The notes beneath the pieces are model-generated. The model saw only the letters and a list, made by a program, of their open reading frames with translations, did not search any database and had not been told where the DNA came from. 64,000 nt of DNA from Saccharospirillaceae bacterium (GTDB taxonomy: Bacteria; Pseudomonadota; Gammaproteobacteria; Pseudomonadales; Oceanobacteraceae), in the NCBI GenBank assembly GCA_022448365.1, contig JAKVCS010000003.1, positions 496,001-560,000 of the forward strand, read 5' to 3'. Each line of letters begins with the position of its first letter. Within the stretch, counting starts at the first letter, position 1. Below are positions 1-64,000 of the stretch, piece by piece. The position numbers and the translations under genes were made by a program.

Positions 1-180
1 CTTAAGCATGTAGGGAAAGTCGAACCGCACAACATACAGCCCTTTGGCAGCCAGCAACTGCGCCATCCTCTGCATAAAATCACTGTCGCTGCCCGCCCCG
101 GCGCCGTGTGCGAGGATAATTAACGGATTTTGCTCATCACCATTGGTCAACCAGTTTTCCATCATCTCTTCTCTGGCCAT
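1..180 (-). CDS. alpha/beta hydrolase of the KANL3/Tex30-like family (5' part only)
   Basis: The gene reads leftward off the window edge, so only the first 60 codons are visible, starting at the ATG complementary to 178-180. The translation contains LIILAHGAGAGSDSDFM followed by LYVVRFDFPYM. This is the N-terminal strand and oxyanion-hole loop of small dienelactone-hydrolase-like alpha/beta hydrolases (COG3571 type). The nucleophile serine and the rest of the catalytic triad lie outside the window, so activity and substrate cannot be judged. It is divergent from ccoN and separated from it by about 300 bp. A second in-frame ATG pair lies five codons in. Confidence 0.7.
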   Translation of the reverse strand, partial: MAREEMMENWLTNGDEQNPLIILAHGAGAGSDSDFMQRMAQLLAAKGLYVVRFDFPYMLK

Positions 181-341
181 AACATCTGGTTTTATAACGA
201 AAATTTTTGCCTGCTTTGGCGGCACTGTTGCTTTATATCAATATTTCGACTGACCACCAATTTAATATGCGCGAGTCGAAGATAGTTATCAGCATTAGCG
301 GAACTGGCTTGACACAGCAATAGCCTGATTCCCACCCTCGG

Positions 342-362
342 TATTGAGATCCGTTCTCAATA
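342..362. promoter_or_regulatory. perfect 8-bp inverted repeat in the ccoN upstream region
   Basis: TATTGAGA (342-349) and TCTCAATA (355-362) are perfect reverse complements separated by 5 bp, about 140 bp before ccoN. The half-site TTGAG/CTCAA resembles an FNR/Anr half-site, but the spacing (TTGAG-N7-CTCAA) is longer than the canonical TTGAT-N4-ATCAA, so I do not call it an Anr box. It could be an operator for ccoN or for the divergent hydrolase. The rest of 181-498 holds no convincing gene. Confidence 0.35.
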
Positions 363-498
363 GCGAGCAAAAAATATGACTTAACCTGCTGAAAACTTGG
401 CGTTTTTTCTGACTTTGATTGCAAATAGCGGTGAACGCACGGATAATATCGCACCGATTTTTTAACCCTCAACCCTCGCTGTTAAATGGAATATGATC

Positions 499-1938
499 AT
501 GAGCACAGCATTTGACCATCCCGAGTACAACTACAAGGTGGTAAGACAATTTGCCATCATGACTGTAGTCTGGGGCATAGTTGGCATGGCAGTCGGTGTT
601 TTAATCGCTGCTCAGCTGGCATGGCCTGCCTTAAATTTTGATACCCCTTGGTTGTCCTTTGGCCGTTTGCGCCCTCTGCACACCAATGCGGTTATTTTCG
701 CCTTTGGTGGTTCCGCTTTATTTGCGACCTCCTATTACGTTGTACAGCGAACCTGTCGCACTCGGTTATTTTCCGACACCCTGTCCTCCTTCACCTTCTG
801 GGGTTGGAACGCGGTCATCGTATTAGCCGCGATCACTCTGCCAATGGGGATGACCTCAGCGAAGGAATACGCAGAACTGGAATGGCCTATCGATATATTG
901 GTAACGCTGGTTTGGGTGTCTTACATCGTTAACTTCCTGGGTACCATTGCTAACCGTAAAGAACCACACATCTACGTTGCAAACTGGTTTTTCGCCGCTT
1001 TCATGATCATGGTTGGTATTCTGTACGTCGGGAATAACCTGCCAACGGTTGTATCTCTGACCAAATCGTATTCCATATGGCCAGGTACAATCGATGCCAT
1101 GATTCAGTGGTGGTGGGGTCATAACGCCGTCGGTTTCTTCCTGACAGCTGGCTTCCTCGGCATTATGTATTACTTCGTGCCTAAACAAGCAGGACGTCCG
1201 GTCTACTCCTATCGCCTGTCAATCGTCCACTTCTGGGCTTTGATTTCTATTTATGTTTGGGCTGGCGGCCACCACCTGCATTACTCTGCATTGCCGGATT
1301 GGGCGCAAACTGCAGGCATGGTGATGTCTCTTATCTTGCTTGCTCCATCTTGGGGCGGAATGATCAACGGCATGATGACCTTGTCTGGTGCATGGCACAA
1401 ATTGCGCAACGATCCGATTCTGCGCTTCCTGGTGGTCTCCCTGTCATTCTACGGCATGTCGACTTTCGAAGGTCCGATGATGTCGATCAAGACCGTTAAT
1501 GCCTTGTCTCACAATACCGACTGGACTATCGGTCACGTGCACTCTGGTGCTTTGGGTTGGGTTGCGATGGTTTCCATTGGTGCTATGTATCACCTGATCC
1601 CGATCATGTTTGGTCGTAAAGCAGGTGACATGTACTCGGTCAAACTGATCAATACGCACTTCTGGCTGGCGACCATCGGTACCGTTCTGTACATCGCAGC
1701 ATTGTGGGTCAACGGCATCATGCAAGGCCTGATGTGGCGCGCTGTTAACGCAGACGGCACTTTGACCTATAGCTTTGTCGAATCGGTAGAAGCTTCTGTT
1801 CCTGGCTACATGGTGCGAACCCTTGGCGGTGGTCTGTTCTTACTGGGCATGCTGTTTATGGCATACAACGTCTTCATGACCGTTCGTGATGCCAAGAAAG
1901 AAGTCGCGGACGCAGCACCCGTTCAGGCACAGGCATAA
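499..1938 (+). CDS. ccoN: cbb3-type cytochrome c oxidase subunit I
   Basis: This is the catalytic subunit of cbb3 oxidase, a proton-pumping terminal oxidase with high oxygen affinity in the inner membrane. The roughly 479-residue protein is almost all transmembrane helix and carries the conserved helix motifs [35 protein letters not shown] and [10 protein letters not shown], whose histidines ligate heme b, heme b3 and CuB. GIMYYF provides the helix tyrosine typical of cbb3 enzymes. An upstream ATG at 493 is possible, but the GGA at 488-490 is better spaced for the ATG at 499, giving [13 protein letters not shown] as in the family. It is the first gene of ccoNOQP; ccoO follows after 14 bp. Confidence 0.97.
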
Positions 1939-1952
1939 GGAGTTACATAATT

Positions 1953-2561
1953 ATGATTAAGCATGATGATATCGAACGTAATCTGCCGCTGATGGTTGTG
2001 ATGATTGTTATCGCCCTGAGCTGGGGCGGTATGGCTGAGATCGTTCCATTGTTCTTCAACAAAGACACAACAACGCCGGTTGAAGGTCTGAAACCGCTGA
2101 ATGCGGTGCAGCTTGAAGGTCGTGATATCTACATCCGTGAAGGTTGTCACGTGTGTCACACCCAGATGATTCGTCCGTTCCGTGCTGAGACTGAACGTTA
2201 TGGTCCTTACTCTGTATCTGGTGAGTTCGTTTACGACCACCCGTTCCTGTGGGGTTCCAAGCGTACCGGTCCTGATCTGGCACGTGTCGGCGGTCGCTAC
2301 TCCGATGAATGGCATCGCGCTCACATGTACAACCCTCGTGATGTTGTACCTGAGTCTGTCATGCCTTCGTACCCATGGTTATTCGAAGATAAAGTTGATG
2401 GTCGCCTAACCCCTCGCAAGATGGAAGCCCTCCGTCTGGTCGGTGTTCCTTACACCGATGAAGACATCGAAGGCGCTAAAGAGGCGGCTGATGGTGTAAC
2501 TGAAATTGAGGCACTGGTTGCTTACCTTCAGCAGCTGGGCACAGTCATCACTAAACGGTAA
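1953..2561 (+). CDS. ccoO: cbb3-type cytochrome c oxidase subunit II (mono-heme cytochrome c)
   Basis: This is a membrane-anchored mono-heme cytochrome c that passes electrons to CcoN. The 202-residue protein has one N-terminal transmembrane helix (about residues 10-30, [18 protein letters not shown]), then a periplasmic domain with the heme-binding site CHVCH at residues 65-69. The family motif [13 protein letters not shown] follows the heme site. Length and architecture match the family. It lies 14 bp after ccoN, and ccoQ begins 4 bp after its stop, so it is co-transcribed. Confidence 0.97.
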
Positions 2562-2565
2562 TCCC

Positions 2566-2745
2566 ATGGATATTAACGACGTGCGCGGTTTGGGCTCGGT
2601 ATTCGCCCTGATAGCTTTTAGTGCGGTGATCTGGTGGGCCTATGGCTCCAGCCGTAAGAAGCGTTTTGAAGACGACGCTCAAATTCCGTTTCTGAACAAT
2701 GATGACGGAATGCCACCGCACGACGATAACGATCGGAGTAAATAG
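2566..2745 (+). CDS. ccoQ: cbb3-type cytochrome oxidase small subunit CcoQ
   Basis: This is a 59-residue protein starting MDINDVRGLG, with one transmembrane helix (about residues 10-27) followed by a charged tail KKRFEDDAQIPF. That is the usual form of CcoQ (FixQ), which stabilises the interaction of CcoP with the CcoNO core. The ATG at 2566 lies 4 bp after the ccoO stop and ccoP begins 2 bp after this stop, so order and spacing also identify it. The helix carries the expected aromatic residues (VIWWAYG). Confidence 0.93.
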   Translation: MDINDVRGLGSVFALIAFSAVIWWAYGSSRKKRFEDDAQIPFLNNDDGMPPHDDNDRSK

Positions 2746-2747
2746 AT

Positions 2748-3668
2748 ATGTTAAGCACTTTTTGGAACCTATGGGTCTTGGTTATTGTAATCGGATCCAT
2801 CATTGGTTGCGGTGTACTGATTTGGTATACCGGCCGAGGCCAACGCAACGAAGAAACAGATGAAACAACTGGCCACGCATACGATGGCATTGAAGAACTT
2901 GATAACCCACTGCCTCGCTGGTGGGTGAAGATGTTCTGGGCCACTATCGTCTTTGGTTTTGGCTATATTGGTGTGTATGGCCTGGGTAACTGGGATGGCT
3001 TTTTAACGGTTGAAGTTGATGGCGAGCAAGTAACCTGGACCTCCACAAACCAGTGGAAAGCAGAAGTTCAGGCGTTTGAAAAAGACGTTGCACCGCTGTT
3101 CAACGAATACGCGGCAACTCCCATTCCAGAGCTGATAAAAAATGCCGAAGCGATGGAAACCGGCAAACGCTTGTTCATGAGCAACTGTACCATCTGTCAC
3201 CAGACGGATGCTGCCGGCACAAAAGGTTTCCCGAATCTGACGGATAACGATTGGTTATACGGTGGCTCGCCGGATCAGATTGTACAGACCATTACCCATG
3301 GTCGTCAGGGTGCCATGCCAGCCTGGGCAGCTGCCTTGGGCGAGCAAGGTATTACGGATATGACCGCTTATGTCCGCAGTTTGTCTGGCCTGAAGCACGA
3401 TGCAGCCGGTGCAGAGCGCGCAGCGCCTAAGTACCAGCAATTGTGCATGGCGTGTCATGGTGCAGACGGTTCCGGCAATATCTACGTTGGCGCACCGAAC
3501 CTGACTGACGATGTATGGCTGTACGGCGGCTCTTCCAAAGACATCGCTTTCACTCTGAAGCATGGTCGTAACGGCAAGATGCCTGCTTTCGGCGAAATCT
3601 GGGATACCAACTCAGCGCAGAAAGTTCACGTGGTATCAGCTTACGTCTACTCCCTGACTCAGAAGTAA
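2748..3668 (+). CDS. ccoP: cbb3-type cytochrome c oxidase subunit III (di-heme cytochrome c)
   Basis: This subunit is the electron entry point of the oxidase. The 306-residue protein has two N-terminal transmembrane helices (about residues 4-26 and 62-80), with the family motif DNPLPRWWVKMFW between them. Two periplasmic cytochrome c domains follow, with heme sites CTICH at 147-151 and CMACH at 233-237. Each domain has the matching NLTDxxWLYGGSxxxI and KMPAF/AMPAW (Met ligand) segments, so the two domains are visible repeats of one another. It is the last gene of ccoNOQP and is followed by a strong terminator. Confidence 0.97.
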   Translation: MLSTFWNLWVLVIVIGSIIGCGVLIWYTGRGQRNEETDETTGHAYDGIEELDNPLPRWWVKMFWATIVFGFGYIGVYGLGNWDGFLTVEVDGEQVTWTSTNQWKAEVQAFEKDVAPLFNEYAATPIPELIKNAEAMETGKRLFMSNCTICHQTDAAGTKGFPNLTDNDWLYGGSPDQIVQTITHGRQGAMPAWAAALGEQGITDMTAYVRSLSGLKHDAAGAERAAPKYQQLCMACHGADGSGNIYVGAPNLTDDVWLYGGSSKDIAFTLKHGRNGKMPAFGEIWDTNSAQKVHVVSAYVYSLTQK

Positions 3669-3680
3669 TACAGTACTCGA

Positions 3681-3716
3681 TCAATCTTCAGGTTAGCGAT
3701 CTAAGCTGAAGATTGA
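3681..3716. other. long imperfect hairpin just upstream of the ccoP terminator
   Basis: TCAATCTTCAG (3681-3691) pairs with CTGAAGATTGA (3706-3716). After one G-G mismatch, TTAG (3693-3696) pairs with CTAA (3701-3704) around a CGAT loop. This gives a 15-pair stem in front of the rho-independent terminator. It has no T-tract of its own, so it may protect the 3' end of the ccoNOQP mRNA. Confidence 0.5.
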
Positions 3717-3730
3717 GCTGGGACAAGAAA

Positions 3731-3765
3731 AACGAAAAAAGCGGCGTATTGCCGCTTTTTTCGTT
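3731..3765 (+). terminator. rho-independent terminator of ccoNOQP
   Basis: AACGAAAAAAGCGGC (3731-3745) and GCCGCTTTTTTCGTT (3751-3765) form a perfect 15-bp inverted repeat with a 5-nt loop. The GC core is followed by T6. The left arm has A6, so it can act in both directions. It separates ccoNOQP from ccoG. Confidence 0.9.
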
Positions 3766-3930
3766 ATTGGCACTCTATTTTTCTCTATATAATTAACGTG
3801 TTATACAAAGAAATCGTGGATAACGGATACAAAAGAGCCTGATACAGGGCCAACTAATGACGAGTGCTGCCAGACCATTGGGCCAGGTTTAAGCATCACA
3901 GAGAGTAGATAACCAAGGTGATTTGCCACT

Positions 3931-5355
3931 ATGAGTGATATTCCGCTGAAGGACGTTACGCCCAAAGCCCAAAGCCAATCCCAAGGCATGTATCAAAAAC
4001 GGGAAAAGATTTACGTTCGTGCAATCAAAGGCTTTTTCCAGAAAATCCGCACTTATTCTTTATGGGCGTTAATGCTGGCCTACTTTGGCACCGTATGGCT
4101 GAGCTGGGAAGGAAAACAACTGGTGTTGTTTGATTTACCCGCACGCCAGTTCCATGTATTTGGCATGACGTTTTGGCCACAGGATTTCCCTCTGCTTGCA
4201 GCCCTGCTGATTATTGCCGCCTACGGCCTGTTTACAGTGACAAATCTCGCAGGACGTGTCTGGTGCGGTTATACCTGCCCGCAATCTGCCTGGTCGTTTA
4301 TTTTTATGTGGATCGAAGAACGCACCGAAGGTACCCGTAACCAGCGAATTAAGCTCGATAAAGCAAAAATGTCGCTGACCAAATTTCGTAAGAAGGCCAT
4401 TAAACACGTCGCATGGATGCTGGTAGCCTTCTGGACCGGTGTAACTTTCGTTGGTTACTTCACGCCAATTAGCCAACTGATCCCCGACATGCTGACTTTT
4501 GAAGTGAATGGTTGGGGGGTCTTCTGGATTGCATTTTTTACCGCTGCGACGTATCTGAACGCGGGCTGGATGCGCGAACAAGTGTGCATATATATGTGCC
4601 CGTATGCTCGTTTTCAGTCCGTGATGTACGATCGGGACACCCTCGCAGTCTCGTATGATATGAATCGCGGTGAACCACGTATTCATCGCAGTCGTAAAAA
4701 GCTGGCAAAACTGGCGGAGCAAAATATTGAGCCCGGTGACTGTGTTGACTGCTCTTTATGCGTTCAGGTATGCCCTACCGGCATTGATATCCGTGATGGC
4801 ATGCAATACCAGTGCATTGGCTGCGCATTATGCATTGATGCCTGCGACTCGGTGATGGATAAAATGGAAATGCCTCGTGGCTTGATTCGCTACACCACAG
4901 AAAACGAACTGGAAGGTCAGAAGACGCACTTTTTACGACCACGTCTGGTTGGTTACGCAGTGATGTTATCGCTGATGATTGGTGGTTTTGTCTATTCGGT
5001 GGTCAACCGCACGCCCTTTGAGCTGGATATTGAGCGCAGCCGCGGTTCACTTTATCAGTTAACGCCCAACGATACGGTGAAGAACTCTTATTACCTGAAG
5101 CTGATGAATATGAGTCAAACCCCGCACACTTACGAGTTGTCCTGGGAAGGACTGGATGGCGCAACCACAAACGTACCGACAACCTATCAACTGGATGTCA
5201 ATGATTTACACGAAGTGATACTGACGCTCGAACTTGATCAGGCTGAGCACCCGCTAAAAAGCAGCAAAACGGTGATTCAATTTGTCGTGATTAACAAAAT
5301 GACCGGTGAAGAAGTCGCGCGTGAAGAGAGCCGTTTCATTGCGCCGCGTCAGTAA
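3931..5355 (+). CDS. ccoG: cytochrome c oxidase accessory protein CcoG (FixG/RdxA family)
   Basis: This is a polytopic inner-membrane ferredoxin-like protein, known in the family as a copper reductase serving cbb3 assembly. The 474-residue protein has several membrane helices in its N-terminal half, the motif RVWCGYTCPQ, then two 4Fe-4S sites (CVDCSLCVQVCPTGID and CIGCALCIDACD). One more helix (about residues 340-360) and a C-terminal Ig-like FixG domain follow. The ribosome-binding site AAGGTGA (3915-3921) sets the ATG at 3931. It lies downstream of the ccoNOQP terminator, so it probably has its own promoter in 3766-3914 and starts the ccoGHIS group. Confidence 0.95.
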   Translation: MSDIPLKDVTPKAQSQSQGMYQKREKIYVRAIKGFFQKIRTYSLWALMLAYFGTVWLSWEGKQLVLFDLPARQFHVFGMTFWPQDFPLLAALLIIAAYGLFTVTNLAGRVWCGYTCPQSAWSFIFMWIEERTEGTRNQRIKLDKAKMSLTKFRKKAIKHVAWMLVAFWTGVTFVGYFTPISQLIPDMLTFEVNGWGVFWIAFFTAATYLNAGWMREQVCIYMCPYARFQSVMYDRDTLAVSYDMNRGEPRIHRSRKKLAKLAEQNIEPGDCVDCSLCVQVCPTGIDIRDGMQYQCIGCALCIDACDSVMDKMEMPRGLIRYTTENELEGQKTHFLRPRLVGYAVMLSLMIGGFVYSVVNRTPFELDIERSRGSLYQLTPNDTVKNSYYLKLMNMSQTPHTYELSWEGLDGATTNVPTTYQLDVNDLHEVILTLELDQAEHPLKSSKTVIQFVVINKMTGEEVAREESRFIAPRQ

Positions 5356-5384
5356 AAAAACGCAAAGTGCTAGAGCGCAATCGC

Positions 5385-5429
5385 CCAAGTCGTTAAACTT
5401 GGCCGGCTTTTTATGGGTAGCGGCTACCC
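5385..5429. other. two small hairpins between ccoG and ccoH
   Basis: CCAAGT (5385-5390) pairs with ACTTGG (5397-5402), followed by CCGGC and T5. GGGTAGC (5415-5421) pairs with GCTACCC (5423-5429). The first could be a weak partial terminator or attenuator inside the ccoGHIS group; the second probably only affects mRNA stability. Neither is a canonical terminator. Confidence 0.3.
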
Positions 5430-5468
5430 GATTACGATGAGCGCTGAGTAACCACAAAGAGAATCCGG

Positions 5469-5972
5469 ATGAAACCTGAGAATCAAGAACGCATTACCCG
5501 CTGGTATCAGGAGCCCTACATGCTGCTGGTCATCGGCATTCCGATCGTTGCCGTTATGTGGGGGGTCGTGATGTTATCTGCAGCACTCAGTGGAAAGGAT
5601 TCTTTGGTGAGCGACAGTTATTACAAAGACGGCATGGCTTACACCCAGGATCATGAGGCTGATGAAAAAGCCAAGCGATTACAAGTCAGCGGTAACGCCG
5701 TTTTCACCGCCGACGAAGTTCGCGTCATTATTGATGGTTATCTGGATGATTTTCCACACACGTTAAGGATGACACTGATCCACCCAACACTGGAAGATCA
5801 GGATCAGGTTTTACTGCTACAGAAAATGGCTGACGGCAGCTATGCCGGTGTTAACGACATGAACTTACCGGGTAAACGTCGCATCTGGCTGGACAGCCTG
5901 GATCAAGGCTGGCGTATCCGCGCGCATCCTTTCATCGAAGCAGGGAAGGACATTGCGCTTAGCTCCAAATGA
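5469..5972 (+). CDS. ccoH: FixH family protein (cbb3 assembly factor)
   Basis: This is a 167-residue protein with a cytoplasmic N-terminus containing the motif WYQEPYMLLVIGIP, a single transmembrane helix (about residues 18-40) and a periplasmic domain. The conserved SLVSDSYYKDGMAY segment follows the helix directly. These features identify FixH/CcoH, which works with the copper ATPase CcoI in cbb3 maturation. Its TGA overlaps the ATG of ccoI (ATGA at 5969-5972), indicating coupled translation. Confidence 0.93.
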   Translation: MKPENQERITRWYQEPYMLLVIGIPIVAVMWGVVMLSAALSGKDSLVSDSYYKDGMAYTQDHEADEKAKRLQVSGNAVFTADEVRVIIDGYLDDFPHTLRMTLIHPTLEDQDQVLLLQKMADGSYAGVNDMNLPGKRRIWLDSLDQGWRIRAHPFIEAGKDIALSSK

Positions 5973-8386
5973 GTAAACATCAAAGCTGTTTCCACTGCGG
6001 TGAACTCACTGACGAAGGCGATCGCTGGGCGACTGAAATAGACGGCCAACAACAACCCATGTGTTGCCCGGGTTGCAAAGCCGTTGCTGAAACCATTATT
6101 TCCAGTGGCCTGAAAGACTATTACAAACACAGAACGGAATTACCCGAGCTATCCCCTGCCGACGGGGATGATCAGGATCTGACGGCCCGCGACACCCTCA
6201 AGCTCTACGACTCTGAAGCGTTACAACGCAATTTTGTTGCACGTAATGACGATCTTGCAGAGGCCACCCTGATTATTGATGGCATTAGCTGTGCAGCCTG
6301 TGCCTGGTTGATTGAACACCGCATGAATCAACTCGAAGGAGTAGATAGCGCCGTTCTCAATTTATCAAACCACCGTCTCGTTCTTCGTTGGAACTACCAC
6401 CAGATTGCAGTTTCTCACCTGATTGAGGCCATCTATCGTCTTGGTTATCGTGCTTCACCGTTTTCTGCTACCGAGCAGGAAGAACAGCGCGCTCGGGAAG
6501 GTAAACAAGCCATACGTCGCCTTGCCGTCGCTGGTATAGGCATGATGCAGGTGATGATGCTGTCGGTGCCACTTTACGTCGGAATGGCCGCGCAGTACGA
6601 AGTTTTTATGCGCTTTGCCGCGATGCTGCTAACGCTGCCCGTGGTGCTGTTCAGTGCCAAACCGTTTTTTATAACCGCACTTCGCGATCTCAGAACCCGT
6701 CATCTGACCATGGATGTGCCGGTTTCCCTGGCTATCCTGCTGGCCTTCGGGGCCAGCATATGGAGTACCCTGAATCAGGGAGTTGAAGTCTATTTTGACT
6801 CTGTCTGCATGTTCACCTTTTTTCTGCTGCTTGGCCGCTATCTGGAAATGCGTGCACGACATCGCATGGGGAAAGCCGGTAATAATTTAATGACGTTGCT
6901 GCCAAACGTTGCTCTGAAAGTGGTCGAGGGCGAGGAAGATCAGGTGATTAGCAGCGATGAAATACTTGTTGGCGATGTCCTGCGTTTAAAACCCGGACAT
7001 TCAATACCCGCCGATGGTGAGGTAATTGCAGGACACAGTTCAGTCGATGAGGCTGCACTGACGGGCGAATATCTGCCAGTCACCAAATCGCCGGGGGACG
7101 GCTTAATAGGCGGAACTTTTAACGTTGAAAGCCCGATGTTGATGAAGGTGACAGCCACCGGTGCCGAAGCGCAGCTCTCGACTATCATGCGCTTGATGGA
7201 TCGCGCGCAGCAGGAAAAACCTCAGATTGCTTTGATTGCTGATCGGGTTGCCAGCCGGTTTGTTGCTGCAGTGCTTTTGGTCTCAGGCTCAGTATTTGGA
7301 TTCTGGACCTGGCAGGGAAATGAGCACGCTTTCTTCATTGCTTTGTCGGTGCTGGTTGTTACCTGCCCTTGCGCCTTATCTCTGGCAACACCGACCGCTT
7401 TGACAGCAGCAACCGCCGCTCTGCGCGAAGAAGGTTTATTAATCAGTAAAGGCCATGTTCTGGAAACACTGCGACGAGTTGATCGTGTCGTGTTCGATAA
7501 AACCGGTACTCTGACTCTCGGTCGGCTGACGTTGGAGCAGGTCATTCCTCTGGCCGACATGAGTGAGCAACGGATTCTGGCATTAGCAGCCGGGCTGGAA
7601 CAACACTCCAGTCATCCAATTGCCAGGGCGTTCCGTGATGTAGCACCAGAAAACGTAACCGACATTGAACAAATTCCAGCACAGGGGATTCAGGGAAGCT
7701 GGCAACAGCAAACGTTCCGTATGGGCCACGCCGCGTTTGCCTGGAATGAAAAAATGACACCCCCTGAGACAAGTCAGCAAGGACAGTGGTTGTTATTGGC
7801 AAGCGACCAGCAGCCACTGGCGTGGATTAAAATTAATGATTCATTGCGCAAGTCGTCGTATCGCCTGTTAACTGGCTTGCAGCAGCGCGGCATAAAAACC
7901 GCTCTGTTAACGGGAGATCCAAGCCAGTCCGGACAATATGTAGCAGATCAGCTTGGTATCGACGAATTACAGTCTGGTGTTAGCCCCGAACAAAAACTGG
8001 CAGCGGTAAAGCAATGGCAAGCCAATGGTGAACGAGTTCTAATGGCGGGTGACGGTATCAATGATGTTCCGGTATTGGCCGGGGCTGATATCTCGCTGGC
8101 GGTTAATGAAGCCACAGATCTGGCCAAGACAAACGCTGATACCATTCTGACAAACGGCCGCCTGGAAGTACTGTTGACGGCAATCGATGGCAGCACAGCC
8201 ACACGCCGCATAATCCGTCAGAATATCACCTGGGCTTTGTTGTATAATTTATTGGCTTTACCACTGGCGTCAGTGGGGTTGATTCCACCATGGGCCGCGG
8301 CCATTGGTATGGCATTCAGCTCCCTACTGGTGGTAACTAATGCCCTGCGTCTGACACGCCTGGCGCGTAAACACGGCGGAAACTAA
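5969..8386 (+). CDS. ccoI: copper-transporting P1B-type ATPase CcoI (FixI)
   Basis: This 805-residue heavy-metal P-type ATPase supplies copper for cbb3 oxidase. The N-terminal region has CFHCG and CCPGC clusters (typical of FixI-type pumps) and a heavy-metal-associated domain with GISCAAC. After the first membrane helices come TGEYLPV (actuator), the intramembrane metal site CPC at 466-468 (VVTCPCALSLATP), the phosphorylation motif DKTGTLT (Asp510) and GDGINDVPVLAGADISLA. All catalytic residues are present. The start overlaps the ccoH stop by 4 bp and ccoS follows after 2 bp. Confidence 0.96.
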   Translation: MSKHQSCFHCGELTDEGDRWATEIDGQQQPMCCPGCKAVAETIISSGLKDYYKHRTELPELSPADGDDQDLTARDTLKLYDSEALQRNFVARNDDLAEATLIIDGISCAACAWLIEHRMNQLEGVDSAVLNLSNHRLVLRWNYHQIAVSHLIEAIYRLGYRASPFSATEQEEQRAREGKQAIRRLAVAGIGMMQVMMLSVPLYVGMAAQYEVFMRFAAMLLTLPVVLFSAKPFFITALRDLRTRHLTMDVPVSLAILLAFGASIWSTLNQGVEVYFDSVCMFTFFLLLGRYLEMRARHRMGKAGNNLMTLLPNVALKVVEGEEDQVISSDEILVGDVLRLKPGHSIPADGEVIAGHSSVDEAALTGEYLPVTKSPGDGLIGGTFNVESPMLMKVTATGAEAQLSTIMRLMDRAQQEKPQIALIADRVASRFVAAVLLVSGSVFGFWTWQGNEHAFFIALSVLVVTCPCALSLATPTALTAATAALREEGLLISKGHVLETLRRVDRVVFDKTGTLTLGRLTLEQVIPLADMSEQRILALAAGLEQHSSHPIARAFRDVAPENVTDIEQIPAQGIQGSWQQQTFRMGHAAFAWNEKMTPPETSQQGQWLLLASDQQPLAWIKINDSLRKSSYRLLTGLQQRGIKTALLTGDPSQSGQYVADQLGIDELQSGVSPEQKLAAVKQWQANGERVLMAGDGINDVPVLAGADISLAVNEATDLAKTNADTILTNGRLEVLLTAIDGSTATRRIIRQNITWALLYNLLALPLASVGLIPPWAAAIGMAFSSLLVVTNALRLTRLARKHGGN

Positions 8387-8388
8387 TT

Positions 8389-8601
8389 ATGGATATTATC
8401 TACGTCCTGGTACCCCTATCACTGGTGCTGTTAAGTATTGCCGTTGGCATTTTTTTCTGGGCCGTGCGCAGCGGTCAGTTCGATGATATGGATTCACCGG
8501 CACACAAAATCCTATTCGACGATGACGAACCGGAGGCACCATCGTCCAGGCAACCAGAACAACCAAGAGCCAACACCAGCCAGACATCTGAACCCGAGTG
8601 A
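8389..8601 (+). CDS. ccoS: cbb3-type cytochrome oxidase assembly protein CcoS
   Basis: This is a 70-residue protein with one N-terminal transmembrane helix (about residues 4-25), then the CcoS motif FFWAVRSGQFDDMDSPAHKILFDDD and a low-complexity acidic and glutamine-rich tail. The family is needed for cofactor insertion into cbb3 oxidase. It starts 2 bp after ccoI and is part of the ccoGHIS transcription unit. Confidence 0.95.
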   Translation: MDIIYVLVPLSLVLLSIAVGIFFWAVRSGQFDDMDSPAHKILFDDDEPEAPSSRQPEQPRANTSQTSEPE

Positions 8602-8607
8602 CAGTTA

Positions 8608-9288
8608 ATGGTTGAACCGCTCTCGTTGATCACCGCGTTGCTGATCGGAATGTTCGGCGCCAGTCACTGTCTGGTGATGTGCGGCGGTATTGCAGCTGCT
8701 GTAGGAAACAACAGCGCAACCGCCAGAGGTGGTAAATTGTCTGCCATCCTGGCGTTCAATCTCGGCCGCATCAGCTCATACACAGCCGCTGGCGCTCTGG
8801 TTGGACTCTTAGGGCTCTGGCTGCAACAGCAACATGACGCCCTGTTACTGCTGCTGCGTTCCGTAGCAGGTCTGATGTTGGTGTTAATGGGTCTCTATGT
8901 TGCTCGCTGGGCCACCTGGCTAACGCGCGTTGAACAGGCGGGTCAGTGGTTCTGGAAACATGTTCAGCCGAGTGCCGGAAAGCTGCTGGGCAGAACCAAT
9001 CTGAGTGCCCGATTTGCACTGGGAATGGTATGGGGATGGCTTCCGTGCGGACTGATATACAGTACGCTCAGCTGGGTTGCTGCAAATGGTGAGCCGCTGA
9101 TGGGAGCGATCACTATGGCGACATTCGGTCTGGGAACACTACCCGCATTGTTTGCTGGTAGCCTGGCAGCCGCCAATCTGAATCGTTTTTTAAACCATCA
9201 AATTACGAAACAAACCGCTGGCTTGCTGCTCATTGGCTACGGATTATGGACGCTCAGCTCTGTATGGTTACCAATTCTTGACAGATAG
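8608..9288 (+). CDS. TauE/SafE-like (COG2836) membrane protein beside cco assembly genes
   Basis: This is a 226-residue protein with about six transmembrane helices. The first helix carries GASHCLVMCGGIAAAVG, a His/Cys/Met-rich potential metal site, and a later loop has WGWLPCGLIYSTL, which mirrors it. The family is usually named sulfite exporter TauE/SafE, but this branch is regularly found beside ccoS. The sequence suggests handling of metal (probably copper) or thiols for cbb3 assembly rather than sulfite export; that function is an inference. The start lies 6 bp after the ccoS stop, so it belongs to the same operon. Confidence 0.85.
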   Translation: MVEPLSLITALLIGMFGASHCLVMCGGIAAAVGNNSATARGGKLSAILAFNLGRISSYTAAGALVGLLGLWLQQQHDALLLLLRSVAGLMLVLMGLYVARWATWLTRVEQAGQWFWKHVQPSAGKLLGRTNLSARFALGMVWGWLPCGLIYSTLSWVAANGEPLMGAITMATFGLGTLPALFAGSLAAANLNRFLNHQITKQTAGLLLIGYGLWTLSSVWLPILDR

Positions 9289-9375
9289 CTCTGCCGCTAG
9301 GAACATGACCCCTGTTTTTGCTTCAACCAAACAACTCTATATCAATAGTGTTGTGATTCGGTCCGTATTCATATT

Positions 9376-10131
9376 ATGAAATCTTCGCTCACACCACCTC
9401 GTGGTACCCAAGCCCATTGCCAGACTTGCTCCTTAAACGCTCTGTGCCTGCCACTATCACTCGACGACGCCGATATGGAACGTCTCGACGATATTATCCG
9501 CCGTGGCCGCCCTATTCAGAAAGGACAGGTACTGTTTCATCAAGGTGAGCCATTTCAATCGGTCTTTGCTGTGCGCACCGGTGCTTTGAAAACATACACA
9601 GTGGCGTCAAACGGTGAAGAACAAATTACCGGCTTTAACCTCGCCAGTGAACTGGTCGGCCTGGCGGGCTACAACAGTGATTTTTACCCGCTTTCCGCAA
9701 AAGCGCTGGAAACGACCACAGTGTGCGAAATCCCGCTCAGCCAACTGGAACAACTGGCGGATGAACTGCCGGAGCTTCGTAAGCAGCTGATGCACACAAT
9801 GGGCACAGAAATTCGCCATGATCAAAACATGATGTTACTCCTCAGCAAGAAAAATGCAGAGGAGCGTGTCGCCTCGTTCCTGCTCGATATCTCCGCCCGC
9901 TATGCACGTCGCGGTTTTTCACCGACCCATTTCCGCTTGCCGATGTCCCGTGTGGATATCAGTAATTACCTCGGTCTCGCCGTTGAGACCATCAGCCGTG
10001 TTTTCACCCGCTTCCAAAAAACCGGTCTGATCGAAACCCAGGGGCGAGAAATTATTCTGCAGAATATGGAGGGTATAAATCGATTGGCGGGATTGGTGTC
10101 CGAGGAGACATGTGACCCAGACGACGGCTGA
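9376..10131 (+). CDS. anr: Crp/Fnr family oxygen-sensing regulator Anr
   Basis: This 251-residue protein has the four cysteines of an FNR-type 4Fe-4S cluster: C15, C18 and C24 in the N-terminal CQTCSLNALC, and C117 in TTVCEIP. A cyclic-nucleotide-like beta-roll, a dimer helix and a C-terminal helix-turn-helix with VETISRVFTRFQKTGLI follow. The recognition helix has E-x2-S-R as in FNR/Anr, predicting TTGAT-N4-ATCAA sites. Its position after the cco cluster fits control of low-oxygen respiration. No strong ribosome-binding site is visible before the ATG at 9376. Confidence 0.93.
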   Translation: MKSSLTPPRGTQAHCQTCSLNALCLPLSLDDADMERLDDIIRRGRPIQKGQVLFHQGEPFQSVFAVRTGALKTYTVASNGEEQITGFNLASELVGLAGYNSDFYPLSAKALETTTVCEIPLSQLEQLADELPELRKQLMHTMGTEIRHDQNMMLLLSKKNAEERVASFLLDISARYARRGFSPTHFRLPMSRVDISNYLGLAVETISRVFTRFQKTGLIETQGREIILQNMEGINRLAGLVSEETCDPDDG

Positions 10132-10151
10132 AATTTCTCTGATCCAAACAG

Positions 10152-10173
10152 ACCCGGTTCGCCCGGGTTTTTT
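10152..10173 (+). terminator. rho-independent terminator of anr
   Basis: ACCCGG (10152-10157) and CCGGGT (10163-10168) form the stem around TTCGC and are followed by T6. It lies 20 bp after the anr stop. Confidence 0.85.
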
Positions 10174-10421
10174 ATTGCCTCTTATATTGAATCGATGCGC
10201 CTCATTCCAACGGTTCATAATAGCTGCGCATGACCTACCACCCTGCGATTGGCACAAGAAATGCTCAAACTTTAGTGGGAATTCTTGTTTTTGACGCCAG
10301 TTATTTGAACAGTGACGGGGCGAAACCTACAAAGTTCCTCTAAGGTTGTACTGCACCCACTCGGCCGATTGACTCTCTAGCAATCAATTGGACTGCAATG
10401 CCAGGACACAGAGGACTGATC

Positions 10422-10916
10422 ATGGGGATTTGCACACAGGAACTGAAACGCTGGGTTATAAAACCCACATTGCAACGTTTGCAGGTCACAGATAAAAACG
10501 CACTCAAACTGCTTTTGGGTACCGCAGCCCAGGAATCGGCCATGGGTTCACATATAAAAACGTCCGGCCAGAGGGGGTTGGGAATTTATCAGATTCACGG
10601 TTTGACCCACCGCCATATCTGGGATGATTTTCTTGCACTTCAACCTGATCTTGCCAGTGTTGTCCGTGGCCTCGCAAGCCAGAGGGACTTCCTCGATCAC
10701 CCCCATGCCGAGCTGACCACTAACCTGTCTTATGCTACCGCCATCGCCTGGATGAGTTATATACGCCACCCGGAGTTTGCATTACCTGCGAATGCCGACA
10801 TCGAGATTCTGGCGAAACTATGGAAACGTTTTTATCACTCAAAATCCGATGCAACATGTGAACACTTCATCAATAACTATCGTTTGCTGGTCGAGGGAGT
10901 TGGCCAAGTCGCGTGA
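10422..10916 (+). CDS. small lysozyme/transglycosylase-like protein, orphan
   Basis: This is a 164-residue protein with no recognisable signal peptide. LLGTAAQESAMGSH followed by QRGLGIYQIHGLTHRHIWDDFL resembles the catalytic core of SLT-type transglycosylases: a glutamate after a helix, then a G-x-YQI substrate segment. The match is to the fold, not to a named family. An ATG at 10398 is in frame, but AGAGGA at 10410-10415 is correctly spaced only for the ATG at 10422. It stands alone between anr and ttcA. A cytoplasmic lysozyme-like protein could be a phage leftover, but no other phage gene is near. Confidence 0.6.
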   Translation: MGICTQELKRWVIKPTLQRLQVTDKNALKLLLGTAAQESAMGSHIKTSGQRGLGIYQIHGLTHRHIWDDFLALQPDLASVVRGLASQRDFLDHPHAELTTNLSYATAIAWMSYIRHPEFALPANADIEILAKLWKRFYHSKSDATCEHFINNYRLLVEGVGQVA

Positions 10917-11070
10917 AACCGTTGCGCATGATCACCGAAAGGACCCTGAATTCTACTGTCGATCGTTACTCACAAGCTGACAATAGTTTCCTGAGTAGCC
11001 AGTTTTTGATATAAAGCCCTGCTGAATCGGCCGCCAGGCCCGCATAACACTCCAGGAGCAGTAGCCTGCC

Positions 11071-11994
11071 ATGCAAGACGTTGCCACCTTTGATCCTGCA
11101 ACCGTGAATCAGCCCGAGCAGTCAGCGGATATTCCTGTTGACCCAATGGCAGAACGTAAACAGAAAACCAACTTTAACAAGTTACAAAAGCGTATCCGAC
11201 GTAACGTTGGTAAGGCCATTGAAGATTACAATATGATCGAAGACGGCGATAAGATCATGGTGTGTCTTTCTGGCGGTAAAGACTCCTACACCATGCTCGA
11301 TATCCTGATGAGTCTGCAAAAAAGCGCTCCGGTGAACTTTGAGCTGGTTGCCGTGAATATGGATCAGAAACAACCCGGTTTTCCGGAAGACGTCTTGCCC
11401 GCCTATCTGGAATCGATAGGCGTGCCTTACCACATCGTCGAAAAAGATACTTACAGTGTCGTTAAAGACATTATCCCTGAGGGTAAAACAACCTGCAGCC
11501 TTTGCTCGCGCCTGCGTCGCGGGACTCTTTACGGATTTGCCGAAAAAATCGGTGCGAATAAGATTGCCCTGGGTCATCACCGCGATGACATTATTGAAAC
11601 GCTTTTTCTCAATATGTTTCACGGAGGCAAATTAAAAGCGATGCCGCCTAAATTGCTGAGCGATGATAAGCGTCATGTGCTTATTCGCCCACTGGCGTAT
11701 TGCAAAGAAAAAGATATTGAGAGATTCGCCACCGCTAAAGAATTCCCTATCATCCCATGTAACCTGTGTGGCTCTCAGGAAAATCTGCAGCGTCAGAATA
11801 TTAAGCAAATGTTAATGCAATGGGATAGAGAGCAACCTGGCCGCAGCGAGAATATTTTCGCTGCGATTTGTAATATTGCGCCATCCCAACTGGGTGATAA
11901 CAACCTGTTTGATTTCAAAGGTTTGCAAGATCACCAGCAGGGGCCGCATCTGGGTAAAAATCTGAATTTGCTTGATGTCGTTCAGGTGGATTAG
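11071..11994 (+). CDS. ttcA: tRNA 2-thiocytidine(32) synthetase TtcA
   Basis: This is a 307-residue cytoplasmic enzyme that thiolates cytidine 32 of some tRNAs. The PP-loop SGGKDS is at 67-72 after [11 protein letters not shown], and the family cysteines appear in [15 protein letters not shown] and [15 protein letters not shown], which bind the Fe-S cluster. [16 protein letters not shown] is also characteristic. The N-terminus is about 20 residues longer than in Escherichia coli; AGGAG at 11054-11058 is somewhat far from the ATG at 11071. It is convergent with the next gene, their ends lying within one inverted repeat. Confidence 0.95.
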
Positions 11995-12017
11995 GTAGCC
12001 ACCGCTATAATCCACCT
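11984..12017. other. inverted repeat spanning the convergent ends of ttcA and the secreted hypothetical gene
   Basis: AGGTGGATTA (11984-11993) and TAATCCACCT (12008-12017) are a perfect 10-bp inverted repeat with a 14-nt loop. The ttcA stop is at the left arm's edge and the opposing gene's stop is at the right end of the loop. There is no T-tract, so this is a shared 3'-end hairpin and not a classic terminator. Confidence 0.45.
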
Positions 12018-12457
12018 TCATACAATCGAGTTACCTGCATATCGTAACTGCCGGGACCTTTCAGGGTAAACACCATCATGTAACGGCGTTCCGTGTTGAT
12101 ATTTTCCGCCGTTGCCGAAAGCTGACAACTGTTCGGTAACAATTTCGCTGTTGGCATTTCCATCCGCACAGGAAAATCATAAGTCAGTTCTTCGACCATA
12201 ACGGTAGATGTTGGCTGCGTTGGTGCGCCCGCAATACCTTTGCGTACCCATTGCAGAAACAAACCATGACGACCATCAACCTCTGTCCGAATCAAGCGCA
12301 CATAGCCACTCCCAGCCTTCGACTTCCAGGGGCAAACGCGTTGAACCTGATCAACCCAGACAGGCAACTTATAAACATCTTTCAACGGTGTAGCGTTGTT
12401 GGCCAACGAGGCGCTGCTGAATAGCAGGCCCGCGCAAACATAAGCAAATTTGGACAT
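12005..12457 (-). CDS. secreted hypothetical protein
   Basis: This is a 150-residue protein that I do not recognise. The first 19 residues (MSKFAYVCAGLLFSSASLA) form a signal peptide, so it is probably periplasmic. The mature part contains two cysteines (RVCPWKS and NSCQLSA), which could form a disulfide, and beta-rich sequence such as GSGYVRLIRTEVDGRHGLFLQW. The ATG at 12457 has the ribosome-binding site AGGAGG at ideal spacing, which rules out the upstream in-frame start at 12484. It is convergent with ttcA and stands alone. Confidence 0.75.
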   Translation of the reverse strand: MSKFAYVCAGLLFSSASLANNATPLKDVYKLPVWVDQVQRVCPWKSKAGSGYVRLIRTEVDGRHGLFLQWVRKGIAGAPTQPTSTVMVEELTYDFPVRMEMPTAKLLPNSCQLSATAENINTERRYMMVFTLKGPGSYDMQVTRLYEGGL

Positions 12458-12544
12458 AGAAACCTCCTGCTTTAAGACTAGCATCTACGACTAATCTGGC
12501 TATCAGCAACTGAGACGGATTTCGTTAAATTTATATATCTGATA

Positions 12545-13099
12545 TTAATGATTATCCGCCCAGCGATGACCTTGTCTTTCTCCCTTGTCCCAGTTGGGTT
12601 GGCTATAACTCACGGCAACGATGTAATAGCTTTCAATACCCTTTGGTAAGAGAATCTCAACTTCATCATCAAGCTGTTTCCCAAGCAGCCCCCTGGCCAA
12701 AGGGGCATCAACACTGATATAACCGCGCTTAAGGTCGATTTCATCTTCACCAACGATTCGATAACGGTATAACTCTTCATTAACATCCTCAAGTTCAATC
12801 CAGGCACCAAAATACACTTTGTGTTTATCAGCAGGTTCGCGGTCAACCAAGGTTAATGCTTCTAAGCGCTTGCGCAAAAAACGCAATCGACTGTCAATCT
12901 GTCGCAATCGTTTTTTACCGTAAATATACTCGGCGTTTTCTGAGCGATCCCCAAGCTTCGCTGCATCAGAGACCTGTTGAGTGACTCGGGGCCGTTCCAA
13001 ACGCCATAAATAGTCGTGCTCTTCCTGCAAGGCTTGCGCGCCTTCCGGGGTGATTAACAGGCTACGCTTAGGTAATGGTTTTTTATTTGGCTCACTCAT
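12545..13099 (-). CDS. greB: transcription elongation factor GreB
   Basis: This 184-residue protein binds RNA polymerase and stimulates cleavage of backtracked RNA. The N-terminal coiled-coil includes EGAQALQEEHDYLWRLERP and DRSENAEYIYGKKRLRQID, with the acidic tip residues at DAAKLGDRSENAEY. The C-terminal FKBP-like domain includes GYISVDAPLARGLLG and the ending ESYYIVAVSY. Spacing and sequence match GreB rather than GreA (RPRVTQQV; KRLRQIDSRLRFLRKRLE). The C-terminal tail after VSY (PNWDKGERQGHRWADNH) is polar. It is monocistronic. Confidence 0.95.
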   Translation of the reverse strand: MSEPNKKPLPKRSLLITPEGAQALQEEHDYLWRLERPRVTQQVSDAAKLGDRSENAEYIYGKKRLRQIDSRLRFLRKRLEALTLVDREPADKHKVYFGAWIELEDVNEELYRYRIVGEDEIDLKRGYISVDAPLARGLLGKQLDDEVEILLPKGIESYYIVAVSYSQPNWDKGERQGHRWADNH

Positions 13100-13195
13100 A
13101 TATCAGACCATTTATTAAATTCCGGTAAACTGCCGTCACAACAGCGCAATACAACGATGTAATACTGATTCACTTTAAGGATTCTTTACAGCCGA

Positions 13196-13474
13196 ATGAT
13201 CAAACGCAGTGCAAAATTTGTCGCAGCAGTCTTATTAATTATATTAGGTATTGTAATCACGCCACTGCCCATTCCCCTGGGACTACTGAGTATTCTGATC
13301 GGCCTGTCGCTTCTGGTCAGTGTCGTTCCGTCAGTACGCCACTGGTTAATTCAGCTGAGACGAAAATATCGCCAGTCATCAGTACGGTTGAATCAGATAG
13401 GAAAACGGATGCCTGCTTTTCTGCGTGAGCTTATCGAAGAAACAGATCCTGACAAACCCGAATGCCACAAATGA
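13196..13474 (+). CDS. small membrane protein, PGPGW-like
   Basis: This is a 92-residue protein. Two adjoining hydrophobic segments (about residues 7-24 and 27-45) are separated by the turn TPLPIPLG, and a basic cytoplasmic tail rich in Arg/Lys follows. The helix-turn-helix with a proline/glycine hinge resembles small PGPGW-type membrane proteins of unknown function. It is divergent from greB, with about 95 bp between the starts. Confidence 0.65.
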   Translation: MIKRSAKFVAAVLLIILGIVITPLPIPLGLLSILIGLSLLVSVVPSVRHWLIQLRRKYRQSSVRLNQIGKRMPAFLRELIEETDPDKPECHK

Positions 13475-13546
13475 TATCAATTATCATTTACATCTAAGTA
13501 AGCTTCCTCTACAGTAAACGGGTATCCCACTCGTAAGGACTGTATT

Positions 13547-13639
13547 ATGACAATCGAAAATACAATCAGTGGCCTGGCAGGCATTCTGCTTATCGCTTTT
13601 TGCAGTCTGGCGATTTATCTTCCATCGCACAGCTTCTGA
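13547..13639 (+). CDS. 30-residue single-helix membrane peptide
   Basis: A short frame begins at an ATG preceded by AAGGA (13534-13538) at 8-nt spacing. It encodes MTIENTISGLAGILLIAFCS and then LAIYLPSHSF, a polar N-terminus followed by one plausible transmembrane helix (residues 7-25). The good ribosome-binding site and position before a terminator support a real small protein. No homologue is recognised. It may be the tail of the transcription unit starting at 13196. Confidence 0.4.
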   Translation: MTIENTISGLAGILLIAFCSLAIYLPSHSF

Positions 13640-13708
13640 AACACACCAGCGAAGCTATCCACTGGAGAACACAGATCGCTATCTGCCACTGCAAGGAATC
13701 GCAGATAT

Positions 13709-13739
13709 AAAAAAACCGGCAACTAAGCCGGTTTTTTTT
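13709..13739. terminator. bidirectional terminator downstream of fadBA
   Basis: A7 (13709-13715) precedes the stem ACCGGC (13715-13720) / GCCGGT (13727-13732), which ends in T8 (13732-13739), with a 6-nt loop. The A and T tracts on both sides let it stop transcription from the small membrane genes and from fadA, which ends at 13772. Confidence 0.88.
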
Positions 13740-13771
13740 GATCACCCGAAAGTAATCGCCTGCATATCAGG

Positions 13772-14947
<1,176 letters not shown>

Positions 14948-14968
14948 TTAATTCTCCTAGTGCGCCAA

Positions 14969-17116
14969 TTAACCGAAGTAGCTTTCGCCGTTCGCAGCCA
15001 TTTCACGCATGCGATCGGTTGGTTTGTACAGGTTGCCCAGATCAGCGAACTTGTCGCACAGAGCAACAAACTCAGCCATACCAACGGTATCCATGTAACG
15101 ACATGCACCACCACGGAATGGAGGGAAACCAATACCGAAGATCAGACCCATATCTGCTTCTGCCGGAGTATCAACGATACCCTCTTCCAGACAGCGGGCG
15201 ATCTCGATGCACAGAGGAATCATACAACGTGCAATGATCTCGTCTGTTTCGAAGTCTTTAGCATCAGCCACAACTGGCTTGATCAGTTCGTACGTTGTTT
15301 CATCAACAACTTTCTTCGGCTTACCCTTCTTATCGGTTTCGTAGATGTAGAAACCTTTACCGTTCTTCTGGCCATAACGCTCGTTTTCGAACATTACTTC
15401 CATAGAAGTTTTGAAGTCAGCCTTCATGCGGTCAGGGAAACCTTCCGCCATGATTTCGTTAGCGTGAACACCAGTATCAATACCCACAACGTCCAGCAGA
15501 TAGGCAGGACCCATTGGGAAACCGAACTTCTCCATAACCTTGTCGACTTTTTGGAAGTCGGCACCGTCACGAACCAGGCCAGCGAAACCAGCGAAGTAAG
15601 GGAACAGCACACGGTTAACCAGGAAACCTGGGCAGTCGTTTACAACGATTGGGGTCTTACCCATTTTCTTGGCGTAAGCAACAGTAGTCGCAACAGCTTC
15701 TTCAGAAGTCTTCTTACCACGGATAACTTCTACCAGAGGCATCATGTGTACCGGGTTGAAGAAGTGCATACCCAGGAAGTTTTCCGGACGCTTCAGGTCT
15801 TCAGCCAGCAGATCGATAGAAATGGTAGAGGTATTAGAGGTGATTACAGTGTCTTCACGAACATTGTCTTCCAGCTCAGCCAGAACCATCTTCTTAACTT
15901 TTGGATTCTCAACAACAGCTTCAACAACCGTGTCAACATCACCGAACTCAGCGTAAGACAGAGTTGGACGGATGCGGTTCAGAGTCTCACCCATTGCCAG
16001 CGGCTTCATCTTCTTGCGCTCAACGCGCTTAGACAGCAGCTTGTTTGCTTCGCTCAGGCCCAGTTCGATACCGGCTTCAGCGATGTCCTTCATCATGATT
16101 GGTGTGCCTTTAACAGCAGACTGGTATGCAATACCACCACCCATGATGCCAGCACCCAGTACCGCCGCTTTGTTAGTCGGCTTGGCTGCTTTTTCAGATT
16201 CTTTTGCTTTTTTCTTCAGCAGCTGGTCGTTGTTGAACAGACCGATCAGAGCCTGAGACTCAGTGGTCTTAGCCAGCTTAGCAAAACCTTTTGCTTCGGC
16301 TTCCAGTGCTTTATCACGGCCAGCGCTAGCCGCTTTCTGCATTGCCTTAATCGCAACGATTGGTGCCGGGTACTGACCTTTGGTCTGGCCCGCAACGAAA
16401 CCTTTAGCCGTTTCGAATACCATCATTTGTTCCATGCTGTTCAGGTGCAGCTTGGATTTCTTCTCTTCACGACGAGCTTCCCAGTTGATCTCGCCAGCGA
16501 TTGCAGATTGCAGCATAGCAATTGCCTGCTCCTGCAGTTTGTCTGCAGCAACCACCGCGTCAACAGCGCCGTCTTTCAGAGCTTTTTCTGCTTTGTTTTC
16601 AGCGCCCATGCAGATCCATTCGATCGCATTGTCAGCACCAATAACGCGCGGAAGACGCACGGTACCACCGAAACCAGGCATCAGGCCCAGCTTAACTTCC
16701 GGCAGACCCACTTTTGCCTTGTCAGACATGATACGCATATCAGTCGACAGACACATTTCGAAACCACCACCCAAGGCGATGCCATTGATTGCAGTCAGCG
16801 TTGGTACGCTCAGGTCTTCAACTGCGTTGAACACCAGGTTGGCTTCTGCCACCCATGCAGCGATTTCTTCTTCGCTGTTTTTGAATGCGTCACCGAATTC
16901 GGTGATGTCTGCACCAACGATAAAGCAATCTTTACCGGAAGTTACCAGCACACCTTTAACGTCATTATTGCCTTGAATCGCTTCAACTGCTGCCTTAAGG
17001 TCTTCCAAAGTAACGCGGTTAAACTTGTTAACTGAGTCGCCTTGCAGATCGAATTTTAACTCGGCGATGCCGCCTTCGATCATATTTACCGTGATGGCTT
17101 TACCTTCGTAAATCAT
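14969..17116 (-). CDS. fadB: fatty-acid oxidation complex alpha subunit (enoyl-CoA hydratase/3-hydroxyacyl-CoA dehydrogenase)
   Basis: This is a 715-residue multifunctional beta-oxidation enzyme. Residues 1-190 are the crotonase domain ([40 protein letters not shown]). From about residue 315 a Rossmann NAD site [18 protein letters not shown] opens the dehydrogenase domain, which carries [18 protein letters not shown] and [13 protein letters not shown]. The ATG at 17116 has GGAG 8 nt upstream; a TTG directly before it is not needed. It is the first gene of fadBA. Confidence 0.97.
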
Positions 17117-17525
17117 CAACTGATCTCCACTTGGGTTAGCTTGAGCTGATCAGAATAGTACCGATCCAGCATTTTGCTTGTGAGTGAACCAACGCTCACG
17201 GTCACTTAACTCCTCAAACATGACAACAGAGTTAAACAACCGATTCATACGAGCGTTTGAATCCGTGCTGCACACCTTCGGATAAACCCAGACGAAAGTC
17301 AATAGATTGGCCATAATTGCACAGCAGCGCTGTTCAAATTGCGCACAATAGCTGACACACCGACAAAAACACTTACGTTCTGTACGTGCTATTTCCCGCT
17401 AGATGAGTAGTTACTGTTCAATTTTGTTACCTTTTGTATCTAAGGCTAGGGCGAATCGGGTCTTTTCACATAAACTCGTACCAGAAACGCTCTCAAAATA
17501 ATAAAATCAACGGTAGATACATTAA
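17117..17525. other. intergenic region between divergent fadB and the PilJ_N-like gene
   Basis: This 409-bp stretch has no coding potential that I can support. It must hold the fadBA promoter (leftward) and the promoter of the gene at 17526. The one clear symmetrical element is the GATTCA/TGAATC repeat at 17242-17263. GTGAG/CTCAC around 17180-17200 forms a second, weaker repeat. No convincing -35/-10 pair could be assigned by eye. Confidence 0.5.
17242..17263. promoter_or_regulatory. candidate operator upstream of fadBA
   Basis: GATTCA (17242-17247) and TGAATC (17258-17263) form a perfect 6-bp inverted repeat with a 10-bp spacer, 126 bp before fadB. It contains CGTTTGA, partly like half of a PsrA-type site (GAAAC-N-GTTTC), but not a full match. 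It is a candidate binding site for a fatty-acid regulator. Confidence 0.25.
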
Positions 17526-18305
17526 ATGATTAGATTCGTTCAAGTTTTGACGCTGAGTTTGCTCGCGCAAATCACCCTAGCAACCCCACAGCAGCTGTTG
17601 ACTGATCTACAGAAGCTGCGTCTGACCTCAACGGATGTTGTCACTAACTTCTATATGTTCACTGGCTTGGATGCTGATTCGAAATATGATCGACGCATGC
17701 AGCAGGGGATGAAGAAATTTGATGTCGCGCTAAAAAGTGCCTCAGAGCAGGCTACCGCCAACGGTGTTGAAAATAGCCTGGCTGCTATCAACGCTGAATG
17801 GTCAGAATTCAAAGAGCTTTTGATGGCTAACCGAAACGATATGATGACTCAGGGGTTCCCCGACGTTCGCATGGTCGACGAAATGGGCCGCACCAACCAG
17901 GAAATCGTGAAAAAGGTCACAATGACGTATGAGCAGGTTAAACAAACCAGTGGTATCACACCTGCTCCAATAGTACAGAAAGCTCGTTCCTTGGCGTTAC
18001 TGATGGAAGAAATCACATCTCAGTATGCAGCCCGTGGTACCACCAATCTGGGGCAAGTATTTATGGGTAACTCAGAGCGCTCGTTAGAACAAATGGCAGA
18101 AGATTTTCAAGAAGGCCTGGAAGAACTGCGTGCTTTGTTGGCCGATAAAGGGGTAAACAACATCCTCAAAAGCATCAACAGCAAATGGCGTTTCATGGCT
18201 CAATCGGTGAAAAATTACAACGAAAACACTGTGCCTTTCTTGGTCGTCAGCTATAACGATCGAATCCTAATGCACCTGGATGAGCTGGAGCAACGTTTTC
18301 AGTAG
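17526..18305 (+). CDS. periplasmic helical protein with PilJ_N-like domain
   Basis: This is a 259-residue protein with a signal peptide (residues 1-19, ending ITLA) and a mature part that is nearly all helix. Two similar halves are suggested by NSLAAINAEWSEFKELLMAN (about 95-115) and NNILKSINSKWRFMAQSVKN (about 218-237). This repeated helix pattern resembles the sensor domain PilJ_N found in NarX and PilJ (type IV pili methyl-accepting chemotaxis transducer N-terminal), but no membrane helix or signalling domain follows. It may be a free ligand-binding or structural partner. It stands alone, and a small hairpin follows. Confidence 0.6.
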   Translation: MIRFVQVLTLSLLAQITLATPQQLLTDLQKLRLTSTDVVTNFYMFTGLDADSKYDRRMQQGMKKFDVALKSASEQATANGVENSLAAINAEWSEFKELLMANRNDMMTQGFPDVRMVDEMGRTNQEIVKKVTMTYEQVKQTSGITPAPIVQKARSLALLMEEITSQYAARGTTNLGQVFMGNSERSLEQMAEDFQEGLEELRALLADKGVNNILKSINSKWRFMAQSVKNYNENTVPFLVVSYNDRILMHLDELEQRFQ

Positions 18306-18361
18306 CCTGATTACTTCGTTACTCAAACCCCACCGACGCTACGCATCAGATCACACAAGAG

Positions 18362-18380
18362 CCTCAGCATTTAGCTGAGG
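18362..18380 (+). terminator. hairpin after the PilJ_N-like gene
   Basis: CCTCAGC (18362-18368) and GCTGAGG (18374-18380) form a perfect 7-bp stem with an ATTTA loop. Only a broken T-rich stretch follows (TACGTTTATT), so it is a weak terminator candidate. Confidence 0.5.
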
Positions 18381-18460
18381 TACGTTTATTACTAATGCCC
18401 ACGATTTATGACCACCTTGAGCACTCCAGCCCAAGTGAGTTACTCCGGTGCAGCAGGCAT

Positions 18461-18491
18461 AAAAAATCCCCACCGACTCAGGCGAGGATTT
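18461..18491 (-). terminator. rho-independent terminator of the sdh-suc operon
   Basis: Read leftward, AAATCCTCGCC pairs with GGTGGGGATTT (11 pairs, including two G-U) around TGAGTC and is followed by T6 (the A6 at 18461-18466). It lies 48 bp after the sucD stop and so closes the sdhCDAB-sucAB-lpd-sucCD block. Confidence 0.75.
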
Positions 18492-18538
18492 CATCAGCAA
18501 CCGAACAGCGGTGATGCGCTTTCTCGGCAGCTAAGAAG

Positions 18539-19411
18539 TTACCAGCCGGTGACTTCTTTTAACGCATCACCGATTTGCGCTAAAGATCGTACGGTTTTAA
18601 CACCGGCATCTTCCAGGGCAGCAAACTTCTCATCTGCCGTGCCTTTACCACCTGAGATGATTGCACCCGCATGACCCATACGCTTGCCTTTCGGCGCAGT
18701 AACGCCGGCAATGTATGATACTACAGGCTTGGTGACATTCGCTTTGATGAAAGCTGCTGCTTCTTCTTCAGCAGTACCACCAATCTCACCAATCATAACG
18801 ATTGCTTCAGTTTGCGGATCGTTCTGGAACAGCTCCAGAATATCGATAAAGTTAGAACCCGGGATCGGGTCACCGCCGATGCCTACACACGTAGACTGGC
18901 CAAAACCATAATCGGTCGTTTGCTTAACCGCCTCGTACGTCAGAGTACCGGAACGGGAAACAATACCCACTTTGCCTGGCAGGTGAATATGACCAGGCAT
19001 GATACCGATCTTACATTCTCCCGGAGTAATGACACCCGGACAGTTAGGACCAATCAGACGAACACCCAGCTCATCACATTTCACTTTACATTCCAGCATA
19101 TCCAGAACCGGGATATGCTCAGTGATGCATACGATCAGCTTGATACCAGCATTCGCAGCCTCAAGGATAGAGTCTTTACAGAAAGGTGCAGGTACGTAGA
19201 TTACGGAAGCGTCTGCGCCAGTGGCTTCAACGGCTTCAGCAACGGTATTGAATACAGGTAAACCCAGGTGCTCGGTACCACCTTTGCCTGGCGTAACACC
19301 GCCAACCATTTGAGTACCGTATGCAATTGCTTGCTCAGAGTGGAAAGTACCCTGACCGCCAGTGAACCCCTGGCAAATAACTTTGGTGTTTTTATTGATT
19401 AAAACGGACAT
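18539..19411 (-). CDS. sucD: succinyl-CoA synthetase alpha subunit
   Basis: This is a 290-residue subunit that binds CoA and is phosphorylated on a histidine during succinyl-CoA to succinate conversion with ATP or GTP formation. The CoA-binding Rossmann motif is in [17 protein letters not shown], and the active-site region is [18 protein letters not shown] with the phospho-histidine. [17 protein letters not shown] and [11 protein letters not shown] are also conserved. It starts 2 bp after sucC and is the last gene of the TCA operon. Confidence 0.97.
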
Positions 19412-19413
19412 TA

Positions 19414-20577
19414 TTAGTTCCCCGCTGCCTTAACTGCTTGCTCAGCAGCGTCAGTCAAACTTGTTGCTGCGATGATATCCAGACCAGATTCAGACAGAAC
19501 CTGCTTACCCAGATCAGCGTTAGTACCTTCCAGGCGAACTACCACAGGAACGTTCACACCGACTTCTTTAACCGCGCCGATAATACCTTCTGCGATCATG
19601 TCACAACGTACAATACCGCCGAAGATGTTCACCAGAACACACTTCACTTTTTCGTCAGACAGGATCAGTTTAAAGGCATGAGCAACACGCTCTTTGGTTG
19701 CACCGCCACCAACGTCCAGGAAGTTAGCCGGGAAACCGCCGTGCAGAGCAACGATATCCATCGTACCCATCGCCAGACCAGCACCGTTAACCATGCAGCC
19801 GATGTTGCCATCAAGCGCTACGTAGTTCAGGTCCCACTCAGCAGCTTCGGCTTCACGAGCATCTTCCTGAGAAGGATCGTTCATCGCTGCTACTTCTTTC
19901 TGACGGTACAGAGAGTTACCATCAACGCCCAGTTTAGCGTCCAGACAGTGCAGATCACCGTCTTCTTTGATCACCAGCGGGTTGATCTCGATCAGGGCCA
20001 AGTCTTTGTCCTGGAACAGTTGCGCCAGTCCCATGAAGATCTTGGTAAACTGCTTGACCTGATCACCGGTTAAACCCAGCTTGAAAGCCAGCTCACGCCC
20101 CTGATAAGGCTGCGCACCGGTCAATGGATCGATTTCAGCCTTGAGGATCTTCTCTGGCGTTTCTTCCGCAACTTTTTCAATCTCCACGCCACCTTCAGTC
20201 GATGCCATGAAAACTACGCGGCGCGTTGCACGATCAACAACCGCACCCAGATACAGCTCATCAGCGATATCAGTGAGGCTTTCTACCAGAATACGACTAA
20301 CAGGCTGGCCGTTTTCATCAGTCTGATAAGTAACCAGATTTTTGCCTAACCAGTTTTCCGCAAACGCCTTAATTTCTTCGCGTGAAGAAACCAGCTTAAC
20401 ACCGCCCGCTTTACCGCGGCCTCCGGCATGCACCTGGGCTTTAACAACCCATTTTTCCCCGCCGATCTCGTCAGCTGCCGCTACAGCTTCTTCCGCAGTC
20501 TTAGCTGCCACGCCTTTCGACACCGGCAAACCGTACTGCGCAAAAAGCTGTTTACCCTGATATTCGTGAAGGTTCAT
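19414..20577 (-). CDS. sucC: succinyl-CoA synthetase beta subunit
   Basis: This 387-residue ATP-grasp subunit provides nucleotide and succinate binding. It starts [20 protein letters not shown], and the grasp motif is [20 protein letters not shown]. The C-terminal domain has [18 protein letters not shown] and [18 protein letters not shown]. Length and motifs match the bacterial family. About 140 bp with a strong palindrome separate it from lpd; sucD follows after 2 bp. Confidence 0.97.
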
Positions 20578-20692
20578 CGCTTTCGTCCTGTTTTTATATA
20601 TGCCGGGGATTTCCCAGCAGCTACTGTTAACTGAATATCCGATTGTGTCGGTAATGCCTGCTTAAGCTCAGCGTCATTCAGCCATAAAGCAA

Positions 20693-20710
20693 GGCCCGGA
20701 ATTCCGGGCC
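20693..20710. other. perfect 18-bp palindrome between lpd and sucC
   Basis: GGCCCGGAATTCCGGGCC reads identically on both strands and folds as a 7-bp GC stem with an AATT loop. It lies 6 bp after the lpd stop, and in the leftward transcript TTGCTTTAT follows. It may act as a weak attenuator or mRNA processing/stability element setting sucCD levels relative to sucAB-lpd. Confidence 0.55.
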
Positions 20711-20716
20711 ATTACA

Positions 20717-22171
<1,455 letters not shown>

Positions 22172-22184
22172 TTAAACTATCCGA

Positions 22185-23411
22185 TTAAATGTCTAACAAC
22201 AGGCGAGCCGGATCTTCCAGCAATTCCTTGATGGTTACCAGAAATTGCACTGCTTCCTTACCGTCAATCATACGGTGGTCGTAGGACAGCGCCAGATACA
22301 TCATGGGTAGGATAACTACTTCACCATTAACCGCCATCGGACGTTCCTGAATCTTATGCATTCCCATAATGGCGGTTTGCGGTGGATTCAGAATCGGAGT
22401 CGACATCAGAGAGCCGAAGGTGCCCCCGTTTGAAATCGTGAAGGTACCCCCCTGCATTTCATCGATACCCAACTTACCGTCTCGGGCGCGTGCTCCGAAA
22501 TCAGCAATAGTACTCTCAACCTCCGCTAAGCCCATACCGTCAGTATCGCGTAAAATCGGAACTACCAGACCACGATCAGTAGAAACAGCAACGCCAATGT
22601 CCTGATAACCGTGGTAAACCATGTCGTTACCATCAATTGATGCGTTAACCGCAGGGAATCGCTTAAGCGCTTCCGTCGCGGCCTTCACAAAGAATGACAT
22701 AAAGCCCAGCTTCACATCATGTTTCTTGGCGAACTGATCTTTATACTTGTTGCGCAGCTCCATAATCGGCTTCATGTTAACTTCATTGTACGTTGTTAAC
22801 ATGGCAGCGTTTTGCTGGGCTTCAACCAGACGACGTGCAATTGTTGCGCGCAGACGCGTCATCGGTACACGTTTTTCCACTCGCTCACCGGCATCAAAGC
22901 TGACCGCACCCGCGTTAGCAGGTGCAGGTTTGGCTGCCGCAGGTGCAGGTGCTGGAGCAGTCGTTGGTGCTACAGCTGGCGCTGCTTTCAGGTGATTTTG
23001 TACGTCTTCTTTAGTAACACGGCCACCTTTGCCAGTGCCTTTAACGTCAGCCAGACTAATGCCTTTTTCGTCAGCCAGCTTGCGTGCTGCCGGACCGGCG
23101 ATTGCATCTTCATTGCCGTCATTGGTGCTTTCTTCAACCGCCTTTTCCGCAGTCGGGGCAGCCGCAGCGACGTCACCTTCAACAAATACCGCCAATACTT
23201 CATCACTCAGTACAACGTCACCCTCTTCTTTCATAATATTTTTAAGAGAGCCGGCAGCTGGCGCCAATACTTCCAAAACGACCTTATCGGTCTCAATATC
23301 CACAATTAATTCATCACGCTGGATCGCCTCGCCTGGCTTCTTATGCCAGGTCGCCACTGTGCCATCGGCTACAGATTCAGGAAAAGTGGGGGCCTTAATT
23401 TCGATGCTCAT
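22185..23411 (-). CDS. sucB: 2-oxoglutarate dehydrogenase E2 (dihydrolipoyl succinyltransferase)
   Basis: This is a 408-residue E2 core protein. It carries a lipoyl domain (residues 1-80; lipoyl lysine in [13 protein letters not shown]), an E1/E3-binding domain (about 110-145; [18 protein letters not shown]), then an alanine/proline-rich linker ([20 protein letters not shown]). The acyltransferase domain ends with [16 protein letters not shown], which holds the catalytic His. It has one lipoyl domain, as usual for SucB. It lies between sucA (26 bp) and lpd (25 bp). Confidence 0.97.
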
Positions 23412-23437
23412 TGATATTTTCCTTAGTGTTCCTGCGT

Positions 23438-26275
23438 TTAACCCTGAAGCCCTAATGCGTCACGGATCAATTGTTCTTGTTGCTCCAGGTGGAGCGCCAT
23501 ATAACCAGCAGCTGGTGAAGCCGAAGCGTCACGACCTGCATATTCGAGGTGTAATTTATTATCGATTGCCGCAACTGCGCGGCGCATGTGGTGCTGACTG
23601 CTGTACCAGGCTCCCATGTTCATAGGCTCTTCCTGTACCCAGTAAACTTCTTCCATCTGAGTGAACTTTTTCAGAACCTCGCCAAGATCATCGGCCGGGA
23701 ATGGGTACAGCTGTTCTATACGCACAATAGCGACATCTTCAATGCCTTCCGCCCGACGTCGTTCAAGCAAGTCGTAATAGACTTTACCGGAACACATCAC
23801 TACGCGACGCACTTTAGCCGGTTCCAGCTCATCGATCTCGTCCAGCACCGTCTGGAAGTGCCCTTCAGCCAGCTCTTCCAGCGTACTGGTAGCCAGCTTG
23901 TGACGTAATAGACTCTTCGGCGACATAACCACCAAAGGCTTACGCAGCGGGCGAATTACCTGGCGTCGCAACATGTGATAAACCTGCGCGGGTGTCGATG
24001 GTACGCAAATTTGAACATTGTGCTCAGCACACAGCTGCAGGTAGCGCTCCAAGCGAGCAGACGAATGCTCAGGGCCCTGCCCCTCATAACCGTGAGGGAG
24101 CAACATCGTCAAACCACATAAGCGACTCCATTTGTGCTCCCCTGAGGAGATAAACTGGTCAAATACCACCTGAGCTCCGTTAGCGAAGTCACCAAACTGT
24201 GCTTCCCAAATAACCAGTGCACCTGGAGTGGTTGTCGCGTAACCGTATTCAAATGCCAATACCGCTTCTTCCGACAAGGTAGAGTCATAAAGATCGAAAG
24301 CAGGTTGCTCATCTTTGAGGTTACGCAATGGAATGTAAGCTTCGCCATCTTTTTGGTTATGCAGCACAGCATGGCGGTGCGAGAAGGTACCACGACCAAC
24401 ATCCTGACCTGTCATACGAACCTGGTGCCCCTCATCCAACAGAGTGGCATAGGCCATAGTCTCTGCGAAGCCCCAGTTGATTGGCATAGCGCCCGCTGCC
24501 ATCTTACGTCGATCTTCGAGTATTTTGCTGACCTGACGCTGAACAGCAAAGCCGTCCGGCACTTCGAGTTGTTTATTGGCCAGTTCCTGCAGCCGCTTCA
24601 GATCAAACGAGGTGTCCGCTTTCGCAGTCCACTCGTGACCCAGGTATGGAGTCCAGTCAACAAAAAGTTCTTCATTGGGTTCCTTCACCAGACTTTTGGC
24701 AACATGCAGGCCACTGTCTAATGCATTACGGTATTCTTCCTCCAGGTCCTTCGATTGAGCCTGATCAAGAACACCTTCACCAATCAATTTGGTTGCGTAC
24801 AAATCGCGAGTGGTTTTTTGCGACTTGATGATCGAGTACATCAGTGGCTGGGTGCCAGACGGCTCATCGGCTTCGTTATGACCACGACGTCGATAACAAA
24901 CCAAATCAATCACGATGTCTTTTTTGAACTCATTGCGATAATCGACCGCCAACTGAGTCACAAACAATACCGCTTCAGGATCATCGCCATTGACGTGCAG
25001 AATAGGCGCCTCAACGATTTTGGCAACATCCGTACAATATTCAGTCGAACGGTTATCATCACGACGAGAGGTTGTGAACCCGACCTGATTATTAATCACG
25101 ATGTGTATCGTACCGCCGGTTTTGTATGCCCGTGTCTGAGATAGCTGGAAGGTCTCCATGACCACACCCTGACCGGCAAAAGCCGAGTCACCGTGAATAA
25201 GAACCGGAACCACCTTTTCTCCGGTTTCATCATCACGACGATCCTGACGCGCACGAACAGAACCTTCAACCACCGGAGAAACAATCTCCAGATGGGACGG
25301 GTTAAATGCCAGCGCCAGGTGAACCTCGCCACCCGAGGTCATCACATTCGAGGAAAAACCCTGGTGATACTTAACGTCGCCGTGTGATTCAAATTGCGCT
25401 TTGCCATCGAATTCATCAAACAGGTCGGAAGTTTTCTTACCAAGCGTGTTGATCAGAGTATTCAATCGTCCACGGTGCGCCATACCAATAACAATTTCTT
25501 TAGCACCGTAAGTACCAGAACGCTGAATCAGCTCGTCCATTAGAGGAATTAAACTTTCACCGCCTTCAAGACCAAAACGTTTAACGCCCGGATAACGCGA
25601 ACCAAGATATTTCTCCAGCCCCTCTCCCGCGGTCAGACGCTCAAGTAAGTGCAGCTTGACTTCATCGCCGAACTTAGGATGTGCGCGAACACTTTCCAGA
25701 CGCTGTTGAAACCAGCGTTGCTCCGCAGTATTTACGATGTGCATATATTCAGATCCAACCGTACCGCAGTAGGTTGCGTCTAATGCATCCACAATTTCTT
25801 GTAAACTGGATTCTTCTTGCCCGATAAATAATGAACCAGTCTGAAACGTTGTATCCATATCTGCCTGGGACAACCCGTGAAAAGACAGATCAAGATCAGG
25901 GACCACTTCGCGCTCCATTATGCCCAAAGGGTCTAATTTTGCGTGCTGGTGACCACGGCCACGATAAGCATTGATTAACTGGAGTACCTGAACCTGTTTG
26001 CGCTCAAAATCTGAACTGACTGCCGCCTGCGAAGTGGGGCGTGAACGGTTCTGGTTTTTTGATAAAAGAAGAAACTGTTCCCGAATGGGCTTGTGAGGAG
26101 TATCGACGGAAGTATTCTCGTCGACTCGTGGAAGCTGATCAAAATAGCTGCGCCACTCTTCTGGCACTTCATTGGGATCACGAAGATACGTCTCAAAGAG
26201 CTCTTCCACGTAAGCAACATTGCCACCTGCCAACTGCGAGGTGTTCCAAAGTTGCTCCATTGTCTGCTCGTGCAT
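23438..26275 (-). CDS. sucA: 2-oxoglutarate dehydrogenase E1
   Basis: This is a 945-residue thiamine-diphosphate enzyme that decarboxylates 2-oxoglutarate and succinylates the E2 lipoyl group. The N-terminal E2-binding segment has [20 protein letters not shown]. The ThDP/substrate site shows [29 protein letters not shown] and [11 protein letters not shown]. The transketolase-like C-terminal half includes [18 protein letters not shown] and [20 protein letters not shown]. The length equals the family norm. It is followed closely by sucB. Confidence 0.97.
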
Positions 26276-26393
26276 GTTGTACGACCACCCTGTTTTTATT
26301 TAATACGAGGGGTTCATCTACAGAGTGCACGCACCGACATTACGCTTTAGGGGCAAATGGAGGGCCAACCGGGTATGGTTGAGAAGCCTCTGA

Positions 26394-26517
26394 GTTGAAT
26401 CGGGGATTCCCCGTTCCCTCAACTAACGATATAGCTTAGTTAAAAATAGCGCTTTTTGGGCGCCATTTTTGAAAAAATGTTAACGTAAGCGAGCTGTATG
26501 TCCAGCTCAACTTACGT
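26394..26517 (-). other. hairpin-rich segment between sdhB and sucA
   Basis: In the 274-bp sdhB-sucA gap the leftward transcript meets ACGTAAG/CTTACGT (26483-26489 / 26511-26517) with an inner GAGCTG/CAGCTC stem (26491-26496 / 26503-26508), then a T6 stretch five bases on. Further on is CGGGG/CCCCG (26401-26405 / 26409-26413) nested in GTTGA/TCAAC. The first looks like a partial terminator after sdhB. The segment may set how much transcription passes from sdh to suc, or hold an internal suc promoter. No gene is visible. Confidence 0.5.
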
Positions 26518-26549
26518 CTAATACCACATGGTCGGTCTGTGGTAATGCC

Positions 26550-27260
26550 TTACAGCTGCTGGCTCAGCAGCATATTACGGATGTGACCAATAGCCCTGGT
26601 AGGGTTCAGACCTTTCGGGCATACATTGACACAATTCATGATCCCACGGCAACGAAAAACGCTGAATGGATCACTCAATCCTGCCAATCGCTCCTCGGTT
26701 TTAGTATCGCGACTGTCCGCCAGGAAACGATAAGCCTGCAATAAGCCAGAAGGACCAATGAATTTATCCGGATTCCACCAGAAAGAAGGACAAGCGGTAG
26801 AGCAACATGCACACAGAATACACTCGTACAGGCCGTCCAGCTTCTCACGCTCTTCTGGAGACTGAAGCCGTTCAATAGCAGGAGCTGGTTTATCATTCTG
26901 AAGGAATGGCTGAACCTTCTCGAACTGCTGATAGAACATGCTCATGTCGATGACCATGTCACGAATAACCGGCAGACCAGGCAGAGGACGCAGCACCAGC
27001 TTATCCATCTTACCTTTGGTCGCTTCGGAGATCGGAGTGATACATGCCAGGCCATTTTTGCCGTTGATGCTCATACCATCAGAACCACACACACCTTCAC
27101 GACAAGAACGACGGTAGGCAACAGTTGGATCCTGCTCTTTCACCAAAGCCAACACATCCAGAATCATTACGTCTTTATTACCAGGAACAGTAATATCGTA
27201 ATCCTGCATGTATGGCGCTTCATCTTTTTCTGGATTGTAGCGATAAATACTAACTAACAC
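26550..27260 (-). CDS. sdhB: succinate dehydrogenase iron-sulfur subunit
   Basis: This 236-residue subunit carries electrons from the flavoprotein to quinone. A ferredoxin-like domain has CREGVCGSDGMSINGKNGLAC (2Fe-2S), and the C-terminal domain has CILCACCSTACPSFWW and CRGIMNCVNVCPKGLNP for the 4Fe-4S and 3Fe-4S clusters. All ligand cysteines are present. It follows sdhA by 14 bp. Confidence 0.97.
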   Translation of the reverse strand: MLVSIYRYNPEKDEAPYMQDYDITVPGNKDVMILDVLALVKEQDPTVAYRRSCREGVCGSDGMSINGKNGLACITPISEATKGKMDKLVLRPLPGLPVIRDMVIDMSMFYQQFEKVQPFLQNDKPAPAIERLQSPEEREKLDGLYECILCACCSTACPSFWWNPDKFIGPSGLLQAYRFLADSRDTKTEERLAGLSDPFSVFRCRGIMNCVNVCPKGLNPTRAIGHIRNMLLSQQL

Positions 27261-27274
27261 GGTTCTACTCCCTA

Positions 27275-29047
27275 TTAATAAGTACGGACTTTCGGTGGGA
27301 ATGCGGCAACTGTCTTAGGAGCAAAGTTGACGTCACGTTTACCGATTGTCTTGGTTTCAGGGAAATACAGAGAGTGGCATAACCAGTTCTCATCATCACG
27401 CTCGGTAAAGTCATTACGGGCGTGAGCGCCACGGGACTCCTTACGAGTCAGGGCTGCTACAGCAGTTGCATAAGCTGTTTCGAACAGATTATCCAGCTCC
27501 AGAGCTTCGATACGAGCCGTGTTAAACGGTCCACTCTTATCATCAAGAGCAGTATTTTTAACTCGCTCACCGATCTCATTGAGCATTTCCAAGCCTTTCT
27601 CCATGCTGTCGCCTTCGCGGAATACGCCGAAGTACAGCTGCATGGTTTTTTGCAAATCAGCACGAACCTGCGCTACTTTCTCACCGGAAGAAGCATTGTT
27701 CAGACGATCCAGACGAGCCATGGCACGCTCAATGTCTTCGTCAGTCGGGTCGACAAAATCGAAACCTTCAGCGAAACTCTGCTCAACTTGCAGACCCACA
27801 GCACGACCAAAGACCACCAGGTCAAGCAGCGAGTTACCACCCAAACGGTTTGCACCGTGCACCGATACACAAGCGATTTCACCTGCGGCATAAAGGCCTT
27901 CAATAACAACGTCGTTGCCATTTTCGTCCTGAGTAAGAGCCTGACCACCAATATTCGTCGGAACACCACCCATCATGTAGTGACACGTCGGAACAACAGG
28001 AATAGGCACTTTAACCGGATCTGCCTGTGCAAAGGTGCGAGACAGCTCAAGAATACCTGGCAATTTAGCATTCAGGGTTTCTTCGCCGAGGTGGTCCAAC
28101 TTCAGGAATACATGGTCTGCATCTTCGCCACAGCCACGACCTTCGAGAATCTCCAGAACCATGGAACGGGCAACAACGTCTCGACCAGCAAGATCTTTCG
28201 CGTTTGGCGCATAACGCTCCATGAAGCGTTCGCCGTCTTTGTTGATCAGGTAGCCACCCTCACCACGACAACCTTCAGTTACCAATACACCGGCACCGGC
28301 AATACCGGTTGGGTGGAATTGCCACATTTCCATGTCCTGCATTGGCACACCAGCACGCAACGCCATACCAACACCGTCACCAGTGTTAATAAGTGCGTTA
28401 GTAGTAGACTGATAAATCCGACCAGCACCGCCGGTAGCAAGAACAGTTGCCTTAGCTTTAATGTATACAGTTTCACCCGATTCAAGATCGATCGCGATGA
28501 CACCAGCAACCTGACCCTTAGCGTTTTTCACTAAGTCTACGGCGTACCATTCGTTGAGGAACGTAGTACCACCTTTCAAGTTACCCTGATATAAGGCGTG
28601 AAGCAGAGCGTGACCCGTTCGGTCAGCAGCAGCGCAGGTACGGGCAGCCTGAGTTGGATTATCAGGACCCTTAGACTGACCACCGAAAGGACGCTGATAA
28701 ATACGACCGTTCTCGAAACGAGAGAAAGGCAAACCCATGTGTTCCAGTTCAAATACAGCCTGTGGGCCTACAGAACACATATACTCAATCGCGTCCTGGT
28801 CCCCGATGTAGTCAGAACCTTTTACCGTGTCGTACATATGCCAACGCCAATCATCATTTGGGTCAGCAGAAGCGATTGCGCAAGTGATACCACCTTGCGC
28901 TGATACCGTGTGAGAACGGGTTGGGAAAACCTTTGTCACACAGGCAGTCTTAATGCCAGCTTCAGTTAACTGCAGTGCAGCACGCATGCCTGCACCACCA
29001 CCACCGATTACGATGGCATCGAAGGACATAGTCTTAATTTTTGACAT
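27275..29047 (-). CDS. sdhA: succinate dehydrogenase flavoprotein subunit
   Basis: This is a 590-residue catalytic subunit of complex II that oxidises succinate to fumarate. FAD motif: [20 protein letters not shown]. The covalent FAD-His motif is [12 protein letters not shown]. Active-site segments are [21 protein letters not shown] and [23 protein letters not shown], and the C-terminus has [19 protein letters not shown]. Length and motifs are standard. sdhD lies 4 bp upstream and sdhB 14 bp downstream. Confidence 0.97.
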
Positions 29048-29050
29048 GAC

Positions 29051-29398
29051 TTACACACCCCAAAGAATGTCGATACCCCAAACCAGGTACACAAACAACG
29101 CGCTTGCACACACCAGCTGGAAAGCAAAACGAATACCGGCTGCTTTCAGGTAATCAGTTGAAACAGTCCACATACCTACCCAGGCGTGGCCACACAGAGA
29201 AATCAGAGCTGCGAGCGAGAAAACCTTCATCCAGGTTTGTGCGAACAGACCTTCCCACTGTGCAAACTGTAAGTCAGGCGAAGCAATTAAAAAGCCCAGC
29301 AAAAACAGAGTATAAAGGGCCAGTGCGACAGCAGTTAATCGCTGCACCACCCAATCGTACAGACCACTGCGGCCTAAGTTAGTGACACTTGCTACCAT
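29051..29398 (-). CDS. sdhD: succinate dehydrogenase membrane anchor subunit
   Basis: This 115-residue protein has three transmembrane helices (about residues 16-36, 54-74 and 86-110). The motif LYDWVVQRLTAVALALY is typical of SdhD, and SLCGHAWVGMWTVSTDYLK supplies the heme-ligand His in the second helix. The ATG at 29398 overlaps the sdhC stop by 7 bp; an earlier TTG is possible but unnecessary. Translational coupling with sdhC is likely. Confidence 0.94.
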   Translation of the reverse strand: MVASVTNLGRSGLYDWVVQRLTAVALALYTLFLLGFLIASPDLQFAQWEGLFAQTWMKVFSLAALISLCGHAWVGMWTVSTDYLKAAGIRFAFQLVCASALFVYLVWGIDILWGV

Positions 29399-29766
29399 AC
29401 CCAAACTCCCGCAAGAACGATTACGATCAATCCAGCTACCAAAGTAATCATGGCACCAGTACGACCGCCTTCTTTGGTTTCACCAATTCCCATATCCATC
29501 AACAGGTGCTTGACACCTGCTACCAAGTGGTAGCCCAATGCGGACACAATGCCCCAGGCGATGAATTTAACCAGACCATTATCGAAGCCAGCTTTTAGTT
29601 CAGCGAAGCTTTCAGCAGATTCCAATGAAGCACCCAGCGCAGTCAGCATAAATGCTACGGCAACAAAAAGGATGACTCCCGAAATACGATGCAGGATAGA
29701 GGCTTTGGCAGGAAGTGGGAGCTCAATAGTGGTCAGATCTAGATTTGTAGGTCTATTGCTATTCAC
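29392..29766 (-). CDS. sdhC: succinate dehydrogenase cytochrome b556 subunit
   Basis: This is a 124-residue protein with three transmembrane helices. The N-terminus NSNRPTNLDLTTIELPLPAKASILHRISGVIL is the quinone-site region (HRISG), and SALGYHLVAGVKHLLMDMG holds the heme-ligand His. The start codon is GTG at 29766, with no in-frame ATG nearby that would keep the conserved N-terminus. It is the first gene of sdhCDAB-sucAB-lpd-sucCD. Confidence 0.95.
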   Translation of the reverse strand: MNSNRPTNLDLTTIELPLPAKASILHRISGVILFVAVAFMLTALGASLESAESFAELKAGFDNGLVKFIAWGIVSALGYHLVAGVKHLLMDMGIGETKEGGRTGAMITLVAGLIVIVLAGVWVW

Positions 29767-29790
29767 GGCTCTTCTACACTCTCATTTTGG

Positions 29791-29832
29791 CTTAAGCTCA
29801 GGACGGCATCCCGGCATAAACACAGGCTTAAG
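29791..29832 (-). other. inverted repeat in the sdhC 5' leader
   Basis: CTTAAGC (29791-29797) and GCTTAAG (29826-29832) form a 7-bp stem enclosing GGCATCCCGGCATAA, in the leader between the predicted promoter and the GTG start. It could be a regulatory leader structure; there is no direct evidence. Confidence 0.3.
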
Positions 29833-29884
29833 AAATACAACCCGAACACTGTACAAGTTCTGTATAAGTTTCAGGTTGGGACAA

Positions 29885-29913
29885 ATTATAGTCTCGCCCC
29901 ACCCGATTTACAA
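29885..29913 (-). promoter_or_regulatory. sigma-70 promoter of sdhC
   Basis: Read leftward, TTGTAA (29913-29908) is followed after 17 bp by a perfect TATAAT (29890-29885). Transcription would start near 29878, leaving a leader of about 110 nt before the sdhC GTG. Confidence 0.6.
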
Positions 29914-29968
29914 ACCCGGACGACTCATTAGGTGCGACAAACCGCCTCGGTAATAATACTCAGCGATG

Positions 29969-29983
29969 GTATAGCAACTATAC
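29969..29983. promoter_or_regulatory. GTATAG/CTATAC inverted repeat between the sdhC and gltA promoters
   Basis: GTATAG (29969-29974) and CTATAC (29978-29983) form a perfect 6-bp repeat with a 3-bp spacer, between the two divergent promoters. It could be an operator controlling both. Confidence 0.3.
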
Positions 29984-30021
29984 TGGAGCGCTCTTGGAGT
30001 AGTAGCGCGACCGCTGGGTAA

Positions 30022-30049
30022 TTGACAAACCAAGTTCAGAACCTATAGT
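30022..30049 (+). promoter_or_regulatory. sigma-70 promoter of gltA
   Basis: A perfect -35 TTGACA (30022-30027), a 16-bp spacer and TATAGT (30044-30049) lie 74 bp before the gltA ATG. Initiation would be near 30056. Confidence 0.7.
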
Positions 30050-30122
30050 TGTGCCCTTTATTTTGAGGTCACGCCTGATTCCCTTGGAAAAAGGCTAAAA
30101 TTTGAACAAGCAGGAGGCCAGC

Positions 30123-31403
30123 ATGGCTGACAAAAAAGCAACATTGAAAGTTGATGGCATTGAGGAAAACCTAGAACTGCCGGTATATGAAGGCACACTG
30201 GGACCTGATGTCGTTGACGTTCGTAGTCTGACTGGCAAAGGCCTGTTCACCTATGACCCAGGTTTCGTATCTACCGCTGCCACCGAGTCTAAAATCACGT
30301 TTATCGATGGCGGCAAAGGTGTTCTGCTGCATCGCGGCTATCCAATTGATCAATTGGCAGAAAAGTCCGATTATTTGGAAACCTGCTACCTGCTACTCCA
30401 CGGAGAACTGCCTAGCGCAGAAGAAAAAGAAGTTTTTGTTAGCACCATTAAGAACCACACCATGGTTCATGAGCAACTCAGCCACTTCTTTAATGGCTTC
30501 CGTCGCGATGCCCACCCAATGGCGATCATGTGCGGCGTTGTTGGTGCACTTTCTGCCTTCTATCACGATTCAACCGATATCTCGAACGAATCACACCGCA
30601 TGATCTCGGCTCACCGCCTGATCGCTAAAATGCCAACGTTGGCGGCAATGGTTTACAAGTACAGCATTGGCCAGCCGTTCATGTTCCCGCGTAATGACCT
30701 GAGCTACTCAGAGAACTTCTTGCACATGATGTTCAATACCCCATGTGAAGATAAAGAAGTGAGCCCTGTACTGGCGAAAGCAATGGATCGCATCTTCCTG
30801 CTGCACGCCGACCATGAGCAAAACGCGTCTACTTCGACGGTACGCCTGGCCGGCTCTACGGGTGCAAATCCATTCGCTTGTATCGCTTCTGGTATCGCTG
30901 CACTTTGGGGCCCAGCTCACGGCGGTGCCAACGAAGCAGTACTTAACATGCTTAACGAAATAGGCGATGAGTCCAACATCGATAAATTTATCGAAAAAGC
31001 TAAAGACAAGAACGATCCGTTCCGTCTGATGGGTTTTGGTCACCGCGTATACAAGAACTTCGATCCACGCGCTAAAGTTATGAAACAAACGTGTGACGAA
31101 GTACTGGCTGAGCTGGGTATGGAGAACGATCCTCTGCTGAAGATCGCTATGAAGCTTGAGAAAATTGCTACCGAAGATGAGTACTTCGTCAAACGTGGCC
31201 TGTACCCGAACGTAGACTTCTATTCCGGTATTATTCTGAAAGCGATTGGCATCCCAACCGAGATGTTTACTGTTATCTTTGCAACGGGCCGAACACCTGG
31301 CTGGATAGCACACTGGAACGAAATGATCAGCAGCGATTACCGCATCGGTCGCCCACGCCAGCTTTACACTGGCCACCAGAAGCGTGACTACCCGGAAAAG
31401 TAA
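30123..31403 (+). CDS. gltA: citrate synthase (type II, hexameric)
   Basis: This 426-residue enzyme condenses acetyl-CoA with oxaloacetate. Family segments include the N-terminal [66 protein letters not shown] (substrate His), [12 protein letters not shown] and [16 protein letters not shown] (catalytic His and Arg), and the C-terminal [14 protein letters not shown]. The ATG at 30123 has AGGAGG at 30112-30117, so the upstream TTG is not used. It is divergent from sdhC and ends in a terminator. Confidence 0.97.
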
Positions 31404-31422
31404 GAAAGCTTCATCTTTTCTG

Positions 31423-31450
31423 AAAAAACCGCCAATTTGGCGGTTTTTTT
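31423..31450 (+). terminator. rho-independent terminator of gltA
   Basis: ACCGCC (31428-31433) pairs with GGCGGT (31439-31444) around AATTT, with T7 after the stem and A6 before it. Confidence 0.9.
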
Positions 31451-31679
31451 ATGCCTCTTATTTATTGAAAAACACCGTTTGGCAACCCCCAAACCCCTGT
31501 GCCGCCACATGTCGCAACCGGCGTATTCATCCAATGCTCCGGCGCCGGTCACATACTGGATTTATTCTCGGCACCTAAAATCTGCAAATACCTAAATGAA
31601 TAATCACGCCACTGGAAATGAGGCTCGCACTTACCCGACGATCATCTATGCTAAAGGCAGTCAATTGGGAAAGAGACGT

Positions 31680-32261
31680 ATGAGTTTTGCACAACGCCAC
31701 ACTCTGGGTGGAACCTCGGTAGCGGCTCAGGGTGAGCCAGACTGGAGCCAGATCAGTGAAACACTTGCAATGCTGGCATTAGCAATTGCTCAAATTGACA
31801 CCTCCCTGCAGGAAGGCAATCAGTCAGTGAGTCAGTTGACTGAGAACTTTACCGCAATGGCTGACAACACTCATAAAATTTTGGAAATCAGCCAGAACGG
31901 CAATGATTCAAGTCCCACCCAGATTCAGGGAATTGCCAATGAGATAAATAGTGAGATCCAGCAAGCGGTAATTGCATTCCAGTTTTATGATCGCCTAACA
32001 CAGCGCCTTGAACATGTAGGTGACAGCCTGGAGCGCATGGGCCACCTGATGAATGACGCAACACAGCGTTACCATATCGAGTCTTGGCGCTCACTGCAGA
32101 GTCACATCAAGGGCAACTACACCATGGAGGCCGAACGCATTATGTTCGAGCACATTATGGCTGGTCACTCCGTTGCCGAGGCACTGGAAATTTACCGTCA
32201 CCATTTCGAACAAGGCCAGGATGAATCGTTCGGAACAGATGATGAAATAGAGCTGTTTTAA
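31680..32261 (+). CDS. CheZ-like phosphatase candidate (helical protein with D-x3-Q motif)
   Basis: This is a 193-residue protein, nearly all helix. The segment EIQQAVIAFQFYDRLTQRLEHV carries Asp104 and Gln108 in D-R-L-T-Q. This has the same i/i+4 spacing as the catalytic Asp143/Gln147 of Escherichia coli CheZ, which dephosphorylates CheY. The remaining sequence is not recognisably CheZ, so this is an inference from one motif and context (cheV lies about 850 bp away). An upstream ATG at 31596 adds 28 residues but lacks a ribosome-binding site; the ATG at 31680 has GGGAAAGAGA before it. It is convergent with the MOSC gene, stops overlapping by 3-4 bp. Confidence 0.55.
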   Translation: MSFAQRHTLGGTSVAAQGEPDWSQISETLAMLALAIAQIDTSLQEGNQSVSQLTENFTAMADNTHKILEISQNGNDSSPTQIQGIANEINSEIQQAVIAFQFYDRLTQRLEHVGDSLERMGHLMNDATQRYHIESWRSLQSHIKGNYTMEAERIMFEHIMAGHSVAEALEIYRHHFEQGQDESFGTDDEIELF

Positions 32262-33067
32262 ACCGCTGTTAACGTGTCTCCAACACGGATTTCTGCCAAG
32301 CCGTGATCAATCCCGTTTTGTCCAAATATAATTTTTCCATCTACACGACAATGCTGTTTCAGCGCTTCCAGCACATCCGCCTCACGTTGCTGAGTTTCCA
32401 GGTCACGAGTCGGAATAACGCAGCGCTCACAAGGCTTTACTAATTCCACCCGACCTTCAGCACATTCAATTGCTTGCCATTTAAGCTCAGAAAAAGCGGC
32501 AAAATCTCCAGCGACCAGCACATTAGGGCGAAACCGTTCTATCGCGATCTCACGGCCTACCTGTGCCGAGATATAATCGATGCTGGCCTGGGTAGTCACC
32601 AACAACGGATAGCCGTCAGCAAAGCCAACAAATCGACCAGGCTTTGCCCGCTTTAAACTCACCTGACGCTGACTCCCCTCTTGCAACATAACCAGGCGGC
32701 AAGGCTTACCAAGCAACGACGACAGCCACTCAGCCGCGACATCACCACAATCTGTTGCAGCCAACGAATCCTTCCAGACGGTTACGGTTAGCTCAATGTT
32801 ATCCAACGCAGTCAGCGATATATGCAGAGGACTAACATCTCCGGCCGACAACGTCAGCGTTTCAATCTTATGGGAGTCAGCAACTGTCAGAGAAGGCCTT
32901 ATAAATGCCATTTGAGGCAGCTGTCGTTGAGTTAAGAATCTACCCTCAGGGCTGACCACCATAAAACGACGATCCCCGACCGGGCCGTATTGGTCAAAAT
33001 GCAGTCGATCGACTTCAACTGGCGCGCAGGATTTGACAGGATAAATAAACAGCCGGGAAATATGCAT
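32258..33067 (-). CDS. MOSC domain-containing protein (YcbX-like)
   Basis: This 269-residue protein has an N-terminal MOSC beta-barrel domain (LFIYPVKSCAPVEVD; GPVGDRRFMVVSPEGRFLTQRQLP) and a MOSC domain (IERFRPNVLVAGDFAAFSE; VKPCERCVIPTRDLETQQ). The cysteine in PCERC is the predicted molybdenum-cofactor ligand. Unlike E. coli YcbX it has no C-terminal ferredoxin domain, so it needs an outside electron donor. Members reduce N-hydroxylated compounds; the substrate here is unknown. It shares its stop with the convergent CheZ-like gene. Confidence 0.88.
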   Translation of the reverse strand: MHISRLFIYPVKSCAPVEVDRLHFDQYGPVGDRRFMVVSPEGRFLTQRQLPQMAFIRPSLTVADSHKIETLTLSAGDVSPLHISLTALDNIELTVTVWKDSLAATDCGDVAAEWLSSLLGKPCRLVMLQEGSQRQVSLKRAKPGRFVGFADGYPLLVTTQASIDYISAQVGREIAIERFRPNVLVAGDFAAFSELKWQAIECAEGRVELVKPCERCVIPTRDLETQQREADVLEALKQHCRVDGKIIFGQNGIDHGLAEIRVGDTLTAV

Positions 33068-33114
33068 AATAGCCTCATATACAGTTCAGGCCATTATGCC
33101 ATAAGGAAGGATCG

Positions 33115-34062
33115 TTATTCTAAGGGCGGCATCTTCAACTTTTCACGCATCAGACGTTGAACTTCTTTTGCCATAATTTCGGGCGCGAATTTCGACAAGA
33201 AACCATTACAACCGACCTTATCCACCATGGCTCTGTTGAAATTACCCGACAAAGATGTGTGCAAAATAATAAAGGTATCTTTCAGCTCCGGATCTCGACG
33301 AATTTCAGTAGTCAGCATATAGCCATCCATCTCTGGCATCTCTGCATCCGTAATAATCATCACCAGTTCATCGTTGATATCCCAGCCTTCTTCCTTCCAG
33401 TGCGTTAGCAATTGGTAGGCTTCAAGACCATTATTGGCTTGAATGACGTTCAGTCCCATCGGATCAAGTACTGATCTCATCTGCTGAAGTGCCACAGAAG
33501 AATCGTCGACAATAAGAATCTTCTTACCTTTAATACGCGCCAATAATTCCTGATCATAAACATCCTCAGACAGCTGCATATTGTAAGGTGCTATTTCAGC
33601 AAGCACTTTCTCAACATCGATAATTTCTACAATCCGGTCGTCAATCCGGGTAATCGCCGTTAAATAATGCTGTCGCCCAGCTCCACCCGGAGGCGGAAGT
33701 ATTTCGTTCCAGTTCATATTAACAATACGATCAACGCCACCCACCAAGAAAGCCTGCACCGTCATGTTGTATTCGGTCACAATAATCGTGGCGTCCTCAT
33801 CTGGAGTACGGAGCGGTCCCATCTGAATAGCGTTACGCAAATCAACCACAGGCACTGTTTGACCGCGCAAATGCGTTACACCACGAACCACCGGATGGCG
33901 ATCCGGGATTTCAGTCAGCGGCGGTAAGCGCATTACCTCCTGTACCTTGAATACGTTAATCGCAAACTGCTGTGATCCACCCAGATGAAACAACAACAAT
34001 TCAAGCCGGTTTTGTCCTACCAACTTGGTACGGGCGTCAACCGCACTCAGAACACCGCTCAT
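33115..34062 (-). CDS. cheV: chemotaxis coupling protein CheV (CheW-REC fusion)
   Basis: This is a 315-residue cytoplasmic protein. The N-terminal CheW domain (about 15-155) links receptors to CheA (FKVQEVMRLPPLTEIP; VRGVTHLRGQTVPVVDL). The C-terminal receiver domain (about 178-305) has LIVDDSS (acidic pocket), TDAEMPEMDG (phospho-Asp), HTS and the switch Lys in FLSKF. All receiver residues are present. The ATG at 34062 has GGAGTG upstream. It is divergent from the EAL-HDOD gene and no other che genes are near, so it acts in trans with a system encoded elsewhere. Confidence 0.95.
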   Translation of the reverse strand: MSGVLSAVDARTKLVGQNRLELLLFHLGGSQQFAINVFKVQEVMRLPPLTEIPDRHPVVRGVTHLRGQTVPVVDLRNAIQMGPLRTPDEDATIIVTEYNMTVQAFLVGGVDRIVNMNWNEILPPPGGAGRQHYLTAITRIDDRIVEIIDVEKVLAEIAPYNMQLSEDVYDQELLARIKGKKILIVDDSSVALQQMRSVLDPMGLNVIQANNGLEAYQLLTHWKEEGWDINDELVMIITDAEMPEMDGYMLTTEIRRDPELKDTFIILHTSLSGNFNRAMVDKVGCNGFLSKFAPEIMAKEVQRLMREKLKMPPLE

Positions 34063-34164
34063 ATTACACTCCAATAACCTTTCTTTAACAAAGTGTAGCC
34101 AAGCTCATCAAAAACGCATGGAAATAGCGGCTACACTATCAGCAGGTTTACAGAGAATAATAAG

Positions 34165-35403
34165 ATGTCTGATATCGGTCTGCCGCTACTGGCGCGACAA
34201 CCCATCCTGGATCTCAACCTGCAGGTAATTGGCTACGAGCTTCTGTGCCGTCCTCATCCCCGCGATGACGCCAGCTGGCAGGAAAGTCAGGGTGACCACG
34301 CTACCAGTGAAGTCATGATCGGTGCCTACCAGGAACTTGGATTCGAGAAAGTAACAGGTGGATTACCCGCTTTCGTAAACTTCACCCGCAACTGGCTTTT
34401 TAATCCGCCGGTGGTCTCCAGCAATATGCTGGTCGCTGAGGTGCTTGAATACGTATCAGCCGATGAGGATACGATCCAGGCAATAGAGCGGCTAAGGCGG
34501 ATGAATTATCAGGTTGCACTGGATGACTTTACCGCGGAGCCCAACCAGATTCGCTTATTGCCTTATGTAGACATAGTAAAGGTCGATATATTGCGCCTGC
34601 CGGATATTCAACAATTATTTCCAATGATTAAGTCCTATCAGCGCCCATGGCTGACATGGCTGGCAGAAAAAGTAGAAAGCCCCGAAGAGTACGAGGTCTG
34701 CAGAGAGGCTGGATGCACCCTGTTTCAGGGCTATTTTTTCGCGAAACCAACCATTATGTACGGCAGGCGCTTGCCCGATAATAAAATATCAGTCCTTCAG
34801 CTTCTCAAACAATTGAACAACCCAGATGCCGAAATTGCTGATATAACGAAAACCCTGCAGACCGAACCACAACTGAGCTTTCGACTGCTGCAGCTGGTCA
34901 ATTCAGCCGCCGTTGCCTGTGCGACAGAGGTCACCTCCATTCAACAGGCATTGATGCTGGTTGGACTGGATAAAATTAAAACCTGGGCAATCGTATTATC
35001 ACTTGGACAGCTGTCAGAAAAACCCGAAGTATTGCGCGAGCAAGCTGTTCTGCGCGGCTTTCTGACGCAAGAGCTGGCGACCAGACAAACAGCTCTCGAC
35101 TGCAATACCGCGTTCACTCTTGGCTTATTCTCGTTGCTGGATGCATTTCTCGACATATCAATGGAGGAGGTATGCGAGCGCTTGAAGTTACCAACTGAGC
35201 TGAGCAACGCTCTTATCTGTCATCAAGGAAAATACGGACAGATTCTCAACTTGGTGGAAGAAATGGAGCGAGCGAACTGGGAAAGCGCCAGCTTTAAGCA
35301 ATTGGACGAATTGAAACTGGAGGTCGGCGATATTACCCACAGTTATCAGAGTGCCCTTCATGCCACGCGCGACCTGATGTTATCGACGAAAAATCAGGCT
35401 TAA
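34165..35403 (+). CDS. EAL and HDOD domain signalling protein (YuxH family)
   Basis: This 412-residue protein has an N-terminal EAL-like domain (about 8-200) starting ARQPILDLNLQVIGYELLCR, with VEYVSADE-like and VALDDFTAEP segments and WLAEKVES. It ends with an HDOD domain (about 205-400; LLKQLNNPDAEIADITKTL; LVNSAAV). The EAL signature is reduced (ELL in place of EAL; DDFTAE in place of DDFG), so phosphodiesterase activity is doubtful and c-di-GMP sensing is possible. It is divergent from cheV (about 100 bp between starts). A terminator overlaps its stop. Confidence 0.9.
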   Translation: MSDIGLPLLARQPILDLNLQVIGYELLCRPHPRDDASWQESQGDHATSEVMIGAYQELGFEKVTGGLPAFVNFTRNWLFNPPVVSSNMLVAEVLEYVSADEDTIQAIERLRRMNYQVALDDFTAEPNQIRLLPYVDIVKVDILRLPDIQQLFPMIKSYQRPWLTWLAEKVESPEEYEVCREAGCTLFQGYFFAKPTIMYGRRLPDNKISVLQLLKQLNNPDAEIADITKTLQTEPQLSFRLLQLVNSAAVACATEVTSIQQALMLVGLDKIKTWAIVLSLGQLSEKPEVLREQAVLRGFLTQELATRQTALDCNTAFTLGLFSLLDAFLDISMEEVCERLKLPTELSNALICHQGKYGQILNLVEEMERANWESASFKQLDELKLEVGDITHSYQSALHATRDLMLSTKNQA

Positions 35404-35415
35404 CGCCTGATTTTT
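35389..35415. terminator. bidirectional terminator between the EAL-HDOD and FGGY kinase genes
   Basis: AAAAATCAGGC (35389-35399) pairs perfectly with GCCTGATTTTT (35405-35415) around TTAAC. It overlaps the EAL-HDOD stop and lies 10 bp from the kinase stop, so it can serve both. Confidence 0.88.
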
Positions 35416-35424
35416 ATCACTCCG

Positions 35425-36984
35425 CTACTTAGGATAGCCTGTGATTTCTCGGATAGATTGGTACAGAGGCTTCATGCGTGTGTACATCTTTTGATACACC
35501 TCTTTATAGAGGCGGTCGTACAACTTAACCGTTGGCAAATGAGGCTCAAACACATCCCCCTTATGGGTCATATTATCAATCGCACTGCGGTAGTCCGGGT
35601 AAATACCCAGACCAACGGCACAATTAATAGCTGCCCCAAGGCCAGATGCCTCAAACGTATGCGGACGCTCCGCTGGCATACCGAAAATATCAGCCGTTAA
35701 CTGCATTGCAGCATCTGACTGAGAGCCACCACCTGACACGCGTAAACGAGTGATCGGAGTGCGACTGCGTTTTTCGATCTGTTCTTTACCCTGGCGTAAC
35801 TCGTAAGCCAGCCCCTCAAGAATGGCACGATAAATATGAGCACGCTTGTGAACATCACCAAAACCAATCAGGGAGCCCTTGCCTTCCGGGCCTGGCTGGC
35901 GAACCCCCGGTGACCAATAAGGCTGCATCATCAGTCCCATCGAACCGGCAGGTACCTGATTCAGTAAATCATCGAATAACTGCTCAGCCTCAAGACCCAT
36001 TTCCTTGGCTTTCCGTTGCTCATAATGAGCAAATTCTTCCTTAAACCAGCTCACCATCCAAAAGCCTCGATACACCATCATCTCGGTATTGTAGTGTCCG
36101 GGAATCGCGGCAGTATAAGGTGGGATAAACGGAATCGTTTCGATGTATTTAGGCGTCGTGGTATTAATGGTTGCAGTGGTTCCGTAACTTAAACAACCGA
36201 TGTGTGGGTCGGAGCCACCAGCGCCTAATACTTCACAGGCTTTATCAGATGCTGCTGCGATCATCGGCAGACCAGCAGGTAGTCCCGTTACTTCAGCAGC
36301 AGCCGCCGAGATATGCCCCAATGTTTCGCCTGGCTTAACCAAATCCGGCATCATTTCACGACGGGCAGCCAGCAACTTCCATTTCAGATCTGATTTTTTC
36401 GCCCAATCCTGACGTTTATAATCGTAAGGTAAATATCCAACAATCGAACCTGCAGAGTCTTTTAGCTCACCGGTTAACTGCAGCGTTAAATAACCCGACA
36501 AATTGACATAATGCTTCGTCTTCTGCCAAACCTCTGGTTCGTTCTGAAGCAACCAATTACAGCGCGCCTTTGATCGCAGCTCATCAATCAGGTTACTGAG
36601 ACCAAGCATTTTAATGGCAAACCCCAGAGGGCCAGATAAGGGTTTTTCTGGCTCAGCTTTGCGCTGATCCATCCAAACGATAGCCGGACGCAATGGCTTT
36701 TTATGTTCATCAAGGTTAATCATGGTATAGCGCTGAGTCGTCAGTGAGACACCACGAACCTGTTCCGGCTTAACCGTTCCTTTTGCCCAGAAATTCTCGA
36801 ACGCCTTCGTCAGCGACTGCCAATAATATTCTGCATCCTGCTCTGCCCACCCTGGATTTTCTGAGACATAAGCTTCCAGATTAACTTTGCTTTTGGCAAC
36901 TTCATTACCATTCAGATCGAATGCCAATACCCGAACACTCTGAGTTCCGTTATCAATGGATAATAAATAAGGCTGATCGCTCAC
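35425..36984 (-). CDS. FGGY-family carbohydrate kinase, glycerol-kinase-like
   Basis: This is a 519-residue ATP-dependent kinase. N-terminal FGGY domain: LSIDNGTQSVRVLAFDLNG, then QDAEYYWQSLTKAFE, GVSLTTQRYTMINL and AIVWMDQRKAEPE. C-terminal domain: ILEGLAYELRQG and LRVSGGGSQSDAAMQLTADIFGMP. It differs from true GlpK (GITNQRETT; no match to its fructose-bisphosphate region), so the substrate is not certain. Its place after a GlpD-like dehydrogenase suggests glycerol or a related polyol. A hairpin lies in the 79-bp gap before it. Confidence 0.85.
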   Translation of the reverse strand: MSDQPYLLSIDNGTQSVRVLAFDLNGNEVAKSKVNLEAYVSENPGWAEQDAEYYWQSLTKAFENFWAKGTVKPEQVRGVSLTTQRYTMINLDEHKKPLRPAIVWMDQRKAEPEKPLSGPLGFAIKMLGLSNLIDELRSKARCNWLLQNEPEVWQKTKHYVNLSGYLTLQLTGELKDSAGSIVGYLPYDYKRQDWAKKSDLKWKLLAARREMMPDLVKPGETLGHISAAAAEVTGLPAGLPMIAAASDKACEVLGAGGSDPHIGCLSYGTTATINTTTPKYIETIPFIPPYTAAIPGHYNTEMMVYRGFWMVSWFKEEFAHYEQRKAKEMGLEAEQLFDDLLNQVPAGSMGLMMQPYWSPGVRQPGPEGKGSLIGFGDVHKRAHIYRAILEGLAYELRQGKEQIEKRSRTPITRLRVSGGGSQSDAAMQLTADIFGMPAERPHTFEASGLGAAINCAVGLGIYPDYRSAIDNMTHKGDVFEPHLPTVKLYDRLYKEVYQKMYTRMKPLYQSIREITGYPK

Positions 36985-37019
36985 AAAGCTTTCCTTTGAA
37001 TATTATTGTATTTTTTTAC

Positions 37020-37048
37020 GGCAACCTGAAAACAGTGCTCAGGTTACC
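37020..37048 (-). other. hairpin between the GlpD-like and FGGY kinase genes
   Basis: AACCTGA (37023-37029) and TCAGGTT (37039-37045) form a 7-bp stem, extended by GG/CC after one mismatch. On the leftward strand an A-rich stretch follows, not T, so it does not terminate the operon but can stabilise the message. Confidence 0.4.
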
Positions 37049-37063
37049 GAGTACTGCACTAAC

Positions 37064-38671
37064 TCAGGCCGGAATGCCGTAGTGCTTATCCCAGATTGAC
37101 TGATAACGAAGCTTTTCTTCAGCCCATTGTTGTTCGGTCCAACCTAATTCTTCGGCACAGATTGCACGGATTTTATCTTCAAAAATTAATCCACCCTGTT
37201 CGATCAACAAACCAATTCGGGTACGACGCAATAATAAATCATCCAAATGAACAACCGCTTCATTTGCAGCAGCCCAACGTAATTCTGCCCATACAGCACG
37301 AGCACCCGGAATGACCTCCATCTCGCCATCTCGTGCACACATCAGCAATGCGTCAATATCCATTCCATAGTGACCCTTAAGGCGCTTCTGTATATAAGAC
37401 GGTAATGCAGCAAACTGTTTTAATGTAGGCTCATGCTTGGTAAAGATTTGCGCACCAAATTCGCCATCATTGTAGTTTTTGATGTATTTTTTTGCGGTGT
37501 TTAATGCGTCCAGTGCAATTAAGCGAAACGTCGTTAATTTACCACCAGAAACGGATACCAGGCCGTTGTCATCCCACACACTGTGATCGCGCTTTTCTTT
37601 GGATGGATTCAGAGCACCAGAGGAAACCAACGGTCGCACCCCAGCCCAGCTGGAAATAATATCATCCTCTTTCAGATCCGCTTTAGGAAACTGATGGCGT
37701 GCCACCTTTAATAAATATTCGAGTTCCTCACGGGTCATACTGGCTTCGGTGTTATCGATGCCGTTGTTATCCAGATCCGTAGTCCCAACAACGGTTCGAC
37801 CTTCCCAGGGGAAAATGAAAATCGGACGCTTGTCTTCCGGGTGCATCGCTGTATAAGACTGAGAAACCGGCAGGCGCCAGTAAGGAACCACAATATGAGA
37901 GCCACGTGCCGGGCGAATATTTTTTTCATCGGTCATTTCGGCGCGTAGTTCATCTGCCCATGCACCGGTAGCGTTAATAACAGCATCCGATTTAACATCG
38001 TAGGTTTCACCGGTTAGGGCGTCTTCCAGCACAGCACCAACAACGCGATCACCGTCCTTCAACAGACTTTTTACACCCACGTAGTTGATCGCTTCTGCAC
38101 CGTCCTTTTGTGCCTCACGCAATACGCGCACCACTAAACGGGAATCATCCGTTACAGCATCGGCAAACTGTGTGCCACCAATCAGATTATTGTCATTGAT
38201 GTTCGGACTTAAAAATCCAACATTGTCCGTTGTGAAAAACTTGCGATAGCGACGACCGGCAAAAAAATCATAAACGCGCAGAAGCGTATTGAAAACAAAT
38301 GGTCCCGGAAAGCCACCTTTATAGTGCGCCATCATATACGCCATCTGATCCACCAAACCCGGCGCCTCGACCATTAGCCGCTCGCGTTCCTGGACCGAAT
38401 GCATGGTCGTTTTTACATCACCGGCAGCGATGTAACGTAAACCGCCGTGAACCATTTTCGAGGACCGACTTGAAGTTCCCCAGGCAAAATCCTGACGCTC
38501 CAACAAAAGGGTTTTTAGACCTCGACGGGCCGCTTCACGAGCAATTCCGGCACCGGTAATACCGCCACCGGCGATGATCACATCCCAATGCTGAGATTCA
38601 TTTTTCAGACTGTTTAACAGGCGATCTCGGTTACCTGCCTGCCATGCTTCTTGCCACATATTCGATTTCAT
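37064..38671 (-). CDS. glycerol-3-phosphate dehydrogenase/oxidase family flavoprotein (GlpD-like)
   Basis: This is a 535-residue FAD enzyme. The FAD site is WDVIIAGGGITGAGIAREAARRGLKTLL; family motifs are RSSKMVHGGLRYI, WEGRTVVGTTDLDNNG and SWAGVRPLVSSG. The C-terminal GlpD cap includes LRWAAANEAVVHLDDLLLRRTRIG. It would oxidise glycerol-3-phosphate (or a related ester) to dihydroxyacetone phosphate and pass electrons to quinone. Pairing with an AGPS-like oxidase and kinase in one operon is not the usual glpFKD arrangement. Confidence 0.9.
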   Translation of the reverse strand: MKSNMWQEAWQAGNRDRLLNSLKNESQHWDVIIAGGGITGAGIAREAARRGLKTLLLERQDFAWGTSSRSSKMVHGGLRYIAAGDVKTTMHSVQERERLMVEAPGLVDQMAYMMAHYKGGFPGPFVFNTLLRVYDFFAGRRYRKFFTTDNVGFLSPNINDNNLIGGTQFADAVTDDSRLVVRVLREAQKDGAEAINYVGVKSLLKDGDRVVGAVLEDALTGETYDVKSDAVINATGAWADELRAEMTDEKNIRPARGSHIVVPYWRLPVSQSYTAMHPEDKRPIFIFPWEGRTVVGTTDLDNNGIDNTEASMTREELEYLLKVARHQFPKADLKEDDIISSWAGVRPLVSSGALNPSKEKRDHSVWDDNGLVSVSGGKLTTFRLIALDALNTAKKYIKNYNDGEFGAQIFTKHEPTLKQFAALPSYIQKRLKGHYGMDIDALLMCARDGEMEVIPGARAVWAELRWAAANEAVVHLDDLLLRRTRIGLLIEQGGLIFEDKIRAICAEELGWTEQQWAEEKLRYQSIWDKHYGIPA

Positions 38672-38687
38672 TCCTGTTTCACAAAGT

Positions 38688-38717
38688 AGCCCGGCACTGG
38701 AAATTCCAGGCCGGGCT
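38688..38717 (-). other. long near-perfect hairpin between the AGPS-like and GlpD-like genes
   Basis: AGCCCGGC (38688-38695) pairs with GCCGGGCT (38710-38717). After a one-base bulge CTGGAA (38697-38702) pairs with TTCCAG (38704-38709). No T-tract follows on either side. It is probably a processing or stabilising element inside the operon. Confidence 0.55.
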
Positions 38718-38808
38718 GTGATAACGCATTAAGCCACATCATCTGTCTTAGCAGATTTAAACCGATGCCACCGCCAGCGTACGACGAGGTGAGAACCCAG
38801 CCATTCCG

Positions 38809-40428
38809 TTATTTGTAAGACTTGCCTTTCTCCAGCAGAGTCCCCGGATTCAGTCGCTGATCCGGATCAAAATCTTCTGTTAGGGTTTGCAGAATGCGCA
38901 TTCCTAACTTTCCTTTTTCCGCTTCCAGATAAGGAGCGTGATCTTTACCAACACCGTGTTGGTGAGAAATTGTTGCGCGGCTATTGGCAATCACTTCAGA
39001 GGCACTTGCTTTCAGTTTCTGCCAGCGCTTATAGGTTTGCTCATAGCTGTCAGCGCAACGGAAGAAATAAGTGGTGTAGATACTGCAACCCTGACCGTAC
39101 AAGTGGGACAAGTGAGTAAACACCATGACCTCTTCGTTCTCGTCTTGCAGCGCCTGCTCCAACGACGACTCCATGGCGTTTAACAGCGTGTCGACATTAT
39201 CCCAATCTGTTGAGGTCTCAAGCGTGTCAATGGCAATACCTTCTTCCCAGGTGGTTTCGCGCAGGTACGGGAATTTGAAACGACCTTCCGCCCAGATGGT
39301 ACCCATGATATTAGCGACAACACCACCAACACCGCCGTTCGACTTCAGTACCTTGCGAATTTGCTTCAAAGACGTTTTATTTTGGTACTTGCTACCAGTC
39401 ACACCAAACGTCAGCATGCATCGCTCGTCACCCATGCCCCGGAAGCGCAGGAATTTGTCCAGCGCTTTAAATTGCGACTCTTTCGTCCCCAGGTGGGTGT
39501 GCGCTTTTGATTCTTTTGCGTTAGAAACACGCATCATCGACATCGGCACACGCTGCTGTACCAATTCACGAACGGCATCCTTGGCTGCATCCCAGTTAGG
39601 CATAAAGTAGACGAAAAATTTCTCTTCTTCCGCTAAACGACTGACACGCACCTTAACCTCGGTAAAGATCCCCATGCGGCCTTCAGTTCCCATGGTGACT
39701 TCACGCAGATCAGGACCGGCCGATGATGCCGGAATTGTGGGAATGTCCAGGGACCCGTGTAACGTTTCCATGCGACCGCCGGCAAACATCTGCTCGATCC
39801 GACCGTAACGCAGAGATTGCTGGCCAGAAGAGCGGGAAGCAATCCATCCTCCCACGGTTGCCAGCTCCCAGGACTGTGGATAATGCCCCAGCGTATAGCC
39901 CCGTGCACGCAACTGAGATTCAACCAGCGGACCGGGCGTGCCAGCTCCGAAGGTGGCGATCTGACTTTCTTCATTCAGGTCCATAAGCTGATTCATTCGA
40001 CCCATATCAATCGTCAGAATGGCACGCTCACTTGCTCCTGGAGTGATATGGCCAGCAACAGAGGTACCACCACCATAAGGGATTACTTCAAAGTCGTTTT
40101 GTACTGCAAAATCCAATAATTCGCGTACTTGTGCACTGGTTTCCGGATAGGCGACACCGTCAGGGAATTGCCCAAAATCGCCACTGTGCATTGCCAGCCA
40201 ATCCGGAAAGCTCTGACCACGAGCATGACGAACACGGTCTTCTGCCGCGGTCATGATCAGTGGATGTTGCGGTAGACGGGAAGCAGGCACCTTGGCTTTT
40301 ACTTCGTCAAGGGTTGCTGACGGCAGGGCTTCCGGCTTACCAATGATAGAGTGAATCAGTTTACGACCATGATCCGATACCTCTTTGGTGTAATTTTCAT
40401 CACCCCAGCCATTCCAACGACGACCCAT
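38809..40428 (-). CDS. FAD-binding oxidase of the alkyldihydroxyacetonephosphate synthase (AGPS) family
   Basis: This is a 539-residue flavoprotein of the VAO/PCMH fold. The FAD domain has VIPYGGGTSVAGHITPG and the following LTIDMGRMNQLMDLNEESQIATFGAG; GYTLGHYPQSWELATVGGWIASRSSGQQSLRYG matches AGPS closely. The C-terminal GTISHQHGVGKDH-like stretch (ATISHQHGVGKDHAPY) holds the catalytic His pair. Eukaryotic AGPS makes the ether bond of ether lipids; bacterial relatives are usually unassigned oxidases. The ATG at 40428 has AAGGTGGA upstream, so the earlier TTG is rejected. It is the first gene of the three-gene operon. Confidence 0.88.
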   Translation of the reverse strand: MGRRWNGWGDENYTKEVSDHGRKLIHSIIGKPEALPSATLDEVKAKVPASRLPQHPLIMTAAEDRVRHARGQSFPDWLAMHSGDFGQFPDGVAYPETSAQVRELLDFAVQNDFEVIPYGGGTSVAGHITPGASERAILTIDMGRMNQLMDLNEESQIATFGAGTPGPLVESQLRARGYTLGHYPQSWELATVGGWIASRSSGQQSLRYGRIEQMFAGGRMETLHGSLDIPTIPASSAGPDLREVTMGTEGRMGIFTEVKVRVSRLAEEEKFFVYFMPNWDAAKDAVRELVQQRVPMSMMRVSNAKESKAHTHLGTKESQFKALDKFLRFRGMGDERCMLTFGVTGSKYQNKTSLKQIRKVLKSNGGVGGVVANIMGTIWAEGRFKFPYLRETTWEEGIAIDTLETSTDWDNVDTLLNAMESSLEQALQDENEEVMVFTHLSHLYGQGCSIYTTYFFRCADSYEQTYKRWQKLKASASEVIANSRATISHQHGVGKDHAPYLEAEKGKLGMRILQTLTEDFDPDQRLNPGTLLEKGKSYK

Positions 40429-40676
40429 GCTTCCACCTTTATTATTTTGCGACAGCCCAGCCAAGCAGTGACCAGACCCAATAGTTGAGTAGTATTGAGC
40501 TAATTCACAACAGAAATGCGATTAACCCATTAGACCCTGACCGGAGACGCGGTTACACTGTGAGCTTCATTGCCGGGCGCCCAGGACAGATTCCAGTTTA
40601 TGTTATTCACTATAAAGCGTTTGGTGCGACAATCACTGACCCAATGGGACAGAAAAAGTAGTAAATTCAGCCAGCC

Positions 40677-41711
40677 ATGATTGATACGGATTCTCTTGGT
40701 ACCGCTTCGGCGAATGCAATTCGGCAATACCTGCGTGCTGCCCAGGATTACGACATTCAGGCAGAAGATGCACTGAATGCTGCCGACCTGCCGCTGGGCA
40801 TTATGGATAACTCGGTTGCCCGCGTGAAAGGGCGAGCATTCCAGAACTTGATCCGCTGGCTGATAGAGCAAACCAAAGACCCACTATTTGGTCTGAAAAG
40901 TGCCCACTACGTCCAGCCAGGTTCCTACAGCCTCGTGGGTTACATGGCTATGAATTCCCGCACCGCCCGCGAGGCGCTTCACCTCACCCCGGAATACGAG
41001 GCCATTGTTGGTGATATGGGAATCACCAAGATAGAAAAACACGGTCCTCACCTCGCCATGCGCTGGGTATGTCAATACGATGACCCGGTTGTCCGTCCAC
41101 ACATGATTGATAACGTATTGGGCTCCTGGTTGCTTTTTGCCCGATGGCTGGCAGACCTGGAGGAGGGAAAACCCGAAGCAGTTTTATTCGAGCGTCCCGC
41201 TCCGGATGCTGGCTTGCTTCCTGATTATGAAGCGATATTTGGCTGCCCACTGGAGTTCAACGCTGGCAAAAGTGCGCTGATTTTCCCAGAACAGATTCTC
41301 GATACTCCACTGCGCCAACCAGATCCTCTTTTACTGAGTAATCTTGAACAGCAAGCCAGCTCAGTTATGTCGGAAATTCAGGAGCGCCACCCGATTGTGA
41401 TGCAAACTCGTACTCTGCTGCGAACCCTTATGGACGAAGGCATTCCACGCCGGGAAAAAGTAGCCGAGCAACTCGGCATTACCGAGCGCACACTGCAACG
41501 CCGGTTGCAGGATGCAGGCACAGGCTACCAGCAACTCCTGGACGATCTCAGGCAGGAAACGGCAAGCGAATGGTTGACCAGCAGTGAGATGCCAATTAAC
41601 GATATCGCATTGAAGCTAGGCTTTAGTGAAGCCCGCTCTTTTCATCGTCGCTTTAAAACCTGGACAGGGATCACTCCCGGAGAGTATCGATTGCAGCACA
41701 GTAATAAATAG
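40677..41711 (+). CDS. AraC-family transcriptional regulator with arabinose-binding-like N-terminal domain
   Basis: This is a 344-residue regulator. The N-terminal ligand domain (about 20-200; ALNAADLPLGIMDN; PGSYSLVGYMAMNSRTAREAL) is of the Arabinose_bd type found in OruR/MmsR-like regulators. The C-terminal double helix-turn-helix has EKVAEQLGITERTLQRRLQDAGTGYQQLL and INDIALKLGFSEARSFHRRFKTWTGITPGEY. It is divergent from the AGPS-like gene with 248 bp between starts, so it is the likely regulator of that operon, perhaps sensing an acylated or glycerol-like effector. Confidence 0.92.
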   Translation: MIDTDSLGTASANAIRQYLRAAQDYDIQAEDALNAADLPLGIMDNSVARVKGRAFQNLIRWLIEQTKDPLFGLKSAHYVQPGSYSLVGYMAMNSRTAREALHLTPEYEAIVGDMGITKIEKHGPHLAMRWVCQYDDPVVRPHMIDNVLGSWLLFARWLADLEEGKPEAVLFERPAPDAGLLPDYEAIFGCPLEFNAGKSALIFPEQILDTPLRQPDPLLLSNLEQQASSVMSEIQERHPIVMQTRTLLRTLMDEGIPRREKVAEQLGITERTLQRRLQDAGTGYQQLLDDLRQETASEWLTSSEMPINDIALKLGFSEARSFHRRFKTWTGITPGEYRLQHSNK

Positions 41712-41877
41712 TTCCACTCAAGCCAGGCAATAGCACCAACACCATCGTTTTTGACAACAAAAAACGCTATACTCCGCCGTCATTTTTTACACCCTCCGAA
41801 CATTGCGATATCAGCTCAAGGCGAAAAAATCGCTGCCACAGCCTACCAATCGACAATCACGCCACCTGAGAACAACT

Positions 41878-43332
41878 ATGTCATTTACCGAACTGGGATT
41901 ATCACCTGCCATTCTTGAAGCCGTAGCCGAACAAGGTTACGACAAGCCTTCTCCAATTCAGGAAAAAGCGATCCCAGCCGTGTTAACCGGCCAAGACGTA
42001 ATGGCAGCGGCACAGACCGGCACCGGAAAAACCGCTGGATTCACCCTGCCAATCCTGGAAAAACTCAGCACTGGAGAGCGTGCCCGGGCGAATCAGGTTC
42101 GCGCTCTGATTATTACCCCAACCCGTGAGCTGGCAGCCCAGGTAGGTGACAACGTCCGCGCCTACTCAGAGCATCTACCTCTCACCTCAGCGGTTGTATT
42201 TGGTGGCGTTAAGATTAATCCACAAATGCTGCGCATGCGCCGCGGCGCCGATGTGCTTGTTGCAACCCCCGGACGATTGCTCGATTTGTATCAGCAAAAC
42301 GCCGTGCGGTTTAAACAGTTAGAGGTGCTGGTATTGGATGAAGCCGATCGCATGTTAGATATGGGCTTTATCCACGATATCAAAAAAATTCTCAACATCC
42401 TGCCTAAAGAGCGTCAGAACCTGCTGTTTTCTGCCACCTTTTCCGACGAGATTAAAGAGCTGGCGAAACGCTTGACCAACAACCCTATCGAAATCTCTGT
42501 GACACCACCAAACAGCACGGCGAAGCGGGTCGATCAGTGTATTCACCCGGTTGATAAGAAACAGAAATCTGCACTGTTGGCGCACTTGATCAAAGAGAAT
42601 AACTGGAAACAGGTTCTGGTGTTTTGCCGCACCAAACACGGTGCTAACCGGCTGACCAAATACCTGGACGAAAAGAAGATTAAAGCGGCCGCCATTCATG
42701 GTAACAAAAGCCAGGGGGCTCGCACCCGGGCACTGGCTGAATTCAAATCCGGTGAAATTCGCGCACTCATTGCAACTGACATTGCTGCTCGCGGTATCGA
42801 TATTGATCAGCTACCTCAGGTCGTCAATTTTGACCTACCGAACGTTGCTGAAGATTACGTTCACCGTATTGGCCGCACAGGCCGTGCAGGGGCAGCTGGC
42901 AATGCTGTATCACTGGTTTCTGCCGACGAATTCAAAGAGCTGTCTCAAGTTGAAAATCTCATTGGTAAACTATTGGAGCGTGATTACATTCCAGGTTTTG
43001 AACCGGTTCATGAAGTTCCGCCATCGGTATTGCGCGCAAAACCCAAGAAACCCAAAAAGCCGAAGAAAGCCAAGATTCACCCTGACCACAAAGACGGTCA
43101 ACGCAGCGGTGAAAAAAGGCATCATGCACAAGGAAAATCGGGCAAAACCAGTGCCAGTCAAGCGCGCTCCGGCTCTAAAAACCGCTCCGCTACAAAAACG
43201 CCAGGAACGTCAGAGAGCGGAAAATCGCCCTGGAAAAAGTCTGGCGCAACCAAGCGTCAGGTTGATAGCCCGATGCAGAAGGCCTCTGACAAAACAATGC
43301 GTAAACCACAAAAACGAAAGCCGGCTAATTAG
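41878..43332 (+). CDS. rhlE: DEAD-box ATP-dependent RNA helicase RhlE
   Basis: This 484-residue helicase has the full motif set: AAQTGTGKT (Walker A), [46 protein letters not shown] and [10 protein letters not shown]. The core (about 1-370) is followed by a basic, low-complexity tail with [15 protein letters not shown] and Ser/Lys/Thr-rich runs, typical of RhlE RNA-binding tails. The ATG at 41878 gives [13 protein letters not shown], as in the family; the longer frame from 41803 is not conserved. It is monocistronic. Confidence 0.95.
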
Positions 43333-43447
43333 GCCGGCACCTTATTCGATAGAGTGTGCTTATTGACCGCTTTCATCAACCAACCCCCCGAAATAATCTG
43401 CATCAGGATGTTGGAGCGTAAGGGAAAAATCGTGCCAGTATAAAATC

Positions 43448-44464
43448 TTAGCTGATCACCGCCTGCAGATAATCAAACACTCTCTGCGGTGAAACCTCGC
43501 GATAACAAGCCGGCTGAATGTCACCCAAGTCATTCAATAAACATTTTTTTGACAGGCATGGTGCACAGCTAAGCTCACTTTTCATGACCTCCACTTGTGG
43601 ACCGAGCACACCGGTCAGGGTTGCGGAGGTCGCACCATAGATCGCCACAGAAGGCACCTCAAGTGCCGCCACCACGTGAGACAAACCGGTATCGACCCCG
43701 ACGACCGCCTGAGCGTAAGCCAGGTACGCATTCAGATCGTTTAATCCCATTTTGGGCAACACCGATACACCATCAATACAATCAGCAATGCGCTCTGCGC
43801 GCTGCTTCTCTTCCTCGTTCCCCCAAGGAAGCATAACCTGTCTGCCAGTACCGGTGACCATGTTAGCCAGCTGCCCCCAGTATTGCTCTGGCCATAACTT
43901 GGTGATCCATGTGGTTCCATGTAGGAATACCCAATAATCCCCTTCAACATTCGGTCTCTGCCAACGACCCCGATCAACACCATACGATAACGAAGCTGGC
44001 ACTTCATAACCAAGCACCTGAGCAAACAACTGGCGTACCCGGGGAATTGCATGCTGTCCCTTAGCAATGAGTTGCGGATACTGATATGCGCGGGCGGCTA
44101 ATGGTTCACGGCATGAGTTCTTGTCCAGACCATAGCGCGGTCCCTTCGCCAAACGTGTGAATATCGCACTTTTTATAAGTCCCTGAGCATCGAGTACGAT
44201 GTCATATTCTTCACTTTTCAACTGCTGACGAAACACGCTCATTTCATGGCGGTTCTGCTTATTAAACAGATTCTTGCGCCAGCGACGCCACGCCACAGGA
44301 ATGACCCGCTTAACCGCCGGATGCCAGGTTGGTATATCAGCAAATCCTTCTTCCACCAGCCAGTGAAACTCAACATCCGGCAAGCTTTGCCAGGCATCTT
44401 CGATCGCTGGCAAGGTGTGAAATACATCTCCCAGAGAGGAAGTTTTGACTACTAATACTTTCAA
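43448..44464 (-). CDS. waaC: lipopolysaccharide heptosyltransferase I (GT9)
   Basis: This enzyme adds the first heptose to Kdo of the LPS inner core. The translation opens KVLVVKTSSLGDVFHTLPAIEDAW, the GT9 N-terminal signature, and ends with the donor-binding GVDTGLSHVVAALEVPSVAIYGATS. Aligning the signature puts the start at TTG 44464 (338 residues). An in-frame ATG at 44497 would add eleven residues, but its GGAG lies only 2 nt away, so TTG is preferred. It is divergent from a UPF0104 protein and opens an envelope-related block. Confidence 0.92.
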   Translation of the reverse strand: MKVLVVKTSSLGDVFHTLPAIEDAWQSLPDVEFHWLVEEGFADIPTWHPAVKRVIPVAWRRWRKNLFNKQNRHEMSVFRQQLKSEEYDIVLDAQGLIKSAIFTRLAKGPRYGLDKNSCREPLAARAYQYPQLIAKGQHAIPRVRQLFAQVLGYEVPASLSYGVDRGRWQRPNVEGDYWVFLHGTTWITKLWPEQYWGQLANMVTGTGRQVMLPWGNEEEKQRAERIADCIDGVSVLPKMGLNDLNAYLAYAQAVVGVDTGLSHVVAALEVPSVAIYGATSATLTGVLGPQVEVMKSELSCAPCLSKKCLLNDLGDIQPACYREVSPQRVFDYLQAVIS

Positions 44465-44557
44465 GGCACACGTCTCATCTGAATCACAGCAGACCATTGC
44501 TCCGGCTGCCTATCACGTTGAAGGCGAACTTTACGTGATTTCGTCCGTTATTCAAAC

Positions 44558-45556
44558 TTGACTTTACCACCGCCAACCGCAACCATCCGCCCTCTTAATC
44601 TGGACGATGAGCAGGTCGGGGAACAATTGTTAAAGTCATGGAAATTCTGGGCCGGTGTGGTTCTGCTGGTCGGTCTGATTATTCTGGTCGAAAACAGTTT
44701 TGGCTGGCATTCGATATTAAGTAGCTGGCAGCTGATTCCTGCACAAGACTTAGCGATTGCAGTGCTGTTAATGCTGGTTAGTTATGCGTTACGCGCTGTT
44801 CGGTTTTATGATTTTTTCTATCGGTATTGTCGTGGCCATTTCACACCGTTGATGCGTATTACCGTTTTACACAACTTCTTCAATAACCTGCTGCCAATGC
44901 GCAGTGGTGAAACCGCATTTCCGCTGCTCATGAAGCAGCAATTCGACTTACCTTATCGCCACAGCGCACCAGCATTACTGTGGCTAAGATTGCTCGATTT
45001 GTACGCCCTATTGATATTGGCGGTGGTATCACTGCAAAGTTTGCTGCCACTCAGCGAGACAGCCCGCTGGCTCATCAGCGGCGCCTTGCTGCTGACACCC
45101 TTGATTGTCTTACCCCTGCAAAACCATGTAGAAACGTTACTGAATCAACACCAAGGTGAATGGTCAGATAAAATAGCGGAACTGATGCATGCATTGCCTA
45201 AGTCCCCATGGCCGTTTGTTCGCGCCCTTTTCTGGACTCTGATTAATTGGGCACTGAAACTCGCAGTGTACGCCTGGTTATTGCAACAATTTTTGCCGAT
45301 GCCATTCAACCAAAGCTGGATTGGTGCGACTGCCGGAGAGTTCTCCAGCGTATTACCGATTAACGGGCTGGCTGGCGCAGGGACCTATGAAGCCGGCGTT
45401 GTCGCCGGATTAATCCCATGGGGCCTGGATAAGTCGGCCGCACTGGCGGCGGCAGTAAACCTGCACTTATTTGTACTTGGCAGTACTTTCATCCTGACGA
45501 GTCTGATTGCTTTACTCACGATACGTGCAACAAATAATCAACCAGCTGAGCATTAA
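44558..45556 (+). CDS. lysylphosphatidylglycerol synthase TM-region family (UPF0104) membrane protein
   Basis: This is a roughly 332-residue protein with about eight transmembrane helices and family segments SYALRAVRFYDFFYRY, NNLLPMRSGETAFPLLM and GEFSSVLPINGLAGAGTYEAGV. It resembles the membrane part of MprF/AglD-type proteins, flippase-like, with no soluble transferase domain. No ATG lies near the N-terminus; the start is TTG at 44558, or TTG at 44627 with GGGGA just upstream. It lies beside glycosyltransferase genes, hinting at lipid-linked sugar or phospholipid movement. Confidence 0.8.
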   Translation: MTLPPPTATIRPLNLDDEQVGEQLLKSWKFWAGVVLLVGLIILVENSFGWHSILSSWQLIPAQDLAIAVLLMLVSYALRAVRFYDFFYRYCRGHFTPLMRITVLHNFFNNLLPMRSGETAFPLLMKQQFDLPYRHSAPALLWLRLLDLYALLILAVVSLQSLLPLSETARWLISGALLLTPLIVLPLQNHVETLLNQHQGEWSDKIAELMHALPKSPWPFVRALFWTLINWALKLAVYAWLLQQFLPMPFNQSWIGATAGEFSSVLPINGLAGAGTYEAGVVAGLIPWGLDKSAALAAAVNLHLFVLGSTFILTSLIALLTIRATNNQPAEH

Positions 45557-45670
45557 AGTACGCCGCTGCCATACGACAGTCCTTCCAGGCCTGGCATTGA
45601 CACGACTTTAGTTTTCACTGCTCAGGCTTTTGGGTATTATCCCAACACTTTTTATAATTATCGGTACAGA

Positions 45671-46741
45671 GTGGTATCTACCTTGACTGAGGCAACAACC
45701 CCCTCCTTATCCGTTGTCATCCCCATGTTCAACGAAATTGACAACGTTTCTCCTATGGTTGCTCGTGTTCACGAGGGGCTGGCCGACTATCAGGGAGCAT
45801 GGGAACTACTTGTCGTTGACGACGGCAGTACTGACGGCACTCCACAAGCCCTGCATAAAGAAACGGAAAAGTACGGTACTCACGTTCGTGTGATTGAGCT
45901 ACGTCGCAACTTCGGCCAGACCGCTGCGATGCAAGCTGGTATTGATGAAGCCCGTGGTGAGCTTATTGCCACATTAGACGGCGACTTACAGAATGATCCA
46001 GCCGACATTCCGCGCATGGTTGACCACCTGATTGAAAACGATCTTGACCTGTTAACCGGGTGGCGGAAAAACCGTAAAGATGACCTTGTCCTGCGCAAAA
46101 TCCCATCCCGTATCGCTAACCGTCTGATTGGCAAAATCACGGGGGTGCGCATCAATGACTACGGTTGCTCATTAAAGATCTACAAATCCGCGGTTATTAA
46201 ACAGGTTCGTTTGTACGGCGAGATGCATCGCTTTATTCCCGCCTGGGTTGCCGCCGTTGTACCACCAAGCCGCATCGGCGAAATTGTGGTAAAACACAAC
46301 GCTCGCGTCGCGGGTGAATCAAAATACGGTATTTCGCGTACCTTCCGAGTTATTCTTGATCTGCTGTCGGTATATTTCTTTATGCGCTATCGCGCGCGTC
46401 CGGGTCATTTCTTCGGATCGATCGGTTTAGCGCTGGGTTCCGTTGGCGGAATACTGCTGGCTTATCTGGGCTTCCTGAAAATCTTCCTCGGTGAAGACAT
46501 AGGTACTCGTCCGCTGTTTCTGATTTCGGTTGTCTGTGTCATTGCTGCACTGCAATTCCTGACCACCGGGGTCCTGTCGGAACTGATATCGCGCACCTAC
46601 TTTGAATCCTCCCAACGTCAGCAATACGTGATTTATAACCGTAGCACAGAGAATGACGAGGAAGAAACTTATCGCGAGGACGCGACAGAAATGAAACAAC
46701 CATCCGTACCCGCAACAGACAGCAACACGGAAAACAGCTGA
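45671..46741 (+). CDS. family 2 glycosyltransferase, polyprenyl-phosphate sugar synthase type
   Basis: This is a roughly 356-residue protein. The GT2 catalytic domain has LSVVIPMFNEIDNV, VVDDGSTDGTP, IATLDGDLQNDP and LLTGWRKNR with the DYGCSLK segment. Two C-terminal transmembrane helices (about 240-262 and 277-300) and a polar tail follow. This is the plan of DPM1/ArnC/GtrB-like enzymes that move a sugar to undecaprenyl phosphate. The start is GTG at 45671 or TTG at 45683, the latter with AGAGTGG upstream. It is followed within 4 bp by an ArnT-like transferase that would use the product. Confidence 0.9.
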   Translation: MVSTLTEATTPSLSVVIPMFNEIDNVSPMVARVHEGLADYQGAWELLVVDDGSTDGTPQALHKETEKYGTHVRVIELRRNFGQTAAMQAGIDEARGELIATLDGDLQNDPADIPRMVDHLIENDLDLLTGWRKNRKDDLVLRKIPSRIANRLIGKITGVRINDYGCSLKIYKSAVIKQVRLYGEMHRFIPAWVAAVVPPSRIGEIVVKHNARVAGESKYGISRTFRVILDLLSVYFFMRYRARPGHFFGSIGLALGSVGGILLAYLGFLKIFLGEDIGTRPLFLISVVCVIAALQFLTTGVLSELISRTYFESSQRQQYVIYNRSTENDEEETYREDATEMKQPSVPATDSNTENS

Positions 46742-46744
46742 TCC

Positions 46745-48325
46745 ATGCGAAACCTCTCTGTCCCTTATTGGTTGGTTGCCGCACTGATTGCATTCTTTTT
46801 TATGAATCTGGGCGGCTACCTGCTGTTCGATCACGACGAAGGGGCTTTCAGCGAAGCAACCCGGGGAATGTTTGAACGTGGTGATTTTATCACGACTTAT
46901 CTCAACGATCGGGTACGCTTTGATAAACCGATTTTTATCTATTGGCTCCAGGCAACTTCCATCGCCATATTCGGCAATGAAGTCTGGGCATTTCGTCTGC
47001 CCTCAGCACTGGCTGGGGTTGGTTGGTCGTTGGCAATTTTTTATTTTTGTCGCCGTTTTCTGAATCAGGAAATTGCCGTTACTGCAGCGTTAATAGCAGC
47101 AGCGGCACTGGGCATTAATATGATTGCCCATGTAGCAACAGCAGACGCCGTTTTAAACGTTATACTGGCGACCACCATGTTGTGCATGTATCGCTACACG
47201 ATTGAGCCGTCAAATAAGCTGCTCTTGATCATATACGCTCTGATGGGATTAGGTATGTTGACCAAGGGCCCGGTTGCTGTGGCAATACCATTTATGGTTT
47301 CCGCAATCTTCTTCCTCTGGTCAGGGATGCGGGATGCCTTTGTTAAGGCGATTTTCTTTTTCCCGGGATGGATTCTGTTCTTACTGATTGCAGCACCCTG
47401 GTACGTTCTCGAGTATATGGCACAAGGCCAGGCATTTATCGACGGTTTTATCCTTAAGCATAACGTCAACCGATTTAACAATGCGATGGAGGGTCATGAT
47501 GGCGGACCTTTTTTCTACCTGCTGTTACTGCCCTTTATCCTCGCTCCCTTTGGTGCATTGCTGGTGCGAATCGTGCCAAGCCTTCGAACCATTCGTCCGC
47601 ATAACGGTGAAAATGCCGACTTATTAAATCGTTATTTATGGATTTGGTTTTTAGTGGTTCTGGTACTGTTCAGTGTCGCCAGCACCAAATTACCCCACTA
47701 CATTTTGTACGGTGTCACGCCACTGGTTATCCTGATGGCACGTTATCGTCATTGGCTGAAAAGCCGCATTCTGACGCTGATCTTCCCGTCACTACTGTTT
47801 GCACTGTTTGCTGCATTGCCATTGTTGATACCAACGATTATCGATGGTTTGACCAATCCGATTGAAATTGCAGCAGCCAATCGCGCTGCAGAATATATCA
47901 ATCAGGATTTCGCCATTCTCGCCACGCTCACCTGGATCATATCCGCAGCTCTGATCTTATGGCCGCGCATCAGTCCGTGGTTCTCACTGGTACTAACCGG
48001 CGCGCTGCAATCGGCCTTTGTCTGGTTTGTGTTTGTACCCGCTATCAGCGAAGCCCAACAGCGACCTGTGTGGGAGGCAGCTCAGTTTGCTAAAACACTG
48101 GAACAGCCGATTGTTACTCAATCCATCGATATGCCGAGTTTTAACGTTTACCTCGATAAGTGGACTGAACGCCGCCGACTGAAACCCGGTGAAATCGGTT
48201 ACGCCCGCGAAGACCGTTTGAGAGACACTGGAGATATCGACGTGCTGTTCCAATCAGGTCCGATCATGATTATTCGACGCCGAGCAGCGGGAGAAAATGC
48301 ATCAGATGCCATCCATGCACAATAG
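46745..48325 (+). CDS. family 39 glycosyltransferase (ArnT-like lipid sugar transferase)
   Basis: This is a 526-residue membrane protein with about twelve helices. The first periplasmic loop has the family acid pair and basic segment: LLFDHDEGAFSEATRGMF and RFDKPIFIYWLQ. GT39 enzymes of the ArnT type take a sugar from undecaprenyl phosphate and add it to lipid A or another envelope acceptor. It lies directly after the GT2 gene and overlaps the PAP2 gene by 29 bp, so the three form one operon. The acceptor is not known from sequence. Confidence 0.9.
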   Translation: MRNLSVPYWLVAALIAFFFMNLGGYLLFDHDEGAFSEATRGMFERGDFITTYLNDRVRFDKPIFIYWLQATSIAIFGNEVWAFRLPSALAGVGWSLAIFYFCRRFLNQEIAVTAALIAAAALGINMIAHVATADAVLNVILATTMLCMYRYTIEPSNKLLLIIYALMGLGMLTKGPVAVAIPFMVSAIFFLWSGMRDAFVKAIFFFPGWILFLLIAAPWYVLEYMAQGQAFIDGFILKHNVNRFNNAMEGHDGGPFFYLLLLPFILAPFGALLVRIVPSLRTIRPHNGENADLLNRYLWIWFLVVLVLFSVASTKLPHYILYGVTPLVILMARYRHWLKSRILTLIFPSLLFALFAALPLLIPTIIDGLTNPIEIAAANRAAEYINQDFAILATLTWIISAALILWPRISPWFSLVLTGALQSAFVWFVFVPAISEAQQRPVWEAAQFAKTLEQPIVTQSIDMPSFNVYLDKWTERRRLKPGEIGYAREDRLRDTGDIDVLFQSGPIMIIRRRAAGENASDAIHAQ

Positions 48326-49097
48326 AATCATGTTGCTAAAACCGGCTTTGCTTGCAATTGCCGCAGTGATGTTCATTGCGGCCGCTTTCATTGCAGCCAC
48401 CGATTCGAACAAGGCAATATTTCTCAGCTGGAACGTCGCGGGCTCGGCTTTGCACCCTGCCATCTGGACCAACCTGACGCTGATGGCAGATACCTTGTGG
48501 GCCATTGCGCTGCTGCTGGCGGTTGCGGTTTATCGTCCGAGATTGCTGACTCAGTCTTTGTTGTTACTCATTATTGGCGGTATCACCGTTCATATTTTTA
48601 AACAAAGTCTTAATCTGCCACGACCGCCAGCTGTATTAGAAGCGAGTAGCTTTAACCTGATTGGTCCGGCCCTGAAGAATGAGAGTTTTCCTTCAGGTCA
48701 CGCCTTCACAGCGCTCAGCTGCGCCACCTTACTTGCATTAAATACGCTGCGACCTGCGTTAATCGTGTTTATCATGATCGCGGGTGTTTTGGCTGCACTC
48801 AGCCGTGTCATGGTTGGTGCACATTGGCCGGTCGATATTTTAACCGGTGGTGGTGCCGGCATTGTGATGGCTGTTTTCTGTAGCTATCTGGAAAGCCATT
48901 GCAAAACATTTGAGGCACATGGCTGGAAATTTGCGAGTATTCTCTTATTAACATTAGCGACGGTCGCACTGGCGTTTCACGAAGACCGATATCCTCACAC
49001 ACAAGTACTGGGAGTAATGACCAGCTTGACCGCCCTGATCATTGCCGGGCGTCAATTCTGGATACCATTTTTCCGTCTGCTAAAGCGTTCCAGATAA
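48297..49097 (+). CDS. PAP2-family membrane phosphatase
   Basis: This is a 266-residue polytopic protein with the three phosphatase motifs: KQSLNLPRP (C1), PSGHAFTA (C2) and SRVMVGAHWPVD (C3). The class includes undecaprenyl-pyrophosphatases and lipid A phosphatases (LpxE/LpxT-like). The first ATG is at 48297 with GGGAG close before it; MHNRIM at 48315 is another possible start. The 29-bp overlap with the ArnT-like gene suggests that it recycles the lipid carrier or removes a lipid A phosphate in the same pathway. A short GCCCTG/CAGGGC hairpin follows at 49108-49125 without a T-tract. Confidence 0.9.
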   Translation: MHQMPSMHNRIMLLKPALLAIAAVMFIAAAFIAATDSNKAIFLSWNVAGSALHPAIWTNLTLMADTLWAIALLLAVAVYRPRLLTQSLLLLIIGGITVHIFKQSLNLPRPPAVLEASSFNLIGPALKNESFPSGHAFTALSCATLLALNTLRPALIVFIMIAGVLAALSRVMVGAHWPVDILTGGGAGIVMAVFCSYLESHCKTFEAHGWKFASILLLTLATVALAFHEDRYPHTQVLGVMTSLTALIIAGRQFWIPFFRLLKRSR

Positions 49098-49146
49098 CTC
49101 GTCCATGGCCCTGTTTCATCAGGGCTGTGGGACACAGGGATAATGT

Positions 49147-49395
49147 TCAGGAACCGAACAAATCGAAGGCAATACCGCCGTCATCTCCTTGATCGAGCCA
49201 GCCTTTTGGTTTGGAAAACGTCTGTTCCATTTGTTGCGCCAGTGAATCGGGGATTTTACGTTTAGCACCGTCTCCAATCATAGCCTCGAGCTTAACCTCA
49301 TCCACTCCCAAACAAGCCGCCATCGTTTCGACATCCAGCGCATTTTCCAACATCAACTCCTGAACACGCTGCCAGCGTACACCTTTTTCAGCCAT
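49147..49395 (-). CDS. small XRE-like DNA-binding domain protein
   Basis: This is an 82-residue protein. MLENALDVETMAACLGVDEVKLEAMIG is a helix-turn-helix, and IPDSLAQQMEQTFSKPKGWLDQ closely matches the dimerising end of phage-repressor-like XRE regulators (IP-x2-LA-x2-IE, PxGWLD). A sensor or protease domain is lacking, so it is only the DNA-binding part. It is divergent from fabB (about 180 bp between starts), so it could regulate that gene or itself. Confidence 0.7.
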   Translation of the reverse strand: MAEKGVRWQRVQELMLENALDVETMAACLGVDEVKLEAMIGDGAKRKIPDSLAQQMEQTFSKPKGWLDQGDDGGIAFDLFGS

Positions 49396-49572
49396 TTCGA
49401 ATACAACCTTTAACCTTTGATTAACAACCTGATGTCAATAATATTTTTCTTTATGCCTCTTCCACCACTGCTATATAGTGGGGCGCAGAAATATTAGTTG
49501 AAGCTGAAATATTACCTCAATCTTTCACTAATATGCTGGCAAGAATTTAAAAAACACAAGTTGAGATTTGAT

Positions 49573-50784
49573 ATGCGTCGAGTAGTTGTTACAGGTATGG
49601 GCATCGTAGGTTGTCTGGGCAACAATAAAGAAGAAGTCTTGGCTTCACTTCAGGCTCAGCGCTCTGGTATTTCCTTCCAGCCTGAATATCAGGAAATGGG
49701 GTTTCGCAGCCATGTTGCCGGCAAACCGAATATTGACCTTGCGGAACATATTGATCGTAAATTAAAACGCTTCATGGGCGATTCGGCCGCTTACACCTAT
49801 TTGTCGATGAAAGAAGCCATTGAGGACGCAGGTCTGCCCGAAGACGTTGTCAGTCATCCACGTACCGGACTGGTCGCAGGCTCCGGTGGTGCTTCCTCTT
49901 CAGACATTGTTGAGGCCGTTGATATCTTGCGTGAAAAAGGTATCCGGAAAGTGGGCCCTTATCGTGTTACCCGTACCATGGGTTCCACCGCATCAGCAAA
50001 CCTGGCAACTCCGTTCTCAATTAAAGGAGTGAACTACTCCATGACTTCCGCTTGTGCGACCAGTGCACATTGTATTGGCCACGCAATGGAGTTGATTCAA
50101 TGGGGCAAACAAGACGTCGTATTCGCTGGTGGCGGCGAAGAAGAGCACTGGAGCCTGAGTGCACAATTTGACGCAATGAGCGCACTATCCAGTAAATACA
50201 ACGACACGCCGGAACGCGCCTCACGCGCGTATTGCTCCACCCGCGACGGCTTTGTGATTGCCGGCGGCGGCGGCATGCTGGTACTGGAAGAATATGAACA
50301 CGCGATAGCACGCGGTGCGACCATTTACGCCGAATTGGTCGGCTATGGCGCAACGTCCGATGGAGCAGATATGGTTGCTCCCTCAGGTGAAGGAGCGGTG
50401 CGCTGCATGCAAATGGCACTTGAAATGGCTGGCAATCCGGAAATTGATTATCTGAATACTCACGGCACCAGCACCCCGGCCGGTGACATTACAGAACTCA
50501 AAGCGGTTGGCGAAGCATTCGGTGAACAACGTCCAGTCATCAGCTCGACTAAATCATTGACTGGCCACTCTCTCGGTGCTGCCGGTGTACAGGAAGCGAT
50601 CTACAGCTTACTGATGCAACAACATGGCTTTATTACCGGCAGCGCCAACATCGAGGCCCTCGATGAAGGTAGCGAAGGATTTACCATCGTTACTGAAAAC
50701 CGTGAAGCCCGGCTAACCACCGTAATGTCGAACAGCTTTGGGTTTGGTGGTACCAACGCCACCCTGATTTTTAAGGCCATTTGA
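49573..50784 (+). CDS. fabB: beta-ketoacyl-ACP synthase I
   Basis: This is a 403-residue condensing enzyme for fatty acid elongation, needed for unsaturated chains. It opens [22 protein letters not shown]; the active-site Cys is in [16 protein letters not shown], and the two His are in [11 protein letters not shown] and [28 protein letters not shown] closes the protein. Its signature fits FabB rather than FabF, and no fabA is next to it. The ATG at 49573 gives the conserved N-terminus; the 25 residues upstream of it are not conserved. It precedes the large carboxylase gene by 242 bp. Confidence 0.95.
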
Positions 50785-50804
50785 TTATTAAAGGAGTGTC
50801 AAAA

Positions 50805-50835
50805 TTGCGGTGATGGCGTTGTTCACTTACCGCAA
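50805..50835. other. hairpin after fabB
   Basis: TTGCGGT (50805-50811) pairs with ACCGCAA (50829-50835), with an inner TGA/TCA. A-rich sequence follows on the + strand, so it would act as a terminator only for leftward transcription. The remaining 836-1026 bp before the carboxylase shows no gene and no obvious promoter. Confidence 0.35.
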
Positions 50836-51026
50836 AAAATGACATACTCAGGCGCTGTACCAGGCATTAGTTGTTTTCAGGAAGAAACGCTGCTAACACA
50901 CGTCGGCAGCTAACTTTCAGCGGAGCCAACACCGCCCCAGAAAAATGAATGCCAACTCAATATTTATAGTTTTTTTCCGGTCAACCCCGTTTCATCTGAC
51001 TTTGGTTGATCTCGCTTTGGCACAGT

Positions 51027-54000
51027 ATGGATTTAGTTACAATGACAGATAAACAGGCAAACAATTCTCTCGACAATGAACAGGCCCATATTGATCAGTT
51101 GTTTCTGAAAGCAGAACAACTTTCTGCTGACTTTTCTCTTTTCCCGGAGTTTGAAGACAACCCGATCGATCACACAGTAAAAGGTTTAATTGCACCGGAA
51201 CGGTGTGACAACGAACGCGAACGCTTGTCGGGTTTAAACATCGACGATTATATCGAACAGGTTGTTGCACCGAGCGAGAATAATCAGCGCGTGGGTGCCA
51301 AGGCTATTGTTCAGCATCTCATTCTGCGCACGATTACCGAACTTGAAGACGGCCCACTCTATACCTGCGAAGCGGATATGGACTTCAATGGCAAGATTCG
51401 CCGGGTTGGTTTTATTTGTCAGAACCGTGAACACAATAACGGCGTATGGGGTCCGCAGCACCACAATAAGGCAGCAGAACAAGTTCGGGCTTTTGCTCAG
51501 CGTGCGATGCCTATTGTTACATTTATCGATACTCCAGGAGCCGATGCCGGAGAGGCAGCCAATGCAGGTAATCAGGCGCATTCGATTTCTCACCTGATTA
51601 CTGAAATGGCCAATAACGATGTGCCAACGCTCGGTATTATCTGGGGAGCAGGATATTCGGGGGGTGCGATTCCGCTGGCGACAACCAATATTTTACTATC
51701 GGTTCGTGATGGTATCTTCAACACCATCCAACCTCAGGGGCTGGCAAGCATTGCCCGGAAATACAACTTGTCGTGGCAAGAGTGTGCAAAATACGTAGGT
51801 GTGTCCGGATTTGAACTGAAAGAAGCCGGTATCATTGACGGTATCATCGATTACGCACCAAGTGATGCGGATGAAAAACGATACAACCTGCATCAGTCTG
51901 TGGTTACCGGTATTGAATCCATTGAAGCAAGCTCCGCAGAATTTGCCCGCAACAACCCATACCTGATGGATCACTACAAACGCAGTATTGATCGTTTTCT
52001 GGAACCGTCCGATAAATTAGAAAAAGTTCAGCGTGATGCTAATTTTTTCCTGGCGGAGACGCCTACTGAACACCTCAATATTTTTGGTCTGACCTATCGC
52101 TACACGCGCTATCTGACTCTGCGCCGCCGCATCCATGCAACCAGCGTGGAAAACTATGGCCGCCTGGCTGAAAAAGAAATTCCAGAGGGGCAGCTGCAAC
52201 AACGAAATGAGCGTGAAGCTCAACGTAAATTCCAGAACTGGATCCAGGCGCCAGAGAAAATTGTTTACGACGAGTCATTACACAAAAGCTGGAAGACATT
52301 CTGGAGCAAATACGAAGAGCGTGACGAAAGCCGCTCCACCATTGCTCGTCTGTTCTTCGGAGAGCCAAAAGATAATTATCTAAAAGCCAAACAGGACCTC
52401 TGTTTTAATCTGGGTCTGTATTTGTTTAATCGCTGGAAAGCCGACGCTCCGGTTAACTTTCAGGGATTGCTGAATTACCTTGAGGATTACAAACAAAGCC
52501 GCTTTATGTTGCGTGCTAACGATATTCTCGATACCGACGCTGTAGCTGATTTTGTCGAAAATAATCCACACCCACTGGCGGCTTATATTCGTGAGATATT
52601 GCCCCACGAGACTCGTCAGGACCTGACGACTGAAATGGCTGGCGAACAAGCAAAAGGGGCTCTGAAGCAATCGATTGCCAGCGCCCTGAATACCGTACTG
52701 CAGCACCAACTGATTCCGGAAGACGTGCGTGACGAGCTGAAATTATCAACCCGAACCGAAGCCATCGCTAACAGTGCGGCGGTTGCCAAAGTTGAAGCTA
52801 ACCGCCGTATTCTTGAAGAAGCACTCGCTCCTTACATTCAATTCCGTCAGGAAAACATCCAGAACCCTGCGCACCCTGACATCACCATTCTGGATGCCAT
52901 TCTGCATGAAGAATTGCGCTACGAATTCAGTCAGGTTTGCCAGAACATGCTGGTTTTCGGTCAGTTGTACGATAACTTCATCTACAACCTGGTGAACGTC
53001 GCGAAAGAAGCCAATGAAACCCGAGCACTCTCCAGTGATGCCGTGAAAGAATTGCTGGATAAATCACTGGCGGAAGCCACGTCCGGTGATAGCTACACCC
53101 CGCAGGAGCGAGAATCTTTTAACCACTGGTTAAGCTATTTCATCAAGAGTTCAGCCCGCGTGGACTTTCTCAAATCAGTGGAAGAGTGGAAGAAACTGGC
53201 GTTTCCTCGCCTGTCGGACACCTTATTTGTTGTGATCACCTTTATTTTTGAGAAACTGTTGGCTGAGTATCATGAAGCCGAGCAGGAAGGTAAGAACTAC
53301 AACGGCCGGATAAATCCGGTTTCCATCGGTCGTCGTAAAGATTTCTGGAACCGTTTGACCATGGGCTACCACGATCTGCTCATTCAACAGGTTCTGGATG
53401 ACACGAAGCGTCAGAAGAAAACCAGCCCAGCGGCATTAATCGAACGTTTCTTCGCAGACTTTGATGAGATAAACGGATCTCTGATGTCTGCAGATCCGGT
53501 CTCATTCCCGGGCTTTCGCAGCTCTATCGAAGGGGCTCTAAACAAAGACGAAAAACCGTGTGGCGTATTAACCGGTATTGGTACCATCAAGATTGGTGAT
53601 CGTCAGCAGCGTGTTGGTGCACTGGTATCCAACCTGAACTTCCAGGCTGGTGCATTTGATATGGCCAGTGCTGAAAAGTTCTGCAAATTGATGGTCGAGT
53701 GTGCCCGGCAGCAGTTGCCAATCGTGTGCTTTGTATCGTCCGGTGGGATGCAGACCAAGGAAGGGGCAGCCGCACTATTCTCCATGGCCATCGTTAACGA
53801 CCGCATTACCCGCTTTGTTCGTGACAACGACCTGCCCTTGGTGATCTTTGGTTTTGGCGATTGTACCGGTGGTGCGCAGGCATCGTTCGTGACCCACCCA
53901 CTGGCACAAACTTATTATTTTTCCGGCACCAATATGCCATTCGCGGGTCAGATTGTTGTGCCAAGCTACCTGCCCAGCACGTGCACCCTGTCGAACTACC

Positions 54001-55961
54001 TGTCAGTTTCGCCGGAATCAATGGATGGCCTGGTGCAACATCCGTTCTTCGATGATCTTGATAGCCGCTTGCGTGCGATTGACCCGGATATGCCAACCGC
54101 TCGCCACACGGTTGATGATGTTCTGGATCGTGTACTGCAGGGTTATGTCACTGCAGAGCGCTTTGCACCGGACACAGGGGATGCGACCAACGAAAGTAAA
54201 AAATATGGCAACATCGACAAAGTTCTGGTTCATGCCCGTGGCTGTACCGCCGTCAAACTGATCCGTAAAGCCCAGGAGAACGACATTAAAGTGGTTCTGG
54301 TGCAATCAGACCCGGACATGAATTCGGTCCCAGTGGATATGTTAGGACCAGAAGATCGTGTGGTGTGTATCGGTGGTAACACACCAGATGAGTCGTATCT
54401 GAACGCCAAATCCGTGCTGCGCGTCGCACATCATGAGGGGATTGACGCTTTGCACCCAGGTATCGGATTCCTGTCAGAGAGCAGTCAGTTCGCGGCTCTG
54501 TGTGGTAACCACGATATTAACTTTGTTGGACCACCGGTTTCATCCATGGAAACCATGGGCAATAAATCAAACGCCATTAACACCGCCATGCGTGTTGAGG
54601 TCCCGGTAGTCCCAGGCTCTCACGGTATTCTGACCAGCTCAGCCAATGCCGCCAGTGTGGCTGATGAGATTGGTTATCCGGTGCTGTTAAAAGCTGTACA
54701 CGGTGGTGGTGGTAAGGGTATTCAGGTGGTGGAATCGCCGAATAAGATTCACAGCTTGTTCCATCAGATTTCGACCGAGGCCAAAGCTGCTTTCGGTAAC
54801 GGAGACGTATACCTGGAAAAATACGTCACATCATTGCGCCATATCGAAGTGCAGGTTTTACGTGACAGCCATGGCAACACTAAGATTCTGGGACTTCGTG
54901 ACTGCTCGGTTCAACGCAATAACCAGAAGATTTTCGAGGAATCCGCCTCGACCATGCTACCGCGGGAACTGGAGCAAGGTGCATACGACTTTGCCGCCAA
55001 ACTGGCTGATGCCGTGAACTACGTCGGTGCTGGTACGGTTGAATTTATCTTCGATCTCGACAATAACACCATCTACTTTATGGAGATGAACACGCGTCTT
55101 CAGGTTGAACATCCGGTAACAGAACTGGTGTCGGGTATTGATATCGTCAGCACCCAGTTCAAGATCGCTCAGGGCGAAGCCATCACCGATCTGAAGCCAG
55201 TTGCTAATGGCTATGCTATCGAAGTGCGCGTCAATGCTGAAAAAGCAGTCCGCAAGGGTGATGATGTCGAATTTGTACCGACACCTGGCCGCATTCGTGA
55301 CTGTGTGTTGCCGGATGAAGACCACATAGAGCTGATCTCAATGGCGGCTCCCGGTAAGCAGGTATCGCCATTCTATGACAGCATGGTGACTCAAATTATC
55401 TGTTACGGTAAAGATCGTAACGACACGATTACCAAGTTGCGCGACTACCTTGAACGGGTGCGGATAACCGGCGTGTGCACCAATATTCCGCTGCTGAAAC
55501 GCGTTCTTGATGACGATGTCTTCCAGAAGGGAATCTACGACACAACCTATCTCCCGAAATTCCTCGATCGCATGGACGTGGATGCATTGATTCACGATAT
55601 TGAAGAGGCCGCCGATTTATCAGCCGATGCCGTTGATGCCTCTGCGCTGGCGATTGAGGGCTCTGATGAGCTTAAAGTACTTTCGCCAAGTACCAGTATC
55701 TTCTATGGCTCGGCGTCGCCGACGGAACCGCCGTTTGTCAAAGAAGGCGATATTATCAGCATCGATCAGACCCTGTGTTTGATGGAAGCAATGAAAATGT
55801 TCACCCCGCTTAACCTGAAACAGTTCAACCGTACTGAGTCCGAACTCTACCCAGTGAAACAGCAGTTTAAGGTTACCCGAATTATGAACTCGGATGGTCA
55901 ACAGGTGAACCAGGGCGATCTGCTTTATGTGGTCAAACCGCTAGACCCAGAACCGGCCTGA
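51027..55961 (+). CDS. single-chain biotin-dependent acyl-CoA carboxylase (CT-alpha, CT-beta, BC, BCCP)
   Basis: This 1644-residue protein joins all parts of an acetyl-CoA-carboxylase-type enzyme. Residues about 70-310 are AccA-like (VTFIDTPGADAGEAAN at 165-180; GAGYSGGAIPLA). Residues about 345-840 are helical and match nothing known to me. About 846-1050 are AccD-like (GVLTGIGTIKIGDRQ; SSGGMQTKEGAAALF from 904) without the AccD zinc finger. About 1060-1515 are biotin carboxylase (GGGGKG at 1226-1231; EMNTRLQVEHP at 1353-1363). The C-terminus has the biotinyl Lys1590 in EAMKM. All catalytic motifs are intact. The first ATG is at 51027; a second in-frame ATG at 51042 is also plausible. It is followed by a strong terminator. 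Confidence 0.9.
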   Translation: MDLVTMTDKQANNSLDNEQAHIDQLFLKAEQLSADFSLFPEFEDNPIDHTVKGLIAPERCDNERERLSGLNIDDYIEQVVAPSENNQRVGAKAIVQHLILRTITELEDGPLYTCEADMDFNGKIRRVGFICQNREHNNGVWGPQHHNKAAEQVRAFAQRAMPIVTFIDTPGADAGEAANAGNQAHSISHLITEMANNDVPTLGIIWGAGYSGGAIPLATTNILLSVRDGIFNTIQPQGLASIARKYNLSWQECAKYVGVSGFELKEAGIIDGIIDYAPSDADEKRYNLHQSVVTGIESIEASSAEFARNNPYLMDHYKRSIDRFLEPSDKLEKVQRDANFFLAETPTEHLNIFGLTYRYTRYLTLRRRIHATSVENYGRLAEKEIPEGQLQQRNEREAQRKFQNWIQAPEKIVYDESLHKSWKTFWSKYEERDESRSTIARLFFGEPKDNYLKAKQDLCFNLGLYLFNRWKADAPVNFQGLLNYLEDYKQSRFMLRANDILDTDAVADFVENNPHPLAAYIREILPHETRQDLTTEMAGEQAKGALKQSIASALNTVLQHQLIPEDVRDELKLSTRTEAIANSAAVAKVEANRRILEEALAPYIQFRQENIQNPAHPDITILDAILHEELRYEFSQVCQNMLVFGQLYDNFIYNLVNVAKEANETRALSSDAVKELLDKSLAEATSGDSYTPQERESFNHWLSYFIKSSARVDFLKSVEEWKKLAFPRLSDTLFVVITFIFEKLLAEYHEAEQEGKNYNGRINPVSIGRRKDFWNRLTMGYHDLLIQQVLDDTKRQKKTSPAALIERFFADFDEINGSLMSADPVSFPGFRSSIEGALNKDEKPCGVLTGIGTIKIGDRQQRVGALVSNLNFQAGAFDMASAEKFCKLMVECARQQLPIVCFVSSGGMQTKEGAAALFSMAIVNDRITRFVRDNDLPLVIFGFGDCTGGAQASFVTHPLAQTYYFSGTNMPFAGQIVVPSYLPSTCTLSNYLSVSPESMDGLVQHPFFDDLDSRLRAIDPDMPTARHTVDDVLDRVLQGYVTAERFAPDTGDATNESKKYGNIDKVLVHARGCTAVKLIRKAQENDIKVVLVQSDPDMNSVPVDMLGPEDRVVCIGGNTPDESYLNAKSVLRVAHHEGIDALHPGIGFLSESSQFAALCGNHDINFVGPPVSSMETMGNKSNAINTAMRVEVPVVPGSHGILTSSANAASVADEIGYPVLLKAVHGGGGKGIQVVESPNKIHSLFHQISTEAKAAFGNGDVYLEKYVTSLRHIEVQVLRDSHGNTKILGLRDCSVQRNNQKIFEESASTMLPRELEQGAYDFAAKLADAVNYVGAGTVEFIFDLDNNTIYFMEMNTRLQVEHPVTELVSGIDIVSTQFKIAQGEAITDLKPVANGYAIEVRVNAEKAVRKGDDVEFVPTPGRIRDCVLPDEDHIELISMAAPGKQVSPFYDSMVTQIICYGKDRNDTITKLRDYLERVRITGVCTNIPLLKRVLDDDVFQKGIYDTTYLPKFLDRMDVDALIHDIEEAADLSADAVDASALAIEGSDELKVLSPSTSIFYGSASPTEPPFVKEGDIISIDQTLCLMEAMKMFTPLNLKQFNRTESELYPVKQQFKVTRIMNSDGQQVNQGDLLYVVKPLDPEPA

Positions 55962-55980
55962 TGAACTCTCCACTCGGTTG

Positions 55981-56012
55981 TAGAAAACGCCACCTATTTG
56001 TGGCGTTTTCTA
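55981..56012 (+). terminator. rho-independent terminator of the carboxylase gene
   Basis: TAGAAAACGCCAC (55981-55993) and GTGGCGTTTTCTA (56000-56012) form a perfect 13-bp repeat with a 6-nt loop. Their T/A-rich ends allow action in both directions, also serving the gene ending at 56044. Confidence 0.88.
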
Positions 56013-56043
56013 TAACCAATAAAGCTGACTTCGGGGGTCGAGA

Positions 56044-56385
56044 CTACAAACCAGCGGTACATTCAAACACGCAGACTTGATCACGGGTCGAAGCGAAACA
56101 ACTGCAGTCATTCAGATCATCCACACATGCCTCGGGCATACGATAGACCGCACTGGTTGGATCTGACGAACCATAACCACTGGTCACATCCTGCTCTGCA
56201 ACCACCGAACAGGCATTGATAAACCGTTCGCTGACTTCCGTCACTTCAATATTAACCGGTTGGTTCGCCGCCTGGAACGCCTTGAACTTTTGATACTCAC
56301 TTTGCGCGTCACTGCCGAGTACATGACTGGCAAAACATACCATAGTCATGATAAACAATGAGACGATTAACTTAAATTTGGCCAT
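56044..56385 (-). CDS. secreted cysteine-rich hypothetical protein
   Basis: This is a 113-residue protein that I do not recognise. Residues 1-24 are a signal peptide (IVSLFIMTMVCFASHVLG). The mature part has six cysteines (NACSV, EACVD, NDCSCF, DQVCVFEC), an even number suiting three disulfides, and no other membrane segment. It stands alone between the carboxylase terminator and a long intergenic region. The function is unknown. Confidence 0.65.
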   Translation of the reverse strand: MAKFKLIVSLFIMTMVCFASHVLGSDAQSEYQKFKAFQAANQPVNIEVTEVSERFINACSVVAEQDVTSGYGSSDPTSAVYRMPEACVDDLNDCSCFASTRDQVCVFECTAGL

Positions 56386-56863
56386 ATAGCATCACAGTAT
56401 GCGTTGTTGTTATCAGATCGCACAATTATGTCTGTAACGGAATTGCAATATCAAGATTTCGTATCTAAAGGAGAAGTAAAATTACTGTTAACGTTATTGA
56501 TAACCATTACCAGGCATTATTGGGACTGATCAATACAAGAATGGAATGCTTTGGAGTTCAGTATCATCTCACATAATTCGAAATTCGTATCGCTGTCGCC
56601 GGTCAGTATCCAGAACCTCGCCCATGCTGATAATCACGACTTTTGCACCACCTACCCCAACATCATGGTAAACAATGCAACCTCTAGCGCTGCAACAAGG
56701 TTCTCATACTCTCGATGAGTATTCTCCCAGACCAACAAATACAGATATTCATACAACCAGCTGATAAACTGACAAGAAATATACTTTGGCCTATTACGAC
56801 AACGGATGAAGAATCTGCCAACGGAGATACCATGGCCTCGCCAGAGTAGCTATAGTTAGAGCA
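56386..56863. other. 478-bp intergenic region upstream of the sensor-like gene
   Basis: No gene is supported here. GTTAT/ATAAC (56493-56497 / 56500-56504) is a small palindrome. At 56468-56473 a perfect AAGGAG lies 7 nt before ATT (56481), in a frame of 31 codons that ends at 56576 with no ATG, GTG or TTG at the right place. This could be the remnant of a lost gene start. Promoters for both flanking genes should be here but none is clear. Confidence 0.4.
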
Positions 56864-58648
56864 TTGCTGTTTGGGATAACCGCTTTGAATAGCCTGTCTG
56901 AGTCTAAAAAAAATAACCGCCGTCACGTCGGAATCACACTGCTGTCTTATCTGCTGACGTTCAGCTTTATTATTACCCTGGCTACGTCCGGCTTTATCCT
57001 GCTGAGTGACTATCATCGCGGTGTCAGTGAATATGAGACCAATGGTCAGCAAATTCAGAACAGCTATCAGCAAAGTATCAGTTACAGTTTATGGAATTTC
57101 GATACCCGCCAGATCGAGTCTCAAATGGCAGGTATTCTTAACTTTCCTGGTGTCGTGTATGTCTACATTGAAACAGACAATGATCTGATACACAGCGCCG
57201 GGGATGTATTAAGCCGCACGGACCAGCGCCATTCATTTCCACTGATTTTTCAGAATCCGGGAAAAGAATATAACCTCGGCAATCTGCATATCGATATCAA
57301 CTACGCGGACCTGTATGACGAGTTACAGGACAAAGCCGTCCAGATTCTGTTAACACAGTTCGTTAAAACCTTTTCCGTATCGATTTTCGTGCTAGCCATT
57401 GTCCGGGCCTTGATTACCCAACGACTGCGGATTATGTCAAATTGGGCCAGTCACTTCTCTCTGGACAATCTTGAATCAGCACTGGTGCTGAATAGCCGCT
57501 CGGAAAAACAAGACGAATTGGACCTGGTTGCGGCTGCTATTAATAAAATGCGTAACACTTTAAAAGCCGATATCGTCGAGCGTGAAAAAAGTAAAGCGCA
57601 ACTTGAGGAAACAAAAGAACAGCTGTCCATCGCCGTGGACAACGCCGCACTCGGATTGTGCCAATACAATAGCCAGACCGACAAAATAAGCTGTAACCAT
57701 CACTTCGCCCAACTGCTTGGCAGCAACCAGAAGGAACTGGAAGCCAGCGAACATCCGATGGAAAGATTCCGCGAGCTGTTTCATGGTGAACAAAATGTTG
57801 AACTCAGAGAGCGTTTCAATCAGCTGCTGTTTGGCCGCGTCAACCGTATGCAAACCTGCATTCAGGTAATTAATCTGAATCATGAAGAGAAGTTTCTTGA
57901 TACCACCATTCAGGTGATCTCTTACCACGAAAGTCGTCCGCTGGATATTTTGCTGTGTCTTGTGGATAAGACCAAAGAGCAAATTGCCACCCGTAAGTCT
58001 CAAGAATTGGCCGTCAACCTGGAAAACAAAGTCACAAAACGCACCGAAGAACTTTACGAAGAGCAACAGCGAGCCAAAGCCAATATTCAGAAACTGACTG
58101 GCCAGCTGGAACGCTTCCAGCAAAGTCAGATTAACCAGCTGAACACCCGGTTTAATATTTTATTGCTGGAATATCTGAAGACCAAAAATCACAAAATGCT
58201 TGATCTGCTGGGCCAGTATCTGGATCTTGAAATCAACCAACCTTCACGCAGTCTTGATCTGAGTTCGATGATCACGGAATGGCTGCAGCAACATCAGCAA
58301 TTACACCATGTGAGCATTAACCAGGATTTCCCCCTAACGCTGATACTGGAAGAAAACGATAAACTGATTGCGTTTTTACTGCACTGTTTGATCCTGCAGG
58401 AGCCATTATTAGACATTACAGATGCATTAGCCCTACGTCTGACCCTGAAGGGAGACCACGCCTATCTTGCAATGAAGTTCACAACCAGAGACAGCCTGAA
58501 GAATGAAGACGGGTCTTTGCCGGAAGCATGGCTGCTGTGTGACTACATAGTCAGTAGCCAACTTCAGGGAGAATTGACCCGCCAGATACACGCCAACGAG
58601 CTATTGATTGACTTCAGTTTCTCCCTGAACCGCAGTCATGATCGCTAA
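56864..58648 (+). CDS. membrane sensor-like protein without a recognisable kinase active site
   Basis: This is a 594-residue protein. TM1 is at about 23-47, a periplasmic sensor domain at about 48-160, and TM2 at about 161-183. A HAMP-like linker, a PAS-like domain (about 255-375) and a coiled-coil (about 378-430; VTKRTEELYEEQQRAKANIQ) follow. The C-terminal about 160 residues look like a reduced histidine kinase: there is no clear phospho-acceptor His box, and G boxes are absent. It is a signalling protein, but output is unclear. No ATG is near the start; TTG at 56864 or 56885 is likely. It ends overlapping pdxH by 4 bp, convergent. Confidence 0.7.
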   Translation: MLFGITALNSLSESKKNNRRHVGITLLSYLLTFSFIITLATSGFILLSDYHRGVSEYETNGQQIQNSYQQSISYSLWNFDTRQIESQMAGILNFPGVVYVYIETDNDLIHSAGDVLSRTDQRHSFPLIFQNPGKEYNLGNLHIDINYADLYDELQDKAVQILLTQFVKTFSVSIFVLAIVRALITQRLRIMSNWASHFSLDNLESALVLNSRSEKQDELDLVAAAINKMRNTLKADIVEREKSKAQLEETKEQLSIAVDNAALGLCQYNSQTDKISCNHHFAQLLGSNQKELEASEHPMERFRELFHGEQNVELRERFNQLLFGRVNRMQTCIQVINLNHEEKFLDTTIQVISYHESRPLDILLCLVDKTKEQIATRKSQELAVNLENKVTKRTEELYEEQQRAKANIQKLTGQLERFQQSQINQLNTRFNILLLEYLKTKNHKMLDLLGQYLDLEINQPSRSLDLSSMITEWLQQHQQLHHVSINQDFPLTLILEENDKLIAFLLHCLILQEPLLDITDALALRLTLKGDHAYLAMKFTTRDSLKNEDGSLPEAWLLCDYIVSSQLQGELTRQIHANELLIDFSFSLNRSHDR

Positions 58649-59286
58649 GGGCTCAGGCGCTGCTTATGCCAGCCTCCGTTACCGTCGGTAATGTATTCAA
58701 CCCGATCATGTAACCGGTGCGCGCCCCCCTGCCAGAATTCCATGCGCAAAGGCTTGATGCGATATCCCCCCCAAAAATCCGGTAGCGGTACAGTCTGACC
58801 TTCGAACTGATCAGATACTGCAGCAAACTTATCTTCCAGCTGCTGGCGATTCTCCAGCGGTCGACTTTGTGCAGATGCCCAGGCACCGAGCTGGCTTTCA
58901 CGCGGACGGGAATGAAAATATTGCTCAGCCTCTTCCCGTGAGATTTTCTCGACCTCACCCTGAATCTGAACCTGACGCTCCATGTCAATCCAGAAAAAAT
59001 GTAATGATGCTTTTCCGTTATCGCCGAGCTGCTGACCTTTATTACTTTCATAATTAGTGAAAAATACGAAGCCCTCATGGTCATAACCTTTTAACAGAAC
59101 AATACGCTGCCAGGGCTGGCCATTCTGATCACAACTGGCCAGCGTCATCACCGTGGGTTCAGCAGGTTCTGTCTCACGGTATTGCTCAAACCAGGCATGG
59201 AACTGGGTAACTGGATCGGGAGCACAGGTTTCTTCGTCCAACCTGCCTTGCGTGTATTCCTTACGTATATCAGCGATATCCACCAT
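58645..59286 (-). CDS. pdxH: pyridoxamine 5'-phosphate oxidase
   Basis: This is a 213-residue FMN enzyme making pyridoxal phosphate, the active form of vitamin B6. Motifs are DPVTQFHAWFEQY, RIVLLKGYDHEGFVFFTNYESNKG, HSRPRESQLGAWAS and PDFWGGYRIKPLRMEFWQG. The ATG at 59286 has GAGG 5 nt upstream; a longer GTG-started version is not supported. It is convergent with the sensor-like gene, whose stop lies within its final codons. Confidence 0.95.
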   Translation of the reverse strand: MVDIADIRKEYTQGRLDEETCAPDPVTQFHAWFEQYRETEPAEPTVMTLASCDQNGQPWQRIVLLKGYDHEGFVFFTNYESNKGQQLGDNGKASLHFFWIDMERQVQIQGEVEKISREEAEQYFHSRPRESQLGAWASAQSRPLENRQQLEDKFAAVSDQFEGQTVPLPDFWGGYRIKPLRMEFWQGGAHRLHDRVEYITDGNGGWHKQRLSP

Positions 59287-59590
59287 AACAACCTCATTTA
59301 TTTCTATCAGCACCCATTATGAGAAACCCGGCGCTTTAATCCAATGACTTGAAACAATCAACTGGCGTTTAAACCGGAATTGCCGGCCAAAAGCAGCACT
59401 GACCCCCCTGCATAGCCGCGAAGCATAAAAGGCTGCATGTCAGAAACCAAGTCACTTGGTAACCGGATTGGCAGCATTTGAGTGCTCAAGGGGGATTATT
59501 ATCTATCCATATTCTGTGGCCTGGCGTGATTTGTTATGATGAGGGCCTGCTCCGCGTTACGCAGTAAGTCTAACCAATAACTGGAAGTCT
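59287..59590. other. intergenic region between divergent pdxH and RDD genes
   Basis: This 304-bp stretch has no coding potential that I can support. It should hold the leftward pdxH promoter and the rightward RDD promoter (59532-59540). CATAAT near 59315 on the leftward strand, with TTGGAT 17 bp before it, is a weak pdxH promoter candidate. Confidence 0.4.
59532..59540 (+). promoter_or_regulatory. extended -10 promoter of the RDD gene
   Basis: TGT followed by TATGAT (59535-59540) makes an extended -10 element about 50 bp before the start codon, with a poor -35. Transcription would begin near 59547. Confidence 0.4.
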
Positions 59591-60052
59591 ATGTCTGATA
59601 CCAACTATCCAACGGCACCGCTAAGCCGGCGTCTGGCCGCAATGATCTACGATGGTCTGATTTTAATTGCACTTTATATTATGGCGGGATTTGCGGTGGT
59701 CGCTGTGATTAAGGCTACCAATAATAATCAGTTCCCCGGAGAACTTCCGGCCGCTGTTAATTTGTCCTTGATGTTTATCATCGCTTTCTTTTACTACAGC
59801 GATTCCTGGCGTCGCCGCAATGGACAAACCGTTGGAATGAAAGCCTGGGGGCTGAAGTTAGTCAACGATAACGGCGGCCGATTGCAACTCAGCCAATGCA
59901 TGTTGAGAGTAGGAACCGGTTTCTTTTCCCTGGCCGTCTTCGGCCTGGGTTTTCTCTGGGCATTAATCGACAAAAAACAACGTAGCTGGCACGACATTGC
60001 ATCCGTTAGCCACCAGGTTTTTATTCCCAAAGAAATGCGGCAGAAAAGTTAA
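59591..60052 (+). CDS. RDD family membrane protein
   Basis: This is a 153-residue protein. The RDD signature is in APLSRRLAAMIYDGLILIALYIMAG, with an Arg and Asp in the first helix. A second helix (about 55-72) and a third (about 110-135) follow, with the conserved RNGQTVGMKAWGLKLV between. The family is widespread with no settled function; transport or membrane integrity has been proposed. GGAAG before the ATG gives a normal start. It is convergent with lptG. Confidence 0.92.
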   Translation: MSDTNYPTAPLSRRLAAMIYDGLILIALYIMAGFAVVAVIKATNNNQFPGELPAAVNLSLMFIIAFFYYSDSWRRRNGQTVGMKAWGLKLVNDNGGRLQLSQCMLRVGTGFFSLAVFGLGFLWALIDKKQRSWHDIASVSHQVFIPKEMRQKS

Positions 60053-60065
60053 CCAAACCGAAGCA

Positions 60066-60094
60066 TGCGTAAGGCGGCTAACCTGCCTTACGCA
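60066..60094. other. inverted repeat at the convergent RDD and lptG ends
   Basis: TGCGTAAGGC (60066-60075) and GCCTTACGCA (60085-60094) form a perfect 10-bp stem with a 9-nt loop; the lptG stop lies in the loop. There is no T-tract, so it may be a rho-independent element only in part. Confidence 0.45.
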
Positions 60095-61142
60095 ACATCC
60101 AAAAGCCAATGCTGAAACATCCGACAATTGGTATGACACTGGCCCATACCGGCTCAAAACCGAACACAATACTGGCAGGAGCTAACAACTCTTCTGCGTA
60201 TTTGTATACCAGCCCCACAAGAATGCCTGAGAAGATGCGATAACCTGGTGTCACCGCCCGCAATGGACCAAAAATAAACGAAATCCCTAATACCACCAGA
60301 GCAAATGTGCCTAGTGGTTGGGATACTTTACGCCAGAACGATAGCAAATAGTTGTCTGCATTCAGCCCCTGGCTTTCCAGGTAACGGGTGTAACGATAGA
60401 GATTCGAGATCGACATATCCCGCGGCTGAACCATCACCACATTAAGACTTTCAGGCGTCAGACCGGTTTTCCAGATGAGGTTGTTGAAAGTTTGTTTCGA
60501 CGTTCGCTCGTCGGCGACTGAAATATCGGTAACCTGTTCCATTAACCACTGTTCACGCTGATAAATCGCACGCTTGGCACTGCGAATACGCTGCAATCGG
60601 GCGCCATCATCAAACTGATAGAGTGTCAGCCCATGAAGCACACCGTTAGGTTCAATGGCCGTAAAGCGCATAAACTCATTGCCTTCACGATGCCAATAAC
60701 CTCGTCCTTTGTTACTGAGAGTCTCGGCTTTTCCCTGAGCCACGGCACGTTGAGATTGAGCAATGCGTTCAAGAGATGGAATGGCGTATTCAGCAATCAA
60801 CATGCTGATAACCATTAATAACGCCACCGGCTTCATGACCGCCAGAGAAATGCGGCCGACGGAAATACCCGCTGCCCGCATCACCGTCAGTTCACTGTTA
60901 GCCGCCATAGTCCCAAGGCCTGCTAAACAGCCAATCAAACAAGCCATTGGCATATATTCGTAAGCACGACGAGGCAAACGCATACCAATAAACTGCAATG
61001 CTTCGACGAACTGATAATCACCTTTCAGCCGCCCTAATTCATCCACCAGTCCAAAAATACCGTCAAGACCAACAATGACCAGCACAACCATCAGGCTGGC
61101 AAACAGTACATTTCGGGCGACGTATTGATCCAAACGATTCAC
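60078..61142 (-). CDS. lptG: LPS export ABC transporter permease LptG
   Basis: This is a 354-residue inner-membrane permease that moves LPS from the inner membrane to the periplasmic bridge. Six transmembrane helices flank a large periplasmic beta-jellyroll domain (about 130-265). Family segments are GFGLVDELGRLKG-like (GIFGLVDELGRLKGDY), EYMPMACLIGCLAGLGTMAANSELTVMRAAGIS and PGYRIFSGILVGLVYK. It follows lptF with a 4-bp overlap on the leftward strand, so the pair is coupled. Confidence 0.95.
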   Translation of the reverse strand: MNRLDQYVARNVLFASLMVVLVIVGLDGIFGLVDELGRLKGDYQFVEALQFIGMRLPRRAYEYMPMACLIGCLAGLGTMAANSELTVMRAAGISVGRISLAVMKPVALLMVISMLIAEYAIPSLERIAQSQRAVAQGKAETLSNKGRGYWHREGNEFMRFTAIEPNGVLHGLTLYQFDDGARLQRIRSAKRAIYQREQWLMEQVTDISVADERTSKQTFNNLIWKTGLTPESLNVVMVQPRDMSISNLYRYTRYLESQGLNADNYLLSFWRKVSQPLGTFALVVLGISFIFGPLRAVTPGYRIFSGILVGLVYKYAEELLAPASIVFGFEPVWASVIPIVGCFSIGFWMLRKAG

Positions 61143-62209
61143 AGCTGTCTCACCTTATAACGACGCATCCATTCAGGCACCAGCATCAACCCAACGCCAA
61201 TCATCAGATAAACGAAATGTAATCCCCAGATTGCACCATCCGCCGGGATTCTGCCCTTTTCGATCATACCAACCAGACCAATAATCAATGAGATATACAA
61301 CATAAACAGAACAATGGCAGGAAATAATTTGGCGAACTTTCCCTGACGCGGATTCACTTTCGACAATGGAAAAGCAATCAGGGTGACAATGGGCACCATA
61401 AGAATTAACGAGATACGCCAGCGCAATTGCCCCTGATGTTTTGGGTTATCAGAACCAATCAGGTCCATGGTCGGTACTGCTTCCTTACGCAATTTCCGCC
61501 GTGCTTCAGGTTCATCCGCAATTTTGACTCCGTATAATTCGAAATCCAGACTTTGCATCGCCAGTTGCCCTGGAGTGACGTCATAGCGCTTACCATCATG
61601 CAGCTCAAGAAAACGTGATCCGGTTTCGTCACTGACGTATTGGGTACCCCGTTTCGCTACCAGCAATGATGTTCCATCGGCGATAAATACATTGCGCATT
61701 TCCGATTTATCGTCCGATAAACGTTCTGCGTAGGTGACGCGTGAACCTTTTTCGGTACTTTGGAAACGTCCGGGAGCCAATAATTCAAACTCGGTCAGTT
61801 GTGATTGTTTTTTATACAACTCTTCCATTTTCTGAGCACCCCATGGGCTCAGATACAGAGTAAAAGAGGCAACTAATAACGTTAGTGCTGCTGCAGGAAT
61901 CATGGTGTAACCCAACAAACGACGGTTGGAGAAACCCGTTGCGGTTAACACCGTCATTTCACTTTCAGCGTACAAACGACCGTAGGTGAGCAGAATTGAA
62001 ATAAATAATGCCAGCGGCAGGATCATTTCCAGAAACGAAGGAAGGCGCAGTAATAAAGTAAAGAATACGATCTCCAAAGAGACTTCACCAGCGGCAGCGG
62101 ATGCCAGCTGGCGGATCAATCGACCACTCATCAGGATCATCAGCAACACCGTGGTCACTGCAAACATAGAACCAGCCAGCTCCCTGGCCAGGTATCGAAA
62201 TAAAATCAA
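61139..62209 (-). CDS. lptF: LPS export ABC transporter permease LptF
   Basis: This is a 356-residue partner of LptG. N-terminal helices (ILFRYLARELAGSMFAVT) are followed by LPLALFISILLTYGRLYAESEMTVLTATGFS and a periplasmic domain (about 125-260). LSKVNPRQGKFAKLFPAIVLFMLY begins the C-terminal helices. The length and plan match LptF. It is the first gene of lptFG and is divergent from pepA, as in many gammaproteobacteria. Confidence 0.95.
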   Translation of the reverse strand: MILFRYLARELAGSMFAVTTVLLMILMSGRLIRQLASAAAGEVSLEIVFFTLLLRLPSFLEMILPLALFISILLTYGRLYAESEMTVLTATGFSNRRLLGYTMIPAAALTLLVASFTLYLSPWGAQKMEELYKKQSQLTEFELLAPGRFQSTEKGSRVTYAERLSDDKSEMRNVFIADGTSLLVAKRGTQYVSDETGSRFLELHDGKRYDVTPGQLAMQSLDFELYGVKIADEPEARRKLRKEAVPTMDLIGSDNPKHQGQLRWRISLILMVPIVTLIAFPLSKVNPRQGKFAKLFPAIVLFMLYISLIIGLVGMIEKGRIPADGAIWGLHFVYLMIGVGLMLVPEWMRRYKVRQL

Positions 62210-62308
62210 ACTAAAAATCCTTAAAAAACTGCCAGACCTTGTAATCTAAAAAACAGGCAGCATCTATACTCTTTAACACTTATACAACATCATGCTGCAG
62301 GAGCAAGT

Positions 62309-63781
62309 ATGCAATATCGGGTTTCCCAGAATTCTGCCACCGACGTCCAGGCGAGCTGTATTGTCGTCACTCTCGACCAGACAGGCAAGCTATCTGAAGC
62401 TGCAGAGGCAATAAATAACGCTGCAAACGGTTTTTTACAGGCTCGGATCAATGCCGGAGATATCAGCGGCAAACTGGCAGAAACTCTACTACTGCCTGGT
62501 GTCGACGGTATCCGTGCAGAACGTGTACTGCTGGTTGGCAGTGGCGATAAACCACAAACCACCGAAACTGCGCTCAAAGTCCTCAATGCCATAGCCGCCG
62601 CGAGTGCCAAATTGCCTGGGTCCGTGGCGCTCAGTATCGACAATCTGGTCAGCGAAGAAGTCAGTGAGTCCTGGTTAGCTGAGCAAACAGCGATGGCCTA
62701 TGGCCGCAGCCAATACCGTTTCACTGCTACCAAGCCACAAAACGATACCGACAAGGCAGAGAAAACAACCGAACACATTATCTGGTTGGGTAATGCTGTA
62801 AGCAGCCAGCTGGAAAAAGGTGAGGCCATCGCCCAAGGGGTGAATTACGCTCGCGATCTCGGTAATCTGCCAGGAAATATTTGTACCCCAAACTACCTCG
62901 CTGAAGAAGCTGAAAAGCTGGCAGAGAATCCCGCCATTGAGACCATCATTATCGATGAAGATCAGATGGAAGCGATGGGTGCTGGCGCCTTCGTATCCGT
63001 TGCCAAGGGTTCCATTGAACCGGGTAAGCTGATCATTATGAAATACTCCGGGGCCGATAACCCTGACGACGCACCTCACATCATCCTTGGCAAGGGCATC
63101 ACATTTGATACCGGTGGCATCAGCCTCAAGCCGGGCGCTAAGATGGATGAAATGAAATACGACATGTGCGGCGCGGCTTCGGTTCTGGGCACCATGCAGG
63201 CAGTGGTTTCACTGCAACCTAAAGTAAACATCATTGGCATGATCACCAGTGCTGAGAACATGCCATCAGGGCACGCTTCCAAACCGGGGGATGTAGTAAC
63301 CAGCTTGTCGGGGAAAACCATCGAAATTCTTAACACGGACGCAGAGGGTCGTCTGGTCCTGTGTGATGCACTGACCTACGGTATCGATAACTTCAAACCT
63401 GCATCCGTCGTTGATATCGCCACATTGACCGGTGCCTGCATGGCGGCACTGGGGGCTGTGAATTCTGGTCTCTTTACTCAGGATGAGGGGCTGGCAAATG
63501 AGCTGCAGCAGGCAGCACTGCATTCGCGTGATAAAGTCTGGCGGCTACCACTGGAAGACGATTATCAGGAGTTACTGGATACCAATTTTGCCGACATGGC
63601 CAACATTGGTGGCCCGCTGGCTGGCGCAACAACGGCAGCCTGCTTCCTGGCACGTTTCACCGAAGGTACTCCATGGGCTCATCTGGATATCGCTGGCACT
63701 GCCTGGGGTGGCGCAGGCAAAACCAAAGGTGCCAGCGGCCGTCCGGTTGCTTTGCTGGTAAATTACTTACTGAATAAATAG
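62309..63781 (+). CDS. pepA: cytosol aminopeptidase (leucyl aminopeptidase)
   Basis: This is a 490-residue M17 peptidase that removes N-terminal amino acids from peptides and needs two metal ions. Metal and catalytic residues are in GKGITFDTGGISLKPGAKMDEMKYDMCGAA and NTDAEGRLVLCDALTY; the N-terminal domain is the usual PepA regulatory part. CAGGAG before the ATG fixes the start. It is divergent from lptF, the classic lptFG/pepA layout. In E. coli PepA also binds DNA; that role here is unknown. Confidence 0.96.
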   Translation: MQYRVSQNSATDVQASCIVVTLDQTGKLSEAAEAINNAANGFLQARINAGDISGKLAETLLLPGVDGIRAERVLLVGSGDKPQTTETALKVLNAIAAASAKLPGSVALSIDNLVSEEVSESWLAEQTAMAYGRSQYRFTATKPQNDTDKAEKTTEHIIWLGNAVSSQLEKGEAIAQGVNYARDLGNLPGNICTPNYLAEEAEKLAENPAIETIIIDEDQMEAMGAGAFVSVAKGSIEPGKLIIMKYSGADNPDDAPHIILGKGITFDTGGISLKPGAKMDEMKYDMCGAASVLGTMQAVVSLQPKVNIIGMITSAENMPSGHASKPGDVVTSLSGKTIEILNTDAEGRLVLCDALTYGIDNFKPASVVDIATLTGACMAALGAVNSGLFTQDEGLANELQQAALHSRDKVWRLPLEDDYQELLDTNFADMANIGGPLAGATTAACFLARFTEGTPWAHLDIAGTAWGGAGKTKGASGRPVALLVNYLLNK

Positions 63782-64000
63782 TCTCCGTACTCCCTCCTCC
63801 CTCTCTGCTGGATGACAACGGCTTTGAGGGTTGAGGGTAACCGCCACAGCAGTCACTGGACTGCCATGGCCAATATCCTCCGGAACCTATTTCACACCTT
63901 TTCTGTCACATCTGCACACTTTGCTTGTCGTTTCTGACTGTTACCATCTGGACAACGACATTAATAACAGCAACAAAAAACAGGAACATCCGATGGCACT
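63782..64000 (+). other. region after pepA with a possible next start codon
   Basis: An ATG at 63993 (ATGGCACT) follows the weak ribosome-binding candidate CAGGAAC, only 8 bases before the window ends. The gene cannot be identified. In related genomes holC or valS often follows pepA, but that is only an expectation. The rest of the segment shows no gene. Confidence 0.3.

Follow-up and report, generated by a model that had tools for sequence, protein, structure and literature searches.

The 64,000-nucleotide stretch of DNA analysed here (the window) carries a gene that is, with high probability, accS of a Thalassolituus-type marine gammaproteobacterium, encoding a one-polypeptide acetyl-CoA carboxylase (ACC) that takes over from AccA, AccB, AccC and AccD and provides the malonyl-CoA needed by type II fatty-acid synthesis. 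The absence of these four proteins from the source genome was observed directly, and AccS is predicted to replace them functionally, most likely producing malonyl-CoA as the only acetyl-CoA carboxylase of the cell. ACC, a target for antibacterials, supplies fatty-acid synthesis with its committed precursor, and an entire family of marine bacteria that includes many oil degraders apparently relies on a single-chain form with a domain order unlike that of eukaryotes.

Domain organization and identity of the window protein

An uninterrupted frame of 1651 codons was found at 51006-55961 on the forward strand, with a TTG at 51006 as its mechanical start. Counted from the ATG at 51027 it encodes 1644 residues, and the ATG at 51042 agrees better than that at 51027 with the start in the nearest relative. 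The gene, its upstream neighbor and its domains are as follows (residues numbered in the 51006 frame):

49573..50784, + strand (mechanical frame from 49498): fabB, beta-ketoacyl-ACP synthase I (NCBIfam PRK07967, 683 bits, over the cut-off)
51027..55961, + strand (start 51027 or 51042): accS, single-chain acetyl-CoA carboxylase (AccA-middle-AccD-BC-BCCP)
51420..51911, + strand: carboxyltransferase (CT) alpha-like (AccA) domain, residues 139-302 (Pfam ACCA, 7e-28)
51912..53450, + strand: all-helical middle region without named domain, residues ~303-815 (AlphaFold2 model, moderate confidence; counterpart in 9kkm)
52476..52880, + strand: long-form segment, residues 491-625, 135 aa (from segment lengths in ~90 homologues)
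53451..54155, + strand: CT beta-like (AccD) domain without zinc finger, residues ~816-1050 (accD match, Pfam/NCBIfam, at 818-962)
54213..55565, + strand: biotin carboxylase (BC) domain, residues 1070-1520 (Pfam/NCBIfam)
55668..55937, + strand: biotin carboxyl carrier domain, residues 1555-1644 (Pfam/NCBIfam biotinyl match at ~1543-1644)
55794-55796, + strand: codon of the biotin acceptor K1597 of the carrier domain

A preliminary description of this DNA had proposed a single 1644-residue chain that begins with the CT, its AccA-like half ahead of the AccD-like one, and continues with biotin carboxylase and biotinyl domains, a layout unlike that of eukaryotic ACC; the frame and the placement of domains with Pfam and NCBIfam bear out both points. 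In profile searches the AccA half matched S. aureus AccA (2f9i_A) at 7e-24 and the AccD half S. aureus AccD at 6e-13, and for both halves the bacterial AccA and AccD scored above fused PCC-type CTs.

The motifs IDTPG, SSGGMQTKEG, GGGGKG, EMNTRLQVEHP and EAMKM were all found in the protein. Comparison of the BC domain with AccC of E. coli MG1655 at residues generally assigned to the active site revealed identity at 13 of 14 positions (K116, K159, H209, E211, K238, E276, E288, N290, R292, Q294, V295, E296 and R338), the sole change being H236 to N. In addition, 423 positions, among them the biotin acceptor K1597, are invariant among 18 diverse AccS members. With these motifs and residues kept and the frame free of stops, the earlier view that the gene is not a decaying copy holds. 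The AccD zinc finger had been described as missing, and a search of the whole protein for a CxxC pattern found none, so the zinc ribbon has indeed been lost.

The window protein matched the Shewanella oneidensis AccADCB (1517 aa) of PDB entries 9kkm and 9w4a, titled 'Acetyl-CoA carboxylase multifunctional enzyme AccADCB', with 1881 bits over residues 29-498 and 623-1647. An AlphaFold2 model of its CT part, of moderate confidence (pLDDT 68, pTM 0.53), had 9kkm as by far its best fold match (TMq 0.73). The latter entry, released on 2025-11-19 and described as 'acetyl-CoA carboxyltransferase holoenzyme dimer from Shewanella oneidensis', is of the mutant E1238A; this residue corresponds to E1368 of the window protein and to E296 of E. 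coli AccC in an alignment made via Shewanella sp. ANA-3, whose protein is one residue longer. The window protein is a member of the AccS (AccADCB) family, that of S. oneidensis SO_0840, to which it corresponds along its entire length except for one segment.

SO_0840 is named AccS in a published list (PMC4793157). It is a biotinylated protein of ~170 kDa with a domain order unlike that of eukaryotic ACC, and it is activated by the LysR-type AccR; in vivo evidence for it as the acetyl-CoA carboxylase of the cell comes from an accR mutant that has little AccS, whose growth either accS or E. coli accA, accD and accBC restored (PMC11602165). The hint of novelty in the preliminary description was consequently not sustained, the architecture being already described and solved by cryo-EM (PDB 9kkm, 9w4a) and the family having acetyl-CoA as its assigned substrate (PMC4793157, PMC11602165; PDB 9kkm). 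What is new is the universal presence of AccS in the Thalassolituus/Oceanobacter/Oleispira/Bermanella family, with stand-alone AccA and zinc-ribbon AccD missing from all but one of its genomes, the long-form segment, the upstream fabB and the carriers labelled outside Gammaproteobacteria.

The Shewanella and window proteins share domain order, catalytic residues, lack of a zinc finger and, as predicted for the latter, the role as acetyl-CoA carboxylase; where the alignment is best, the window protein is ~57-61% identical to Shewanella members. On the other hand, Shewanella AccS is without ~115 residues that the window protein carries in its helical middle, and its gene has a divergent lysR-type accR upstream, whereas no divergent accR lies 5' of the window gene, where fabB is found on the same strand. 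Every domain of the window protein is of the bacterial ACC type known from the four-subunit E. coli enzyme, and its BC is 40% identical to E. coli AccC with the active-site residues kept; the E. coli enzyme, however, consists of four chains, whereas AccS is a single one that has lost the AccD zinc ribbon and has a long helical stretch separating alpha from beta. Eukaryotic ACC is likewise single-chain and multidomain, but it is arranged as BC-BCCP-central-CT with the beta-like half first. The bacterial single-chain long-chain acyl-CoA carboxylase (LCC) has the order BC-BT-BCCP-CT and a PCC-like CT, and its structure 4rcn gave a marginal match to AccS (E 0.009) in the profile search. Another bacterial single-chain carboxylase is the multidomain ACC of Saccharopolyspora (PMC6491548).

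AccS as the probable acetyl-CoA carboxylase of the source genome

The preliminary description had suggested checking the genome for accA, accBC and accD. Searches of the 99.92% complete genome with AccA-family, CT, biotinyl, zinc-ribbon and accC queries found no stand-alone accA, accD, accB or accC, and a hidden canonical ACC was rejected on these grounds. Full-length beta subunits aside, AccA-type matches were confined to the accS frame, and a zinc-ribbon AccD was not found. BC domains of accC strength occur only in accS and in two frames of 672-688 codons, the remaining CTs are beta subunits of 544-571 codons, and the biotinyl/lipoyl match in a 140-codon frame belongs to GcvH, adjoining gcvT (gene names read from sequence). 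Three other carboxylases are carried by the genome: one PCC-type, whose pair adjoins methylmalonyl-CoA mutase and a MeaB-type GTPase, and two MCC/GCC-type, both of whose pairs adjoin an acyl-CoA dehydrogenase and one also a crotonase.

From the conserved residues, the BC domain of AccS would carboxylate the biotin attached to K1597 in the C-terminal carrier domain, drawing on ATP and bicarbonate. The carboxylated carrier would then swing over to the carboxyltransferase that the AccA-like and AccD-like halves build together, and acetyl-CoA would there be converted to malonyl-CoA. The helical middle would hold these two halves and probably aids dimer formation, as in the Shewanella enzyme. The malonyl-CoA produced would feed type II fatty-acid synthesis.

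The role in fatty-acid or other acyl-CoA carboxylation that had been considered likely is supported, with fatty-acid synthesis as the best reading, by the lack of stand-alone acc genes and by the Shewanella homologue being an acetyl-CoA carboxylase. The CT sequence may nevertheless be compatible with a broader acyl-CoA range, and changes of substrate are frequent among biotin-dependent carboxylases, a point in favor of an enzyme that, like the mycobacterial single-chain LCC, has another substrate, whether propionyl-CoA or a longer acyl-CoA. We consider this improbable: the CT halves are closer to bacterial AccA and AccD (E values above) than to PCC beta subunits, the genome already has PCC-type and two MCC/GCC-type enzymes and offers no other candidate for making malonyl-CoA, and E. 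coli ACC compensates for lowered expression of the Shewanella homologue (PMC11602165).

Even less probable is that AccS is a secondary, dispensable carboxylase next to a four-subunit ACC missed in the assembly. A divergent AccS-like gene and a stand-alone AccA do occur together in one genome (G028), and another (G202) has both, but at the completeness reached here accA, accD and accBC, which in E. coli lie at three separate sites, would all need to have been missed, and the same absence was found in 21 relatives, several of them single-contig. The collection of homologues of equal domain order, also suggested in the preliminary description, yielded ~90 other loci with full-length frames, and since these include single-contig chromosomes with the same frame and order, the window frame is not an assembly join. 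That origin, or a pseudogene fusion of separate acc genes, was given a negligible probability, in keeping also with the 423 invariant residues over 18 members and the lack of stops. AccS as the malonyl-CoA-forming enzyme of the cell remains the reading we strongly favor.

Distribution of AccS among bacteria

The family of the source comprises, by its named matches, Thalassolituus, Oceanobacter, Bacterioplanes, Oleispira and Bermanella. An AccS frame of 1625-1685 codons was present in all 23 genomes of this family, and in 22 of them stand-alone AccA and zinc-ribbon AccD were absent; both proteins were found in each of the 13 sampled genomes of the other families of the order. The exception within the family (G021) has AccS plus AccA, AccD and AccC, a double set that possibly arises from contamination because this genome is a fragmented MAG. 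AccS thus appears to have replaced the four-subunit ACC throughout the Thalassolituus/Oceanobacter/Oleispira/Bermanella family, a natural and clean replacement of that enzyme.

A class-wide scan with an AccA-family query and a CT query detected AccS in five of 368 other genomes, belonging to three families, and one sampled genome, G202, has both AccS and stand-alone AccA. Among named records, AccS was the sole AccA-type match at E <= 1e-12 in all 15 AccS genomes checked, including Shewanella and Psychromonas. Some phage records, all unannotated, gave weak matches as well (26-29% identity); these matches look like host AccD genes and were set aside. Among the AccA-family matches listed, one full AccA match (G181:C101:7625-8551) lies inside an open frame of 1376 codons, possibly AccA joined to an adjacent dnaE frame, or merely a long open frame.

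Full-length AccS was also found in MAGs that bear the labels Planctomycetota, Verrucomicrobiota and Lentisphaerota (loci L100, of 19299 bases, L097, L123 and L139), where again nothing else of AccA type matched at E <= 1e-12. In the genome with L100 the 16S, which is on a different contig from accS, is only ~70% identical to that of E. coli over the aligned 69%, and therefore the bin is not gammaproteobacterial. In addition, the conjugative plasmid pOXA436 (NZ_KY863418.1, L060) carries a partial, unannotated accS, ~54% identical to the window protein within residues 23-1044, that adjoins lysR and blaOXA-436. As lysR and acc are the neighbors of blaOXA-48-like genes on the Shewanella chromosome (PMC3480492), this fits a capture of the blaOXA-48-like gene from such a chromosome.

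Long and short forms and gene context of accS

Among ~90 homologues, residues 491-625 correspond to the sole segment of varying length, the others being nearly constant, and its counterpart has either 112-140 aa (long form) or 15-22 aa (short form). The long form was found in the Thalassolituus/Oceanobacter/Oleispira/Bermanella family, in family f23, in many Pseudomonadales MAGs and in one Planctomycetota-labelled MAG, and the short form in Shewanella, Motilimonas, Psychromonas, families f159 and f176, and the Verrucomicrobiota- and Lentisphaerota-labelled MAGs. The long-form segment is helical in the AlphaFold2 model and is the fastest-evolving part of the protein, with 15-24% identity to distant members vs 60-73% in AccD and BC. 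Searches with it gave no real match in PDB (best E 0.42) and no relative in Pfam, and the solved Shewanella structure is without a counterpart.

A quick tree of AccS, built with this segment left out and showing long branches at L054 and L055, needs four changes between the two forms, and we infer that the long form is the ancestral state. A wider proposal, to which we give slightly less than even chances, regards AccS as an older, mobile type of ACC that took over from the four-subunit enzyme in whole families and is at work in Planctomycetota, Verrucomicrobiota and Lentisphaerota as well. In this proposal the ancestral protein was of the long form, and several losses removed its fast-evolving helical module of ~115 residues, which may serve in regulation or assembly and is missing from the sole structure solved. 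The existence of both forms, with the Shewanella structure as reference, offers a direct test of the role of the extra helical segment.

The position of accS downstream of fabB had been noted previously and is confirmed by the NCBIfam match of the latter, which lies directly 5' on the same strand. Most loci of the source's family have the two genes side by side, several Bermanella-type genomes being exceptions. Further along the window, at 56864-58648, a 594-aa protein was found in which Pfam (E <= 0.001) recognised no kinase or cyclase output domain and which has a CHASE5 periplasmic sensor domain.

Elsewhere, a LysR-type gene is divergent from accS in Shewanella, Motilimonas and 005FR1 (loci L116, L091 and L102, read by eye), and in several Pseudomonadales-type MAGs (L098:3431-5275, L132:3443-5302 and similar loci) the divergent gene encodes a ketoacyl synthase of ~613-620 aa, a length reminiscent of FabY of Pseudomonas. 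Most accS contexts across lineages point to fatty-acid synthesis. In G028 (L054:4695-12610) fabA-like, fabB and fabV-like genes (fabA and fabV read by eye) are followed by the AccS-like gene, whose product of 1521 aa is very divergent in sequence; this genome also keeps stand-alone AccA, AccD and AccC, and the run is possibly a second, self-contained module for fatty-acid synthesis.
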